A stretch of 64,000 nucleotides of DNA from positions 62,001 through 126,000 of the forward strand of contig JAUWZS010000002.1 of assembly GCA_030615205.1 (NCBI GenBank). Reading direction: 5' to 3'. A program made the translations under genes and the position numbers. A model generated the notes under the pieces. The model saw only the letters and a program-made list of their open reading frames with translations. It ran no database searches and was not told the DNA's origin. This DNA comes from Candidatus Aenigmatarchaeota archaeon. Lineage in GTDB: Archaea > Aenigmatarchaeota > Aenigmatarchaeia > CG10238-14 > SCSR01. This document shows positions 1 through 64,000 of the stretch, one piece after another. Position 1 is the first letter of the stretch. Each line of letters opens with the position of its first letter.

Positions 1-521
1 AAATATTTTTCTGGTTCGTCTCGTACCATTGCATACGCTTGTTCTATTGCACCATCCGTCCCTTTCTCCTTTGGTGTCAGCAGCAGCTCGGCACCGAATG
101 CACGTAAGATTTTTCTCCTCTCGATGCTAACTGACTCTGGCATAACAAAAAGTGCGCGGTAGCCTTTTACTGCTGCGACTATTGCCAAGCCAATGCCTGT
201 ATTGCCTGATGTAGGCTCTAAAATAATTTTATCTTTTGTTAGTTTGCCCTCGCGTTCTGCAGCTTCAATCATAAACTTCGCAATTCTATCCTTAATCGAG
301 CCACCAATATTCTGCCGCTCAAGCTTTGCAAGAACTGTTGCATCACCTGGCCCGACGAGTTTGTTTATTTTTACAAGTGGTGTGTTTCCGATTAAATCCA
401 AAACAGAATTTGCAATAGAATTATGAGCAGGATTGGAATGAACAGACTTAGGATTAGCAATAGGTTTAACTTTAGCATTTGCATTCGACGCATTTACAGC
501 ATGCACAGCAAAAACGTTCAC
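1..521 (-). CDS. cysK: Cysteine synthase / PLP-dependent beta-family enzyme (N-terminal part, truncated by window edge)
   Basis: Minus-strand translation reads [93 protein letters not shown]; typical CysK/CysM motifs. GTG start at about 521 is uncertain. Confidence 0.9.
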
Positions 522-591
522 CCATCTGTTTCACCTTAGGATTTTATACAATCTAAAGTTTAAAAAGCTATCTGATTCGCTCTTTTTTTGT

Positions 592-870
592 CTACTTTTT
601 CTTTTTCTTCTTCGCTTCTTTTTTCAGTTTGAGGAAACGCATCTCATTGCCGCATTTACTGCATCGTACAAGAAACTTTCTCTTTGTTCCTTCGCCGATA
701 ACTAGAGGCTCCTCCCACAGCTCGTGACGCTTCTCGCTAAATCCGCATTCTGGGCATGTATAATCCACGAGCGCTTTTGGTTGCTCTTTCAGCTTTACAA
801 TTCTTACTTTTCCTTTAACTTCGCCAGCTTTGTTTGTCAACTCGCGTGTTGTTACAAATTCGATTGCCAT
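592..870 (-). CDS. Small zinc-ribbon protein (two CxxC pairs, Lys-rich tail)
   Basis: YTCPECGFSEKRHE...FLVRCSKCGNEMRFLKLKKEAKKKKKK; next to the L40e gene. Confidence 0.6.
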   Translation of the reverse strand: MAIEFVTTRELTNKAGEVKGKVRIVKLKEQPKALVDYTCPECGFSEKRHELWEEPLVIGEGTKRKFLVRCSKCGNEMRFLKLKKEAKKKKKK

Positions 871-913
871 ATTTGATACCTAAGTACTTTTTTACGCCTG
901 ACTTTTTCACATC

Positions 914-1093
914 TTATTTTTTCACACCTGGTTTTCTTTTCGGCCGCAATGCTTTCGATCCGCACTTTCTGCATTTTACCTTACCCACGCGCACATGCCT
1001 AGCATCCGCACGAATTTTGCTTTTGCAGACCTTACATACAAAAACGCGATGAAAGAGCCTAGCTGTTGCTTCTGGAAATATCTTCTTTGTCAT
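914..1093 (-). CDS. rpl40e: Ribosomal protein L40e
   Basis: Manual translation (not in ORF track): MTKKIFPEATARLFHRVFVCKVCKSKIRADARHVRVGKVKCRKCGSKALRPKRKPGVKK; matches the archaeal L40e pattern. Confidence 0.85.
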   Translation of the reverse strand: MTKKIFPEATARLFHRVFVCKVCKSKIRADARHVRVGKVKCRKCGSKALRPKRKPGVKK

Positions 1094-1180
1094 AGTATCA
1101 TGCTCTCTATCACATTATTTGTCTTCTATAAAATAAACTTAAGTTAAATTTAAATATTAAATGAAATGTAGGGGAATTAG

Positions 1181-1780
1181 ATGATTGAGACTAAAAAGAT
1201 TAAACGTGAAATCCGCATCCTGGGATTTGATGATGCTGCTTTCGAGCCTAACACAGCAGGCGAGAGCGTGCCGGTTATTGGCGTTGTCTATCGTGGCGGC
1301 GACTTTATAGATGGCATGCTGCGTACGGATATAACTATAGACGGCATGGATTCGACTGATAAGCTCATTGAACGGATAAATTCCACGCGGCACAAGCAGC
1401 AGCTCAAAGTGATTATGTTTGACGGCATAACACTCGGCGGGTTTAATATAATAGATATACACAGGCTTCACGAGCAGACAGGACTGCCTGTCATAGTTAT
1501 AGCACGGAAAATGCCAAATTTTGAAGATGTACAAAAAGCTTTAAAAAATTTCAAAGACTATAAAATACGGTGGAAACTCATCAAAAAAGCAGGAGAGCCT
1601 AAACAGTGCGTTTTAAAAGGAGGAAAAAAGGTATATTATCAATCAGTAGGCCTAAGCGATAAAAAAGCAGAAGAAATAATAATATTAAGTTCAACACGGA
1701 GTTTCATACCAGAGCCTTTGCGTGTTGCACATCTAATCGCAACAGCCATTGTAAAAGGTGAGAGTAGTGGTCGTGCGTAA
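1181..1780 (+). CDS. DUF99 family protein
   Basis: REIRILGFDDAAF...VIGVVYRGGDFIDGMLRTDITIDGMDSTDKL...VIMFDGITLGGFNIIDI; characteristic DUF99 pattern. Confidence 0.85.
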   Translation: MIETKKIKREIRILGFDDAAFEPNTAGESVPVIGVVYRGGDFIDGMLRTDITIDGMDSTDKLIERINSTRHKQQLKVIMFDGITLGGFNIIDIHRLHEQTGLPVIVIARKMPNFEDVQKALKNFKDYKIRWKLIKKAGEPKQCVLKGGKKVYYQSVGLSDKKAEEIIILSSTRSFIPEPLRVAHLIATAIVKGESSGRA

Positions 1781-2429
1781 GAGCCGTAACATACGTAGAG
1801 AAGAAGAAAAATTCGGAGCAAGAAGAGCTAGGCAAAGAACAACGCTCAAGTGGAAAACAAAACCAAAGCGGAAAATAAAGTCCACTTCGAGAGCAAATAC
1901 TATTAATGCCACTTGGAAAAAACTGACAGGAGGATGGACAGGCGCAATATTCTATGTTTTTCTCGGCATTGGACTTGCTTTGCTTGCAAGGCAGACGCTT
2001 GCATTCGCATTATCAACTGAAATGCCTGTTGTAGCAGTTGTCAGCACATCTATGCAGCATGACCATGTTGAGCAAACGCATTATCAGTGGCTTGATGAGC
2101 ATATGGGCTACAGTGAAAGCTATATCAAATCTTGGTCCATTCCCACAGGATTTTTAGTTGGTGATATGCCGGTTGTGAAAGGTGAAGGGAACTACAAAGT
2201 GGGCGATGTTATAGTTTATTCTGTTCCTAATCAGAACTTTCCAATCATACACAGAGCAATAAAAATAAACGAAGACGGCACATACCAGACAAAAGGCGAC
2301 AACAATCTCAACCAACTGCCGTACGAATTCAAGGTGCACAAAGAACAGATATACGGAAAAGTAGTTTTCATAATACCCAAACTTGGATATTTTAAGGTAA
2401 TGCTCACAAATGTTTTAGGAATTGGTTAA
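1758..2429 (+). CDS. Signal peptidase I-like (S26) membrane protein
   Basis: TM segment, then VVSTSMQHDHVEQ... and YKVGDVIVYSVPNQNFPIIHRAIKINEDGTYQTKGDNN: S26 catalytic-region pattern. Confidence 0.8.
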   Translation: MRVVVVRKSRNIRREEEKFGARRARQRTTLKWKTKPKRKIKSTSRANTINATWKKLTGGWTGAIFYVFLGIGLALLARQTLAFALSTEMPVVAVVSTSMQHDHVEQTHYQWLDEHMGYSESYIKSWSIPTGFLVGDMPVVKGEGNYKVGDVIVYSVPNQNFPIIHRAIKINEDGTYQTKGDNNLNQLPYEFKVHKEQIYGKVVFIIPKLGYFKVMLTNVLGIG

Positions 2430-2514
2430 TCGGTTAGAGTAGCCGCTAAACAGTAGCCGTTAACTTTATAAATAGCAGTTTTCAATAAATTTGAGATGTA
2501 AAGAGGTAACCAAA

Positions 2515-2844
2515 ATGGAGTTCTGCGAAAAATGTGGTAACCTAATGATTGTCAAGAAAAAGACTAAACGATCTTTTTTAGTATGTCCAAAATGCGGGAA
2601 ACAAAGACAGCTGAAAAAAGAGAAGATTGTTATATCCGAAGCTTTGCCGTCTGTAAAGAAGGAGATAGTTATTATGAAAAAAGGTGACGAAGCGATAGAT
2701 CTTCCGAAAACTAGGATAATCTGTCCAAAGTGCGAAAATACAGAAGCCTATTGGTGGATGCAACAGACACGCTCGGCAGACGAACCGCCCACACTCTTTT
2801 ACCGTTGTACAAAATGCAATTACAGTTGGCGAAGCTACGAATGA
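2515..2844 (+). CDS. tfs: Transcription factor S (TFIIS/RPB9-like)
   Basis: MEFCEKCGNLMIVKKK...CPKCGK; C-terminal CPKCENTEAYWWMQQTRSADEPPTLFYRCTKCNYSWRSYE. Confidence 0.9.
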   Translation: MEFCEKCGNLMIVKKKTKRSFLVCPKCGKQRQLKKEKIVISEALPSVKKEIVIMKKGDEAIDLPKTRIICPKCENTEAYWWMQQTRSADEPPTLFYRCTKCNYSWRSYE

Positions 2845-2887
2845 ATGTTTTATGAATGGTTTAAATTTATTCACGTGCAACTAATTC

Positions 2888-3238
2888 TTGGATGATATGC
2901 TGCCAGAAAGATACATGCCAAAGAAAATTTCCCAAATAAGCAAAACCGATAAAAAAATTTCTATTGTAGGTAAAGTTGTTGAGATAAGCTCTGAGGCCGA
3001 GCAACCTGAAGCCGAAGCTGATTATTTTATTCTCGATGACGATGGCAGTAAAATCAAGATATTTTTCGAAAAGGAAAATTCAGAAGGGCGGGAAAAAATC
3101 GAAAAAGGCAAACTCATACGAGCATTCTGTATGCTTGTCGGCGAGCAGCTGAAACTCGATATTGCGCAAGATTTAAGTGGCTTAGACTTAAATTTATTAA
3201 AAACAGTTGATGAATTATACTCGAAGGCTAATGTCTAA
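2888..3238 (+). CDS. Putative OB-fold nucleic-acid-binding protein
   Basis: KISIVGKVVEISSEAEQPEAEADYFILDDDGSKIKIFFEKE...LIRAFCMLVGEQLKLDIAQDLSGLDLNLL; OB-like pattern directly upstream of PCNA. Confidence 0.55.
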   Translation: MDDMLPERYMPKKISQISKTDKKISIVGKVVEISSEAEQPEAEADYFILDDDGSKIKIFFEKENSEGREKIEKGKLIRAFCMLVGEQLKLDIAQDLSGLDLNLLKTVDELYSKANV

Positions 3239-3272
3239 AGCCAGCGTTTAAAAATGTTGAATTGGTGTTGAA

Positions 3273-4025
3273 ATGTTTAAAGCAACTCTTGCAGATACGA
3301 ACTTGTTACGCGATCCGATGACATCGATAGCTGAGCTAATAGATGAAGGAGTCTTTAAAGTTAAAAAAGATGGAATCAGTTTTATTGCAGCCGATCGTGC
3401 GATGGTTTCAGTCGTTGATTTCTTTATAGCAGCTTCGGCATTTGAAAAATACGAAGTTGATACAGAGCAGATGATTGGGTTGAATATACCAAACTTCCTT
3501 TCTATAATAAAGCGTGCAGGCACTGGTGACAAAATTTCCTTTGAACTGAAAGGTGCGAAGCTTCAGGTCGCCATTGAAGGTGCGAGCAAGAGACGCTTTC
3601 ATATACCTCTTTTGGATCTGGGCAGCGAGGAAATACCACCGGTCGGCCAGCTTGAGTTCAAATCAAAAGTTCAGCTGAAATCGGATGTTTTCCAGAATGG
3701 CATAAACGACGCAGAGATAATTGGCGATTCAATAATTTTGGAAACAACACCCAGTAGTTTTGGTATGATTGCAGAAGGCGATGTCAGCAAAGCAGAGCTT
3801 GAATTGGCAAAAGGCGATGCCTCGCTGATCGAGCTCAGTGTACCAAGCGGAGCTAAGGCCCGCTATGCACTGGACTATTTGAAAAAAATGGTAAAAGCAG
3901 CAAAGCTTTCTGATTCAATCACAATCGAACATGGCCCAGATTATCCGATGCGTATGGTTTTTACTGCTGGAGATAAAGTAAGACTCTCGTTTATTCTCGC
4001 TCCTAGGGTGCAGGATTCAGACTAA
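3273..4025 (+). CDS. pcn: DNA polymerase sliding clamp (PCNA)
   Basis: MFKATLADTNLLRDPMTSIAELIDEGVFKVKKDGISFIAADRAMVSVVDFFI...; PCNA length and pattern. Confidence 0.93.
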   Translation: MFKATLADTNLLRDPMTSIAELIDEGVFKVKKDGISFIAADRAMVSVVDFFIAASAFEKYEVDTEQMIGLNIPNFLSIIKRAGTGDKISFELKGAKLQVAIEGASKRRFHIPLLDLGSEEIPPVGQLEFKSKVQLKSDVFQNGINDAEIIGDSIILETTPSSFGMIAEGDVSKAELELAKGDASLIELSVPSGAKARYALDYLKKMVKAAKLSDSITIEHGPDYPMRMVFTAGDKVRLSFILAPRVQDSD

Positions 4026-4063
4026 AGTGTAATAAAGTGTAGTTACTCTGTTTTAAGTAAGAT

Positions 4064-4480
4064 TTATTTTGCCCTCTTTTTACGATCGAGATATTTTTTT
4101 ATATTTAAAGTGCGTGGTAACTTAAACTTTGATACTACCCAATCTCTACTAACCTCGTATGTTTTACTATCTAGGGAATGGTGAGTGACAGGCGTTTCTC
4201 TCATCTCTTTATTCATATTAAGGACAACAAGATCATACTGCCACGCTCCCGTTTCTTCATAAAGAACAGCTGATAAACCCTCAATGTAATTAATGCGAAC
4301 GAGTATACCACTAAATTCTTCCAAATATCGAGATACCCGTGGCCGCCTATAAAAATCTGCTCTTATTATTTCTTTACATCCTGGGAATGATTCTTTTAGA
4401 CATTTTTTTATTGCTTCTGCTTTTTCATATGTCGACTCTGTTCTAAATAAAATCCATGTTTCTAAAATCCATGTGTCCAT
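4064..4480 (-). CDS. Hypothetical protein
   Basis: 138-aa ORF with plausible composition in an otherwise unoccupied gap. Confidence 0.5.
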   Translation of the reverse strand: MDTWILETWILFRTESTYEKAEAIKKCLKESFPGCKEIIRADFYRRPRVSRYLEEFSGILVRINYIEGLSAVLYEETGAWQYDLVVLNMNKEMRETPVTHHSLDSKTYEVSRDWVVSKFKLPRTLNIKKYLDRKKRAK

Positions 4481-4551
4481 AAAATTGGTTGAGCTACTTA
4501 GACTTAAGAGTCTTTATGATATTAAAATTAAGAACTAATAGAGATTTTTTT

Positions 4552-4743
4552 CTAAAACCTTAATACAAAATACGAAACAGACAAACCTAAAAATAGCACT
4601 GCTAAAATAACCGCGATTATCGATATTGGGATACCGATAATAATTTGCCGGATAACTTCGCCAGCCAGCAGGATTCCAACAGCAAAACGTACCCAACTGC
4701 CTATCCTCGTCATATTATCAACCTTTACTCTTATCAACCTCAA
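4552..4743 (-). CDS. Small two-TM membrane protein
   Basis: Two hydrophobic segments in 63 aa; adjacent to a membrane-protein gene on the same strand. Confidence 0.5.
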   Translation of the reverse strand: MRLIRVKVDNMTRIGSWVRFAVGILLAGEVIRQIIIGIPISIIAVILAVLFLGLSVSYFVLRF

Positions 4744-4759
4744 CCAATTATAATCCTTT

Positions 4760-5350
4760 CTACGCCATTGCCAATAAGATTATCGGTGCTGCGTATGTAA
4801 AAAGAATAAAATTCAGCACAAAGTTCGAGCCGCTCCACACAAGCTCGTCAAAAAAATCCTGCATGATTAGACAGCCCAAGCCACCAGTGATTAAATTATA
4901 AAGCAGCGAGAGGCTTATGCCGATTATTGTTATGTTACCGCCGAACCAATTGCCAATTGATGCATAGCCTGCCATCAGCCCGACAATTCCCATAGCAGGT
5001 ATGCAATAAACAATGTACGGTCCCAAACCTCTTGTTAATATGAAACGGAACGTCAGCAGCACAATACCCAGCACCAATCCGACGAGCGGCCCGTATGCCA
5101 TTCCAGCAAGAACAACAATCAAAGTTACAAGTTCTATCCCGATTTTTTTCAGGTCGAATCCACCAATAAAAAACGCGAGAACCAGCTCAGCAATTATCAG
5201 CATAAGAATAATAAATTGTCCGAACAAACCGGCGACAAGCGAAAGCAATGCCAGTCCAATCAGCACAATCGCAGCTGTAGCTTTCTTGTCCTTACTCACA
5301 GCCCTTAAGAGCATCACAAAGCCAAAGCCTAAATCCATATCAATCCTCAT
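4760..5350 (-). CDS. Multipass integral membrane protein
   Basis: 196 aa with at least 5 hydrophobic segments. Confidence 0.7.
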   Translation of the reverse strand: MRIDMDLGFGFVMLLRAVSKDKKATAAIVLIGLALLSLVAGLFGQFIILMLIIAELVLAFFIGGFDLKKIGIELVTLIVVLAGMAYGPLVGLVLGIVLLTFRFILTRGLGPYIVYCIPAMGIVGLMAGYASIGNWFGGNITIIGISLSLLYNLITGGLGCLIMQDFFDELVWSGSNFVLNFILFTYAAPIILLAMA

Positions 5351-5414
5351 ATCAATCTTCGTATAAATCTCATATTAATTTGTTTAATCGTCCAAAAAAT
5401 AAATAGATGATCTT

Positions 5415-7145
5415 ATGAAGAATATGATCGTTGCAAAGATTTTATATGAAATAGCTGATCTGCTGGAGATGAAAGATGTACAGTTCAAGCCGCAGGCATA
5501 TCGCCGCGCTGCACGTACAATCGAATCAATGTCCAAGCCGATAGAAGACTTTGCAACAGCAGGCAAGCTCGAAGAAATACTAGGTGTTGGCAAAAACATA
5601 GCAAAAAAGATTGAGGAGATTGTCGCAACAGGCAGACTAAAATACCATGAAGATTTGAAAGAAGATTTTCCGATTGATATTGATGCGCTGCTTGCAGTCG
5701 AAAGCATAGGACCGAGAAAAATAAAACTTTTCTACAAAAAACTCGGTGTGAAAAACCTAAAAGATCTAGAACGCGCAGCCAAAGCCGGCAAGATTCGCAA
5801 ACTGTCTGGCATGGGTGAAAAATCCGAGCAGCAGATTCTGGAAAACATAGAATTCGCAAAATCGCGTGGTAAGCGCCTACTGTTGGGTTATGTTCTTCCA
5901 GTTGCAGAAGAACTCGAGGAAAAGATGAAATCTTTTGGGCCTGTGGAAATCGCGCAAGTAGCAGGTTCTATACGCCGCATGAAAGAGACGATCGGCGACA
6001 TTGATGTTCTTGTTGTGACCAAGCATCCGAAAAAAGTTGTTGATTATTTTACTAGTTTGAAAAACGTCAGCAAAGTTGTGGCAAAAGGACCAGCGCGCAG
6101 CACAATCAGATTGAAGGAAGGAGTCGAATGCGATTTGCGTGTTGTCAGCCGTAGCTCGTTCGGCACAGCATTGATGTATTTTACAGGTTCGAAAGACCAC
6201 AATATTGCTTTGCGCAGGATTGCAATGGGCAAAGGATGGAAGTTGAATGAATATGGTCTTTTCACTGGCAAAAATATCAAAGCTGATAAAAAACAAAAGC
6301 AAATTGCTGGCGCAACAGAAAAAGAAGTTTACAAAAAACTCGGACTTCAATACGTTGAACCAGAGATGAGAGAGAACACAGGTGAGGTGGAACTTGCGCG
6401 AAAACACAAGCTACCAAGAATAATCGGTTATGGCGATTTGCGAGGCGATTTGCAGATGCACACAAAATGGAGCGATGGCGCGCATACGATCGAAGAGATG
6501 GCCCGTGCTGCGAAAGCACTAGGGCATAAATACATTTGCATAACAGACCATACAGGCACGCTGAGGATAGCACGCGGGATAACTGCACGACGGATTAGAA
6601 AGCAAATGAAAGAAATAGACAAAGTAGATAGAAAAATACAAGGCATAACTATTCTGAAAGGTGCAGAGATCAATATAAAATCAAATGGAAAAATTGATAT
6701 CTCTGACAATGTGCTAAAATATCTTGATATTGTTGTCGCAGGCATACACAGCGGTATCAGGCAGAGCAGAGAGCAAATCACAAATCGCATCATATCAGCA
6801 ATGGAAAACGAATATGTTGACATCATCGCGCATCCTACAGGCCGCAAGATACAAGAGCGAAAGCCATATGATGTTGATTTGGAAAAGCTCTTTGAAGTTT
6901 CTAAACGCACAGGTACTCTGCTGGAAATAAATTCATATCCGAGCCGGCTCGACCTCAGCGCAGAAGATGTTCGAACTGCTATGGAATTCGGATGTAAAAC
7001 AGTGATCAATACGGATGCACACAGCGCAGACCACCTGAGATATATAAAACTTGGTATAGCAACTGCCCGACGCGGCTGGGCCAAAAAGAAAGATGTGGTT
7101 AACACGCTTCCGCTAAAAAAATTGATGAAAGTTTTTAAAAAATAA
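5415..7145 (+). CDS. polX: DNA polymerase X family protein with C-terminal PHP domain
   Basis: HhH motifs (LEEILGVGKNIAKKIEEIV), IGDIDVLVVTKHP nucleotidyltransferase motif, GDLQMHTKWSDGAHTIEEM and YICITDHTGTLRIARGI PHP motifs. Confidence 0.95.
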   Translation: MKNMIVAKILYEIADLLEMKDVQFKPQAYRRAARTIESMSKPIEDFATAGKLEEILGVGKNIAKKIEEIVATGRLKYHEDLKEDFPIDIDALLAVESIGPRKIKLFYKKLGVKNLKDLERAAKAGKIRKLSGMGEKSEQQILENIEFAKSRGKRLLLGYVLPVAEELEEKMKSFGPVEIAQVAGSIRRMKETIGDIDVLVVTKHPKKVVDYFTSLKNVSKVVAKGPARSTIRLKEGVECDLRVVSRSSFGTALMYFTGSKDHNIALRRIAMGKGWKLNEYGLFTGKNIKADKKQKQIAGATEKEVYKKLGLQYVEPEMRENTGEVELARKHKLPRIIGYGDLRGDLQMHTKWSDGAHTIEEMARAAKALGHKYICITDHTGTLRIARGITARRIRKQMKEIDKVDRKIQGITILKGAEINIKSNGKIDISDNVLKYLDIVVAGIHSGIRQSREQITNRIISAMENEYVDIIAHPTGRKIQERKPYDVDLEKLFEVSKRTGTLLEINSYPSRLDLSAEDVRTAMEFGCKTVINTDAHSADHLRYIKLGIATARRGWAKKKDVVNTLPLKKLMKVFKK

Positions 7146-7154
7146 TTGGAGAAA

Positions 7155-8354
7155 TTAAGGAGTGTAAATTACAGGTTTTCCATGTTCTTCGAATGGCATT
7201 ACAACTCTTCTTGGACCTTTTTCAACATGACCAAGTTCATATAGACTTATTCCGGAATTTTTGGCTATGCGTCTCATCAAATCGCCTTCAGATTCTGGTG
7301 CTATCATAACAAAACCAACTCTCATATTCCAAGTAAAATAGTTTTCCCTATTAGAAACATCAAAACCATGTTTCCCTCCGAATTCAATAAGCTTGCGAAA
7401 GACAAGAGACGGTTCTGGCACTTGTTCTATTACATACGTAAATTCATATGGATATCGTGCTATCTTCCACCAACCATGGCCTGTAATAGGCTGTGCATAA
7501 TGAATCTCGAGACTGTCTAACATTTCCAAAACTGGTGGCGAATAATTTGTTGTAGGTGTAAGCAGCTCTTCGCCGAGTGTTTTCCCATTGCCCAAATCTG
7601 TGAACAACCCGTCTTTTAATTTATCAGCTATAGCTGTTGCGTTCGACACTCCATTAGAATGAATTCCACTGCTTTCTAATCCAAAGATACTATCGCCTTC
7701 TTTTATTTTACTGCCAGTTATTAGCCTGCTTTTTGGTCTAATAAGCCCCCTAGACGCACCAGCTAGATGAAGTGTCCTAGGATCGACAATACCTCTTTGT
7801 TCAGAAGTTTCTCCTTGTGGTATCGCAAATTTGCCAGTATCAGCAGCATCTCTATAACCCTGTAGTAATTCTCTTGTTCTTTCGTAATCTTTGCTAAACC
7901 ATTCAGAATCGCCACATGTTATCGCATCAAAATAAGAATAAGCATCTGCACCTAGTGCTAACATATCATTATTAGCCATAGCAGTGGCACAGTGTCCTAG
8001 GTTACGATAAAGTCTTCTGATATCTAATTTATCCGCAATACCAGTCCAGTCTTCTAAAAAATCTTCACGGTAATATATTCCATCTGCAATCGAAATTTTA
8101 GTTCCAAGTACTTCCATATTACCAGCAGGATAATAATCGTCATCACCAATCCCGCTATAATCAAATGCTACAGCAGGTGTACCTAAAGTCTCAGGAATAA
8201 TTTTTATTCCAAATTTACTTTCAGGATATGCAAGTGTTGGTTCAAACAGCCTCAAAGCCATACGCTTTACAGCATCTAATCTCTTATAATCAACAAGCTT
8301 AGAATATTTGATTCCTTCAGAACCTTCCTCTCTCATGAATAGAAATTGACCCAA
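7155..8354 (-). CDS. AIR synthase (PurM) family protein, divergent
   Basis: GIHSNGVSNATAIADKL...ELLTPTTNYSPPVLEML...ITGHGWWKIAR...YFTWNMRVGFVMI; PurM-like motifs. Confidence 0.75.
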   Translation of the reverse strand: MGQFLFMREEGSEGIKYSKLVDYKRLDAVKRMALRLFEPTLAYPESKFGIKIIPETLGTPAVAFDYSGIGDDDYYPAGNMEVLGTKISIADGIYYREDFLEDWTGIADKLDIRRLYRNLGHCATAMANNDMLALGADAYSYFDAITCGDSEWFSKDYERTRELLQGYRDAADTGKFAIPQGETSEQRGIVDPRTLHLAGASRGLIRPKSRLITGSKIKEGDSIFGLESSGIHSNGVSNATAIADKLKDGLFTDLGNGKTLGEELLTPTTNYSPPVLEMLDSLEIHYAQPITGHGWWKIARYPYEFTYVIEQVPEPSLVFRKLIEFGGKHGFDVSNRENYFTWNMRVGFVMIAPESEGDLMRRIAKNSGISLYELGHVEKGPRRVVMPFEEHGKPVIYTP

Positions 8355-8375
8355 AAATATTTATATCCAATTTTT

Positions 8376-9332
8376 TTATCTTCTAAAAACGCTTCTTATT
8401 TTTCCTGCAAACCTGCTCGCAGTTTTATCAATTCTTCTTCTAATGCTTCTGCCTCTCTTACTTCGCACACGTCGGTATTCTTCTGCTTTTTCCACAATCG
8501 GTACTATTCCTATTTCTTCGTACTCTTCTTCCTCAGGCCCATCTCCAGCCTCCCCAGTGAATCTATAGTCTATTCCAGCAAGCTCCATTGCTATGTATAA
8601 AAAGCTCTTGCAGCTTGGCGACTTTGGTTTATACCACATTATCGGAACGCCTTCTGCAGTACTGTCCATTATATTTTGGTCGAAAGGTACCACGCCCAGA
8701 ACAGGCATTCCAAAAAGCTCTTCTGCTTTTTCCGCTGTCAATTCGTAGTCTTTACCGCGAACCATATTAAAGACCATACTGAAGTTTTTGTGTCCGAGCA
8801 TGCGCGCTACTTCATTGCATCTGACAATATCCATGACATTCGGCACTGTAGGATTTGTCACAAAGATTATTTCGTTGCATGCCTGGAGCACGGCAACAGC
8901 CTCGCGACCGATTCCCGGTGCAGAATCTAAAATTATGAAATCAAAATTTTCTTTCTTCGCCAGCCGCATGATTATGCTCTTCAAATTCCTCATATCAACT
9001 TTTTTCAAATCAACAAACCGCTCTGACGCAGGAATAAACATAACACCATTCTGGTCAAGCGGCGCAAACCTCACATCAACATCGCCAGCAAACACATTGT
9101 TTATTGTTGTCGAGAAGCTCTTCACGCCAAGATAATAGCTCAGATGCGGAGTTGTAACATTACAATCAACAACAACCACTTTTTTACCAAGTGCATTAAG
9201 CGCAATCGCAAGATTCGCAGAAAAAGTTGTTTTGCCGACACCGCCTTTCCCAGAAATTATTCCGATTACCCTGGTTTTTTGTTCAAGAGATTCTTCCGCA
9301 TGTTCTCTTGCATATCCGTATTTTCCCGACAT
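8376..9332 (-). CDS. MinD/ParA-family ATPase
   Basis: VIGIISGKGGVGKTTFSANLAIALNALGKKVVVVDCNVTTPHLSYYLG deviant Walker A; FDFIILDSAPGIGREAVAVL. Confidence 0.92.
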   Translation of the reverse strand: MSGKYGYAREHAEESLEQKTRVIGIISGKGGVGKTTFSANLAIALNALGKKVVVVDCNVTTPHLSYYLGVKSFSTTINNVFAGDVDVRFAPLDQNGVMFIPASERFVDLKKVDMRNLKSIIMRLAKKENFDFIILDSAPGIGREAVAVLQACNEIIFVTNPTVPNVMDIVRCNEVARMLGHKNFSMVFNMVRGKDYELTAEKAEELFGMPVLGVVPFDQNIMDSTAEGVPIMWYKPKSPSCKSFLYIAMELAGIDYRFTGEAGDGPEEEEYEEIGIVPIVEKAEEYRRVRSKRGRSIRRRIDKTASRFAGKIRSVFRR

Positions 9333-9533
9333 TTTATCATCCTTAATTCTGTTTTATTCTGCCTAATTCTATTTGAGAAATTGATTTGTAAGGTTTATAA
9401 ATATACTGCTGTTCAGACTTAAGGAATACTAACAAGATTTTCGTTTTTATCAGTTAAATATTTTTGAATCTAAAGGTATGTGTCAGAAAATAGAAAAAGT
9501 TAAGTTTACATAATGTAAAGTTGGTTGTGGGTC

Positions 9534-9668
9534 TTGATAGAAAGAGATTGTCCTAAATATGGAAAAGTTCATCCTATTGTTTGTCGCCAATTCTGTAAAT
9601 ATGCAATAAGAGATGGAGATAGGCTTTGTCCTGAATGTGAAGCAAAAAAGAATTTGTACAAACAGTAG
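9534..9668 (+). CDS. Possible 44-aa Cys-rich zinc-finger-like microprotein (TTG start)
   Basis: Manual translation: LIERDCPKYGKVHPIVCRQFCKYAIRDGDRLCPECEAKKNLYKQ*. No ATG start. Confidence 0.4.
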   Translation: MIERDCPKYGKVHPIVCRQFCKYAIRDGDRLCPECEAKKNLYKQ

Positions 9669-9709
9669 AAATTTATAAGTATCTGAAACAGTTTTATTTA
9701 CTATCGAGA

Positions 9710-9807
9710 GCCGAGGTGGCAGAATCAGGTTAATGCGCACGGCTGGAAACTTCAAGCCAAACACCGTGTGGGCTTTGCCCGTCTGGGTTCAAATCCCAGC
9801 CTCGGCG
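9710..9807 (+). tRNA. tRNA-Ser(GGA) with predicted 14-nt intron at 9749..9762 (position 37/38)
   Basis: Acceptor GCCGAGG/CCTCGGC with G73; anticodon stem CACGG/CCGTG enclosing a 21-nt loop; class II variable arm GGGCTTTGCCC; T arm CTGGG-TTCAAAT-CCCAG. Confidence 0.88.
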
Positions 9808-9879
9808 CATACCTTGTTTTAAATAACCAACGTGGAATGAAAAGCTAATTTAAATATTTTGATTTAGTTTATAATTGAC

Positions 9880-10647
9880 ATGGAGTGGTATCTTAAAAAG
9901 TTAGATTTAGCAATTTTTGATTGTGGTGAACAAAAACTTTCAGATAAAGTATTAGTAGGCAATTTCTTAGGATCGGTATATGAAAAAGTTTCTATGGAAA
10001 CTTGTGTCAAACCTATTTTAAAAGAGAGTTCTTTAGGTATTACTGGCGCAGTGGGATTAATGACCAGCCACCTCGCTATAAGAACTTTTCCTTCTGGAAG
10101 ATCTGCTTATTTAGTCTTATCTTCATGTGGTTCTTACGAAGCTGATGATGTCACAAGTTACGCTCGCTCTGTATTTGGTGCTAAATCTTACGAAAGGTTT
10201 TTAACTAAATACACCATTCCAGACGGGCCAATTCAGGTTTTACTGCATGATTCCCACAATAGGACTAAATCTTTCAGGCCAATAGTTTCTGAGAGATATG
10301 TTGAGATAAGTGTGCCTTTACGGGAATTCACAAAAGATAAACCTGAAGAAATTATTGAGCAGCTGAGTCTGCCAAGAGAGAGTTCTGGGTCAGCAGGCTT
10401 TTATCACTTCCAACCACAAGGAGAAACAGGTATTATTGTAACACCTAACATTTTACAATTCGGGCATTCATGGCCAGAATGTGATGAATTTTGGAATTTC
10501 GATGTTTGGAGATTAAATTCCAAGGAGATGATATATCAATCCTATTATGTTGTTGCAGATAGTGATTCTATTTTGTTATTTATTAAAAAGATGTATCCTA
10601 ATACATGGAGAGTTAAAGCTCAAATTCCACATTTCCGTTTCGGGTAA
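9880..10647 (+). CDS. S-adenosylmethionine decarboxylase-like protein
   Basis: ESSLGITGAVGLMTSHLAIRTFPSGRSAYLVLSSCGSYEADDVTSYARSVFGAK resembles the AdoMetDC SH..IHT.P...Y...D..SCG pattern. Confidence 0.6.
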   Translation: MEWYLKKLDLAIFDCGEQKLSDKVLVGNFLGSVYEKVSMETCVKPILKESSLGITGAVGLMTSHLAIRTFPSGRSAYLVLSSCGSYEADDVTSYARSVFGAKSYERFLTKYTIPDGPIQVLLHDSHNRTKSFRPIVSERYVEISVPLREFTKDKPEEIIEQLSLPRESSGSAGFYHFQPQGETGIIVTPNILQFGHSWPECDEFWNFDVWRLNSKEMIYQSYYVVADSDSILLFIKKMYPNTWRVKAQIPHFRFG

Positions 10648-10653
10648 GACATT

Positions 10654-11097
10654 ATGAAAGAAAAAAAAGAAAGACAACTGGTGAAATTAGTTGTTTATGT
10701 TTTCTTAGAACGTGAAGGCAAAATTCTCATTGGCAAACGTAAAGACGCTTTTAGTGAAGGATATTATTCATTGCCTGCCGGACATATAGACGCGGACGAG
10801 TCTGTGATTGAATGTGCAAAAAGAGAGTTGTTTGAAGAAACTGGTATTGATGCAGCTGATTTTGAATTTGTTTGTGCTAGGTTGTTAAAACCATATGAAA
10901 TCAACGGCGTGCATGCAGACCCGTACGTTGCTTTTGCTGTTCGAGCCAAGCAGTGGAAAGGCGAGCCGAAATTGATGGAGCCTGAAAAAAATGAAGGTTG
11001 GGAATGGCATCCGATTGACAAACTGCCCGAGCCGATGTTTCCACCAGTTCCTATGCTTGTAGAATGTATTAAAAAATCTGTGAGTTTTATTGATTGA
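10654..11097 (+). CDS. NUDIX hydrolase
   Basis: Nudix box GHIDADESVIECAKRELFEETGID. Confidence 0.9.
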   Translation: MKEKKERQLVKLVVYVFLEREGKILIGKRKDAFSEGYYSLPAGHIDADESVIECAKRELFEETGIDAADFEFVCARLLKPYEINGVHADPYVAFAVRAKQWKGEPKLMEPEKNEGWEWHPIDKLPEPMFPPVPMLVECIKKSVSFID

Positions 11098-11132
11098 ATT
11101 TATACTGTTTTTAAGAAATTGAAAAAGAGAAT

Positions 11133-11408
11133 CTAGCCAACACCAACACCCACTTCAGAACTTCTGTATACCTTGTCACCATCGTCCCCAAGGCCAGCTA
11201 TTTCAACACCAGCTAGTGTATCTTCCTCATCTCCCATCTTATATACTGATAAAGGTCTCCCGTCTGGCCACATCGACAAACGTCTCCCACTTGATATTTC
11301 TGCACTATAACTTAGTTGGCATTCATTTACTCCATCTTCTCCCATTCTCATAATTCCGCCAGCCGAATTCATAATTCCTCCAGCCATTCTCATAGTTCCA
11401 CTAGGCAT
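11133..11408 (-). CDS. Hypothetical small protein
   Basis: 91-aa ORF with N-terminal degenerate repeat (MRMAGGIMNSAGGIMRM) and GVGVG tail. Confidence 0.4.
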   Translation of the reverse strand: MPSGTMRMAGGIMNSAGGIMRMGEDGVNECQLSYSAEISSGRRLSMWPDGRPLSVYKMGDEEDTLAGVEIAGLGDDGDKVYRSSEVGVGVG

Positions 11409-11471
11409 TTCATCACCAATTAGAATTAGGTAAACCCGATATTTAAATCTTGAAGAAATTGAAAAGGGGCA

Positions 11472-11966
11472 TTAATCACACAATGCCTTGACTAAATCTG
11501 CTCGTGCAATAATACCGATGAGTTTTCCTTTTGCGTCCACAACCGGCAGGCGGTTGACATCATGCTTATCCATCTTTTCTGCTGCGTCGAATATGCTCTC
11601 ATCAGGCGAAACAGATACAACACGCTTGCTCATAACGTCTTCTATTTTTATTTTCGATATTCTGCCGAGTTCTTTTTTAAATCCCAGATGGTTTTTGCTT
11701 GTGCGTATAACGTGCAACAAGAGCAGACTCAAAGACTGGTATGTAAAATCACCAGCCATGGTTTTTATATTGCAGATTTTCGTGCCCATGAATTTTACAA
11801 TATCTGATTCGCTGACTATGCCGATTACGCGCTTTGTTTTTTCCGAATCGATAACAGGAGCACCAGATATCTTGTGCTTGCAGAAAGATTTTGCAGCTTT
11901 GAATATAGAATCACTCGGCTTTAATTTTACCACTCGCCGACTCATGAAATTCTTAACTTTTTTCAT
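11472..11966 (-). CDS. CBS-domain protein (two CBS repeats)
   Basis: MKKVKNFMSRRVVKLKPSDSIFKAAKSFCKHKISGAPVID... and IEDVMSKRVVSVSPDESIFDAAEKMDKHDVNRLPVVDAKGKLIGIIARADLVKAL. Confidence 0.92.
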   Translation of the reverse strand: MKKVKNFMSRRVVKLKPSDSIFKAAKSFCKHKISGAPVIDSEKTKRVIGIVSESDIVKFMGTKICNIKTMAGDFTYQSLSLLLLHVIRTSKNHLGFKKELGRISKIKIEDVMSKRVVSVSPDESIFDAAEKMDKHDVNRLPVVDAKGKLIGIIARADLVKALCD

Positions 11967-11999
11967 ATAACTCTGAAAATAACTTTGTTTTTGAGAAAT

Positions 12000-12353
12000 T
12001 TAATAGATTTTACTGCCTGCTTCAATGTCTTTTTCTGGTATTATCAGTGCCAAATTGCCTTTGCTGTCTTCTGCCGCGAATATCATACACTGCGACTCGA
12101 TACCCATCATCTTCTTGTGCTCGAGGTTGCAAATGAACATGTATTTTTTGCCGACGAGCTGCTCTGGTTCACAGTGCTGTGCTAACCCAGCAACCGCTTG
12201 TCGCTGCTCGTTGCCGAAATCGATTTGCAGCTTTATCAAGTTCCGTGAGTTCTCAACTTTTTCCGCTTCGACAACTTTACCGATCCGTAAATCAAGTTTT
12301 TGGAATTCTTTGAATGGTATTTCCGGTTTATCTGATCCTTTTGTTTCTGACAT
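12000..12353 (-). CDS. Methionyl-tRNA synthetase beta subunit / tRNA-binding (EMAP/Trbp111-like) protein
   Basis: IPFKEFQKLDLRIGKVVEAEKVENSRNLIKLQIDFGNEQRQAVAGLAQHCEPEQLVGKKYMFICNLEHKKMMGIESQCMIFAAED. Confidence 0.88.
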   Translation of the reverse strand: MSETKGSDKPEIPFKEFQKLDLRIGKVVEAEKVENSRNLIKLQIDFGNEQRQAVAGLAQHCEPEQLVGKKYMFICNLEHKKMMGIESQCMIFAAEDSKGNLALIIPEKDIEAGSKIY

Positions 12354-12408
12354 AGATAACAATTTGGAACAATAAAGGATAAATTTGTTATTGTTGATAT
12401 GATTTTTT

Positions 12409-12975
12409 ATGGCAACCAATTCTAACGGGTACATAGCCGCTGCATATGGACAAGTAGATGTAGTAGAATCAGGTTTTGTAGAGCAATTTCATGAAGCTTG
12501 TCGTAACTGTGGTAAATCACTAATACTTGTTAACGAAGGGTTAATGGACTATGTTGAGAGAAAACTTAGATACTATCATAGAAATAAAGGTTTTTTGCTA
12601 ATAGGGTATTTAAAAGATGTTACTTTAAAGTTTACTCATATTCAAAAAACAAAAAAAGAAGAGGAAATTAGATGGGATTTTGATTGTGGGTCAAGCCTTC
12701 TATTAGCACCTTGGGAAAGGGATGGCAGTTATGTGTTTGTAATTTATCAGGATGGTAAGCTTCCTGTTGCAATAGTGAGATATGCTTACCCAGGAGAACA
12801 TATTATAGAATGCGCTGCATCTTGGCAAAGTCGGACTCGTGGGCATCCGCCTGATGAAAATTATAAATTACGGGAGCTTTTAAACCCTATAATGCATATT
12901 CCTATGGTGAATAGCTTCAGGCCACCAAAAAGACGTTATGAAAAACTAGATGTAAAGGAAGTTGTCTATATATAG
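12409..12975 (+). CDS. Hypothetical protein
   Basis: 188-aa ORF separating the two MetRS genes. Confidence 0.6.
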   Translation: MATNSNGYIAAAYGQVDVVESGFVEQFHEACRNCGKSLILVNEGLMDYVERKLRYYHRNKGFLLIGYLKDVTLKFTHIQKTKKEEEIRWDFDCGSSLLLAPWERDGSYVFVIYQDGKLPVAIVRYAYPGEHIIECAASWQSRTRGHPPDENYKLRELLNPIMHIPMVNSFRPPKRRYEKLDVKEVVYI

Positions 12976-13002
12976 TTTATTTTTTTGAATCTAATCCCAA
13001 GT

Positions 13003-14580
13003 TTAAATTTCGAGTTTCTTAAAAAGCAGTTTCATATCCCCGATTCTATGGCCAGGCACGACCAGCAGCTTGTCCAAATCATCAAAACTCTGTTCGTGCA
13101 CACTGCCTTCAAAGCCCAGCTGCTCCCAGAGTTGTTCGCATGCGTGGGGCACGAACGGCGAAAAGAGTACAGCGAGGGATTGCACAAGGTTGATAGCAAT
13201 GTATAATGTATTCGCGCAGTCTTCCGGGTTTTGCTTCAACGTCTCCCACGGCTTTTTCTTCTGGAAATATCGATTGCCTGCTGCTGCAAGCTCGAATGCC
13301 GATTGGAAAGCATCGCGCAGCTCAAACTTTCCTATGGCCGCACGAACTTTCTCTTTTGTTTTTTTGAGCGTTTCTAGCAAATCTTTCTCTTCTTTTTTTA
13401 ATGTGTCCGGCTCTGGCACGACTGAGTTGAAGTTTGCCTTAAGGAAGCTGAGCACACGGAAAACAAAATTGCCAAAGTTGCCGATTAGTTCGTTGTTTGT
13501 TTTTTCGACAAGCCTGGCCTCGGAAAAATCACCATCATCAAATGTCGATATTTCATTTGTCAGATAATACCTAAGCACGTCAGCGCCATACTCCTTTACC
13601 AACCACAGCGGGTCGATGACGTTGCCCAAGCTCTTACTTATCTTTCGACCTTCCACAGTCACATAACCATGCACAAACACGACCTTCGGCAGCGGCAAGC
13701 CAGCGGACAGAAGCATAGCAGGCCAGTAGATAGCATGGAACCGCGTGATACCTTTGCCGATTACGTGCACATCAGCAGGCCACCACTTTTTGAACTCGTT
13801 GTCGTCTGCGCTCCAACCAATGCCTGTTAGGTAACATGTCAAAGCATCAAACCATACGTATATTATCTGCGACTGGTCTTCAGGAGCAGGCACACCCCAA
13901 CCTTTTGTACGCTCAACCGAACGGGATATGCTAAAGTCTTCAAGTCCGCTTTTTATAAATGCCAAGACCTCACGCTTACGTGTCTTTGGGAGTACTCTCA
14001 GCTTATCGCTTTTGATCAGTTTTTCGAGCTGCTTTTGGTATTTCGACAATCGGAAAAAATAGTTCTCTTCTTCAACAAGCTCAGGTTTCTTTTTATGCTC
14101 TGGGCACAGGCCGTCAACAAGCTCGCTTTCTTTTAAAAACGCTTCACATCCCACGCAGTATAGGCCCTTATACTTCTTTTTGTATATGTCCCCTGAGCTT
14201 TCGCATAGCTTCCAAAGCTTTTGTACGCCAGGCCAATGCGACTGCTTTGATGATGACCGAACAAAACTATTGAAAGAAAGACCAATTTCCTCTGCAAAAT
14301 CTTTGAATATTGCTGCGTTTGTGTTGCATAGCGCTTGCGTGCTGACGCCTTGCTCTTCAGCTGCCCGGATGTTTTTCAAGCTGTTCTCGTCTGCTCCTGT
14401 TGTTAGAAATGTTGATTTGCCGAAAAGTTGTTGGAAGCGTGCGATTACGTCTGTTTGCACAAACTCTAATGCATGACCTATGTGAGGGGGAGCATTGATA
14501 TACGGGATGGCTGTGGTTATGTAAAATCTCTTTTTTGCGTCTTCAGTTTTTACATCTTTTACGTTTTTGAACTTAACCAC
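13003..14580 (-). CDS. metG: Methionyl-tRNA synthetase, catalytic subunit
   Basis: FYITTAIPYINAPPHIGHALEFVQTDVIARF; GRKISKSLGNVIDP KMSKS-type motif; zinc-binding CVGCEAFL. Confidence 0.93.
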   Translation of the reverse strand: MVKFKNVKDVKTEDAKKRFYITTAIPYINAPPHIGHALEFVQTDVIARFQQLFGKSTFLTTGADENSLKNIRAAEEQGVSTQALCNTNAAIFKDFAEEIGLSFNSFVRSSSKQSHWPGVQKLWKLCESSGDIYKKKYKGLYCVGCEAFLKESELVDGLCPEHKKKPELVEEENYFFRLSKYQKQLEKLIKSDKLRVLPKTRKREVLAFIKSGLEDFSISRSVERTKGWGVPAPEDQSQIIYVWFDALTCYLTGIGWSADDNEFKKWWPADVHVIGKGITRFHAIYWPAMLLSAGLPLPKVVFVHGYVTVEGRKISKSLGNVIDPLWLVKEYGADVLRYYLTNEISTFDDGDFSEARLVEKTNNELIGNFGNFVFRVLSFLKANFNSVVPEPDTLKKEEKDLLETLKKTKEKVRAAIGKFELRDAFQSAFELAAAGNRYFQKKKPWETLKQNPEDCANTLYIAINLVQSLAVLFSPFVPHACEQLWEQLGFEGSVHEQSFDDLDKLLVVPGHRIGDMKLLFKKLEI

Positions 14581-14693
14581 CTCATTAAATTACTGTATAA
14601 CTAAAAAACCAACAATCAAATTTAAATAAAGTTAGAAAATTGGCATATTAATTCTTACGCATGATTGTTATGAACTAAGAATTAATACAACAT

Positions 14694-15029
14694 TCAGCGC
14701 ATAATCTTCGCAAACTTTGGTGTAATAACCATATAGCCGCCTTCTATTCCTACAATGTCCCAGCCGAACCGCACGCATCGGCGCTTTAGCATCTCGATGG
14801 TTTGTTTGAACTGGCCTAGGTCCCTCCGCTGTAGGTCAGTGACTTTTAAAAATAGGATGTTGCCAGCTTTTATCAAACGCTCAATTCGCTCTACATCATT
14901 CACTCCTGTGAGGTTTTCTATACGCACTGTTACTTTCTCTGCTGCTTCTCCAACAGCCTCTTCCACAGGCAACTCTATCTGTTCTTCTTCTCCTCTGCCT
15001 AGGCCCCTCAAATAATCTATGAATCCCAT
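14694..15029 (-). CDS. sepF: SepF-like cell division protein (DUF552)
   Basis: VTVRIENLTGVNDVERIERLIKAGNILFLKVTDLQRRDLGQFKQTIEMLKRRCVRFGWDIVGIEGGYMVITPKFAKI. Confidence 0.8.
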   Translation of the reverse strand: MGFIDYLRGLGRGEEEQIELPVEEAVGEAAEKVTVRIENLTGVNDVERIERLIKAGNILFLKVTDLQRRDLGQFKQTIEMLKRRCVRFGWDIVGIEGGYMVITPKFAKIMR

Positions 15030-15139
15030 GCTTTCACCTGGAATAATTTTAGAGTTTTATAAATTTAAATCTGCAGATTAGTTTGGAAAAATAAAAAAAG
15101 GAAACTAAAAGATAGTTTCCTACATCATTTTAGCGTAAT

Positions 15140-15640
15140 CTACATCATCTCAACGTAATCAGCTGCGTTTTGAAGGCCGCTTGACATTCCTGGCTCAGCA
15201 CCTACTATGATAACTTTCTTTCCATGTTCTTTTGCTCTGTGTATTACTGGTAGGTAGTCTGCGTCGCGAGTTGCAAGAGCTATGAATTCAATATCCTTTG
15301 TAATCGCTGCTTCTACAGCTGCTACAGCCATTGCAACATCGATGTCGTTCTTTTCTGCTTCAACTTCTGCAAGTATCATTATTGATTCGAAACCTTCGTT
15401 GATTATCGCTTCTATGAGCTTTTCAGGTGCAAACTGATTCACAAAGACTTTTGCGATTACTACGCGACCGTATTTCAATATGCTTTTCTTCAGCTCGCGC
15501 AAATCTATCATAAATTCTTTTCTGAGCATATTAGGACCGTCAACAAAAAGAGCGATCCTAGGTGATTCAGGATAGTCGTCATAATCGCCGACTCTACCTA
15601 TACGCCTCGCTCTAAATCTAGCACTTCTTCCTCTATACAT
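15140..15640 (-). CDS. NYN-domain (PIN-like) protein
   Basis: IALFVDGPNMLRKEF...NDIDVAMAVAAVEAAITKDIEFIALATRDADYLPVIHRAKEHGKKVIIVG. Confidence 0.85.
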   Translation of the reverse strand: MYRGRSARFRARRIGRVGDYDDYPESPRIALFVDGPNMLRKEFMIDLRELKKSILKYGRVVIAKVFVNQFAPEKLIEAIINEGFESIMILAEVEAEKNDIDVAMAVAAVEAAITKDIEFIALATRDADYLPVIHRAKEHGKKVIIVGAEPGMSSGLQNAADYVEMM

Positions 15641-15843
15641 ATTATCAACTCCTTTGATTTTTTTCAATTTTTTCTACTTTTTTTGATTTTCAGTTGGAAT
15701 TTAAACTAAGCTGAAATTCCAGTTGAAAGAAGAAATCGAAAGAGAGGTTAAAAATACAATTCATGCAATAATTGTCTATAGCCTTCCTAACAACTTCTTA
15801 CTATATCAACTGAATCTCAACTGGACCCGTTTTGCAACACTGG

Positions 15844-16596
15844 CTATGCGGGCCAACTGAAACTGCTATGGGCGCCTGTTCCCCTTAATGAAACAACCAG
15901 CCCCTGTAGTTTAATATTAGAATCCTCAAGCTTTATAAAACCTACGAATCCGTCTATTTCAAGCTCCTCTCCTGCGAGTTCTATCGTGGATTTTAAAGAG
16001 CCCTCTGGTGTTAGTATTTCTATCGAACCAGTTGATGATGATATTGTTATCTCTTTTTGCGAAAGACCGGTCAGAGTGAAGCCTGTTGGGAGAACTCTGA
16101 AGCTTGTTTTCAGCCTGCCACTAGAACTTGACTCGCCAGAAGTGTAGCTATTGCCATTGACTTCTAGGCTGCTTACATCGCCATCAAATCTCACAACACC
16201 AGCCACAGTATATTCAAACTCTCCTTCCATATGCTCCGCCGCTATAGTGCATTCCATGGATTCTGTCCGAGTTATGATATCGCCGACTTCTATTCCACTC
16301 TCACAAATACCTTCCATGTTTAAGCTCGTATTAGATACACTATATTGATGGCTGTAAAAAGACTCCTTCGGAATTGAAATGCTAATCAGAAACTGCTCAC
16401 CGCTCTGTATCTCAGTTTGACCAGACGGCAATTGCCAATTGAATGCTCTTGAAAAGAATCCTGAAACAGCATCACCAACACCCACGCTAACAAAATTAGC
16501 CGCTCGGCCAGCAAATTCCCGCCCGGCATCTGTTGAGAACAGCATAATACCTATGCCCACTATTACAAGAGCCAACAACAAAGATTTCCAGTTCAT
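15844..16596 (-). CDS. Membrane-anchored extracellular hypothetical protein
   Basis: N-terminal hydrophobic segment, then a beta-rich Ser/Thr/Gly-rich ectodomain. Confidence 0.6.
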   Translation of the reverse strand: MNWKSLLLALVIVGIGIMLFSTDAGREFAGRAANFVSVGVGDAVSGFFSRAFNWQLPSGQTEIQSGEQFLISISIPKESFYSHQYSVSNTSLNMEGICESGIEVGDIITRTESMECTIAAEHMEGEFEYTVAGVVRFDGDVSSLEVNGNSYTSGESSSSGRLKTSFRVLPTGFTLTGLSQKEITISSSTGSIEILTPEGSLKSTIELAGEELEIDGFVGFIKLEDSNIKLQGLVVSLRGTGAHSSFSWPA

Positions 16597-16794
16597 TCCA
16601 ATCCTCCCTATGCTACTAAAAGATTATTAAACCTTACAATAATAATATGTATAAGAATGCTTAAAAATTGTGTAAGAGCATGCTTAAAAATTGTGTAAGT
16701 TATTTATGGCTCATGTTTGATTTTTATAGCGGTAATGTAATATATTGGTAATATTGGTAATGTAGTGATAATGAAGGGATAATGTAGTGATTTC

Positions 16795-18018
16795 ATGGTC
16801 GTGTTCGAAAAAGCATTTCTTCAGTTCTTAGGCGGTGATGCGTGGGGCAACATTCTGTGGTTCGCGGTTTTTATAATCTTTATGCTTTTTTATCCGAGGC
16901 TTATGATTGTGCAGATGCTTTGGAAGCTTGAGCAAGTTGCGCGGTTGATTGAGGGAATGACAAAAAAAGGTAAGAATATTGTCATCCGTCGTATATCAAA
17001 GAACCCGAAAAGAAAATTGAAAGAAGAAGTCAGCAATTTTTTGGAATTTTTCATGATACAGCCTGTGAGCTTAGACCCATATGGAATAATCAAAAAGCTT
17101 GAGCATATGGTGAATATGTCTGATGCACGATTCAAGTATTTTGTGGATCAAGTCGCGCCACGAATGGACGAAGAATCAAAGCGCAACGTGAGGATGGGTC
17201 TGTCGGGCGCTGTATCACTGAATCAAATTGCAAAGATTGTGCGGCATTTTGTTGAGCTTGTAAGAAAAACAAAAAACCTCCAGCTTGCGCTTGTTTTGCA
17301 GATGCAGCTTCCTTTGATAGAGCGTTTGTCCAAAGCCCTGCTGAAAGGAACAGAAGCTCTAACAAACGGCTGGCCCATAGGCGACGGTATTGGCTGCTTG
17401 GCCGTAGCGCATCTTGTAGGCACAAGTAGATTAAAAGAAGTTGAGAAAGATACAATGCTTGCTACAAAGCGCATCGCAGGCCGCAAAGTTTTCATTCTGA
17501 GGGCAAAAGGTCCAGGTGGTAGGCTTGGAAAAATCGGCAAAGCCACTGAAAAGCTAATGAAACGAAATAAAATCGCAAAGATAATAACAATCGATGCTTC
17601 TGCCAAGCTCGAGGGAGAAAAAACTGGAAAAGTTGCTGAAGGCGTGGGCGTCGCGATAGGCGGTATAGGCGTGGACAGGTCATATATAGAGAACATCGCT
17701 GTTAAGAAGAACATACCATTGGATTCGGTTGTTATAAAAATGAGCCAAGAAGAAGCAATACAGCCAGTAAAATCCGAAGTCCTCGCATCAATACCACGCG
17801 TGCTAAACATAGTAAAAGAAAGGATAAAAGCTACAAAGCGCAGAGGCGCTATACTCGTTGTGGGCGTGGGCAACACATGCGGAATAGGCAACAACAAAGC
17901 CGAAGCAGAAAAATCTGAGAAGCTGGCAAGAAAAATCCTGAAAACCGTTAAAAAGCGCGAAGAGAAGCTCAAGAAGGAAAAGAAAAATAGATGGAAGAAT
18001 TTGTTCTGGGGCAGTTGA
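16795..18018 (+). CDS. DUF1512 family protein
   Basis: N-terminal TM; EVSNFLEFFMIQPVSLDPYGIIKKLEHMVNMSDARFKYFVDQVAPRMDEE...; recognised family pattern. Confidence 0.8.
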   Translation: MVVFEKAFLQFLGGDAWGNILWFAVFIIFMLFYPRLMIVQMLWKLEQVARLIEGMTKKGKNIVIRRISKNPKRKLKEEVSNFLEFFMIQPVSLDPYGIIKKLEHMVNMSDARFKYFVDQVAPRMDEESKRNVRMGLSGAVSLNQIAKIVRHFVELVRKTKNLQLALVLQMQLPLIERLSKALLKGTEALTNGWPIGDGIGCLAVAHLVGTSRLKEVEKDTMLATKRIAGRKVFILRAKGPGGRLGKIGKATEKLMKRNKIAKIITIDASAKLEGEKTGKVAEGVGVAIGGIGVDRSYIENIAVKKNIPLDSVVIKMSQEEAIQPVKSEVLASIPRVLNIVKERIKATKRRGAILVVGVGNTCGIGNNKAEAEKSEKLARKILKTVKKREEKLKKEKKNRWKNLFWGS

Positions 18019-18093
18019 AGAGTTAAATAAAATTTTAACTCAAATTAAAAATCCTTAACGCACTTAAATCTTTTATTTAATAATTTAGTTCTG

Positions 18094-18399
18094 ATGACAA
18101 AGACGGAAGATTTCTTTAGAAGCTTAACTGCTAGAAAAGGAGTCAGGTTGATGGCTCTTTATTACTTAGTCATTCATATGGGAACATATATGCAACAAAG
18201 CCAACTAGCAAAATTAATTGGGTGTCATCCGCAGTCTGTTAGAGCTGCAATTGATCCTTTAAAAGAGCATGAAATATGGAAAGGATATATTGAGGTTGAA
18301 AAAATTGGAACTCTTGTGGCATATCGAGCTATTGAAGGAAAACCAACCAACTTATTGAGAGATGCTGTTCAACTTGTGAGAAATGAATACGGCGAATAA
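18094..18399 (+). CDS. Helix-turn-helix protein
   Basis: QQSQLAKLIGCHPQSVRAAIDPLKEHEIWKGYIEVEKIGTLVAYR. Confidence 0.6.
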   Translation: MTKTEDFFRSLTARKGVRLMALYYLVIHMGTYMQQSQLAKLIGCHPQSVRAAIDPLKEHEIWKGYIEVEKIGTLVAYRAIEGKPTNLLRDAVQLVRNEYGE

Positions 18400-18441
18400 T
18401 TCTTACAGATTCAAATTTCGCCTCTTTTTTCAAGGAAATCC

Positions 18442-19731
18442 TTAACCCACTTTTTCCAATTCATGCAGCGCTTTTTGCGGATTGAAGCAATAAAGGATCT
18501 TGTTGAACTTTTTCTTGAATGCGATTATGTCGTACTTTATCCGTTCGGTCGGCTCCTTGTCGATCATCGCACGTTTCCAGAATTCTGCTACTGTTGCCAT
18601 ATCAGGCTCTTTCATTCCCCATCGTGTAAGCTCTTGCACGCCCAACCGTATGCCAGACGGATTGTGCGTGGCGTCGTGCGGACTGTCTTGCGGCAGAGCC
18701 ATCTTATTGCAGATTATGTTGCAGCGTGCCAGTTGTTTGGCAACATACTGTCCACCGCCGTGTTTCCTGACATCGAGTATGAGCTGGTGGCTTTCTGTAA
18801 ATCCTAAATGCGGACAAAGTACTTTAAAACCACGATCGAACAGCGCACGTCCCAGGGCTTTTGCATTTTTCACAACCTGCTCTGCGTACGCTCGGCCGAA
18901 TTTATTCATTTCAAGCGCAGTTATTGCAAGCGCAGGGAAACGGTGGATGTGCGTATTGCTGAGCGTACCCGGAAAAATAGCAGTATCAATCTTTTTCCAA
19001 TCTTCATGAAGCAGTTTGTAATTCCCGATAATGATTCCGCCTTGTGGTCCTTGGAATGTTTTGTGCGTTGATGATGTGATGATGTCTGCTCCTTCGTCGA
19101 ACGGCCTTTGGAAAACTTTGTTGTATACCAGACCGAAAACATGCGCAGCATCGTATATTATTTTGATCTTCGGATTGATTTGCTCTTTTATCTCGCGGAT
19201 CGGCTCTGGGAAAAGAAACATCGAAGCACCAAGCATAACAAGCTTCGGACTAGCTTTTTTAATAATCTCCACTGTTTTGTCGACATCTATGTTCATGGTT
19301 GCTACATTAAACGCAACATCCACATTCTTCAATCCACGTATGCCAGCAACGCCCCACCTGGTGTGGCTGATGTGGGCACCGTTCGGTATACCCAAACCAA
19401 CAATTATATCGCCTGGTTTTGTAAGCGCAGCGTAAATTATAAGGTTTGCAATTGCGCCTGAAATCGGCCTCACATCTGCATATCGCGTGATGAAATTCTT
19501 CCTAAAAAGCTCGTTGCATATCTCCTCGATCTCATAAGAAAACTTCGTGCCTTCATAATGCCGTTCAGGTCCGCTGTGCTCATTGTAGCGTCCCTCGAAG
19601 TCTGACACAAAAAGACGTTCAGCAAGTGGTGACATCAAGCTTTCTGATGCGATCAAGTTGACGCACTGCTCCCTGCGCCATTTGTTCTGCAGATTTACAA
19701 TCTCTATAACACGTCGCCTATCTGTATCCAT
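18442..19731 (-). CDS. glyA: Serine hydroxymethyltransferase
   Basis: NLIASESLMSPL...GRYNEHSGPERHYEGTKF...DIITSSTHKTFQGPQGGIIIGN. Confidence 0.95.
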   Translation of the reverse strand: MDTDRRRVIEIVNLQNKWRREQCVNLIASESLMSPLAERLFVSDFEGRYNEHSGPERHYEGTKFSYEIEEICNELFRKNFITRYADVRPISGAIANLIIYAALTKPGDIIVGLGIPNGAHISHTRWGVAGIRGLKNVDVAFNVATMNIDVDKTVEIIKKASPKLVMLGASMFLFPEPIREIKEQINPKIKIIYDAAHVFGLVYNKVFQRPFDEGADIITSSTHKTFQGPQGGIIIGNYKLLHEDWKKIDTAIFPGTLSNTHIHRFPALAITALEMNKFGRAYAEQVVKNAKALGRALFDRGFKVLCPHLGFTESHQLILDVRKHGGGQYVAKQLARCNIICNKMALPQDSPHDATHNPSGIRLGVQELTRWGMKEPDMATVAEFWKRAMIDKEPTERIKYDIIAFKKKFNKILYCFNPQKALHELEKVG

Positions 19732-19817
19732 AAAAAGCCTCTCCTGCTTGTTTTTTTATAGGAATTAACTTATTTATTTTTGAAGCGTGAGTCGCAGAAT
19801 ATTTAAAGATATTAAAT

Positions 19818-19973
19818 CTACTTCTTGAAAAATCTAAGCCAGGCATAAGCAGTAAAAGCTAAAGCCGCGATAACTAAAATAATTCCTGCTGTTTCTTTTT
19901 CCATCCATTGCAACAAAAGCGCGATACCGACAATAAACATTATTGTATCTCTTATCAATCCTTTCCAACCCAT
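19818..19973 (-). CDS. 51-aa small membrane protein
   Basis: Manual translation: MGWKGLIRDTIMFIVGIALLLQWMEKETAGIILVIAALAFTAYAWLRFFKK*. Two TM segments; not in ORF track. Confidence 0.55.
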   Translation of the reverse strand: MGWKGLIRDTIMFIVGIALLLQWMEKETAGIILVIAALAFTAYAWLRFFKK

Positions 19974-20028
19974 AGGAACACCTTACAAAAACATATATTG
20001 TTAAATTAAAGTTAATAAATAAGATACC

Positions 20029-21438
20029 ATGAAAAAACTCTCTCAATGTATAAAAGTGGATATGATTGATTATGCGCCCAAGTTAGAAAGCGCTGGGCCA
20101 GACAAGATTGTGGCTACGAGCGGTGTGCTAACAACGAAAATGGAGAATTTCAAAGAGATGTTAGAGCGCATAGACGACAAAGTCCTCAAAGGATTCCACA
20201 ACGAGGCAACAAGACGCGGACATGCTTCTTTGACAACATCAGTGAATTTTTATTTTTGGATAGAAGGCAGCAGGATATCAGATTTCTATTTTTCAAGTTT
20301 CCCGTTCGGTTCTTACCTAGTGTTCAGCTCCAGGAGAATCGAAATAGGGCCAGAGAGCATGATCATCCCAGATTCTATAGCAGAATCACAGTTTAAAGAT
20401 GAATATGAAAAAGTCTGCAAAACATTAATCGACCTGTACAATAAAGTAAAAGAAAAGAAAGGCATTGACTACGCGAGGCGAATACTTCCGATAGGTTTTG
20501 TCTCCCGGCTTTTTTTCAACCTGCCCCTGCAAGTGGTTTTGGGAATAATAAAGGAAGCCAGAGAAGACAATCAACGAAAAAGCCCCACAATGCCAAAAGA
20601 GATTGTAGAAATCGCCAATAGCCTAGAAGATTGCATAAGGTCCCGCACGAACTATTTGGCAGACGCATCACTAAAACTACCGTACGACACAAATTTTCCG
20701 CATCCTGATTTGTTCAAAGGCGATATCGAGTTTAAGACTCCAGAAACAAAAATTCTGTCAAAAGATGAAAAATTAGAGAAAATATTGGCTGAAACAAAAG
20801 AGAAATTGACAGCACTAAAAGACTCAAACAACATAACTAAATCTGCAGAAATATGGAAGGAATTCGTGGAAAAAATCCAGAACAAAATTTTGGTAGAGGC
20901 AAATATCATAAGTTCTTTGTCAGCTTGGAACGATATCAAACGGCACAGGTCAGTCAGGCAAAAAGTTGAATCAATCTATCATGCTGCAGACAGGTGCATA
21001 AAAAAATCGGATAACTGGAATGATGATTATTTTTACATGCCGCCAGTAGAAAATGAAGAATTGAAAGGACAGATTATTGCTGCGTATAAAGAAGCGCTGC
21101 GGCTTTATGAGAAAATGGTTAACAAGGGCATCGAGAAGCGGGATGCAATTTATATAATTCCTCATGCGATAAATTTGGGCATACATATGTTCTTGGACGG
21201 GTATCATATTTTCGATCCGTTCGGTTTTCTGGGCATCCGGACATGCACCACTACTGACCATGAAGTCACGAAAATAGCTAATAGAATAATGAATGAATTG
21301 AGAAAGGAACTGCCTGTAATCAGCGATTTTGTCGGGCCAAAATGCAAACTCGGCTACTGCCCGGAAAGGAACTTCTGCGGACTGATTAAAAGATTTGTAA
21401 AAGATTACGACGAAAAATTGCACGCAGGGTTTCAATAG
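20029..21438 (+). CDS. thyX: FAD-dependent thymidylate synthase (ThyX)-like protein with two ThyX-like halves
   Basis: N-half: RRGHASLTT...YARRILPIGF; C-half: RDAIYIIPHAINLGIHMFLDGYHIFDPFGFLGIRTCTTTDHEVTKIANRI...VGPKCKLGYCPERNFCG. Confidence 0.75.
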   Translation: MKKLSQCIKVDMIDYAPKLESAGPDKIVATSGVLTTKMENFKEMLERIDDKVLKGFHNEATRRGHASLTTSVNFYFWIEGSRISDFYFSSFPFGSYLVFSSRRIEIGPESMIIPDSIAESQFKDEYEKVCKTLIDLYNKVKEKKGIDYARRILPIGFVSRLFFNLPLQVVLGIIKEAREDNQRKSPTMPKEIVEIANSLEDCIRSRTNYLADASLKLPYDTNFPHPDLFKGDIEFKTPETKILSKDEKLEKILAETKEKLTALKDSNNITKSAEIWKEFVEKIQNKILVEANIISSLSAWNDIKRHRSVRQKVESIYHAADRCIKKSDNWNDDYFYMPPVENEELKGQIIAAYKEALRLYEKMVNKGIEKRDAIYIIPHAINLGIHMFLDGYHIFDPFGFLGIRTCTTTDHEVTKIANRIMNELRKELPVISDFVGPKCKLGYCPERNFCGLIKRFVKDYDEKLHAGFQ

Positions 21439-21473
21439 TTTCTTTGAAATGCCCAGGATGAGCTTCGAATACA

Positions 21474-21626
21474 TTATACTGATTCTGGAATATAACCCGC
21501 CTTTCTTATTATATCTTTTGCCATTTCACTTGCTGATAAAATACCTGATGCTACTGGATCTCTAGTACTATATCTCCTGATTTCATCATAAAGGGCATTT
21601 TGTTTCATTGTTCTTTTTTCTATCAT
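21474..21626 (-). CDS. Hypothetical 50-aa protein
   Basis: Manual translation: MIEKRTMKQNALYDEIRRYSTRDPVASGILSASEMAKDIIRKAGYIPESV*. Confidence 0.4.
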   Translation of the reverse strand: MIEKRTMKQNALYDEIRRYSTRDPVASGILSASEMAKDIIRKAGYIPESV

Positions 21627-21719
21627 TTTATCACTAAAAATTAAATGGTTGTTAAAGTTTAAGTTTTAATACCTACCGAAAATATAACTATTAAAAATGA
21701 GTGTAAGAAATTTTATAAT

Positions 21720-22289
21720 TTAACCAGCGAATATTTTTTTCATAACTTCGTTGATTTTTTGTTCAAGCTGCTCAGGTGAATCATTATTCTCAATCTTAAA
21801 ATCAGCCATCCCGATGCATGCTGCAACATGCTGACCGTGTGCAGGCTCTCCTTCACCTTTATCTCGTTTGTCAAGTTGTACGAATTCTTCGAGTGTTGCC
21901 AGGTCTTTTGGTCCGGCTCTCCTTTTGGTCCGCTCAAACCTCACTTCTGTCTGGGCGTCAATTGCTATAAGTTTGAAATTCCCGCCGAATTTCTTTTTCA
22001 GGTATTCGATCTCACCTGGGTTGCGTATGCCGTCAACAATTATCATTTCTTTATCCCTTGGCAGATACTCGATCGCAAGCAGTGCAAGAATATGAGCTCC
22101 GTACTTTTGTCGCATCTCGTTTCCCATGTCCTGCAGCGTGATCCTGTTTAGCGTGCCCCGTTTTTTTTCGATTTCAGCGCGTATCATATCAGAAAGCGTA
22201 ACATGGTAACAATTAAATTTACGCAGTATGAAATGCTTTGCAGTGTTTTTGCCTGAGCCGAGCGTACCTGTAAGTCCGACAACCTTCAT
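21720..22289 (-). CDS. P-loop kinase, UPF0200/dephospho-CoA kinase-like
   Basis: MKVVGLTGTLGSGKNTAKHF Walker A; EMIIVDGIRNPGEIEYLKKKFGGNFKLIAIDAQTEVRFERTKRR. Confidence 0.85.
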   Translation of the reverse strand: MKVVGLTGTLGSGKNTAKHFILRKFNCYHVTLSDMIRAEIEKKRGTLNRITLQDMGNEMRQKYGAHILALLAIEYLPRDKEMIIVDGIRNPGEIEYLKKKFGGNFKLIAIDAQTEVRFERTKRRAGPKDLATLEEFVQLDKRDKGEGEPAHGQHVAACIGMADFKIENNDSPEQLEQKINEVMKKIFAG

Positions 22290-22433
22290 TGAATCACTTT
22301 CGAATCACGATTATTTCTCAACCACGATTATTTTTCTTTAGTTCTTCAACTATTTCTTTGTTTCCTAAAAAGAAGTAAAAAAATATAAATAAATCTGCTT
22401 TTTTTTGTTGTTTTGTTTGTTATTTATTCTATT

Positions 22434-22604
22434 TTATAGGTCAGCGCCTCTTAATGTCTTCCTTCCGTTTGCTTTAGCCCTGTCTGAAGCACGCTTTACT
22501 TTCCATGTTATTCTTTCGTCAAGAGCTTTCCAAAAGTCTCCGCTTATTCGCATCTTGCGCTTCTTAACTAGAGTTTTAATAGAAGACTTGACAGCTAATG
22601 CCAT
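22434..22604 (-). CDS. 56-aa histone-fold-like microprotein
   Basis: Manual translation: MALAVKSSIKTLVKKRKMRISGDFWKALDERITWKVKRASDRAKANGRKTLRGADL*. The tail RAKANGRKTLRGADL resembles archaeal histone A.(HN)(AN)GRKT(V/L)...D(I/L). Confidence 0.6.
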   Translation of the reverse strand: MALAVKSSIKTLVKKRKMRISGDFWKALDERITWKVKRASDRAKANGRKTLRGADL

Positions 22605-22698
22605 TATTCCACCTCCAAAATTAAGGTTATTTAATTTCTTAGTTTAGGCGCTATTTAAATGTGTTTTTTCATGTTTTCTAGAATGAATGATGAGATTT

Positions 22699-22715
22699 TC
22701 GGCGTTTCTTACCGA
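22699..22715 (+). promoter_or_regulatory. Dyad 17-mer TCGGCGTTTCTTACCGA, copy 1 (upstream of L10e)
   Basis: Exact string; TCGG-N9-CCGA; followed by a TATA-like ATTTTTATATGC before the L10e ATG at 22772. Confidence 0.6.
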
Positions 22716-22771
22716 CACAACACAAACACAAATTTTTATATGCTTAAATTCGATAAAATAAAAGTGGTTTT

Positions 22772-23293
22772 ATGGGATTAAGACCTGGAAGAGTATTAAA
22801 GGGAAAGAAAAGACCGTGGACACGCGTGTCCAAGACTAAGCCTAGAAAGAGTTATGTAGTCGGCGTGCCGTATCCGAAAATACATGTTTTTGAGATGGGA
22901 AATAAAGAAGGCAAGTTCGACCGTGAGGTCTTTCTCGTTTCGAGGGATGATGTACAAATACGGGATAATGCGCTTGAGTCTGCTCGAATAGTCTCACATA
23001 AGTTTTTGGAAACTAAGCTTGGCGGCTCTAACAACTATTTTTACAAAATACTCGTATATCCACACAATGTGATCAGGGAGCATAGTATAGCAACAGGAGC
23101 AGGTGCAGACAGGTATTCGCAAGGTATGGCTCATGCGTTCGGCAAGCCCGTGGGCAGAGCTGCGATAGTAAAGGCTGGCCAGAAAATAATAATGGTAAGA
23201 GTCAATAAAGAACACGTGGAGACAGCCAAGCAAGCCCTCAAGCGCGCAAGCAGCAAAGTACGATGCAGGACAAGAATTGAAATCAAAGAATAA
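22772..23293 (+). CDS. rpl10e: Ribosomal protein L10e (L16-like)
   Basis: MGLRPGRVLKGKKRPWTRVSKTKPRKSYVVGVPYPKIHVFEMG...YSQGMAHAFGKPVGRAA. Confidence 0.93.
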   Translation: MGLRPGRVLKGKKRPWTRVSKTKPRKSYVVGVPYPKIHVFEMGNKEGKFDREVFLVSRDDVQIRDNALESARIVSHKFLETKLGGSNNYFYKILVYPHNVIREHSIATGAGADRYSQGMAHAFGKPVGRAAIVKAGQKIIMVRVNKEHVETAKQALKRASSKVRCRTRIEIKE

Positions 23294-23331
23294 ACTTTTT
23301 CTAAATTTTCAAGTTCTAATTACCACTATTT

Positions 23332-23348
23332 TCGGCGTTTCTTACCGA
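23332..23348 (+). promoter_or_regulatory. Dyad 17-mer TCGGCGTTTCTTACCGA, copy 2 (upstream of ppsA)
   Basis: Exact copy; shares a downstream ACACAAC with copy 1. Confidence 0.6.
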
Positions 23349-23414
23349 GAACAGACACAACCTAATCTTTTTAACTAATTTAATTTAGAAAACCCAAAAA
23401 TTACTAAGATACCT

Positions 23415-25895
23415 ATGACTGTGAAGAGTGTGCAGGATACAAAAGTGATGAAATATATCCTTTGGTTTGATGAGCTTGACAAATCTTCTATAAATCTGGC
23501 TGGCGGGAAAGGCGCGAATCTCGGAGAGATGGTCGCGATAAAACTGCCGATTCCTGGTGGATTTGTAGTAACCACTGCAGCGTTTGAGCACTTTATAAAA
23601 ATGAACAGGCTTGATTCGAAGATAAATGAACTTGTACGAGCGTGCAAGGTCGATGACATTGAGAAATTAAATGAAACATCCAAGCGAATAAAAAGGCGGA
23701 TAATGGAAGCAGACTGCCCGCTGAGCGTAAAGCAAGAGATAACCAGAGCGTACAAGGAGATGTCATATTCACGTGATATAAGAATACCAGCAATATTGGG
23801 TCTTATCTCAGCTGGTCGTGAGATGGCGATTGTTGCTGTGCGCAGCTCTGCGACAACAGAGGATCTGGCAACAGCGAGTTTTGCAGGACAACAAGCAAGC
23901 TTCCTGAATGTGAAAGGTGTGAAATATCTGCTGGACGCGATTAAGCGCTGTTGGGCATCGCTGTACGAGTCGCGTGCGATTTTCTATCGGGCCAAGAAGG
24001 GGTTCAAAAGCTCGAGCATAGCTGTTATTATTCAGCGGATGATAAATGCGGACAAAGCAGGCGTGACTTTTACTGTTCACCCGAGCACTGGTGAGAATGT
24101 TATTGTGCACGAGGCCTGCTGGGGACTAGGTGAATCGCTTGTCCTCGGCAAAATCACTCCAGATAGGTATATTATATCAAAAGAAGACGGCAAAATCATC
24201 AAAAAAGAAATAGGAATGAAAGAGACCATGCACATCCGCGACATCGGCACAGAACGCACAGTCGAAATACGTGTGCCAGAAGAAAAAAGGAATATGCAAA
24301 TTCTTTCAGAACGTGAGCTTGCTGGGCTGACCAAGTACGCAATCGCAATCGAAGAGCATTACGGCACACCGCAGGACATCGAATGGGCAGTCAGAGGTTC
24401 GAAAATATACATACTCCAAACAAGACCTGTAACAACAGTGCCAAAGAAAAAAATTGTGGCTAAAAAAGACGTTGGAAAAATAAAAGAAGAAATATTTTTG
24501 AAAGGAATTGCTGCATCGCCTGGGATCGCATCAGGTCCTGTTAAAATTATAAGCTCAACAGAAGATGCTGGGAAAATAGTAAAGGGGGATGTTCTAGTAG
24601 CGGAAATGACATCACCCGATCTTGTGCCAACCATGAGCAAATGCGTTGCTATTGTGACAGAAAAGGGCGGTACGACCAGCCATGCCGCAATCGTGTCGCG
24701 TGAGATGGGAATACCTTGCATTGTTGGTACAAAAGATGCCACGCAAAAATTGAAAGACGGCAGCATAGTAACAGTAGATGGAACAAGCGGTGTAATTTAC
24801 AAAGGAAAAGTAGAATTGGGTGCAGAGGCAGAAGCGCGTGTAGCAGAAGTAGGAGAAGATAAAGAATACGTGACTGTGAAACCGAGTGAAAAAGAAAAAG
24901 TAGAAGAAATCGAGAAATTGGAAGAAATGGAAAGAGAGCTGGAAGACCACATAGAAACAATGGAGGAAGAAATCAAAAAACCACTGGAAAAACCAAAAAC
25001 AAAACAAAAACAAAAAACCAAAACAAAAGTTTACATGAATCTTGGCGTGCCTGAGAAAATAGACGAATACAAACAGCTGCCGTTCGAAGGTATAGGACTT
25101 ATGCGTATTGAGTTTATAATCGCTGGACTGGGTACACACCCGAATGCTTTAATCGATGCTGGTTTGGAGCAAAAATACATGGATGCAATTGCAGCTGGGA
25201 TAGAAAAAGTTGCTGCTGCTATCAGTCCGCGGCCGGTTGTTGTGCGTTTCTCTGATTTAAAAACAAACGAATATAGGAACTTGAAAGGCGGTGAGAAATA
25301 CGAGCCACAAGAGGCAAATCCTATGATGGGATGGCGCGGTGCGTCCCGTTATGTAACACCAGAATTTGAGGAAGCATTTAGGCTGGAATGCAGAGCTGTC
25401 AAAAAAGTTCGCGGATGCTATAAAAACGTGTGGGTTATGGTTCCGTTTGTGCGTACCACAGACGAACTTAAAAAATGCCTGAAAATAATGGAGGAAGAGG
25501 GGTTGAAGCGTGGCGTGGATGAGTTGAAAATTTGGATTATGGTTGAGATTCCGAGTGTTATATTCCTTGCTGCTGAATTTGCAAAACTGTGCGATGGTCT
25601 TAGCATAGGAAGCAATGATCTTACACAGTTCATACTCGGTGTGGACAGGGATTCGGAAATTCTCGGCAACCTTGGTTATTTTAACGAGCAGAATAAAGCA
25701 GTGAAAATTGCTATAAAACAGCTTATAAGAGATACTCAGGGCAGCGGTTGCACAGTCAGCATATGCGGCCAAGCGCCAAGCGTATATCCAGAATTCACCA
25801 AGTTCCTAATCAAGGAGGGCATAGATTCCATATCAGTTAATCCTGATGCTGTAGAGAAAACTAGAGAATTAGTCCGTAAATTCACTTCACCCTAA
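23415..25895 (+). CDS. ppsA: Phosphoenolpyruvate synthase
   Basis: AGGKGANLGEM; GGTTSHAAIVSREMGIPCIVG phosphohistidine motif; SIGSNDLTQFILGVDRDSE; ICGQAPSVYPEF. Confidence 0.95.
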   Translation: MTVKSVQDTKVMKYILWFDELDKSSINLAGGKGANLGEMVAIKLPIPGGFVVTTAAFEHFIKMNRLDSKINELVRACKVDDIEKLNETSKRIKRRIMEADCPLSVKQEITRAYKEMSYSRDIRIPAILGLISAGREMAIVAVRSSATTEDLATASFAGQQASFLNVKGVKYLLDAIKRCWASLYESRAIFYRAKKGFKSSSIAVIIQRMINADKAGVTFTVHPSTGENVIVHEACWGLGESLVLGKITPDRYIISKEDGKIIKKEIGMKETMHIRDIGTERTVEIRVPEEKRNMQILSERELAGLTKYAIAIEEHYGTPQDIEWAVRGSKIYILQTRPVTTVPKKKIVAKKDVGKIKEEIFLKGIAASPGIASGPVKIISSTEDAGKIVKGDVLVAEMTSPDLVPTMSKCVAIVTEKGGTTSHAAIVSREMGIPCIVGTKDATQKLKDGSIVTVDGTSGVIYKGKVELGAEAEARVAEVGEDKEYVTVKPSEKEKVEEIEKLEEMERELEDHIETMEEEIKKPLEKPKTKQKQKTKTKVYMNLGVPEKIDEYKQLPFEGIGLMRIEFIIAGLGTHPNALIDAGLEQKYMDAIAAGIEKVAAAISPRPVVVRFSDLKTNEYRNLKGGEKYEPQEANPMMGWRGASRYVTPEFEEAFRLECRAVKKVRGCYKNVWVMVPFVRTTDELKKCLKIMEEEGLKRGVDELKIWIMVEIPSVIFLAAEFAKLCDGLSIGSNDLTQFILGVDRDSEILGNLGYFNEQNKAVKIAIKQLIRDTQGSGCTVSICGQAPSVYPEFTKFLIKEGIDSISVNPDAVEKTRELVRKFTSP

Positions 25896-26421
25896 TTTTT
25901 TTCACAGGATGTTTCAACGTAACTCGATTTCCATCACACTCCTCATAAAATTTACGAAATCTAGCAGACCTCATAAACTTGCCCATATCACCCACGAGAC
26001 CAAAAGACGACCACGCCTTTTCCAATCCAGTCCACCTCTTAATGATCATTTTCTCAAACGTATCTTTATTAACCGGATTTCTATCATGTTTCTCTTTTGC
26101 TGAAATCTGAAACGCGAGTAGAAGAGCTATTAACTCTTTATGTCCATACACGTAACTTAATAGTTTTCTTTTTCTTCTTCTGTCTCTTCCAGACAAATAA
26201 ATTCTGAGATTCCTATTGTCTTTAAAGTCAATTATGTAATATGTTTTATCAGAACTGTAATCATAAAGATCAGGAAGTGGAATAGCTAAATCCAATAATA
26301 TTGGTCCATATGGTTTCATAATACGTGATTTTGCGCTCTCGTAGTCATTTTTCCTTTCTTTATCTTTCTCAAGCTTATCTTCTGATAATGTATCTCCTGG
26401 TAACGGATATTCTGATAGCAT
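25882..26421 (-). CDS. Hypothetical protein
   Basis: 179-aa ORF, no recognised family. Confidence 0.5.
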   Translation of the reverse strand: MLSEYPLPGDTLSEDKLEKDKERKNDYESAKSRIMKPYGPILLDLAIPLPDLYDYSSDKTYYIIDFKDNRNLRIYLSGRDRRRKRKLLSYVYGHKELIALLLAFQISAKEKHDRNPVNKDTFEKMIIKRWTGLEKAWSSFGLVGDMGKFMRSARFRKFYEECDGNRVTLKHPVKKIRVK

Positions 26422-26503
26422 GATAGCAAATAGAATAGTAAAATATTTAACTGTATTTTAAACTCAAAAATTAGATTATTCTTTTTTTTACCAACCAAAA
26501 CAC

Positions 26504-27382
26504 TCATTTAGAAAATGTTAGAGCAATTGCTCCGAGAATTACAATTATAGCGCCGAGAAAAACGTACAGCCTCTTTCTTCTTTCCCTGATTTCTTTGAAC
26601 GCTAATATCCCCCATGCCACAGCAAGAACAGATGACAATTGAGTTATTGGAAATCCTATGGCTAATCCAAGAAACATTACTGAAAATATACTGCCTAGAT
26701 TTCCTATGTTCCAGATAGCCCCGCCTAGAAGGCCATGCGGTATTGCGATATTCTTAATCTTTTCTCTATGTAGTAAAAAAATTATTGTCCCGGCAATCAA
26801 TATTCCGAGAGACATTGGGAAAAAGAATTCAACCGCAGTAAGATTTGCTAATTTCATTGGTACCAATTGTAAACCAAAAATAAGCCCGGCCAAAATCGAG
26901 AAGACTATTCCTAAATTCCCGAAATTTCCCAGATTTCCCAAATCAGACTTCTCTTTCATCTTTCCGTATCCTTTTGAAACAAATAACACCCCCAGGATTA
27001 TTGCTGCAGCGCCAAATATTGCCATAAACAAATTTTGAACAATCTCTTGGAAAAAAGCAAGTCCTATAAACGATGATACTAGGACAACGCCAGCACTCCA
27101 CACAGGCATGGTCTTTGCCAATCCAGCTTTTTCTACTGATTTAGTTGCAAGGAAATTACCAGATGCCCATAAAAATCCTCCGATAATCCCAGCCAGATTT
27201 ATAGAGTAACTCAAGCTGAGAATCGGGACCAGAACCAAACTTAAAAGAAATATGCCAATCGTAGTCATGAACTGGTATTGAACCGCAGATGGTTTCTTTT
27301 TTGAAATTTTGAATGGGACAAACTGAGAACCCCAAAATACAGCTGCTATAGCTGCGCCCAGTAAGCCAATAGCCTCTGACAT
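26504..27382 (-). CDS. DMT/GRP-type transporter (GlcU/RhaT-like)
   Basis: About ten hydrophobic segments; GLLGAAIAAVFWGSQFVPFKISKKKPSAVQYQFMTTIG. Confidence 0.75.
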   Translation of the reverse strand: MSEAIGLLGAAIAAVFWGSQFVPFKISKKKPSAVQYQFMTTIGIFLLSLVLVPILSLSYSINLAGIIGGFLWASGNFLATKSVEKAGLAKTMPVWSAGVVLVSSFIGLAFFQEIVQNLFMAIFGAAAIILGVLFVSKGYGKMKEKSDLGNLGNFGNLGIVFSILAGLIFGLQLVPMKLANLTAVEFFFPMSLGILIAGTIIFLLHREKIKNIAIPHGLLGGAIWNIGNLGSIFSVMFLGLAIGFPITQLSSVLAVAWGILAFKEIRERRKRLYVFLGAIIVILGAIALTFSK

Positions 27383-27409
27383 AAATAATTCCACTGCTAA
27401 ACAATTTCA

Positions 27410-27721
27410 CTATTTACCCATCTTTGCTTTTTTCAACTTCTTTTTTGCCTGCAACTTCTTTTTCATTCCTTCTACAATCTTTATGAATTCGTCTACTTTA
27501 TCCATTGACACAACGAATCCTTGTTTTGTCGGACCTTTGTATGTTGCTGAGTTCTTCCATACTCGAAAATCCACTCTGTCGTGCCCTTTATAGTTGGTCT
27601 TTTTTATCACAAGCACAGAATCTTCCCTTAACTTGATCTCTCCAAGCTTTATATCCTTTTGTCTTACAGCTTCTTCGCCTTCTTCAGTCGCTTTGTCAGT
27701 GGTTTCATTCATATGCATCAA
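27410..27721 (-). CDS. PC4/Sub1-like transcriptional coactivator domain protein
   Basis: IKLGEIKLREDSVLVIKKTNYKGHDRVDFRVWKNSATYKGPTKQGFVVSMDKVDEFIKIVEGM; PC4 core. Confidence 0.75.
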   Translation of the reverse strand: MMHMNETTDKATEEGEEAVRQKDIKLGEIKLREDSVLVIKKTNYKGHDRVDFRVWKNSATYKGPTKQGFVVSMDKVDEFIKIVEGMKKKLQAKKKLKKAKMGK

Positions 27722-27794
27722 CTATTAATCAAATCAATCAACTATTAATCAATTATGTTTTAAATGTATTACTTCTTATATTTTTTATAGGACC

Positions 27795-28298
27795 ATGAGA
27801 AAAGCTAATAGTAAAGCAGGGAGAGAAGCTGAAAGAAGGCGTGATGCTGAGAAATTTAATAAAGTAGTAGCTAACCTAATCGAAAGGCATTGGTCAGACG
27901 CAGTTGTCGAAGTTTTTGAGGAGAGAATAGGCATACCTAAACCAGACATTCTAGTCACGCTAGATGGAGCGAAGATACCAATTGAAGTAAAACACAGGTC
28001 CCGCCGTGGTTATTTCTATATGACAAGACGGGGCGGAAGTTATGCAATTTGTTTTAAAGACAGAGGAGAAGTGGTCTCTGTTAAAAACAGATCGATGTAT
28101 AAAAGAGAATATTTCGGACATCAGGTTGCGGCCATGCTAAGAGATCATGGTGCTTGCTTGTTTTTGGTTAATGCGGATGTGCAACCTCAGACCCTAATTT
28201 ATGGGTATGCAAGAGGTGGCCTCGTAGTTCTCAGTAATTTTGTGACTTTTGAACAGTCGCTAGACATGGTTTATGATTTTTTAAAAAATCCTCGATAA
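27795..28298 (+). CDS. PD-(D/E)XK-like nuclease (Holliday-junction-resolvase-like?)
   Basis: NLIERHW...GIPKPDILVTLDGAKIPIEVKHRSRRGYFYMTRR: PD...(E)xK arrangement. Confidence 0.6.
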   Translation: MRKANSKAGREAERRRDAEKFNKVVANLIERHWSDAVVEVFEERIGIPKPDILVTLDGAKIPIEVKHRSRRGYFYMTRRGGSYAICFKDRGEVVSVKNRSMYKREYFGHQVAAMLRDHGACLFLVNADVQPQTLIYGYARGGLVVLSNFVTFEQSLDMVYDFLKNPR

Positions 28299-28307
28299 AG
28301 ATTAATG

Positions 28308-28395
28308 AGCCTCAGGCGGGAATTGAACCCGCGACCTCTACATCGCTGGCGCAAAAGATACCAGTGTAGTGCTCTACCAACTGAGCTACTGAGGC
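28308..28395 (-). tRNA. tRNA-Thr(GGT) with predicted 15-nt intron at 28344..28358 (position 37/38)
   Basis: Acceptor GCCTCAG/CTGAGGC, U73; D arm GCTCAGTTGGTAGAGC; CTACA/TGTAG around a 22-nt loop with CTGG/CCAG pairing; T arm GCGGGTTCAATTCCCGC. Confidence 0.9.
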
Positions 28396-28438
28396 TTGTT
28401 GTTGTGTTATTATGATATTGTTGTGATTATTGCTATTA

Positions 28439-28455
28439 TCGGCGTTTCTTACCGA
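28439..28455 (+). promoter_or_regulatory. Dyad 17-mer TCGGCGTTTCTTACCGA, copy 3 (upstream of tRNA-Thr on the minus strand)
   Basis: Exact copy located 44-60 nt upstream of the tRNA 5' end. Confidence 0.55.
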
Positions 28456-28554
28456 AATAAATTACCCCTTAATTTTATTTAAAAGAAACCCTCTCTCTCA
28501 ATAACCAACCAATTAAAATTAGAACGTAATAAATAATTAGAACCTAATGAATAA

Positions 28555-28803
28555 TCATAGAAAAATTCGTTTGATATATCCAGCGTAGATGTTATAAGTG
28601 ATGACTCCATTTATGCTACGAGTCCTAATTCCAGTTATTTCACTAATTTGTCTAACTGTCAAAGCCTTTACAGACCTATGCAACAAACGAAATATTTCTT
28701 CTGTATAACCTTTGTAAGTAGAAGTATCTTGTAAATAAAACTCACTCTTGATGCATCTCCTTTCTCCTCGTTTTGTCAAGGCGTATTTGTATCTCAGCGC
28801 CAT
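28555..28803 (-). CDS. Small winged-helix-like protein
   Basis: EEIFRLLHRSVKALTVRQISEITGIRTRSINGVITYNIYAGYI. Confidence 0.5.
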   Translation of the reverse strand: MALRYKYALTKRGERRCIKSEFYLQDTSTYKGYTEEIFRLLHRSVKALTVRQISEITGIRTRSINGVITYNIYAGYIKRIFL

Positions 28804-28867
28804 ATTGCTCTAATTTTCTTTAGAATTCAAGCTTTTTTAAATCTTACGGTTGGTGTCTATTTTTGGA

Positions 28868-29566
28868 TTATTCAACAACAGTACCATTATGCGTACCTTC
28901 TACTGCTCGCATGATTTCTTCAGGATCATTACCATCAATAAAAATAGTTCTAATCTTGTTTTTCTTGATGAGTGTAGCGGCTTTTAAATCGAACAATCTA
29001 TATTCACCGGGCGTTTGTGGGTTTTGGAGAATGATTTTTTCAAGTTCCTCATGGTTCAGCTTTGCCAACTTCTTTGCATTTGGGTCTTTTTTTGGATCTG
29101 CTGTATATACGCCGTCAACATTAGAGGCGTTTATCAACAAATCAGCGTCCACAACCTCTGCGAAAACAGCTGCATCAAAATCGCTCGACGTGCCAACATC
29201 ATAGCCGCCAGCCACAACAATCTTTTTTTCAATACTCTCTTTTCCAAAAAGGGCTTTCACTTCTTTCTTCGCTTCTTCAAGGCCTTTCCACTTCACTAAA
29301 TATCCATGTTCTCTGAGCGCTGCTGCAAGCGTGGACGCGTTTATGTGCGTTGCCATTATGCCTATAAAATCAAGCATATCGTTGTCGCTTGTGAAAGCTT
29401 TGCATATATTCCTATATTCTCTGCAGACTTTTCCGCCACCGCAGACAATCACCAAATCATGACCTTGCTCTCTCAGCCTCAAAAACACATCAGCATATTT
29501 TTTAAAATTCTCCGCAGTCAAATCTCTGGTCAGCAAAGAACCGCCGATTGATATTACGATTTTCAT
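28868..29566 (-). CDS. pyrH: Uridylate kinase (archaeal type)
   Basis: MKIVISIGGSLL...DLVIVCGGGKVCREYRNI...ADLLINASNVDGVYTADPKKDPNAKKL. Confidence 0.93.
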   Translation of the reverse strand: MKIVISIGGSLLTRDLTAENFKKYADVFLRLREQGHDLVIVCGGGKVCREYRNICKAFTSDNDMLDFIGIMATHINASTLAAALREHGYLVKWKGLEEAKKEVKALFGKESIEKKIVVAGGYDVGTSSDFDAAVFAEVVDADLLINASNVDGVYTADPKKDPNAKKLAKLNHEELEKIILQNPQTPGEYRLFDLKAATLIKKNKIRTIFIDGNDPEEIMRAVEGTHNGTVVE

Positions 29567-29698
29567 GGGAACTCCCTAAAAGAGATGTATAACTAGAATA
29601 AAATAAATATAAAATAAATTTTGGAAAAGTTTAATCGATAAGCTGTAAAGCTGTGGCTTAGTTGTGAGTTAATTGTAATTGTTTAAGTGGTTTTTAGT

Positions 29699-29977
29699 TT
29701 AAGCAGTCTTATATACATTGTCGCCGTTTCGTACTCTGTCTTTCATTTTTAACCCAATGCTGTCTCCTTTCTTTGCGCTTTTGACTTCTTTATGCTCGAT
29801 TTGCATGGAATCTATTGTTTGGATGAAATTCGTTGTTGCGCCCTCTACGCTTATCTTATCGCCAACAGCAAGAGGCGCTTCTAGATCTATTACTGCCACA
29901 CCTATCTTAGTGAAGTAATGTGTAATTTTTCCTATGAGCTCTTTCTCACCGGCTTCAGTTTTGGTTTCTTCAGCCAT
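29699..29977 (-). CDS. Standalone EF-Tu domain-2-like beta-barrel protein
   Basis: LIGKITHYFTKIGVAVIDLEAPLAVGDKISVEGATTNFIQTIDSMQIEHKEVKSAKKGDSIGLKMKDRVRNGDNVYK. Confidence 0.75.
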   Translation of the reverse strand: MAEETKTEAGEKELIGKITHYFTKIGVAVIDLEAPLAVGDKISVEGATTNFIQTIDSMQIEHKEVKSAKKGDSIGLKMKDRVRNGDNVYKTA

Positions 29978-30160
29978 AATTATCCTTTAATTTTGCTTAC
30001 TAAAATATGTTTGTTCCCGACTAAATATGACTCATTTTTCTATATATAATAAAAAACAGCTCTTGTTTGTGTTTTTCATTCAAATCCCATCCTGGGCATT
30101 CATTCCTTGAGGTAGTTTTTTTAGGGGAAATATTTATCTATCCTTAGAAAAAGAGTAATT

Positions 30161-30949
30161 ATGCGAATTATAATTGAAAACGAAGAACAGAAAAAATTTC
30201 TGGAAAATTTTAAGAAACTGCCGATATACGAAAAAAGACGACAATGGAAAGGTAAGAGAAGAGGAAGAGTTAGTCGGTATGAATATTTTATATTCGCTGG
30301 TAAAAAGATACCGTGTGAAAAATTAATACATCTTTTAAACACGCTGGAGAATAGATACCAACTTGCACGCCATTGTTTAGAAGAAATTCGTAAAGAATGT
30401 GAAATTATTCATGGTGATGAGTCTGATATAGAGAAGTTGAGAAAACGGTTCGAAGATGTTCAGGTAGAAGGAAATTTTTTGATTAAATGTGAGTATTTTA
30501 TTTTTGCTATTGATACTTGTCTGGACACAATGTCACACATTATCAACCTTATATACGATTTTAGAATTGAAGAGCAATCGGTCTCTATGAGGAGGGTATG
30601 GAAAGAGATAAAGAAAAAGAAATGGAGACAAAAAAGAGATAAATTTGCATTTTATCTATTGAAAAGCTGGAAAATGTGGATAGATGAATTTAGGTATATA
30701 AGAAACAGAATGACGCATCATCAAATTATTGAATTTTCATCGAAATTAAGCCACGACACTGCGAATAAAAAAGTAACTTATACTAAACACCTAATTTCTG
30801 TAAAAATCTATGAGTTTACTCCAAAAAGACGTTTAGTGAAAATAATAGAAATTACAAAACAACTACCGAAATACTTCGATAATGTTATTAAAAATTATCA
30901 AAGTTTGAAATTTGAGTTTTATAAAAAACTGAATTCAATAATACAATGA
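30161..30949 (+). CDS. Hypothetical basic protein
   Basis: 262-aa ORF, Lys/Arg-rich helical; no recognised family. Confidence 0.55.
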   Translation: MRIIIENEEQKKFLENFKKLPIYEKRRQWKGKRRGRVSRYEYFIFAGKKIPCEKLIHLLNTLENRYQLARHCLEEIRKECEIIHGDESDIEKLRKRFEDVQVEGNFLIKCEYFIFAIDTCLDTMSHIINLIYDFRIEEQSVSMRRVWKEIKKKKWRQKRDKFAFYLLKSWKMWIDEFRYIRNRMTHHQIIEFSSKLSHDTANKKVTYTKHLISVKIYEFTPKRRLVKIIEITKQLPKYFDNVIKNYQSLKFEFYKKLNSIIQ

Positions 30950-30972
30950 GTTAAAATCCTTGTTACCATAGA

Positions 30973-31197
30973 CTACCTTTTATTACTTGAAATAATCTTT
31001 GGGTGATTTTCTATGAACTCTTTTAAAGCTTTTAATTTTATAACTGGAACAAATTTCTTTAATTTGGTTTCAAATTCCAAGACATAGTATGTCAGATACG
31101 AAAAACGATGATGGGGTCTGCTGACTCCATTTTTTTATTTTCTTTCTTCACTCTTTATCTTTGCTAAAGTAATCATTCCGATTGTTTCGATTTTCAT
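30973..31197 (-). pseudogene. Short ORF interrupted by an in-frame TAA (readthrough candidate, pseudogene or sequencing error)
   Basis: MKIETIGMITLAKIKSEERK*KNGVSRPHHRFSYLTYYVLEFETKLKKFVPVIKLKALKEFIENHPKIISSNKR*, same frame across the TAA; begins with the shared operon junction TGATTAAATGAAA. Confidence 0.5.
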
Positions 31198-31201
31198 TTA
31201 A

Positions 31202-31561
31202 TCACATGTCCGACAAGACGGAATCATCTTCTTTCGCATTTATCTTAAAGACCAAAAGCTGAAAGTCTGCGTCTGAATCGTTAATAACTCCGTGCATATC
31301 ATTAGGCTCACATAGGAAAACGTCTCCAGGCTTAGCTCCAATTTTTTTATCTCCGAAGAAAAGAATTGCATTTCCTTTAAGAATATAAAATATTTCGATT
31401 GTCTGTTTATGATAATGGGGTTTAATTTCAGTGTGAGGATTGATTTTAACTATTTGGACTAAATTTCCTTCAGATTTTATCTCACCTTCAGTTAATAAAA
31501 TTTTCTTGAAATAACCTTTTCTTTCCAGCCATTCTTTTTCTTCTTGGTTGGTAATTTTCAT
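31202..31561 (-). CDS. Cupin-domain protein
   Basis: KINPHTEIKPHYHKQTIEIFYILKGNAILFFGDKKIGAKPGDVFLCEPNDMHGVIND. Confidence 0.88.
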   Translation of the reverse strand: MKITNQEEKEWLERKGYFKKILLTEGEIKSEGNLVQIVKINPHTEIKPHYHKQTIEIFYILKGNAILFFGDKKIGAKPGDVFLCEPNDMHGVINDSDADFQLLVFKINAKEDDSVLSDM

Positions 31562-31565
31562 TTAA

Positions 31566-32393
31566 TCAACTTCTAAACAACGGAAGAGTTAAACACCTAA
31601 CGCTTCCACCAGATTTTTGTAGTTCAAAGATATCTATTTCAATCACATCTATTCCTTCCTTTTCTAGTTTTTTATTGAAATCATGAGACCATTCACTTGT
31701 TAGTATTTTATTTTCTTTTAAAACCAAAAAATTAGTAGCCATTTTTTTAAAATCATCTTCAGATACATAAATTATTCTCTTGTCTTTTAAGAACTTATTC
31801 AATTCATATGAAATGCTTTCTTTAAAGCAGACAGCTATATTTTTTGTTAATAAACCAAAAACAGTATCTAAATGATGAGGAGAAGTATGAGTAATCATAT
31901 AAAAATTTTCAATAGGTAACAAAGATTTTATTTTTTCAGCTACTTTAGAAGTAGTTCTAGGACCAAGACCAATCAAGCAGTTCGATTCATCTACAAAAAA
32001 GATATCGCCACTTTCAAACGATTCATCTTTAACTTCAAGTAAAATAGGAATGTTATTTTTATTACAAAACTCAACTAAACTTTTTTCTTCACCCTTTCTT
32101 ATATCCTTTCTAGGATTTCCAACAATCACTCCTTTAGAAGTTACAGCTCCTATATCTCTAGTCCATACCTGATAAGTTTTTCCTTCAATTGGATTTAAAA
32201 AATGACAAGTTATTCTTTCTCTTTCTAATGTTTCAATAAAATTTTCATGTTGTTTTATGGCTAATTCTTTATTTACTCTACCTTTCCATTTTTCCTGCCA
32301 AGGATTAATTGGAGTAATGATATCATAATTTATTGGTTTGCACAGTATTACTGAATTCAATTTTTTAAATAAATTTTCACAGCCATATTTCAT
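31566..32393 (-). CDS. Arginine deiminase/DDAH-superfamily (guanidino-group-modifying) protein
   Basis: VWTRDIGAVTSKG, FESGDIFFVD, HTSPHHLDTVFGLL, catalytic-Cys motif SGGSVRCLTLPLFR. Confidence 0.8.
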   Translation of the reverse strand: MKYGCENLFKKLNSVILCKPINYDIITPINPWQEKWKGRVNKELAIKQHENFIETLERERITCHFLNPIEGKTYQVWTRDIGAVTSKGVIVGNPRKDIRKGEEKSLVEFCNKNNIPILLEVKDESFESGDIFFVDESNCLIGLGPRTTSKVAEKIKSLLPIENFYMITHTSPHHLDTVFGLLTKNIAVCFKESISYELNKFLKDKRIIYVSEDDFKKMATNFLVLKENKILTSEWSHDFNKKLEKEGIDVIEIDIFELQKSGGSVRCLTLPLFRS

Positions 32394-32521
32394 TTAATCA
32401 CATTATTATAAAAAGATATTAATTCTTTATAATCTTCTATTATTCTTTCTTTAAGTGGTGGATATTTTCTTTCCAATTCTTTTTTCCATTCTTCAAATGA
32501 TGAAATATCCTTTTCTTTCAT
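32390..32521 (-). CDS. 43-aa microprotein in operon
   Basis: Manual translation: MKEKDISSFEEWKKELERKYPPLKERIIEDYKELISFYNNVIK*; 4-nt ATGA overlap with the next gene; not in ORF track. Confidence 0.6.
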   Translation of the reverse strand: MKEKDISSFEEWKKELERKYPPLKERIIEDYKELISFYNNVIK

Positions 32522-32525
32522 TTAA

Positions 32526-33077
32526 TCACCATTTATTATGATGTATCATTTCATCAATATCTCTTAATTCCTTTTCTTCTATCTCTTCAGTAGGGTCTGA
32601 ATATCCGATTGTTATTAAAGCAATTAATTCAATATTTTTTGGCAAGTTCAAAATTTTAATTAATTTTTCTCTATCTTCTTTGTGCTTTTTATGGTGTATA
32701 AAAGTTGTTACATAACAGGCTCCCAAGCCCAAATCATGAGCTGTTAACAGCATGTTTTCTATGGCTAAACTTGTCGTAATTTCCCAATCTTTATATTCTG
32801 GGTCTTTTGTTTTGTCTGCACAAACAACAATTATCACTGGCGCTCCTTTAACAAATTGTCTATCTTCATAATCCAAAGCTAGTTTTTCTTTTGTCTCTTT
32901 ATCTCTTACAACGATAAATTCCCATAGTTGACATGATTTCTTTAGCGGACCCCCAAATGGAGCGTATCTTGCTGAATCTATTATTTTTCTAATGATTTCA
33001 TCAGAAATCCCTTTATCTAAATATTTTCTTATTGATCTTCTTCTTTTGATAGCTTCTGATAGTTTCATTTTTCTCAC
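32526..33077 (-). CDS. Nitroreductase family protein
   Basis: MKLSEAIKRRRSIRKYLDKGISDEIIRKIIDSARYAPFGG...AIENMLLTAHDLGLGACYVTTF. Confidence 0.92.
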   Translation of the reverse strand: MRKMKLSEAIKRRRSIRKYLDKGISDEIIRKIIDSARYAPFGGPLKKSCQLWEFIVVRDKETKEKLALDYEDRQFVKGAPVIIVVCADKTKDPEYKDWEITTSLAIENMLLTAHDLGLGACYVTTFIHHKKHKEDREKLIKILNLPKNIELIALITIGYSDPTEEIEEKELRDIDEMIHHNKW

Positions 33078-33129
33078 TTTTTAGAATTTCTCCTAAACTT
33101 ATTTAAAATTAAATAGGTTAATAAAACTA

Positions 33130-33756
33130 ATGGAAAAATTGATTGAAGCTGTTGAAAAACTTAAGAAAAGCGAAGTTAAAACCACAGTAGAACACCGAAT
33201 AAACGAATTCAAAGAACTAGGCAAAAAACCAAACAAAGAGATATTCAGCGAGCTCTGTTTCTGCATACTCACTGCAAATTTCAACGCCAAGAGAAGCATA
33301 AAGATGCAAGAAGAAATTAAGAATGGTTTTTTAACTCTCACAGAATCTCAATTATCAGAAAAGTTAAAGGAATTTGGCCATCGTTTTCCCAACAGAAGAA
33401 CACAATATATCCTAGAAGCAAGAAAACATAAGGATTCGCTGAAAGAAACTATCGAATCTTTTGGTGCTGGAAATGAATTAAGAGAGTGGTTGGTCGAAAA
33501 TGTGAAAGGAATTGGTTATAAGGAAGCAAGTCATTTTTTAAGAAACATCGGATTCAATAATTTAGCAATTATTGATTTCCATATAATCGACATCTTGGCT
33601 AAGCATAAATTAATTGAGCGGTCAAAAACACTCACAAAGAAAAAATATCTGGAGATTGAACAAGTTCTGGAAAAACTTGCTGAAAAATTAAATTTGAATC
33701 TGGCCGAGCTTGATTTGTATTTATGGTATATGGAAACTGGAAAAGTGCTGAAATAA
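33130..33756 (+). CDS. ogg: 8-oxoguanine DNA glycosylase/AP lyase (archaeal Ogg2 type)
   Basis: ELCFCILTANFNAKRSIKMQEEI...REWLVENVKGIGYKEASHFLRNIGFNNLAIIDFHIIDIL: HhH-GPD. Confidence 0.88.
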   Translation: MEKLIEAVEKLKKSEVKTTVEHRINEFKELGKKPNKEIFSELCFCILTANFNAKRSIKMQEEIKNGFLTLTESQLSEKLKEFGHRFPNRRTQYILEARKHKDSLKETIESFGAGNELREWLVENVKGIGYKEASHFLRNIGFNNLAIIDFHIIDILAKHKLIERSKTLTKKKYLEIEQVLEKLAEKLNLNLAELDLYLWYMETGKVLK

Positions 33757-33786
33757 TTGATGAAATAATTAATGGCAAAAAGAAAT

Positions 33787-34953
33787 TCAACAACCTGATT
33801 CTATTATTTCGACTGTCCGCTTCACACCATTTGCATTCTTTGTCAAATCCATAAGCTCCTCTATATGTGTTTTGTAAAAATCATAACTATCTTCCATCTT
33901 TATAATCGATTCTGCAAGCTTCTTGGGCTTGTCAACGGCTATTGAACAGCCGAGCTTCTCGAGTTTCTTTGCTTGACCACGCTGCTCAGGCTGTGTAGGT
34001 ATGCATATACTAGGCTTTCCGTTTACAATAGTTTCCATGGTAGTCATATGGCTTGCCGAGTGTATAATTATATGAGCTTCCCTCATACATCTCACTCTCT
34101 CTTCATTAGATAGCCACCCATATAATCTTATTGAGCCTCGCTCTTCTGATCTTCTATTTTTATCACCTAAACTTACTATAAGCTCGTATCCTGCCTCGCC
34201 CGCAAATTTTTCCAGCATAGGTAAAAACTTGTTCTCTAGTCTGGCTCTTGTACCATAAGGACCGTGTATTGAGAAATAAATAAAACCTCCATCACGAGGC
34301 GTTCCATTAGGTGCCTTGCTTGTCTGCATATAAGGTCCTACAAAGTCCAAATCATCTCTTATTCCAATTATGCCGCGAAAGTTGAATTCGCATATTGTAT
34401 TTGGCATTTCGAAGTCTGGTATAACTATCTTAGAATTTTCAATGTAGTTTTTTTCGATTAGCCACTGAGCGGGTTGTAAAAGCAACTGTTCCCGGAGATT
34501 GTAGTGAGGTCTAGTCTGATTTGTTATAAATATTGGCTCTATGTCACGCCTTTGTGCCCATCTCAACATCGCAAGGTCTCCATCTGACACTACATTATCC
34601 GGCTTGACATCATTTGCATATTTTCGTATATCGTAGTATCTTGACATCGCCTGTGTGGCAATGCCCTCCCTTAGGCACATTTTTGGATATCTGGAATCGC
34701 TAAAGTCGTATGCAGGAAGAGACAGGAACATGTTTAATATCGATAATATAATATTTATGCCGCTTCTATCTTCGTACCATCCAATAGATTGGCATTCGTG
34801 TATTTTGCATGAATCACCGAATTTTTCTTTTATCATAGGGTGCGACGTAAAAAAGGTTATTGTATGACCACGCTCAAGCAGCTTCTCTGCTACTCTCGAG
34901 GTTCTATATGCGTGTCCATTGCCGAGTTCACCAACAGCGTAATAAATTTCCAT
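33787..34953 (-). CDS. GT-B glycosyltransferase (MurG/GT28-like)
   Basis: MEIYYAVGELGNGHAYRTSRVAEKLLERGHTITFF...IIIHSASHMTTMETIVNGKPSICIPTQPEQRGQAKKLEKLGCS. Confidence 0.82.
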   Translation of the reverse strand: MEIYYAVGELGNGHAYRTSRVAEKLLERGHTITFFTSHPMIKEKFGDSCKIHECQSIGWYEDRSGINIILSILNMFLSLPAYDFSDSRYPKMCLREGIATQAMSRYYDIRKYANDVKPDNVVSDGDLAMLRWAQRRDIEPIFITNQTRPHYNLREQLLLQPAQWLIEKNYIENSKIVIPDFEMPNTICEFNFRGIIGIRDDLDFVGPYMQTSKAPNGTPRDGGFIYFSIHGPYGTRARLENKFLPMLEKFAGEAGYELIVSLGDKNRRSEERGSIRLYGWLSNEERVRCMREAHIIIHSASHMTTMETIVNGKPSICIPTQPEQRGQAKKLEKLGCSIAVDKPKKLAESIIKMEDSYDFYKTHIEELMDLTKNANGVKRTVEIIESGC

Positions 34954-35005
34954 ATTTATTGTTTTAACAGTAACTTATTTTAATTCAGCAGAGATTTGTA
35001 TTAAC

Positions 35006-36202
35006 ATGTCAAAAGGTAAAAAAAGTGAGAAAACTGCAGAACGTTTGATTTTAGTGAGATACGGTGAGATTGCCCTAAAGTCCGAGCCAGTCAGACGTCA
35101 GCATGAAAAAATATTGAAAGAAAACATCCGTGCTGGACTGAAAGGAGCGAAAATAAAAGATTTTGAAATAACCAAAACTCGTGGACGTTTTTTTGTAAAG
35201 GTTGCGGCAAAAAGCATGGAGAAAACCTTCAAAGTTCTGGAGAATATATTTGGCATTGTTTCGTTTTCGCCTTGTTGGCATCTACGCACATCTGAAATAA
35301 AAAAAATCCAGATATTCATTAAAACAAACTATGCAAAATGGGTCCCACGCAAACAGAGCTTTGCTGTGCGCGCACGCCGGAGCGAGAAACAAAAGGAGAG
35401 CTATACAAGCATGCAACTGGCCAAGCTGATCGGCGATGTTGTTAATAGAAAAGTGAATCTAAGCAAACCAGATGTGGAAATTTTTGTCGAAGTCCGCGGT
35501 GATGATACTTACATCTATACAAAAGTTTTGAAAGGCCTTGGCGGAATGCCTGTGGGTACAGCTGGAAAGGTCGTTTGTCTGATGTCTGGCGGCATTGATT
35601 CTGCAGTGGCTGCATGGCTTGTGATGAAACGCGGCTGTGTTGTGCATTATGTTCATTTCCATACATTCAGAAAAAACGAACGCGCGATCAAGTCGAAAAT
35701 CAGCGAATTGATAAAATTATTGTCCAAGCACCAAGCCAGAACAAAAGTCCATTTTGTCCCAGCTGGTCCTTTTCAATTGCTTACTAGTAATGTTCCGCCA
35801 AAATACGAACTTATTCTTTTCAGGAGATTCATACTGAGAATCGCCGAACATTTTGCCAAGCAGGACAACGCAAAAGCAATCGTGACTGGCGATAACCTAG
35901 CTCAAGTCGCATCTCAAACCCTCGATAATTTGTATGCAATGGAAAGTAGCACAATATTGCCCATCTTCAGGCCGCTTCTGGCATATGACAAACAAGAGAT
36001 AATCAACCTGGCAGAAAAGATTGGAACCTACACAATCTCAATCAAACCGTACAAAGACTGCTGCTCTATAGTGGCAAAACACCCTTCAACCAAAGCAAAC
36101 ATAGACATTGTCAAAAAGCTCGAGGAAGAAATTGATATGAAAGAACTTGTTGATATGACATTAGGAATGACTGAGACTATTGAAGTCGGCAAGAAAAAAT
36201 AA
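35006..36202 (+). CDS. thiI: tRNA 4-thiouridine synthase (ThiI)
   Basis: LVRYGEIALKSEPVRRQHEKIL; THUMP region; VVCLMSGGIDSAVAAWLVMKRG PP-loop. Confidence 0.93.
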   Translation: MSKGKKSEKTAERLILVRYGEIALKSEPVRRQHEKILKENIRAGLKGAKIKDFEITKTRGRFFVKVAAKSMEKTFKVLENIFGIVSFSPCWHLRTSEIKKIQIFIKTNYAKWVPRKQSFAVRARRSEKQKESYTSMQLAKLIGDVVNRKVNLSKPDVEIFVEVRGDDTYIYTKVLKGLGGMPVGTAGKVVCLMSGGIDSAVAAWLVMKRGCVVHYVHFHTFRKNERAIKSKISELIKLLSKHQARTKVHFVPAGPFQLLTSNVPPKYELILFRRFILRIAEHFAKQDNAKAIVTGDNLAQVASQTLDNLYAMESSTILPIFRPLLAYDKQEIINLAEKIGTYTISIKPYKDCCSIVAKHPSTKANIDIVKKLEEEIDMKELVDMTLGMTETIEVGKKK

Positions 36203-36207
36203 TCTTA

Positions 36208-36696
36208 TCATTTAAATAAGAAACCCAAATCCCTTTCACGGTATGTCATGTCTTCATCTTTTTCTATCAAATCTCTTGCGTATATTCTCATTGACTCAAA
36301 CTGTTCTTCAAAATCAAATAATTTCAGCGACTTTGATGCTTTATAGAGTCTAATCGGCCATTCCTGCCATTTCTGGTCTGGCATCGGATTTGGAATATGT
36401 TCTCTTTTCTTCAAATCCCATCCCCATGATAGTGCCAGCAGTTCAACACCACGTAAATAGTTTTTAATATAGCCATCATCTTTCTTAAGTTCTTGAATAT
36501 CTCCTTCATACACAACATACGCATACCCATAACTGCTTGGTTCATCAATCGGAAACATCCACCAGTCATAATGGCTTGTATGGAACTTGTTCCATTGAGT
36601 TTCGGACGCCCATTTCTCGAACAGTTCCAGCTGTTCTTTTTGTCTATCTTTTATCTTTTGTAAACCAACAAATTCTGGATCAGTATTGCGTTTCAT
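36208..36696 (-). CDS. Hypothetical protein
   Basis: 162-aa ORF, Trp-rich; paired with the next gene on the same strand. Confidence 0.6.
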   Translation of the reverse strand: MKRNTDPEFVGLQKIKDRQKEQLELFEKWASETQWNKFHTSHYDWWMFPIDEPSSYGYAYVVYEGDIQELKKDDGYIKNYLRGVELLALSWGWDLKKREHIPNPMPDQKWQEWPIRLYKASKSLKLFDFEEQFESMRIYARDLIEKDEDMTYRERDLGFLFK

Positions 36697-36698
36697 TG

Positions 36699-37229
36699 TT
36701 ATCCTCTTTTTATGGGATTTTTTATTTTTTTCTCTATCAGTATAATATCTTCAGGTGTTTCTGCTGCTTCAAATCCATATTTTTCTTTTGCAGTCTCCAT
36801 AAAATAGTCACGTAACTCTTTGGTAAATCCTCTAGGTTGCCTATGAAGCTGTAATGGGTAACCAATTTTCTGACAAGTTACATCTAAAGCTTTATCGATT
36901 TTTTTACGAGTATCGAAAAGTATACTTTCGCAGTCATTAGTAACGAACACTGGGAACTCTAACTTATGTTTTTTGAGAATTGAATTTATGAGATTATAGT
37001 CCAGACAATCTGCCTCTCCAAAATAGTGTAGATCCATAGATAATGCAGGTTTTTTGCTTAGATTAACACCTATATAAGGACCATCATATCCATTTTCTCT
37101 AAATTTTTGAAAAAGAGGGAATCCGTCATAACCTCTACCTATACAACCTTCGATAATTACATCAACAGTATTAGCATTACCAACAATTCTTTTTTTGATT
37201 ATATCATCTATAGTTTCGAACTTGACCAT
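36699..37229 (-). CDS. Hypothetical protein
   Basis: 176-aa ORF directly upstream of the preceding ORF. Confidence 0.6.
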   Translation of the reverse strand: MVKFETIDDIIKKRIVGNANTVDVIIEGCIGRGYDGFPLFQKFRENGYDGPYIGVNLSKKPALSMDLHYFGEADCLDYNLINSILKKHKLEFPVFVTNDCESILFDTRKKIDKALDVTCQKIGYPLQLHRQPRGFTKELRDYFMETAKEKYGFEAAETPEDIILIEKKIKNPIKRG

Positions 37230-37340
37230 GTTTCATACATAGAAAAATTAAATTTAAATTCTTATGCAATAAGTTTGGGTAGATAAGAAAGAACACTCGA
37301 GTTTGAAAGGATTTATAGTTAAACTGCAAATTTTATTTTT

Positions 37341-37703
37341 ATGGCAGAAACAGCTTTTGGAACTGTTAAAAAGTTACTAGATGGAGCAAAGGATCTAGAT
37401 ACAACAAGTGAAGTAATCAGATATGAAAGAAAGCATTTAGAGGCTATTAAAGAAGGGTTAAAAAACATAATCAAGAGATTGAGAAAAAAATTAAAAGCTG
37501 GAGAACATATAGAGCTCTGTATGTTTATGCCTGATTACTATATGGCAAGGATAGGAGAAGATGGTGTAGTGGATTATATAGAGGCAGATTGTGAAGGTAG
37601 TTGGACTGGAAATACAAGTTTAGACAAGTATTTTAAATCTGTGGAAACTTTAGAAGATGCGAAAATACTCTACAGAACATTTTTAGAACAGGCTCATGCG
37701 TGA
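37341..37703 (+). CDS. Hypothetical protein
   Basis: 120-aa ORF. Confidence 0.55.
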   Translation: MAETAFGTVKKLLDGAKDLDTTSEVIRYERKHLEAIKEGLKNIIKRLRKKLKAGEHIELCMFMPDYYMARIGEDGVVDYIEADCEGSWTGNTSLDKYFKSVETLEDAKILYRTFLEQAHA

Positions 37704-38227
37704 ATTTTGTTTAAAATAATCATAGCTCGTTCATCAACCGGTTTCACTGGCACGGTTGTAACATTATAGCCTAAATTCAAATATGCCTTTTTGATCAATT
37801 TATGCAGGGCAATCGCGTCCTCCTCGCTCTCCACTCTTGCATAATCCTTTTTGTACGGAAGTTGTTCTAGTAAGAAGACGCCTTTGTAAATTCTTTCTTT
37901 ACAAGCATCGACAACCGGATTCGTGTTCTGTCCACAATGTTTTAAATAAGCAATACAGTCTGGCATTCCTCTTTCAAATATCATAAAACGATCAATAGGT
38001 GTACGATTTTCAAGATCAACTCTCATTTCAAAGACCTTCTTTTGAAAAGCTGCTTCGTCAGATCTAATCTCCTCGATCGTCCTGCCTTTGCTTATTTCAA
38101 CATCAATATAAGTACGAGAGAGTGAAGAGCATGTCTGATAACCTAAGAAATTCAAATACCCAAACATAGGAGATTTTCCAGCACAAGGACCACTAGTGAC
38201 TACATACCAATTTGTCTTCATTACCAT
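37694..38227 (-). CDS. P-loop NTPase (AAA_28/kinase-like)
   Basis: WYVVTSGPCAGKSPMFGYLNFLGY Walker-A-like; RFMIFERGMPDCIAYLKHCG; start may be the second Met. Confidence 0.7.
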   Translation of the reverse strand: MVMKTNWYVVTSGPCAGKSPMFGYLNFLGYQTCSSLSRTYIDVEISKGRTIEEIRSDEAAFQKKVFEMRVDLENRTPIDRFMIFERGMPDCIAYLKHCGQNTNPVVDACKERIYKGVFLLEQLPYKKDYARVESEEDAIALHKLIKKAYLNLGYNVTTVPVKPVDERAMIILNKIHA

Positions 38228-38283
38228 GTTTAATTAGAAGCTGTAAAAGGATTTAAGATTTAAAACTTAAATCAGCTATTTAA

Positions 38284-39102
38284 TTGGATATTATGCCACC
38301 ATTTGTACAGGTTCATACAGCTAAACGCTGGTATTATGATTTTATCGGGTCTGATTATCATTTAGCTACAAGAACAAACTTACAAATTTATGAGAAAAAT
38401 TTAATAGAAACCACTAAAAGATTTAGAAAGAGTGGTCATGTAATTTTCATTGATGATGTAGATTCAAAAATTGAAGACACAATAGGAAAATACCATGATG
38501 AAATAACACCTACAACCAGAGATGTGCTTCTATGTGATAAAGACGGCGAAGCAGAATGCGCAAACAGAATAATCAAAATCTTATATGATTCAAATGAGAA
38601 ACAAGCTTACATTGGCGGTGTATATGAAGATGCATGTATTTTATCCTATACTGGATATCTTGCAACACATGGAATAAATGTTCATATTATAGAATCTTGT
38701 ACAGATGCTATACTTAGAGAAGATAGTTGTAAGATGTTAAGTTGTGTTGTTTTTTCCACAAATGAGAACGTGAACGTAATTCCCTATTCTAGAGAGAGAT
38801 TAAAAGTTATAAGAAGGGCAATCGAGCTTAGAGATAAGTTGAGAGATTGGAAAAACCTCGCCGAAGCTGAAAAAGCTCATTTAATCGAAGCAGCTTCAAA
38901 ATTCAAAACACGTTCAAACTATATTTTTAAACCATTTGCTCATTATGCTCATACAGATCTGAAAGAAAGTTTAGTCTTTGGCGATGAAAAGGATGTTATA
39001 ACATTAGCTGGTGAGAGAGGAATTACTGTATTTGAGGCTAGAAAATTATCGAGGGAGTTATATCATGATTTTATGAAGATGGCTCGTCAAAGAAACTTCT
39101 AA
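38284..39102 (+). CDS. Isochorismatase-like fold hydrolase, divergent
   Basis: HVIFIDDVDS...NEKQAYIGGVYEDACILSYTGYLATHGINVHIIESCTDAI resembles the isochorismatase Gv.td.CV..ta..a...gy.v.vv.D. Confidence 0.5.
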   Translation: MDIMPPFVQVHTAKRWYYDFIGSDYHLATRTNLQIYEKNLIETTKRFRKSGHVIFIDDVDSKIEDTIGKYHDEITPTTRDVLLCDKDGEAECANRIIKILYDSNEKQAYIGGVYEDACILSYTGYLATHGINVHIIESCTDAILREDSCKMLSCVVFSTNENVNVIPYSRERLKVIRRAIELRDKLRDWKNLAEAEKAHLIEAASKFKTRSNYIFKPFAHYAHTDLKESLVFGDEKDVITLAGERGITVFEARKLSRELYHDFMKMARQRNF

Positions 39103-39126
39103 GCTCGCACTATACTCCTTATTCTA

Positions 39127-39212
39127 TGCGGGAGGTGGGATTCGAACCCACGTATGCACTAAGCAACTGGCACCTCAAGCCAGCCGAATTGACCAGGCTA
39201 TCGGACCCCCGC
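39127..39212 (-). tRNA. tRNA-Leu(GAG), no intron
   Basis: GCGGGGG/CTCCCGC acceptor, A73; anticodon arm CTGGC-TTGAGGT-GCCAG; class II variable arm; T arm GTGGGTTCGAATCCCAC. Confidence 0.92.
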
Positions 39213-39221
39213 TGAGCTTGC

Positions 39222-40031
39222 TTAACTAAAGATTAATGAAAATAGCTTAAATATAATCTTTACTGCCAGAAACTCTGTTATCCCATTTTCTCCAAGCGGT
39301 CTTATTTCCACGCAATCCATGCCTAAAACCTTTTTCCCTTTAAGCACATCAATCAAAGACAAAAATTTTTCATATGTTAACCCGCCCGGCACAGAATACT
39401 TAACCGCTGGTGCAATCGAAGGATCAAAAACATCCATATCTACGCTTACATAAACAGCTGAATCACCAATAAAATCTCGCAGGCGTTGCTTAACGTCCAC
39501 CAAACCAACCTTAATTTTTTCGGCCGTAAAATAAAAAATCCTGTTTGATTTCATAAATTCCAATTCATCTTCATCACATGACCGCACACCGATGACTGCC
39601 ACATTCTTGCAATTCTCTTTTGCCAGCTCACACCACCTACGCAACCAGCAGGCATGGCTTTGCTTCGAACCTTCGTATTCATCTTTCAAATCCGCATGAC
39701 CATCAAAAACTATAAGCTTTGCATTTTCGGGTATTGCTTTCATCGCATGCAACGTTGCTGTATGCTCACTCGCTAGAATTAACGGCAGTTTTCCAGCAGA
39801 TACGATTTGCCTCGTTTTTTGTTCGACTTCCTCGAGCTTTACATCGCCTGCATCGTATATCCGTGCATGCTGCAATAGATTGCGTTGCTCGTCTATATCG
39901 AACGGCTCGACTAGTTGGCTGGCCTCACGCAACGATTGCGGACACTGCACTCCGAACGCTATAACATTTGCTTCTTGCTCAGAGAAAACATCGGTCACGA
40001 ACTTTACGTTCTTATGCTCATCTTTGTTCAT
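39222..40031 (-). CDS. speB: Agmatinase/arginase family ureohydrolase
   Basis: LIVFDGHADLKDEY; VYVSVDMDVFDPSIAPAVKYSVPGGLTYEKFL. Confidence 0.9.
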   Translation of the reverse strand: MNKDEHKNVKFVTDVFSEQEANVIAFGVQCPQSLREASQLVEPFDIDEQRNLLQHARIYDAGDVKLEEVEQKTRQIVSAGKLPLILASEHTATLHAMKAIPENAKLIVFDGHADLKDEYEGSKQSHACWLRRWCELAKENCKNVAVIGVRSCDEDELEFMKSNRIFYFTAEKIKVGLVDVKQRLRDFIGDSAVYVSVDMDVFDPSIAPAVKYSVPGGLTYEKFLSLIDVLKGKKVLGMDCVEIRPLGENGITEFLAVKIIFKLFSLIFS

Positions 40032-40092
40032 GTTTTTATTTTAGAACTCGTTAATTTAAAAATCAAAGCTTTTCAGAAATCAGAGCTTAAAA

Positions 40093-40206
40093 TCAATGCT
40101 TCAAAAATCTCCATATTACATCTTCATAGCTTTCTTTTTTATGCGTCTTGCGCCTGATGAGCTCGCGCTTTAGTCGCTTTGAAACTCCTATTGTTGTCTC
40201 GCTCAT
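40093..40206 (-). CDS. 37-aa RHH/antitoxin-like microprotein
   Basis: Manual translation: MSETTIGVSKRLKRELIRRKTHKKESYEDVIWRFLKH*. Pattern typical of short archaeal RHH/VapB-like proteins; not in ORF track. Confidence 0.6.
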   Translation of the reverse strand: MSETTIGVSKRLKRELIRRKTHKKESYEDVIWRFLKH

Positions 40207-40363
40207 TTGTATCTGAAAAAAAAGAAGATGTTAACAAATTTAAGGTTGTCGGCAGGGTTGCAAAAAATTTAAAAGGTTTGCGGTATTGTCAGCTATATAA
40301 TGTGATATAAGATGTTATATTTGAGTATAAACGTCTGGAAGAAGAGAAGAATCTGTTTTATTT

Positions 40364-43300
40364 ATGTTTTTTATTCCAAGTATAATTATGAGGAAAAAGG
40401 CTTTATTGCTGATTTTTTTTGCCATGCTTTCGTTTTTGACATCTATGATAAATGTTAAAGCAGTAGAGTATTTTGATGGTTGCAGGAGTTTATCTGCGCC
40501 TGGAACATACTACTTGAATTCAGATATAATAGATGATACTAGTACGACTTGCATTTTCATAAATGCAGATGATGTTACTCTTGATTGTCAGTGGCACATT
40601 ATAGATGGTATAGACACTACAGGAACACATGGCATCAAGTTAGACTGGGGACAGCAACGTATAACAATAAGAAATTGTATCATAAGAGACTGGGGAACAG
40701 GAATAGACGAAAGGGGTGGGAGTTATAATAAATTTACAAATTTAGAAGTTATAAGTAATACTGGAAATGGAATTCATTTCTACGAATATGCAAATTATAA
40801 TAATGTTACAAATGTTGTTGCCAACTATAACAATTATGGTATCTATCTGTATTGGCACTGTGATTATAATAATTTTACAAATGTTACAACCAATAACAAC
40901 AATTTTGATGGATTTTCCTTTAATGGTAACAACTACTATCAAATTTTAGATAACATAACTTCTAACAACAACGGAGATTATGGGATATATACAGATAATA
41001 GCAATGTTACTCTTAAAAACAGTTGGATAGCAAATAACGCAAATTGGGGATATTATCCGCATTCCGAAGATGCGTATCCTCATCATGCCTATAATAATTT
41101 TTTCAACAACACGAATAATGTCGAAGCATCAGCTTCTGTGGATTATTTCAATACAATAAGACAAAATGGGACAAGAATATATGGTATTGGAGATGAAATA
41201 GGGGGAAACTACTGGACAAACCCGAGTGGGACAGGCTATTCGGATACTTGCACAGACGATGATGGTGATTATTTTTGCGATATTCCATATGTTCTTTGGG
41301 CTGGTTTGCAGATTGACTATCTTCCACTAGGTGGTTGGTATCCAGAGCCAGTATGCACAGACGATGATGGTGACGGATATGCAATAGAAGGTGGCGATTG
41401 TGGACCTGTAGATTGTGATGATACTGATTCAAATGTTTACCCAGGTGCAATAGAACTATGCAATGGGGTAGATGATGATTGTGATGGAGTAATAGACGAA
41501 GATTTGACTCGAAGTTGTGGTTCTGGTGATTGTGCAGGAACAGAAACTTGTACTGATGGAGTTTGGGGAGATTGTTCAACCAAAGATGAGGATTGTGGAA
41601 CCTGTGCTTTATGTGACGCTGAAGGGGAATGTACAGTTTATGATGAAACACAGGATACAGATTGTCCTGTTACAGAATGTCCAGATAGTTGTGATCTAAT
41701 TCCAGATGATAATCCATTTACATGGGATTATGCTGACAATGTTCCAAATGAGTGTATTGGCTTATTCATCTGTTCCGATTACGATTGTAGCTACTCTCAT
41801 GATCGTAGTACAGAGTTTTGTGAAGCAGACTGTGAAACAGATGATGATTGTGATTACTTAGACGACGATTGTAATGATGGTGTATGTAATCTGGATACAC
41901 GCAATTGTGATGTTCAACACAAAGAGGATGGTACACCATGTGATAATGGCTTGTTCTGTAGTGTAAATGATCAATGCTTTTCTGGATTTTGTATTAGCGA
42001 AACTGAAAGGAGTTGCGATGATAGCCTTACATGTACTGAAGATAGTTGTGATGAGACGAATGATGAGTGTGATAATGATTTATTATCAGGCAAATGTTTG
42101 ATTGAAGGTGTATGTTATGATGATGAAGATCTGAATCCAACTAATGAATGCCAAGAATGTATATCAAGCACTAGCACAGACACTTGGAGTAATGATGATA
42201 CAAATACTTGCAATGATGATTTGTTTTGTACTGTAGAAGATTATTGCTATGCAGGAATATGCGAAGGCTATCCCAGAGATTGCTCTGCCAATGATTTACC
42301 AGAAATAGCCACATGTATAAACGACCCTGATCTGAATCCATTAACATGGGATTACTTTACTGGATTTACATCAATATGTGATGAGGACTTATACGTTTGT
42401 ACAGTAGGAACTTATTCATACACTCACACCTGCGACATAGTAGATTGTGGTGCAGAGTGCGAATCTGATGTTGACTGCACAGCAACAGAATGCGACCACC
42501 TAGATGGATGTTATGATGGAACATACAGAGATTATTTTGATGTTCCTAATTCCTGTCAAGGAGACTGTACGTGTACTTCTGATCCATGTGAAATTTATGT
42601 TGAGGTTGTAACAGACTTAGATGGAGATGCATATGATATAGAGTGCGATGGTGATTGTGATGATTCAGATGAAAGCATATATACAGGAGCACCTGAACTA
42701 TGTGATGGTTTAGACAATGATTGCGATGGTTTGATAGATGAAGACTTCCCAGATTTAGGTCAACCTTGTTCTGTTGGTATAGGTGTATGTGAGAGAAGTG
42801 GAATAATGATATGTAGTATCGATGGATTATCAACAATATGTGATGCAACTCCTGGGGACCCAACACCTGAACTTTGCGATAATAAAGACAATAACTGTAA
42901 TGGGCAAGTTGATGAAACTATTTGCGGAGAAGAAACAGATGCAGATTGTGATGGAGTAAATGATTGCACAACAGACAAATGTCTTGGTACAAATCTTTGG
43001 AACGCAACTCAGAGTCTCAAACCAATTCACTACGACAGTACAAACATAGACATGACAGCCACATACGGCTGCAGCTGTGCGCAAATCCTGTACTGCAAAC
43101 CTGGTAAAAACATCGGTGAAGATAAGTTCGGATGCAGCCAAGGCACAATCAATGTTTGGACAGCTCAGCAAGGTTGGGCACCAGATTGCCAAATAGACGG
43201 AGTGGTTGCTATGGAAGGAATTAGCAAACCATTCTTCGAGAACACTGATGATGATTGGATAGTGGATATACTTGATGTGGACAATGACAATGATGGTTTT

Positions 43301-43399
43301 CTCGACCATGAAGATGACATGATTGAAGACAGAGACCTGCCAGGAGACCCAGATTATGGAATACCAGACTGGCACCCAAAATCAAAGCATAGGCAATAG
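40364..43399 (+). CDS. Large secreted Cys/Asp-rich protein: N-terminal parallel beta-helix (NosD-like) plus MopE-type putative metal-binding repeats
   Basis: Hydrophobic signal-like N-terminus; N-rich repeats (NYNNVTNVVANYNNYGIYL...); repeated DDDGDGYAIEGGDCGPVDCDDTDSNVYPGAIELCNGVDDDCDGVIDEDL and CDGDCDDSDESIYTGAPELCDGLDNDCDGLIDEDF. Confidence 0.85.
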   Translation: MFFIPSIIMRKKALLLIFFAMLSFLTSMINVKAVEYFDGCRSLSAPGTYYLNSDIIDDTSTTCIFINADDVTLDCQWHIIDGIDTTGTHGIKLDWGQQRITIRNCIIRDWGTGIDERGGSYNKFTNLEVISNTGNGIHFYEYANYNNVTNVVANYNNYGIYLYWHCDYNNFTNVTTNNNNFDGFSFNGNNYYQILDNITSNNNGDYGIYTDNSNVTLKNSWIANNANWGYYPHSEDAYPHHAYNNFFNNTNNVEASASVDYFNTIRQNGTRIYGIGDEIGGNYWTNPSGTGYSDTCTDDDGDYFCDIPYVLWAGLQIDYLPLGGWYPEPVCTDDDGDGYAIEGGDCGPVDCDDTDSNVYPGAIELCNGVDDDCDGVIDEDLTRSCGSGDCAGTETCTDGVWGDCSTKDEDCGTCALCDAEGECTVYDETQDTDCPVTECPDSCDLIPDDNPFTWDYADNVPNECIGLFICSDYDCSYSHDRSTEFCEADCETDDDCDYLDDDCNDGVCNLDTRNCDVQHKEDGTPCDNGLFCSVNDQCFSGFCISETERSCDDSLTCTEDSCDETNDECDNDLLSGKCLIEGVCYDDEDLNPTNECQECISSTSTDTWSNDDTNTCNDDLFCTVEDYCYAGICEGYPRDCSANDLPEIATCINDPDLNPLTWDYFTGFTSICDEDLYVCTVGTYSYTHTCDIVDCGAECESDVDCTATECDHLDGCYDGTYRDYFDVPNSCQGDCTCTSDPCEIYVEVVTDLDGDAYDIECDGDCDDSDESIYTGAPELCDGLDNDCDGLIDEDFPDLGQPCSVGIGVCERSGIMICSIDGLSTICDATPGDPTPELCDNKDNNCNGQVDETICGEETDADCDGVNDCTTDKCLGTNLWNATQSLKPIHYDSTNIDMTATYGCSCAQILYCKPGKNIGEDKFGCSQGTINVWTAQQGWAPDCQIDGVVAMEGISKPFFENTDDDWIVDILDVDNDNDGFLDHEDDMIEDRDLPGDPDYGIPDWHPKSKHRQ

Positions 43400-43416
43400 T
43401 TCAAATTCTAAAGTAA

Positions 43417-43567
43417 TGCTCCCGACGGGATTTGAACCCGTGCCATCAGGTATCTACGTTAACTTTTTTTATTTTTTGTTTTTTGCTGTCATAGTCTTTT
43501 ACGACTCTACGCTTTCCAAGTATAACTCGAAAGCCTGAGATCCTTGACCGGACTAGACGACGGGAGC
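43417..43567 (-). tRNA. tRNA-Glu(TTC) with predicted 76-nt intron at 43452..43527 (position 37/38)
   Basis: GCTCCCG/CGGGAGC, A73; anticodon stem TCAGG/CCTGA; loop CTTTCG-[76 nt]-A; T arm ACGGGTTCAAATCCCGT; exons total 75 nt. Confidence 0.88.
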
Positions 43568-43650
43568 TTTTGGTTTAATTCGAATTAAACTTTAACTAAT
43601 ATAATATTTAGGTATTTATAGATTTTTGTTTTGATAGTCTTCAGAAATAT

Positions 43651-44796
43651 TTAATCCATTATTTCAATATTGTTGATAAGCTCTTCCATGTCTGTTAATA
43701 TGAGTTCCAATTGTTTATCGTCTGCTCGTTCTATATTGGCTTTAACTGATGTTTCATTAACGTATTTCCAACCTTCACCGGGAACATATACCTCTATCGG
43801 GCATGATAATGATAAACAACTATTTACATAAGATTTTCTTTCACCATACCAAGCATTAAGGCCTACCTTTCTAGGTTCACCAAAAAGTGTGACACCACTA
43901 ATGTCAGCATTAGGTCCTGTAGTAAGTTCTTGCGAATTTAAGCTTATAGTTTTTCTCCCTGGAGATACTGCAAATATTACTTTCATCTCGCCATAAGGTT
44001 TCTTCAATTTACTTTCAACACATTTATCATCCTCACCATAAAATATTTCTTTGTATGAGCTGATTCTTCTAAGATTAGGAGGCACGCATTCTTTCAGCTT
44101 TCCATCAAGCTCTTCCCAACGTTGTTTCAGGGATTCAACCTGCTCTGTGAATTTTGGATCAGTGAGGAGCGTTTTTACAGCTCTTACCACTTTTCTTCTT
44201 TCAGTTTTTAAACTTTCAATTTTATCACGAACATCTATTAAATCACGTGCCACTGCTTGGGGATTACCCCCACCTTCATTCTTAGACCATTTTGTAATAA
44301 GTGGTATGGTATCAATTTGTTCTCTTATCTTTTTAATTTTTTTCCTGCTTAACCTCTTACGCGTGTCGGCTATTGGCTTCATAATATCAATAAGTCTGTC
44401 CAAGGACAGTTCTTCTTGCTGCCTCGCGTCAATCGCTTCACGCAAGAGTGGATATTTTCCTAGCGCCTTTGGCAAAGGCAGCTCTAGATCCCTATAATAG
44501 ACTTTCAGCTCCATTCTTTTTACGTGGGAAAGATGTTTAAGAATTTCTTCAGGAGTGAGTTTTGATAAATTCGTGTCTGATATATAGCTTATTATATGCG
44601 GCACATATTGATGATCTACAGAATGCCATTCGTGTAAGACTTCGACACCGTCTTGAGAAAAATTTATTTTATTTCTTGCTCCAGGAGCATCACGAACCAG
44701 ATAAAATTTAGTTTCTTCAAAGGCTTCCTTATACAGATCCTCGAATTTTTTTGCTTCCTGTTGAGCTTTTTCAAATATCTCATGTAGATTTATCAT
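43651..44796 (-). CDS. Hypothetical protein, 381 aa
   Basis: Long ORF; helical N-half, beta-rich C-half; overlaps the next gene by 4 nt. Confidence 0.65.
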   Translation of the reverse strand: MINLHEIFEKAQQEAKKFEDLYKEAFEETKFYLVRDAPGARNKINFSQDGVEVLHEWHSVDHQYVPHIISYISDTNLSKLTPEEILKHLSHVKRMELKVYYRDLELPLPKALGKYPLLREAIDARQQEELSLDRLIDIMKPIADTRKRLSRKKIKKIREQIDTIPLITKWSKNEGGGNPQAVARDLIDVRDKIESLKTERRKVVRAVKTLLTDPKFTEQVESLKQRWEELDGKLKECVPPNLRRISSYKEIFYGEDDKCVESKLKKPYGEMKVIFAVSPGRKTISLNSQELTTGPNADISGVTLFGEPRKVGLNAWYGERKSYVNSCLSLSCPIEVYVPGEGWKYVNETSVKANIERADDKQLELILTDMEELINNIEIMD

Positions 44797-45098
44797 AATT
44801 GCTTAATAGGTGATAAAAGATTTAAGTCTGTTTCTTCGGAATCATTTTTTTCAAGGTAGTAAACTTCACAACTCCAGCAAGCCAATAGATTATGATATTC
44901 ATGTTCGCATAAAAATACAATTTCATTATTTTCAAACAAATCTAACATAGAAATAGCAAAAGCTCTTTTAAACCATCTTCTAGATTTCTTTCTTCTACCT
45001 GATTTCTGATTTTTTTCAAAATAGTTATATAAACGTCCGTAATTTACATGTCCTTTTCTTTTTAGATATTGTCGCAGAGTTTGTTCTAACTTTGTCAT
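44793..45098 (-). CDS. Hypothetical protein, 101 aa
   Basis: 4-nt overlap with the downstream gene implies translational coupling. Confidence 0.6.
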   Translation of the reverse strand: MTKLEQTLRQYLKRKGHVNYGRLYNYFEKNQKSGRRKKSRRWFKRAFAISMLDLFENNEIVFLCEHEYHNLLACWSCEVYYLEKNDSEETDLNLLSPIKQL

Positions 45099-45139
45099 TC
45101 ATTAAAGAATTTGTTGTTAACAGTTATATTGGTTATGAG

Positions 45140-45228
45140 TGGGCCGGGTGAGATTTGAACTCACGACCGCTCGGTGTCTGATTTTTTATTATCAGCCGAG
45201 TGCTCTAACCAAACTAAGCCACCGGCCC
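45140..45228 (-). tRNA. tRNA-Ile(GAT) with predicted 14-nt intron at 45176..45189 (position 37/38)
   Basis: GGGCCGG/CCGGCCC, A73; CTCGG/CCGAG enclosing CTGATAATAAAAAATCAGACA; CTGAT/ATCAG pairing; T arm GTGAGTTCAAATCTCAC. Confidence 0.9.
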
Positions 45229-45339
45229 TTTGTTGAACAGTAACTTATATTAAATTGTTGTTACTTAAGCTTTTTTATTAACTTACGCACAACCGTTAAG
45301 CTTTTTATTACCAATTTCCGCAATTGTTTTACAGGTTGA

Positions 45340-45453
45340 GGGCCGATAGATCAATGGTAGAAACTTTTGGAAAAAGTTTCATCAAAACCAAAAGTTGTCA
45401 ATATCGCTTCCCTCGCACGGAAGAGGCTCCGGGTTCGAGTCCCGGTCGGTCCA
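45340..45453 (+). tRNA. tRNA-Ala(CGC) with predicted 42-nt intron in the D-stem, 45362..45403 (approximately position 23/24)
   Basis: GGGCCGA/TCGGTCC with G3-U70 and A73; anticodon arm CTTCC-CTCGCAC-GGAAG; T arm CCGGGTTCGAGTCCCGG; D arm GATC-AATGGTA-GA[42 nt]TC. Confidence 0.85.
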
Positions 45454-45513
45454 CTTTTTTATAAAAGTTAATATAGAGAAGTCAGAGGCTAAAGATGTCA
45501 GAGGTTAGAAGCT

Positions 45514-47184
45514 ATGGCTAAAGTTGGCGTACTTGGATATGGAGTTTATATACCTAGAGAAAGGATTCAAAGTGAGCTTGTATTAAGGGCTAGAGAAAGT
45601 GGACATCCAAAGTTGCGCAATCGTATATCTCGACTTCAGCGTGGCCTGCTTCTTAAAAATAAGGCCATAGCCAGCATTTATGAAGACTCTGCAACTCTTG
45701 CTTATGAGGCAGCATCGAATGCGCTCAGGATGTCCGGTGTTTATCCTGAAGATATAGGAGCTGTTATTGTTGGGACCGAAGACAAACCGTATGCAGTAAA
45801 AACAATAGCAACACAAGTTGGATCTTGGGTTGGTGCTGGTAAACGTAAGCATGTATTTGATATCGAGTGTGCCTGCAATGGTGGTATCGAAGCTATTGCT
45901 ATAGTTAAGGCTTTTGTTGCTTCTAGGAGTATGGAATGTGGAATAGGCATTGGCACAGATGTTTCAGGAGCTCCTAAAAAAGATGATCTAGAGTATGCTG
46001 TAGGCGCCGGTGCTGTAGGAGGAGTGGTTGGTAGAGGCACAGACGACGAACTTATCGGAGAGCTTTTTCCAGGTATACCATATTCTTCTGATTATACTGA
46101 TTTCTGGAGAAGAGAAGGACAGAAACATCCAAGCCATTTTGGGCCTACCACAGCTGACGCGTATATTGAGCATGTGGGCGGTGCTGTGATTGGTGTCTTG
46201 GAAAAATACCCAAAGATCCCTTTGGCCAAGTTTGATCATATAGCCCCGCACGAGCCTAATGGCTATATGCCAAAAAAGGCTTTCCGTGCATTTGTACCAG
46301 AACAAATTGAAAAAATAAAAAGCAAACCAGAAGATAAGAGAAGTCCAGCCGATAAAGCATCGTTGAAAATCGATGAATTGTTAGAACTTAAAGGCTTGAA
46401 AGATAGAGCTAGGCTGACAGATGAGGACATTAAAACTAAACTAGAGCCGAATTTGAAACCTGTTCTAGAAATCGGTAATACATATGCTGCACAAACCGGT
46501 ATAGTTCTTTCGTACATTTTAGATAGGGCAAAACCTTATGAAAAAGTCCTAGTGGTGTCTTATGGATCAGGCGCGCAGGCTCTTGGAGCACCATTTGAAG
46601 TTTTACCTGGAATCGAAGAAAAGAGGGGAATTGTACCAAGCGTCCAGGACTATATAGACAGGATGGTTAAAATAAGGATCAATACTTATAAGACTTTATT
46701 CAAAGAGCGAATGAAAAGATGGAGTGCTAGGCATCTAGTATCTAGAAAAATTGTTGGTGATATAGAACCAGCTAAAGGTAATAAAGAATTTTATGATATC
46801 TCTATTTGTAAACAGTGCGGAGCAATATACACGCCTGGAAGGAACTGCCTTAATGCAAAACACAAACCAAGTGAAGTGACGCATCTTGCCATGCCCAAAA
46901 AAGCTAGATTGAAAAAGTTTACTGTACACTCTTTGAGAAAATCACTCAGGAAACGGGCTTCTGATATTATGCTCAAAGACAAAGTGATCCTGGTGGATTG
47001 CAAAGCAAAAGATTTAGAGCTCGGCATGGAATTGGAACCAGTTATTAGAAGAGTCGACCATGATGGAAAGGCCGGGCTGATCCATTACACCTGGGCGTAT
47101 AGACCATTGTTTAGAGATAGTGAGCAATATCTCGCTCGTGCAGAGCTTTCTCGCGCAAAAGTACCTCAAACATTAAAATCTTAG
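45514..47184 (+). CDS. HMG-CoA synthase fused to C-terminal DUF35-like zinc-ribbon/OB domain
   Basis: VGVLGYGVYIPRERI...VIVGTEDKPYAVKTIATQVGSWVG...FDIECACNGGIEAIAIVKAFV; C-terminal CKQCGAIYTPGRNCLNAKH plus OB-like region. Confidence 0.85.
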   Translation: MAKVGVLGYGVYIPRERIQSELVLRARESGHPKLRNRISRLQRGLLLKNKAIASIYEDSATLAYEAASNALRMSGVYPEDIGAVIVGTEDKPYAVKTIATQVGSWVGAGKRKHVFDIECACNGGIEAIAIVKAFVASRSMECGIGIGTDVSGAPKKDDLEYAVGAGAVGGVVGRGTDDELIGELFPGIPYSSDYTDFWRREGQKHPSHFGPTTADAYIEHVGGAVIGVLEKYPKIPLAKFDHIAPHEPNGYMPKKAFRAFVPEQIEKIKSKPEDKRSPADKASLKIDELLELKGLKDRARLTDEDIKTKLEPNLKPVLEIGNTYAAQTGIVLSYILDRAKPYEKVLVVSYGSGAQALGAPFEVLPGIEEKRGIVPSVQDYIDRMVKIRINTYKTLFKERMKRWSARHLVSRKIVGDIEPAKGNKEFYDISICKQCGAIYTPGRNCLNAKHKPSEVTHLAMPKKARLKKFTVHSLRKSLRKRASDIMLKDKVILVDCKAKDLELGMELEPVIRRVDHDGKAGLIHYTWAYRPLFRDSEQYLARAELSRAKVPQTLKS

Positions 47185-47200
47185 AATCAATTAATTTATC

Positions 47201-48604
47201 ATGCCACGCCAAATCAATACATTAGACGCAATCAGTCCTATTGACGGTAGGTATAGAAAATACACAGAAGATCTAGCTGCAATGTTTAGCGAAAGAGCGC
47301 TTATAAAACATCGTATAATTGTTGAAGGCGAATACCTAATTGCTTTGTCCGAACATCCTGGAATCGGCCCGCGCAAATTCTCAACTGAAGAAAAAAAATT
47401 AATAAGAGATTTGTACGACCTCTCGTTAGAAGACGCTCAGATGGTCAAAGATATAGAAGAAAAAGGATATCGGGATATCCCACCGACCGAGCAGGATGTG
47501 AAAGCTGTAGAATATTATATGAGAGCTTCGCTGATCGATACTTCGCTCAGTGACTCTTTGGAATGGATTCATTTTGCTTTAACTTCCGAGGATCCCAACA
47601 ATATCGCTTATGGATTGATGTTGAGAGATGGTTTGGAAAAGGTTCTTTTACCTGCAGCTGTTAATCTGCGCGCAAATATTGAAGAACTTGCCTTGAAATA
47701 TAAAAACATCCCTATGTTAGCAAGGACCCATGGTAAACCAGCCTCTCCGACAACTGTTGGCAAAATGTTTAAGACTTTTGCGCACAGGATAGCAGGGCAG
47801 ACAAGTCAATTTAAAGAACGTGGGATTTTTGTGAAGCTCAATGGCGCTACTGGGAATTGGAACGCTCATTATGCAACATATCCGGAAGTTGACTGGCCGA
47901 GATTTACAGAAAAATTCATCGAAAGATTCAATAAGCCTGGATACATACAACTGAAACCGAATTTCGTGACAACCCAAATAGAGCCGCATGATACATATGC
48001 AGAACTGTCCAATAACCTAAGGCTTTTGAACACAATTGTTATTGATTTCGACAGAGACATGTGGAGATATATAAGCGATGGCTGGATAGGCCTGAAATCT
48101 AAGAAAGGCGAAGTGCACTCATCCACAATGCCACATAAAATTAGTCCTAAAGGCTTTGAAAACAGCGAAGGTAATCTCGGAATGGCAAATACTATGCTTT
48201 ATTTCTTCTCTGCCGAACTTCCGATCTCACGCTTGCAACGTCATCTTTCAGATTCCACTATTATAAGGAATTTCGGTGTGGCATTTGCTCATAGTTTGAT
48301 CGGGTACAAATCTGCTCTTAGAGACTTGAAGAAAATCAAAGTGGATGAACATGAGATAATCGCTGCATTAAATGCACATCCTGAAGTTGTTTCAGAAGCG
48401 ATCCAGACAATACTGCGGAAAGAAGGGATAGTTGGTGCGTACGAAAAATTGAAGGAGCTGACACAAGGGAAAAAAGTCACGATGGAAGATATTGAAGCAT
48501 TTATCGATAAGTTGGATGTCTCAGACGAGCTAAAAGAAAGATTGAAAGCAATAGAACCAACGAACTATACTGGCATAGCTGCACTCATTGTTGAAAATTA
48601 TTGA
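47201..48604 (+). CDS. purB: Adenylosuccinate lyase
   Basis: LDAISPIDGRYRKYTEDLAAMFSERALIKHRIIVEGEYLIAL...GEVHSSTMPHKISPKGFENSEGNLGMAN. Confidence 0.95.
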   Translation: MPRQINTLDAISPIDGRYRKYTEDLAAMFSERALIKHRIIVEGEYLIALSEHPGIGPRKFSTEEKKLIRDLYDLSLEDAQMVKDIEEKGYRDIPPTEQDVKAVEYYMRASLIDTSLSDSLEWIHFALTSEDPNNIAYGLMLRDGLEKVLLPAAVNLRANIEELALKYKNIPMLARTHGKPASPTTVGKMFKTFAHRIAGQTSQFKERGIFVKLNGATGNWNAHYATYPEVDWPRFTEKFIERFNKPGYIQLKPNFVTTQIEPHDTYAELSNNLRLLNTIVIDFDRDMWRYISDGWIGLKSKKGEVHSSTMPHKISPKGFENSEGNLGMANTMLYFFSAELPISRLQRHLSDSTIIRNFGVAFAHSLIGYKSALRDLKKIKVDEHEIIAALNAHPEVVSEAIQTILRKEGIVGAYEKLKELTQGKKVTMEDIEAFIDKLDVSDELKERLKAIEPTNYTGIAALIVENY

Positions 48605-48714
48605 GTTGATAAAGAATCATAAAATTTATTAGCTATAATGATTATTCTCATTTAACAAATCACATAATATATAGTATAATCAGAGATGAAGTTAGGTTGT
48701 AGTTAGGTGGTAAA

Positions 48715-49452
48715 TTGATAATTGCAGCAACCGGAGACGTACATTCGCCAAGACGATTCGAACTTTTTGTTAAAGCTATAGATGATATGGAAGCGCTGGG
48801 GAAAAGGCCGCAGCTTTTTCTAATATCAGGAGATATGGTGCATCGCGGAGAGGTCGATGAATATGAAAAAGTGTACAATACTATGTTTGGTAAAATAACA
48901 TGCCCGATTATAGCTTGCTTTGGCAATAACGAATTCACAGAAAAGCGCGAGGAGCTGAAGCAACGTTTCCGCAACATACGGTTCCTTGATGACCAAAGCA
49001 TGAACATAGCCGTACGCATACCTGGAGCAATGCGCGACCTCACAGTAGGCATAGTTGGCACAACAGGCAGCTTGGAAACACCGACGCCTTGGCAACGCGC
49101 AAACTTACCGAATATTGCTCGCATATATCAAGAACGCATAAACCTCGTCGAACGGCATCTTAGCCACATGCGAACAGATTTCCGCATTGTTCTAATGCAT
49201 TACGCACCGACCTACAAAACACTGGAAGGTGAAAACCCGAGGTTTTACAGCAGTATGGGTTGGAATGTTTACGAAAATGTGATCATCAGGCAAAAGCCCA
49301 ATCTAGTGCTGCACGGCCATTCACACCATGGCACAAAACAGGCGTGGGTTGACAGTGTGCCTGTATTCAACGTAGCTCTGCCGCTGAATGGAAAAATCGT
49401 ATTGATAGATACAGACGAGCTAAAACCCGGATTAGTAAAATTTACAGAATAA
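48715..49452 (+). CDS. Calcineurin-like metallophosphoesterase
   Basis: IIAATGDVHSPRRF...LFLISGDMVHRGEV...IIACFGNNEF...LVLHGHSHHGTKQAW. Confidence 0.88.
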   Translation: MIIAATGDVHSPRRFELFVKAIDDMEALGKRPQLFLISGDMVHRGEVDEYEKVYNTMFGKITCPIIACFGNNEFTEKREELKQRFRNIRFLDDQSMNIAVRIPGAMRDLTVGIVGTTGSLETPTPWQRANLPNIARIYQERINLVERHLSHMRTDFRIVLMHYAPTYKTLEGENPRFYSSMGWNVYENVIIRQKPNLVLHGHSHHGTKQAWVDSVPVFNVALPLNGKIVLIDTDELKPGLVKFTE

Positions 49453-49619
49453 TTTAACGGATATTTTTTGACGAAGTTAACAATAACGAAGTATATGTTA
49501 ATTTGCACGAAGTACCGAGCGTCAGCGAAGCGTTAAAAAACTGTTGTGCGCCTCCCTATCTAAAAACAAATAGAATATGAACGGAACGAAGTGGAGATTT
49601 GAAGTGCGAGTAGCGGATT

Positions 49620-49955
49620 TTATTTTTTTATTAGAGAATTTTGTATAATTTCGTTATTACTAACATCGTTTTTAGGGTCTCTTGCTAAAGTTAGAATTTC
49701 GTAACCTCCTGTAGTAAACAAATAAATACCTCCGTAAAGTGCAGCAGAATTTGAATTATTATTTAACAAAGAAACAATTGTTCCACCGAGAAATAATGCA
49801 CGAATACTTCCACCTGCCCCTACTAAAAACACGTATTGTTTTAAAGAGTGGTGTGTATTAAAAATTTTATCATCTTTATAAATTCCATAAGCTTCTCCAA
49901 GATAGGGTATTGCTGTAATAATAGCTTCCCCTACTTTTTTAAGATATTTAACCAT
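49620..49955 (-). CDS. Small membrane protein, hypothetical
   Basis: 111-aa ORF with two hydrophobic stretches. Confidence 0.55.
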   Translation of the reverse strand: MVKYLKKVGEAIITAIPYLGEAYGIYKDDKIFNTHHSLKQYVFLVGAGGSIRALFLGGTIVSLLNNNSNSAALYGGIYLFTTGGYEILTLARDPKNDVSNNEIIQNSLIKK

Positions 49956-49992
49956 GTAATGAAATTCAAACTCAACGGATTTAAACCTTAAC

Positions 49993-50943
49993 TTATCTGC
50001 AAACTACTGTGCCAGTTTCGATATTGCCCATGCTCACGCCCCTGACTTCTATATCGTATGTTCCTGTTTCTGTTGCTGTGAATAAACAAGTCATATCTTC
50101 TCCTACTGCAACAGTTAGTGGCGAGCAAACAAAATTAGTTTTCTCTTCATCGTTTACAAAGAATTTAAAAGCTGTTACAATATCGCCAGTGATCGTTTTT
50201 GACCCGGAGTTCTTCAAATTCGCTGTTACCAGATTGTTCTCACATGTCAAACTACTCATCCAAACACAATAGTTGCCAGAGCATGCAGGCAGCGTTGTTG
50301 TAGTTGTTGGAGCTAGTGTTGTAGTAGTGGTTGTAGTAGTAGGAATAGTGGTTGTTGTGGTTGTCGGGCACATTGTTATGTTTTCAACAGTTGTTACACC
50401 GTCCGAACAAACGTACATCTGCGGTTGAGAAATAAATCCTGTAAAGTCAAAATTAAGATTGCCTGTAGCAGCCATAGCAGCAATCGCTGCGACTGCAATG
50501 ATTCCTATCAAAAGTACAAGATTCCGTTTGTTAGAAAGATCCAATTTCACCCTTGCATTTATTTTGGGCATGCTGATGCGCACAGGTCTTCTAGCTCGCA
50601 TAGGCCTTCTCCTTCTTCCAGCACGCGCATACCTTCTTTTCGGCACTTTGACGAATTTATACCCGGCTCTTTCCAGTTCAGCTCTGTCAATTTCAACTCT
50701 TTCAAAATCAGCTTTTCCATAATCAGCTTCTCTACGAGCAGGTTTTTTAGCGACTTTTTTGACTGCTACTTTTGGCGCTTTTTTAGGCACAGCCTTTTTA
50801 GGTTCCCCATGTTCGGTTTCTACAGCTTTCTCCAAAAGCTTTTCCATGCGATCCAGACGATTTTCTATGTCCTCCTTTCGCTTTTGCTCTGTTTTTTTAG
50901 ACTGTTCGGTCTTGATTATCTTGTCCCAATCAATCTCAGCCAT
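49993..50943 (-). CDS. Single-pass membrane protein: coiled-coil and Arg/Lys-rich N-domain, TM, Thr-rich stalk, extracellular domain
   Basis: NKRNLVLLIGIIAVAAIAAMAATG TM; CPTTTTTTIPTTTTTTTTLAPTTTTTLPAC stalk. Confidence 0.75.
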   Translation of the reverse strand: MAEIDWDKIIKTEQSKKTEQKRKEDIENRLDRMEKLLEKAVETEHGEPKKAVPKKAPKVAVKKVAKKPARREADYGKADFERVEIDRAELERAGYKFVKVPKRRYARAGRRRRPMRARRPVRISMPKINARVKLDLSNKRNLVLLIGIIAVAAIAAMAATGNLNFDFTGFISQPQMYVCSDGVTTVENITMCPTTTTTTIPTTTTTTTTLAPTTTTTLPACSGNYCVWMSSLTCENNLVTANLKNSGSKTITGDIVTAFKFFVNDEEKTNFVCSPLTVAVGEDMTCLFTATETGTYDIEVRGVSMGNIETGTVVCR

Positions 50944-51033
50944 GTTTTATCAACCACTTTAAAAGCTTAAAAGCGTTTGTGTTATGTCAAATGTCTATAT
51001 TAAATTTAGTGAAGATTAAATAAAAAGATAATT

Positions 51034-51477
51034 ATGGCTGAAGCACCCGAAAAACGGATATACTGTTCACGACATTGCAGATATAGAGGAAAGGGAGATG
51101 TTGACCCTATAATTTACGATTCACGTCTGAAATTTCCATATAGCTGCGAAGTAAATTCTGATTGCATAGACATACATCAACTGAATTTAATGAGTCAATT
51201 GATTGCGAGTGGGGAACTATTGATTAAGAGGTTTGATCCAGAGAAACTTGTAAGTGAAATTGAAATCTTATCAAGTTTGCCAGACCATTTAAAACAGACA
51301 TACAAAGAGATCAGGAATGCAGAAAGAATTTCGGCAGAAGAGCTCTCAGAAATAACGGGCATGTCAAGAGCAGTTGAGTCTGCTAAGGCAAATCAGCTTA
51401 TTCAAATAACTAAATCAGCAGATATTCGTGTGAAAAAGGAAAGAGACGGCAGAAAAGTCAATTTTTACATAGAATAA
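51034..51477 (+). CDS. HTH protein with Cys-rich N-terminus
   Basis: RIYCSRHCRYRGKGDVDP...C...C; C-terminal ISAEELSEITGMSRAVESAKANQLIQI. Confidence 0.55.
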   Translation: MAEAPEKRIYCSRHCRYRGKGDVDPIIYDSRLKFPYSCEVNSDCIDIHQLNLMSQLIASGELLIKRFDPEKLVSEIEILSSLPDHLKQTYKEIRNAERISAEELSEITGMSRAVESAKANQLIQITKSADIRVKKERDGRKVNFYIE

Positions 51478-51631
51478 TAATAGCAGTTATTTCAACCGAT
51501 TTTACCGATTTTGAGACAGCACCCAGAGTTGGATTTGAATTTGGGAAGAAATAAATGGTTGGATTTAATAAGAAAAAGTTTAGAATATAATCGTTAGACT
51601 ATCGTAGAAGTCACTCTGCAAGATTTCTAAT

Positions 51632-51838
51632 TCAGCCTTCTCCGCCAGCACCAGCTTCAAGTCTATATTCTTCTGTTGTTTTTATGTCCCTAGAAGAAGT
51701 GTTCATACATCCTCCAATCGGGGCTTTTCTTTCTGGTTTATATGTTACTCCCTTTTCTTCGTATTCATTTACTATTTCTGTTAATGTTGGACTTGAACAA
51801 GATGTAGCGATAAACTCCCTTTCTTTTGGTAGACCCAT
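51632..51838 (-). CDS. Hypothetical 68-aa protein with AGAGGEG tail
   Basis: ORF only. Confidence 0.4.
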   Translation of the reverse strand: MGLPKEREFIATSCSSPTLTEIVNEYEEKGVTYKPERKAPIGGCMNTSSRDIKTTEEYRLEAGAGGEG

Positions 51839-51971
51839 TTAAACACCAATTAAATATTGATTAAGTGTATTAAAAAACATATCAGCTATCAATAAATTGT
51901 GACATCAAACTAAATCAATAAACCTTGCGACAGAATCGAAATCTTTATATAGTGTCACCAAATAGTAGTTA

Positions 51972-53165
51972 TTGATTAAAATGGACAAAGAGCGTCTGGA
52001 TAACTTGGTTGATTTGAACGGCTTGGGTGACCTTGGACATTATTCACACGTAGAAACAATCAGAATTCCGAAGTTATCTTACTTGACCAAGGCAAAAAAT
52101 TTGATTAGAAGTCTTTTTAATCCGATCTATAGTAAAGCAAATGCTGAACTCAGAACAGACGATGAACTAATTTATACACACTCTAAAGGTGGATATGTAG
52201 CCTTCTCATATACTTCTCGTAAAAATGGTGCTCATAGATTTGAAATCTATAGACTCAAAGACGTGGGAGACAGAAAAAATCTGGAAGAACCAGAATTTAT
52301 AAGAAACATTAGAAAATTGCTGGAGTTGGAAAAAAGACGTGGTGGAGAAGCAAAATTGTCATGGACTAAAAAGCTTAAGAGGCCACGCTTCGAAAAGTCG
52401 AGTTTTAAATACGGAGAATTAAGGCAATTAGATGAAGAGGCATCTGAGCCGAGCTGCGAACAAATGCTCTTGAATTATAAGCAAATACGCCGATGGTGTG
52501 AAAGATTACTAGTTAAAATGGCTTACGAAGCGGTTGACTTTAGAGGTTATGAAAGTAAATGGGACAAAATAAGAAGAATGCTACCAACTCTGCACCGAAT
52601 TTCTAGAGAAAAAATGGAAAAATGGGGAGGCAAGGATGTTAAGATGATCTATTGTAGTTTATTTGGCGAAGTTTGGTCTGATAAAGACCTGGATTATATT
52701 TCATATGGGAAAGAAGTAGCGAGTCATGTCTTGGAAGATTGGCGAAATCATGGATGCAGAGTGGAACTGAACCCGTTACAAGAAGAAGCAATAGAATGGA
52801 TTGAGGATCTGGCTGATTCACATTTGTCTCCGATAGTGGGCAAAGAGCCTTTTCAAACTTCGTTATCCAAGGAAAAAATTAAAAAAATAAAAATGATAAT
52901 GAGACTTTTTGATGAAGACCGGCATGTCGGATATTGGCTGGCTAACCCCGAATTAGCGGAAAAAGTAAAAAATATGTCAGCAAGTGAGAGAAGGAAGGCC
53001 CTGAGCTATGAAGGTTATTTGAACGAGGTCTTGAAAGACGCAAAACAAACACCAGAAGAAAGGCTCTACATGCTTTTGCACATGTTCAATCAAATAGTTG
53101 GAACTCGTAGCTTTAGTGAACAAAAAAGAAACGTAGCACTTGTAAAAGCCTTACTCAAACCATAA
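51972..53165 (+). CDS. Hypothetical protein, 397 aa
   Basis: Long, charged, helical ORF preceded by a TATA-like box (CTTTATATAGTG). Confidence 0.65.
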   Translation: MIKMDKERLDNLVDLNGLGDLGHYSHVETIRIPKLSYLTKAKNLIRSLFNPIYSKANAELRTDDELIYTHSKGGYVAFSYTSRKNGAHRFEIYRLKDVGDRKNLEEPEFIRNIRKLLELEKRRGGEAKLSWTKKLKRPRFEKSSFKYGELRQLDEEASEPSCEQMLLNYKQIRRWCERLLVKMAYEAVDFRGYESKWDKIRRMLPTLHRISREKMEKWGGKDVKMIYCSLFGEVWSDKDLDYISYGKEVASHVLEDWRNHGCRVELNPLQEEAIEWIEDLADSHLSPIVGKEPFQTSLSKEKIKKIKMIMRLFDEDRHVGYWLANPELAEKVKNMSASERRKALSYEGYLNEVLKDAKQTPEERLYMLLHMFNQIVGTRSFSEQKRNVALVKALLKP

Positions 53166-53242
53166 AAATGTTGATTTCATTCCACCTTTTCAGTATACAA
53201 ATCTTTAAATATGCTCTGTAACCTCTTGTAAGTGGTGAAAAT

Positions 53243-53572
53243 ATGAGTTACAGAAAAGGTTTGCTGTTCATGGGAGTTGATGTATTTTTGGGTACAGGTG
53301 GTGATGGTTATCGTCTTTTACGCAGTGATACCCATTTAGATAAAGAGACTTCTATACGTCCTGCTCGTAAAGGACCTACACAGGAAAGACGTCAAAAAGT
53401 AGAAGAATTAAAACAAGAAATATCGAGGGTGTATAACCCAAATTCTTTCATTACTGGTCAAGGATTAAGAGCAGAACAGATTGCAGAAGAAGCTGATAGA
53501 CTGTTACTTGAAGAAACACAAGGACTTACTTATGAAGAAAGAGCTAAATTGGGAACGCGTTTGCTTCAGTAA
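53243..53572 (+). CDS. Hypothetical protein
   Basis: 109-aa ORF. Confidence 0.55.
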   Translation: MSYRKGLLFMGVDVFLGTGGDGYRLLRSDTHLDKETSIRPARKGPTQERRQKVEELKQEISRVYNPNSFITGQGLRAEQIAEEADRLLLEETQGLTYEERAKLGTRLLQ

Positions 53573-53619
53573 CGATTTTTTATCAGAGTCAGATGATTTT
53601 TGTCTGGAAAGAGAAAGAA

Positions 53620-54045
53620 TTAACCTATGTTAATAATCGCAGTCTTGATGTTATTTCTTAGATTCACATCTTCAGGATGTGCGCTCACAGTTGCTTTAAC
53701 AATGAATTTTCCAGATTCCATGTAGGTTGTTCCTAAATTAAAAACTCTGGTTTCTCCGGGTTCTATTACAATAGGAGCTGCAAATCCCATTGCTCCTATG
53801 CTTCCAAAATCAAATTTTAAACCAAGTGCTTGCGTAGGTTCTGTCCCTTTGTTTTTTACAAAAACTGCAAAATTTACCATTTCACCTGTTTCTGCATTAT
53901 GATCGAATTTTATTTTCTGAATACTCAAATCAACACCACCCATTCTTGCTGAACTCACGCTTTGAGCCAGAGTCATGAACGATAGTGTGACCATCAATAA
54001 AGCGATTGTTTTTTGTTTTGTTAGTTTCAATGCCATTTTAATCAA
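53620..54045 (-). CDS. Secreted CARDB-like protein
   Basis: Signal-like N-terminus; VDLSIQKIKFDHNAETGEMVNFAVFVKNKGTEPTQA...VIEPGETRVFNLGTTYMESGKFIVKATVSAHPEDVNLRNN. Confidence 0.7.
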   Translation of the reverse strand: MIKMALKLTKQKTIALLMVTLSFMTLAQSVSSARMGGVDLSIQKIKFDHNAETGEMVNFAVFVKNKGTEPTQALGLKFDFGSIGAMGFAAPIVIEPGETRVFNLGTTYMESGKFIVKATVSAHPEDVNLRNNIKTAIINIG

Positions 54046-54203
54046 CTGATAATAAGAACAGTTAGATATTTAAACCCTTTTGAAAATGTTAGGTCGTGGC
54101 CAAATCAAAATATTTCGTAAAAAAGAGAAAAATAGAATATAACATTGTTCTGCCGCGCTGAAAAAACAATAAATTTATATATAGGTAAGATAATCTTACT
54201 ACT

Positions 54204-54485
54204 ATGAAAAAAGAAATTGAGATACCTGAAATAACAAGACTTAGCTCTAAAGGCCAAGTGGTTATCCCAACTAAAGTGAGGAAAAAAATGAAAATAAAAG
54301 AAGGGAGTGTGTTTGCTGTATCTGCAAAAAAAGATATGATAGTTCTGAAAAAACTTGGTACAAAAATCAAAGCGGAAGATTTGAAAACTTTAAAACTTCT
54401 GGAGGAGGCCTGGGAAGATATAGAAAAGGGGAGATATGAAGTTTATTCCAAAAAAGCTTTCTTTAAAGAGTTGAAAAAATGGTAA
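54204..54485 (+). CDS. AbrB/SpoVT-type antitoxin
   Basis: EITRLSSKGQVVIPTKVRKKMKIKEGSVFAVSAKKDMIVLKKL. Confidence 0.88.
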   Translation: MKKEIEIPEITRLSSKGQVVIPTKVRKKMKIKEGSVFAVSAKKDMIVLKKLGTKIKAEDLKTLKLLEEAWEDIEKGRYEVYSKKAFFKELKKW

Positions 54486-54739
54486 AAATTAAGTTTATTA
54501 TTCCTACTGAAAAATTTAAAAAAGATGTTAAAAAAATAAAAGACAAAAATTTAAAAGAAAAGCTGGAAAAGCAAATAAGAAAAATAAGTGAAAATCCTAA
54601 TTTCGGAAAACATCTTAGGTATGATTTGAAGGACGTGTCGACAGTTTATGTTAAACCTTATAGAGTACTCTACAGAATAGAAGGGAATAAACTGATTTTA
54701 CTAAGATTTGAGCATAGGAACAAAGTTTATAAAAGATAA
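54479..54739 (+). CDS. RelE/ParE-superfamily toxin
   Basis: EKFKKDVKKIKDKNLKEKLEKQIRKISENPNFGKHLRYDLKDVSTVYVKPYRVLYRIEGNKLILLRFEHRNKVYKR; overlaps the antitoxin stop. Confidence 0.85.
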   Translation: MVKIKFIIPTEKFKKDVKKIKDKNLKEKLEKQIRKISENPNFGKHLRYDLKDVSTVYVKPYRVLYRIEGNKLILLRFEHRNKVYKR

Positions 54740-54741
54740 TG

Positions 54742-54797
54742 AACCACGAGTGCATCAATTTCTAAAGGGTAAAAGGAATATGGCCTTGCCCTATGCT
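54742..54797 (+). repeat. Direct repeat copy A of a noncoding element
   Basis: AACCACGAGTGCATCAATTTCTAAAGG identical (27 nt) to copy B, then a diverged but alignable stretch. Confidence 0.75.
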
Positions 54798-54920
54798 ACA
54801 TTGCTTATTTCATCTATTTTCTTAATTTAGTTAAGAAAGGAATCAGATACCCTTTTTATCAATATAAAGAGAAAATATGGACTCGCATATTTTAAATAGA
54901 AAGAATAAAACTACTTTTAT

Positions 54921-55217
54921 ATGCCAAAGTCAAGAAGAGATATGGAATTTGAATTCTACCTTAGTGTAGCGAGGACTGTAGCTGTTTTTTTACTTTACTC
55001 CACTATGATATATATATCTCTAGTAATAGGCACTACTTCTATAACTATCTCTTCTGCACTACCAGAGATTATAACAAAAACTTTAGGTATCCTTAATACA
55101 GGTATGACAATTTTTTTATTCTCCTATATTGCTTCTGCTGCATTTTTGTTTTTTTATATTAAGCAAGCTTGGGATAAGATACCTAAGCAATCTCAATCCA
55201 AAAGAAAGCGGAGTTAA
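54921..55217 (+). CDS. Small two-TM protein (family member 1)
   Basis: EFEFYLSVARTVAVFLL... two TM, Lys/Arg tail. Confidence 0.55.
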   Translation: MPKSRRDMEFEFYLSVARTVAVFLLYSTMIYISLVIGTTSITISSALPEIITKTLGILNTGMTIFLFSYIASAAFLFFYIKQAWDKIPKQSQSKRKRS

Positions 55218-55237
55218 GAACGTCACAATATGAAATC

Positions 55238-55738
55238 TTATATGCTAAAAGACAATATCTCTTTCTGTTTATCAGATAATTGATGTGTTGCTGAAGGGTT
55301 AATCTTTATTAATCCTATCTTAGTTCTATTTCCAAAATTTAAGTGAACTCTATTATAATTAACAACCGCACTCACTTCAGGCATATCTCTAAAATCAACA
55401 CTCTCTAATGGAATACCATATAGTTCAGACCCTTCTGTATCCACAATTATGACTGCTGGTTGACTAAGATTGCTTCCTTTTAGATGGTCTTTATATTCCT
55501 CTTTTACTTTATTGTGGAACCTATAAATTTTCCCACTTACACCAACACCTTTTAATAAAGATGACTTCCCAACATCTGACAGCTCTGGGTTTGTAACTTC
55601 TATATACACCCATCCATCTATATTGACTTTAAAATCTAGTTTCTTACGAACACCTTTGATAACAATTTCAGGTTCTCCTTCTAACTCAAACCTTCTAGAT
55701 ATAAAATAATCTTTAATCTTTCTTTCAGATTCATTCAT
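55238..55738 (-). CDS. Possible PD-(D/E)XK-like protein
   Basis: EPEIVIKGVRKKLDFKVNIDGWVYIEVTNPELSDVGKSS: D...E-x-(T) arrangement; weak. Confidence 0.45.
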   Translation of the reverse strand: MNESERKIKDYFISRRFELEGEPEIVIKGVRKKLDFKVNIDGWVYIEVTNPELSDVGKSSLLKGVGVSGKIYRFHNKVKEEYKDHLKGSNLSQPAVIIVDTEGSELYGIPLESVDFRDMPEVSAVVNYNRVHLNFGNRTKIGLIKINPSATHQLSDKQKEILSFSI

Positions 55739-55754
55739 TATAGAACCTCATTTT

Positions 55755-56039
55755 TTACTTCTCCTTCTTATTTCTTTTTACCTTACTAGACTTTAAATTC
55801 TTTAAGCCTTTTTCTGCCCTATTTATACAATATATCATAACATAGAGTGCTATCATAATAAGAAATACAACAAAGGCATAAAGCTGAAGTGGGTATTCTT
55901 CTATTACAGATGTTAGCGTATAAGGAGCTACTGTCGAGAAGGCTATTGCAACTGTTAAGAGCGTAATGGCGAATATCTCTCCTACACGCAAATAGAATTC
56001 AACTTCTAATTTTTTAATATCAAAATCTTCCTTCTTCAT
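55755..56039 (-). CDS. Small two-TM protein (family member 2)
   Basis: KKLEVEFYLRVGEIFAITLLTVAIAF... two TM, KVKRNKKEK tail. Confidence 0.6.
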   Translation of the reverse strand: MKKEDFDIKKLEVEFYLRVGEIFAITLLTVAIAFSTVAPYTLTSVIEEYPLQLYAFVVFLIMIALYVMIYCINRAEKGLKNLKSSKVKRNKKEK

Positions 56040-56054
56040 AATTTAACCTCATTT

Positions 56055-56330
56055 TTACGTCTTTTTCTTCTTTTCTCCACTCAGTTTTAATATATTATAG
56101 AAATAGTCAGCATTTCTAAATTCAAAAAAAACAACAGAACCGCAGAGGATAAACTGTACTACCACCACAATTGCTATCACAAGATCAGTTTCATATGAGA
56201 TAAATCCCAACATCATTCGGACATTAATCATAATTATTACTATCGTAAGTTCGAAAAAGGAAAAAACCTGCGCTTTTCGTAAGTGGTAGTTCATCTTCGC
56301 TTTGTTGATTTCTATTTCTTCTCCCATCAA
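56055..56330 (-). CDS. Small two-TM protein (family member 3)
   Basis: NKAKMNYHLRKAQVFSFFELTIVIIM... two TM, GEKKKKT tail. Confidence 0.6.
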   Translation of the reverse strand: MMGEEIEINKAKMNYHLRKAQVFSFFELTIVIIMINVRMMLGFISYETDLVIAIVVVVQFILCGSVVFFEFRNADYFYNILKLSGEKKKKT

Positions 56331-56436
56331 GTAAACTAAATGAAAACAAATATTTAAAACATAGTCAGCAGTTATCCAGAATAGAAAGGTATAACAAAAG
56401 GTACACTAACAAAGAACATGATTTAATACGAACACA

Positions 56437-57939
56437 TTAACTGCCAGTTGCAGTTTTGATTGCTGTACCAACAACTATTCCAACAATTTCTGCACATCTC
56501 TCGGGGTCTTCAGAACAGAATTGTTTAGCTTCAGCGGTCCACTCCTCGATAATGGAGCTTGAAATACTTAGTCGTTTCGACCAATCTTTTTCTGATATAT
56601 AATCATAAGTATCATAGAAAATAATAACAATATCTTCCTCTTTTCCCCTATGTGTATCAAATTCCACTGACTCCTCATACTCTGTCTCGTCATGTTCTGC
56701 AACTGGCCCAAATACAATAGTATCACCGCCTATTGGATTGGGTTTAGGTTGTCCGGTGGTCTCATCAATTTCATAGACTAAACAAACAGCTACTGTATAT
56801 TCTGATTGAATATCGCCAGTGTTTATTGCTTTTACCTTACATTTACCTGTTTCATCTATAAAGTTGAAGTATTTGTAACCAATACTGAAAAGATATGCAG
56901 ACTTACTAAAGTCGGGTTCTGGCATGTCGACTTCTATCACCTCTTCAGTACTACTTAATTCTACATAGTCAGTGTATACTGGGTATTCTTTCACCCCAAC
57001 AGAAATATGTATACCTACCTTATAACGCCCAGGAATTACATCTTTAGCTAAAACGGTTCCCTTCTGGGTAGTAGGTGTTGTTTGTTTGATGTTACCATCT
57101 TCATCTTCAAGAGTAACAGTTATTCCTTCAACTAGTTTATTTGTTCCGGTATCTTTAACAGTAAGCAATATACCAATTGGAGCTGTAATTTCTATTTCAA
57201 AATTATTATTAGGATATACATTGATTGACCGTGCAGAGATTTGCTCTTCATATCTGGCTTCTAAATTATGAGAACCTTTCAAAACATCTTTAATTATTTT
57301 GATTCCATCTGTTCCAGAAATACCTACATCAGAACCATCTAGGTATATTACAGCTCCAGCTATAGGCTCACCTGTGCTTTCGTCAAGTATTCTGACAGTT
57401 ATATCTATTTTTGGTATTGTTGTAGTCGTAGTAGTACTCGTTGTAGTGGTTGTGGTAGTAATTATAGTAGAAGCTCTCCAGCAGCTTTGTCCTTCTTCGC
57501 ATTTATCATGCGTTTCGATATTTAGGTAATTTCCTATGCAAAGAACATATGTACTATCACCACGAGTCCATGATATGCTCTTAATCTGCCCAGATAATAT
57601 GGTACTAGGAGCATTAAGCGTTGTTCCATCACTTGCATCACATCCAAAATTAGTTATATCATGTGCCCCCCGATTTGTGACTAATATTGTAGGATCTGTA
57701 ACAGAAAGCACATCTATATAAACTCCAGGAGTTTCTTCAAAGTATAAAGTTGTAGTAGTTGTTGGTGTTGCGGTAGTTGTCGTTGGTAGACCAGTCTCTT
57801 GTAAAATTGTGGTTGTTGTTGGAGTTGGTATCTTAGGAAAGTTTCCAGTAATAGATAATGTAACAATCCCCGCAGAAGCAGAAATTGCAATTATACTAAT
57901 TACAATTGCTACAAGTATATTCTGAGCAATACCTTTCAT
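56437..57939 (-). CDS. Secreted protein with Thr-rich linkers and carboxypeptidase-regulatory-like (PEGA/CarboxypepD_reg) domains
   Basis: N-terminal TM (archaellin/pseudopilin-like MKGIAQNILVAIVISIIAISASAGIVTL), TTTT linkers, ITVRILDESTGEPIAGAVIYLDGSDVGISGTDG. Confidence 0.75.
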   Translation of the reverse strand: MKGIAQNILVAIVISIIAISASAGIVTLSITGNFPKIPTPTTTTILQETGLPTTTTATPTTTTTLYFEETPGVYIDVLSVTDPTILVTNRGAHDITNFGCDASDGTTLNAPSTILSGQIKSISWTRGDSTYVLCIGNYLNIETHDKCEEGQSCWRASTIITTTTTTTSTTTTTTIPKIDITVRILDESTGEPIAGAVIYLDGSDVGISGTDGIKIIKDVLKGSHNLEARYEEQISARSINVYPNNNFEIEITAPIGILLTVKDTGTNKLVEGITVTLEDEDGNIKQTTPTTQKGTVLAKDVIPGRYKVGIHISVGVKEYPVYTDYVELSSTEEVIEVDMPEPDFSKSAYLFSIGYKYFNFIDETGKCKVKAINTGDIQSEYTVAVCLVYEIDETTGQPKPNPIGGDTIVFGPVAEHDETEYEESVEFDTHRGKEEDIVIIFYDTYDYISEKDWSKRLSISSSIIEEWTAEAKQFCSEDPERCAEIVGIVVGTAIKTATGS

Positions 57940-57997
57940 ATTCCAAAATGAGTCTCTTATATATTAAAGCATTTTGGGAGAAGTAAAGTTTTTAATA

Positions 57998-58303
57998 TTA
58001 GCTCCGTTCAGCAGTTTTATAAGCGTCGTATAGATTGTAGACCCAAAAAATTATATAAAGAGGTATTCCTATTAAAACGAACATTAAAAGGGTGAGTATG
58101 CCAGATAGTATGATAAATAATATTCCTTTCCCAATTTGACCGTTATATATCTGACCCAATCCTGGAATGAAAAAGCTTAGAATGACTGCAATGCCAGAAC
58201 TCTTCTTTTGGTGTGAGCTCCTTCTTTTTAGTTCAATACCACATTTTACACAAACAACTGCATTGGGCTTAACTTTTGCTCTACAGGCAGGGCAGTATTT
58301 CAT
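57998..58303 (-). CDS. Zinc-ribbon + TM2-like domain protein
   Basis: MKYCPACRAKVKPNAVVCVKCG...KKSSGIAVILSFFIPGLGQIYNGQIGKGILFIILSGI...NLYDAYKTAE. Confidence 0.85.
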   Translation of the reverse strand: MKYCPACRAKVKPNAVVCVKCGIELKRRSSHQKKSSGIAVILSFFIPGLGQIYNGQIGKGILFIILSGILTLLMFVLIGIPLYIIFWVYNLYDAYKTAERS

Positions 58304-58384
58304 TTTTATCTAAATCTAACCTATATAGTTAAGTTTAAAAATGTTTATGTCGAATTTCGATGATTTGTCTTCTGAATGCTAATA

Positions 58385-58499
58385 AACCACGAGTGCATCA
58401 ATTTCTAAAGGCAAAAAGAATATAACCTTGTCCCGTGCTTCTGAGATCACAGCTGACGAACGTGCGATCATTGCTCCACAGAGGCGTTTTTGGACAAGG
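58385..58499 (+). repeat. Direct repeat copy B, extended, with terminal inverted repeat CCTTGTCC...GGACAAGG
   Basis: First 55 nt match copy A; CCTTGTCC at 58426..58433 pairs with GGACAAGG at 58492..58499; no convincing ORF. Confidence 0.6.
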
Positions 58500-58548
58500 C
58501 GTAAATAAGAATTAGTGCGCGATGTTTAAATGTTTTTAAATTTCTTAT

Positions 58549-58962
58549 ATGGTTAGTGTTTCTATGCATGGACATGAAGTTGTTGAAAAACCGAACTCAG
58601 AAAAGAGATTGTGTGACCGCTATAGCATCGACGAACTATTTCCGATAACAGCCGCTCTTTTGCAGTGTGGATTATCGGACGGGCATATGACTAGTAAAAA
58701 ATTGGATAAAATTGCTATTCAGTTTGGTCTAAAAGACAGTAGAGAACTTATTGAGGAATTCTATCGGGTTGATCCTGAGGGTGCAAATATACTCGATAAG
58801 AGTTTAATGAAAGGAGATGGTTATACTACAGCTGAAAAGTTATGTAATTATGTTACGAAAATCCTGGAAGACTCGGGTATTAAGAAAGGTTCGCCAAAGT
58901 ATAAAGCTATAATGGAAAAACTTACAGATAAATTCCATAAGGCAAGTGGCAGAGGATGGTAA
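58549..58962 (+). CDS. Hypothetical protein
   Basis: 137-aa ORF. Confidence 0.55.
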   Translation: MVSVSMHGHEVVEKPNSEKRLCDRYSIDELFPITAALLQCGLSDGHMTSKKLDKIAIQFGLKDSRELIEEFYRVDPEGANILDKSLMKGDGYTTAEKLCNYVTKILEDSGIKKGSPKYKAIMEKLTDKFHKASGRGW

Positions 58963-59017
58963 AGAACTTATTGAGGAATTAAACTATCGTTAATTTTAAA
59001 GCAAGAATTTTCTTTAA

Positions 59018-59515
59018 TCAAAGGACGCCATTAAACTCTGGATTTTCTTTGTTAGCAAATGGGGTAAAACTGTACTTACCAGTGGGTACCTGAAACTCCA
59101 TTGTCCCAGCACCAGGAATATCGTTCCCAGCACCAGGAATATCGTCTGATGGATAAGATATTACTGGATAATCAATCATTTTGAAAACAGAAATTTCACC
59201 AAGCAGGTCTCTCAGAATGGCTTTCAATTTTCTTGCTCTTATTTCACTCAATTCATAAAATAAAGCAACTCTTTTTTCTCCTGACAACAGCTCCTTATGT
59301 TTATCAGTCAGTTCTCTTAGTTTTTTCATATTTCCCTTCACACTACAAGTAGTGTAATGAGTCATAAATCCAGGAATCGGACCTGTCTCTCCATTTAGTG
59401 TTCGCGCTATAATAACATTGCATCCACTTATTCCTTTAGTGTACAGGCTCCCTGTAGAGTGTCTCCCATTGTCCCATCCTACTTCGGTGCATTCTGTGTG
59501 TGGATCTGTGTACAT
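59018..59515 (-). CDS. Hypothetical protein with internal 7-aa duplication
   Basis: 165-aa ORF containing SDDIPGAGNDIPGAGTMEF. Confidence 0.5.
   Translation of the reverse strand: MYTDPHTECTEVGWDNGRHSTGSLYTKGISGCNVIIARTLNGETGPIPGFMTHYTTCSVKGNMKKLRELTDKHKELLSGEKRVALFYELSEIRARKLKAILRDLLGEISVFKMIDYPVISYPSDDIPGAGNDIPGAGTMEFQVPTGKYSFTPFANKENPEFNGVL
59104..59145 (+). repeat. Perfect tandem duplication, 2 x 21 bp (tcccagcaccaggaatatcgt)
   Basis: Read directly; in frame with the enclosing minus-strand ORF. Confidence 0.85.
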
Positions 59516-59608
59516 ATATTTTTCTACGACTGTGAGGTTTATAAATGTTAATTTTAAATACCAGCCAGCACAATAACTGCTATAGCAACTAAAGAATTGG
59601 TGTGAAAA

Positions 59609-59752
59609 ATGAGTGAATGCAGTCCGTCAGCTTGTGCAACATGCCCTATGCACGAACTTGAAGAAAAGATGAAAAAGAAAATGAAAGAAGCGAAAGAGCA
59701 GGCTGAGAAAGAAAAAGCTGCAGATGGAAAAGCAAAAGCAGAAAAAGATTGA
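59609..59752 (+). CDS. 47-aa microprotein with N-terminal Cys cluster and Lys/Glu helix
   Basis: Manual translation: MSECSPSACATCPMHELEEKMKKKMKEAKEQAEKEKAADGKAKAEKD*. Resembles Cys-rich N-termini of Mrp/NBP35-type proteins. Confidence 0.55.
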   Translation: MSECSPSACATCPMHELEEKMKKKMKEAKEQAEKEKAADGKAKAEKD

Positions 59753-59866
59753 ACTTTATTTACTTCTAATACTAAAGAATATTACAAACTCGAATCGTAT
59801 GGAGATTCCCTTTTAGCGTTATATAGAAAAAAAGAGAGAGAAATTGATGAAATTCGGAGTGGTTTT

Positions 59867-62434
59867 GTGGAATTTTTGCCGAAATTGAAAGAAAAACGGT
59901 GGGACAAAGCCGTTGAAGCGCGAATTTTTGATGATTGGCAGCGAAAGAAGATATTTGTGTTTAATAAAGCCGAACGTAAGCCTGTTTTTACTATTGACAC
60001 ACCACCGCCTTATGTGAATACACCTGTGCATATCGGTCATGCTTATACTTATGTTATCATGGACATTATCGCACGCTTTCGCCGGATGAACAAATGGAAT
60101 GTATTATTCCCTATAGGGCTTGACAAGAACGGCTTGCCGATTGAAGTGCAGGCTGAAAAGACTTTTGGTATAAACACACGTGACACGCCACGCGAGGTCT
60201 TCCTGAGAAAGTGCAAACAGCTCATCGAAAAAAGCGGCGACACTTCGCTGGACAGCTTCAAACAACTTGGGCTGAGCTGCAACAGCTGGAAAAGAGCATA
60301 CGTACTCGGCGGTAGGTATGACACTGATGACAAAGAGTATCGGAAGCTGACGCAAGAGACATTTATCCGGCTTTGGAACAAGGGGCTTGTGTACGAAGAC
60401 GTTAAGCCGACGAATTACTGCACTGTATGTCGGACCACGATATCTGACGCAGAAGTAGAGTATAGAGAAGAGCAGACCTCTTTGAACTACATACAATTCC
60501 AAGTCCTTGAAACAGCAGGTTATATGGGTGAGTTGATAACAATAGCAACGACCAGGCCCGAGCTGTTGTGCGCATGCAAGCTAATACTTTACAATCCGGA
60601 TGATCTTAGGTATGCACACTTGGAAGGCCGGACAGCAGTAGTGCCTATTTACAAACATAAAGTGCCAATAATGCCACATCCGTACGCAAAAACGGATTTC
60701 GGAACTGGTTTGGTAATGATATGCAGCTTTGGTGATTATAGCGATGTGCGGATTCTGCGTGAGCTGGATATAAACCCGACGTATTCAATCAGTGCAGACG
60801 GTACAATGACACGTGCAGCTGGCAGATATTATGAGATGACTGTAAAAGAAGCACGCAAGGCCATAACAGAAGACCTGAAAGCAGCCGGGCTTTTAGAGAA
60901 GCAAGAGCCGATAACACAGCGACAGCCCATATGTTGGCGCAGCAAAAATCCTGTAGAATTTGTACCAATGAATGAGCTTTATCTGAAGCAGGTCGAGTTT
61001 AAAGAAGATCTGATGAAAATTGCAGATGGCATAAGCTTCTATTCACCTGAAAGCAAGCAGATTCTGATTGATTGGGTAAACTCAATAAACATTGATTGGG
61101 TACTGTCGCGCAGACGCTACTATGGAACAGAAATCCCTCTATGGTATTGCAAGAGCTGTAAAACTCCTGTTGTGCCAAAGCCTGGAAAATATTACCAGCC
61201 ATGGAAACAAAGCTCACCCGTCAAAAGATGCCCGAACTGCAACAGCCGCAAGTTAATTGGCGAAACCCGCACATTCGATACTTGGTTCGATTCGAGCAGC
61301 TCAGAGTACTACGTGCTCGGCTATTTGTGGGACAAGGCTTTCTGGCGCAAGAACATGCCATGCACACTGCGACCACAAGGCAAAGAGATCGTACGAACAT
61401 GGCTCTACTTCACTCTGCTTAAAGCATGGCTCCTGGACAAAAAGCAGGCTTTCAAAAACTGTTGGATACATATGCATGTGGTCGACGAAAAAGGGGCGAA
61501 GATAAGCAAGAGTGTGGGCAACATCATTGACCCGCAGCAGATTATCAAAAAATACGGGGCAGAAGCTTTCAGAATATGGACATGTTTAGAGGGCGATATA
61601 ACCAAAGGAGATATAAGATGCAGCTTCGAGCGCATAGAAGGAACATCAAAATTCCTTACCAAGATTTGGAACATCTCGCGGTTCATTTCGATTTTTCCTA
61701 AACCAGAAAAACGCAGCATCACGCTTAGCCCAGCAGACAAGTGGATACTCACCGAGCTCACAAAGCTCACGAGCACAGTAAAAGAAAAATATGAGAACTA
61801 TGAATTCCATGCAGCGGCCACAGCAATACGCGATTTTGTGTGGAGTGTTTTTGCTGCGCACTATATAGAGATGGTCAAGCCGCGTGCATACGATGTACGA
61901 GGAAAGTGGAAAGCTGCGCCCAGAGCAACAAAAGCTGCTTGGTATACGCTGCACGAATGCCTGCAGACAATCACACTCCTACTCGCGCCAATAACACCAT
62001 TTGTAACAGAATATATATGGATGCAATTATACGCAAAAAGCAAACGAGACAGCATACACGCCGAAAGTTTCCCAAAAACAACAAAGCTGAAGAAAACTGA
62101 TAAAAAAATGTTAAAGCTGGGTGCAAAACTGATGGAATTCAATTCGAAGGTTTGGAACACAAAAAAAGAGCAAGGCCTCTCGCTGCGCGACCCGATCGAC
62201 ATCCGTGTGCCAAAAAGTTTGAAGCAATTTGAGAATGACCTAAAGCTTATGCATAATTTAGGAAAAGCAGCACCTGAACCAAAACCAGAGAAAACAGAAA
62301 AAACAAAAGAGAAAGAAGAAAAGGTAACAGAAAAACCAAAGAAAGAAAAAGAGAAACCAAAAATAGCAAAGCCAGTGAAAAAACCAAAACCGAAGAAGGA
62401 AAAGAAAAAAATCAAAAAGAAGAAAAAGGTTTGA
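59867..62434 (+). CDS. valS: Valyl-tRNA synthetase (archaeal type) with Lys-rich C-terminal extension
   Basis: FTIDTPPPYVNTPVHIGHAYTYVIMDIIARFRRM; ATTRPELL; TLRPQGKEIVRTWLYFTLLKAWLL; GAKISKSVGN. GTG start; tail PVKKPKPKKEKKKIKKKKKV. Confidence 0.88.
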   Translation: MEFLPKLKEKRWDKAVEARIFDDWQRKKIFVFNKAERKPVFTIDTPPPYVNTPVHIGHAYTYVIMDIIARFRRMNKWNVLFPIGLDKNGLPIEVQAEKTFGINTRDTPREVFLRKCKQLIEKSGDTSLDSFKQLGLSCNSWKRAYVLGGRYDTDDKEYRKLTQETFIRLWNKGLVYEDVKPTNYCTVCRTTISDAEVEYREEQTSLNYIQFQVLETAGYMGELITIATTRPELLCACKLILYNPDDLRYAHLEGRTAVVPIYKHKVPIMPHPYAKTDFGTGLVMICSFGDYSDVRILRELDINPTYSISADGTMTRAAGRYYEMTVKEARKAITEDLKAAGLLEKQEPITQRQPICWRSKNPVEFVPMNELYLKQVEFKEDLMKIADGISFYSPESKQILIDWVNSINIDWVLSRRRYYGTEIPLWYCKSCKTPVVPKPGKYYQPWKQSSPVKRCPNCNSRKLIGETRTFDTWFDSSSSEYYVLGYLWDKAFWRKNMPCTLRPQGKEIVRTWLYFTLLKAWLLDKKQAFKNCWIHMHVVDEKGAKISKSVGNIIDPQQIIKKYGAEAFRIWTCLEGDITKGDIRCSFERIEGTSKFLTKIWNISRFISIFPKPEKRSITLSPADKWILTELTKLTSTVKEKYENYEFHAAATAIRDFVWSVFAAHYIEMVKPRAYDVRGKWKAAPRATKAAWYTLHECLQTITLLLAPITPFVTEYIWMQLYAKSKRDSIHAESFPKTTKLKKTDKKMLKLGAKLMEFNSKVWNTKKEQGLSLRDPIDIRVPKSLKQFENDLKLMHNLGKAAPEPKPEKTEKTKEKEEKVTEKPKKEKEKPKIAKPVKKPKPKKEKKKIKKKKKV

Positions 62435-62470
62435 TATTCCTTTGGAGAATGAATTTATGTAGATGATAGT

Positions 62471-63742
62471 ATGGCAGATAAAAATAAGAAAAGTAAAAAA
62501 AGCGACAAAAAAAGAAACGATGAGAAAAACAAATATAAAATTAAAAAAATTATAAAAGAGCTAGAGAGCATCCGCGGCAGGCACACAGAGCTTGTGTCAG
62601 TCTATATACCATCTGGCTACAACATAGTTGATGTTATTGGGCAATTGAAAGATGAACAGGGTACAGCATCGAACATAAAAAGTAAAACCACGCGCAAAAA
62701 TGTCATGTCTGCGCTGGAGAAGATAATACAACACCTGCGCGTATTCCGTAAGACGCCAGCTAATGGCTTGGTAGTTTTTGCAGGTAATGTATCAGAGGTT
62801 GAAGGCAAAGAAGATATTCAGATCTGGTCATTTGAGCCGGCCGAGTCGCTGAAAACAAAAATATATTGGTGTGATCAGACATTCGTTCTTGACCCATTGA
62901 GAGAAATGATTAAAGATCGCGATATCTATGGTTTGATCGTCCTGGATGCACGTGATGCAAACATCGGCCTACTAAGCGGCAAAAGTATAAAGTCGTTAAA
63001 GCATTTGGACTCGACTGTTCCGTCTAAAACAGTAAAAGGAGGCATGTCGCAACATCGTTATGACCGGATACGCGAAGATGCTATACATGAATTTTTAACA
63101 AAAGTAGGCGATGCCGGATCTGAGATACTGCTAAAACACAAGGACGACCTGAAAGGTTTGATAATCGGCGGACCCGGCCCTGTGAAAGATCGGTTCGCAA
63201 AAGGCAAATACCTCAATTATATGCTGCTGAAAAAGCTTATCGGTGTCAAAGATATAGGATACACCGGCGAGGTTGGGCTGAACGAACTCGTGGAACGTGC
63301 GGAAGATCTGCTCAAAGAATCTGCAATTGCGCATGAAAAACAAGTCCTTCAAAATTTTTTCACTAGGCTGGAAAAAGACGGGCCTGTAACATATGGCGTT
63401 GAGGAAGTTAAGCAGGCGCTTGAAGCCGGATCGGTCGACACGCTTCTCATTTCCGAGGGCTTCGACTGGATGCGTGTGAATTTCGAATGTCAATGTGGCT
63501 TTCAAATAAAACTTGATGTGCCAAGAAGCAGATTAAAGTCTGGACCTGGCCAGCGATGCGAAAAATGCAAAGCTTGGATGAAACCTGACAAAGGTGAAAT
63601 GCTCGAGTTGACAGATGTTCTGATCGAACAGGCTGAAAAAACCAATGCAAAGGTCGAAATGATCTCAACAGAAACGCGCGAAGGCTACCAATTCAAAGAA
63701 CTCGGCGGCCTCGGTGCGATATTGAGATTTAAGTTAAGTTAG
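62471..63742 (+). CDS. prf1: Peptide chain release factor aRF1 with GGM in place of GGQ
   Basis: GTASNIKSKTTRKNV (NIKS), KIYWCDQTF (YxCxxxF), VPSKTVKGGMSQHRYDRIREDAIHEFL. Confidence 0.92.
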   Translation: MADKNKKSKKSDKKRNDEKNKYKIKKIIKELESIRGRHTELVSVYIPSGYNIVDVIGQLKDEQGTASNIKSKTTRKNVMSALEKIIQHLRVFRKTPANGLVVFAGNVSEVEGKEDIQIWSFEPAESLKTKIYWCDQTFVLDPLREMIKDRDIYGLIVLDARDANIGLLSGKSIKSLKHLDSTVPSKTVKGGMSQHRYDRIREDAIHEFLTKVGDAGSEILLKHKDDLKGLIIGGPGPVKDRFAKGKYLNYMLLKKLIGVKDIGYTGEVGLNELVERAEDLLKESAIAHEKQVLQNFFTRLEKDGPVTYGVEEVKQALEAGSVDTLLISEGFDWMRVNFECQCGFQIKLDVPRSRLKSGPGQRCEKCKAWMKPDKGEMLELTDVLIEQAEKTNAKVEMISTETREGYQFKELGGLGAILRFKLS

Positions 63743-63763
63743 GTTAGTAAATAGCGAATAAAA

Positions 63764-63997
63764 TCAAATTTTAGGTTTTTTTCTTAATTTGTAAGTAATT
63801 CTATCCATAAATGAATCTTGTATCAATACCCCTTCTATTTCTAGTTTCCTGAATAAAGCGGATGGAGAAGGTTTAGTTAAAGAATACTCCCATGACCTGT
63901 TAAGGAAATTTGATATGCGTCTCATAACATCTGGTTCATAATTTGGAGTTAAAGAACTCATAGTTCTATCTAGAAATTCTTCAAGATCATTAAACAT
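63764..63997 (-). CDS. Hypothetical protein, probably truncated at or near the window edge
   Basis: 77-aa ORF. Confidence 0.4.
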   Translation of the reverse strand: MFNDLEEFLDRTMSSLTPNYEPDVMRRISNFLNRSWEYSLTKPSPSALFRKLEIEGVLIQDSFMDRITYKLRKKPKI

Positions 63998-64000
63998 CTT

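Follow-up and report, generated by a model that had tools for sequence, protein, structure and literature searches.

A noncanonical BHB intron in the D arm of an Aenigmatarchaeota tRNA-Ala(CGC), probably ancestral and enlarged by a palindromic repeat

The tRNA-Ala(CGC) gene of a DPANN archaeon of the lineage Aenigmatarchaeota is interrupted in its D-stem by a 42-nt segment. We conclude that this is very probably a working single-copy gene carrying a noncanonical BHB intron at tRNA position 22/23, and that the intron is ancestral and was enlarged in this genome by a repeat. The gene is found in the window, the whole stretch of 64,000 nt that was analysed, which is located in contig C26 of a 1.17-Mb assembly that is 88.5% complete.

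Gene structure and splice sites

The locus consists of two tRNA halves separated by an insertion (Table 1), and the sequence, coordinates, tRNA identity and intron length given in a preliminary description of this DNA were borne out. With the intron removed, ARAGORN returned a perfect tRNA-Ala(CGC) with 21/21 stem pairs and the G3-U70 pair, and the D arm (GATC-AATGGTA-GATC) and anticodon arm (CTTCC-CTCGCAC-GGAAG) were those claimed earlier for removal of 45362..45403. Deletion of 45361..45402 is equivalent, as it leaves an identical mature tRNA. On the unspliced locus, ARAGORN detected no gene, and Rfam gave a sub-threshold match of 25.6 bits to the 3' part only. Judging by its sequence, the oligo-T run directly downstream is a probable transcription terminator. 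The window also contains, on the minus strand, a tRNA-Ile(GAT) gene with a 14-nt canonical intron (45140-45228), divergent from the Ala gene, and a tRNA gene with long or multiple introns (43417-43567; Rfam, 45.5 bits).

Table 1. Features of the tRNA-Ala(CGC) locus (window coordinates) and of the EndA gene
Feature	Coordinates	Strand	Remarks
tRNA-Ala(CGC) gene, pre-tRNA with one intron	45340..45453	+	Spliced form is a 21/21-pair tRNA-Ala(cgc)
Exon 1, acceptor 5' strand through G22	45340..45360	+	D-stem 5' strand 45349-45352; BHB-consistent junction
Intron of 42 nt, tRNA positions 22/23, D-stem 3' strand	45361..45402	+	Strict 3-4-3 BHB; helix kept in 12/12 homologous introns
Exon 2, A23 through A73	45403..45453	+	Anticodon CGC at 45414-45416
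BHB central helix, exon strand UGGU, D-loop G18 G19 region	45355..45358	+	Partner 45397-45400; covariation in relatives
5' bulge A G^A	45359..45361	+	Predicted 5' splice site after 45360
Intron helix h', 5' arm AACTTTTGG	45362..45370	+	9 bp with 45388-45396
Intron helix h', 3' arm CCAAAAGTT	45388..45396	+	9 bp with 45362-45370
BHB central helix, intron strand GUCA	45397..45400	+	Partner 45355-45358
3' bulge A U^A	45401..45403	+	Predicted 3' splice site after 45402
Copy of dispersed element GAAACTTTT-nn-AAAAGTTTC-ATCAAAA, 9-bp palindrome and tail	45360..45387	+	5' part of an intron that is most likely older
Oligo-T directly downstream of tRNA-Ala(CGC)	45455..45460	+	Seen in sequence; putative terminator
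Only EndA found	G000 C29:120231-120509; L031 1474-2157	- (C29)	Ala for catalytic Lys

The preliminary description could fit no clean 3-4-3 BHB motif to the insertion. We found a strict one at G22^A23, with predicted cuts one base earlier than had been placed there, at 45360/45361 and 45402/45403. Its central helix is UGGU/GUCA and its bulges are AG^A and AU^A; the perfect 9-nt complement that had been noticed before forms the intron helix (h') of 9 bp. Junction 45361/45362 with 45403/45404 was dropped, as it gives only 1/4 central-helix pairs against the strict BHB one base 5'. An unguided scan of all BHB-compatible deletions ranked 45360/45361 with 45402/45403 first. Among 20,000 shuffled introns, a four-pair central helix (H=4) with h' of at least 9 bp occurred in none, and H=4 with h' of at least 4 bp in 16. 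The predicted spliced junction connects ATGGTAG to ATCGCTTCC, that is, G22 to A23. The minimum-energy fold of the pre-tRNA contains the 9-bp intron helix and lacks the central helix; when the BHB was enforced, its outer side was closed by part of the D-stem (GAU/AUC), at an energy penalty of 3.4 kcal/mol for the CGC gene and 1.5 kcal/mol for the GGC gene.

In the processing that we propose, UGGU of the D-loop would pair with GUCA near the 3' end of the intron, forming a 4-bp central helix that is flanked by two 3-nt bulges and extended by the 9-bp intron helix. Each bulge would then be cut by EndA past its second base, at 45360/45361 and 45402/45403, and a ligase would join G22 to A23, thereby restoring the D-stem. 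We infer that the pre-tRNA is expressed, cleaved by EndA and ligated.

The assembly contains three Ala tRNAs, CGC, GGC and TGC, whose exon halves are nearly identical except in the anticodon arm. The tRNA-Ala(GGC) gene (C29:239743-239851) carries a 37-nt version of the CGC intron, near-identical to it in the 5' half, with its own BHB (H UGGU/GCCA, h' 7 bp), while tRNA-Ala(TGC) is intronless. The check for a second intact tRNA-Ala(CGC), which the preliminary description had called for, found none in the assembly, which at 88.5% completeness could be missing one. Strict-BHB noncanonical introns were also found in the D-loop of tRNA-Pro(CGG) and of tRNA-Phe(GAA) and at 31/32 of tRNA-Thr(TGT), all on contig C29 of this genome (G000), the three loci being C29:226731-226826 (-), C29:120856-120915 (-) and C29:128438-128531 (+). 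Bacterial-looking intronless tRNAs occur on the small contigs C2, C13, C19 and C22 of G000, which are possibly contamination of the assembly.

Conservation of the intron in relatives

We searched 36 genomes of the order by pattern for an insertion at 22/23 in tRNA-Ala and found an intron at the same position in ten tRNA-Ala genes of nine other genomes, while the reversed control pattern gave 0 matches in the 36 genomes. In G004, the intron is present in Ala(CGC) itself, with a length of 11 nt, and some relatives have no intron at 22/23. The introns of the relatives are 11-16 nt long, with one of 35 nt. The shortest have a scant intron helix or none, which places their 5' site in a loop and makes the motif a relaxed one.

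The central helix was paired in all 12 introns, the ten of the relatives and the two of this genome. At one helix pair, a compensatory C-G/U-A change was observed (UGGU/NYCA versus CGGU/NYCG): exon UGGU stands opposite intron ACCA, GCCA or GUCA, and exon CGGU opposite intron GCCG, ACCG or GUCG. Two further central-helix pairs showed one-sided changes. When the intron strands were permuted, all 12 stayed paired in only 144/100,000 permutations, a figure to be read with the 12 introns not being independent, as the relatives share descent. In the eight distinct rows, 100% of cells were paired, compared with 12-50% in slid controls. The same position and the helix pairing in all 12 introns, with a compensatory change, indicate an ancestral BHB intron; on this sequence comparison, the 22/23 intron of tRNA-Ala is old in the family and variably lost.

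The published list of archaeal noncanonical intron sites already includes 22/23 (PMC4090602), so the intron is of a known kind, newly found in a DPANN lineage. The earlier remark that such introns are known mainly from Thermoproteales-type crenarchaea suits the noncanonical position and does not suit the host, which is no crenarchaeon; its genome is small (1.17 Mb, of the same class as Aenigmatarchaeota MAGs), and by its relatives it belongs to the DPANN Aenigmatarchaeota. Like the noncanonical BHB introns of Thermoproteales, Thaumarchaeota and Nanoarchaeum, the intron is short, sits at 22/23 in the D arm and has the same 3-4-3 BHB. What sets it apart is its DPANN host and a single family in which some introns are minimal (11-16 nt) and others enlarged by the repeat (37-42 nt).

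Instead of being inherited, the intron might have arrived by tRNA intron transposition like that proposed for Thermoproteales, either from one Ala gene to another or from an outside source. The near-identical intron 5' halves of the CGC and GGC genes and the lack of an intron in Ala(TGC) would fit such an origin, and large-scale transposition of tRNA introns in Thermoproteales (Fujishima 2010, as cited in PMC4090602) provides a precedent. However, the exon halves of the Ala genes are themselves nearly identical outside the anticodon arm, so that duplication or gene conversion explains the sharing equally well, and the intron position is constant in the relatives. We therefore regard transposition as unlikely, though worth keeping in mind beside inheritance.

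A dispersed palindromic repeat within the intron

The 37-42 nt introns of this genome differ from the short introns of the relatives by a 5' segment. Together with the last exon base, this segment is GAAACTTTTGGAAAAAGTTTCATCAAAA, a 28-nt element composed of a 9-bp palindrome and an ATCAAAA tail, whose first G doubles as the last base of exon 1 in tRNA-Ala(CGC). The element is absent from the homologous introns of the relatives, and its only 2 copies in this genome are both in tRNA-Ala introns (CGC and GGC). The self-pairing of the CGC intron has two parts: the palindromic repeat at 45360-45387, which is putatively an insertion, and, 3' of it, the BHB strand, which is older. We propose that the dispersed repeat arrived by insertion beside the 5' splice site, which would have produced the larger intron of the CGC and GGC genes.

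The pattern GAAACTTT-N(0-8)-AAAGTTTCATCAAA was found in 11/156 genomes of the class, and its reversed control in 0/156. Beyond one repeat-rich genus, at least 7 of 13 copies lie inside tRNA genes (Ala, Gly, His, Arg, Asp and others) according to flank inspection, in which some tRNA assignments were made by eye; tRNA genes themselves make up a far smaller part of the genome. Automated two-intron solutions are unreliable for multi-intron DPANN tRNAs, so only single-intron cases with a clear BHB or element-spanning tRNA models were taken as firm. The firm cases of introns with both BHB and element are Ala(TGC) at 37/38 (31 nt; L135, L220, L230), Glu(CTC), Gly(TCC) and Arg(TCT), and tRNA covariance matches span the element in L093, L135, L137, L168, L220 and L221.

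These cases bear on the idea that the repeat created the intron, with a mobile palindrome inserting into an intact tRNA gene and being spliceable at once. In several unrelated DPANN tRNA introns the element starts at the 5' splice site or a few bases from it, and the 31-nt Ala(TGC) introns consist almost wholly of the element, whose own CAAA pairs with the exon. For the present locus, though, the relatives have short, element-free introns at the same site, which means that the intron came first. We rejected the repeat as creator of the tRNA-Ala(CGC) intron on this ground and give that origin a low probability; the intron is most likely older than the repeat here. A pseudogene, a possibility that the preliminary description had raised and that would here be a gene broken by repeat insertion and left unspliced, could draw on the dispersed palindrome in the inserted segment and on the failure of ARAGORN to recognise the unspliced gene, but was rejected as very improbable given the perfect exons, the finding of no second Ala(CGC) copy in the 88.5%-complete assembly, the same structure in the GGC gene and the retention of the 22/23 intron with a covarying BHB helix in relatives.

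The repeat is not confined to tRNA introns. Among the matches listed in a public genome scan, it was present in Micrarchaeota, Diapherotrites, Nanoarchaeota, Woesearchaeota, Aenigmatarchaeota, Thermococcus, Methanocaldococcus and some bacteria. Several copies of 27-28 nt start -2 to +4 nt from upstream stop codons (L234-L251, G077, repeat-rich Aenigmatarchaeota), and L245 contains a perfect 27-nt tandem array. In five Thermococcus loci (L121, L123, L126, L133, L159) the element starts 2-3 nt past tRNA 3' ends, and in L208 (about 4400, minus strand) it abuts the 16S rRNA 3' end, with GATCACCTC directly followed by GAAACTTTT. At one orthologous site, a single case, the element is present in G077 and there is none at the aligned site in G109. 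Related units have different covarying stems, for example GAAGCTTTT...AAAAGCTTC-AGCAAAA and TGACCTTTTT...AAAAAGGTCA-ATCAAAA. Such units, each a hairpin followed by NNCAAAA, were seen in L137, L223, L176, L201 and L254; some of them lie within tRNA introns, and others form tandems with the GAAAC type.

Repetitive extragenic palindromes and IS200/IS605-derived repeats are likewise short dispersed hairpins, often located just 3' of genes. In contrast to these types, a Y1 transposase (PF01797) was absent from 10/11 genomes carrying the element, and with its presence in only 1/11 carriers this enzyme was rejected as the mobiliser. The element recurs across tRNA genes and positions as known intron sequences do, but what recurs here is a palindrome with tail, 28 nt in all, that is found in several phyla and beyond tRNA genes as well. 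The part of the literature covered yielded no published description of the repeat. As a tentative suggestion, one repeat family (a hairpin with a CTTTT...AAAAG core, followed by NNCAAAA) may spread among archaea, with landing sites directly 3' of stop codons and tRNA genes and within tRNA introns. In DPANN archaea, tRNA introns might repeatedly be built or lengthened from it, since its hairpin can take the role of intron helix and its NNCAAA tail that of a BHB strand.

The splicing endonuclease and significance of the intron

Identification of the splicing endonuclease, proposed earlier as a check, yielded one EndA gene in the genome, with PF01974 and PF02778 in a single protein of ~190 aa, though with an altered active site. 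Alignment with M. jannaschii EndA showed that the catalytic Tyr and His are kept, while the catalytic Lys is replaced by Ala (RKK to RAT). Each of the 13 family EndAs in the alignment has Ala at this site, where related families carry A, T or S. An extra conserved lysine-rich segment, LKRGPK, lies between the catalytic Tyr and His.

According to a review, the three catalytic residues are conserved across four EndA types, and efficient removal of relaxed-motif introns is reported only for the (alpha-beta)2 and epsilon2 types (PMC6379350; see also PMC12397907). Compared with the reported conservation, the Lys-less EndA makes this lineage an exception worth testing, and it is the main caveat to our interpretation. 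The epsilon2-type (ARMAN-2) and (alpha-beta)2 EndAs have broad specificity and remove introns at noncanonical positions, and some relatives in the order have EndAs of ~400 aa. In the present family, by contrast, the only EndA is ~190 aa long and lacks the usual catalytic lysine. With noncanonical and partly relaxed introns in the same lineage, this Lys-less EndA offers a clear biochemical test case.

These results extend D-arm tRNA introns to a DPANN family. They also offer a rare before-and-after view of a single intron at a fixed site, which is minimal in the relatives (11-16 nt) and enlarged by the repeat here (37-42 nt), and through the shared repeat the gain and growth of archaeal tRNA introns become directly testable.
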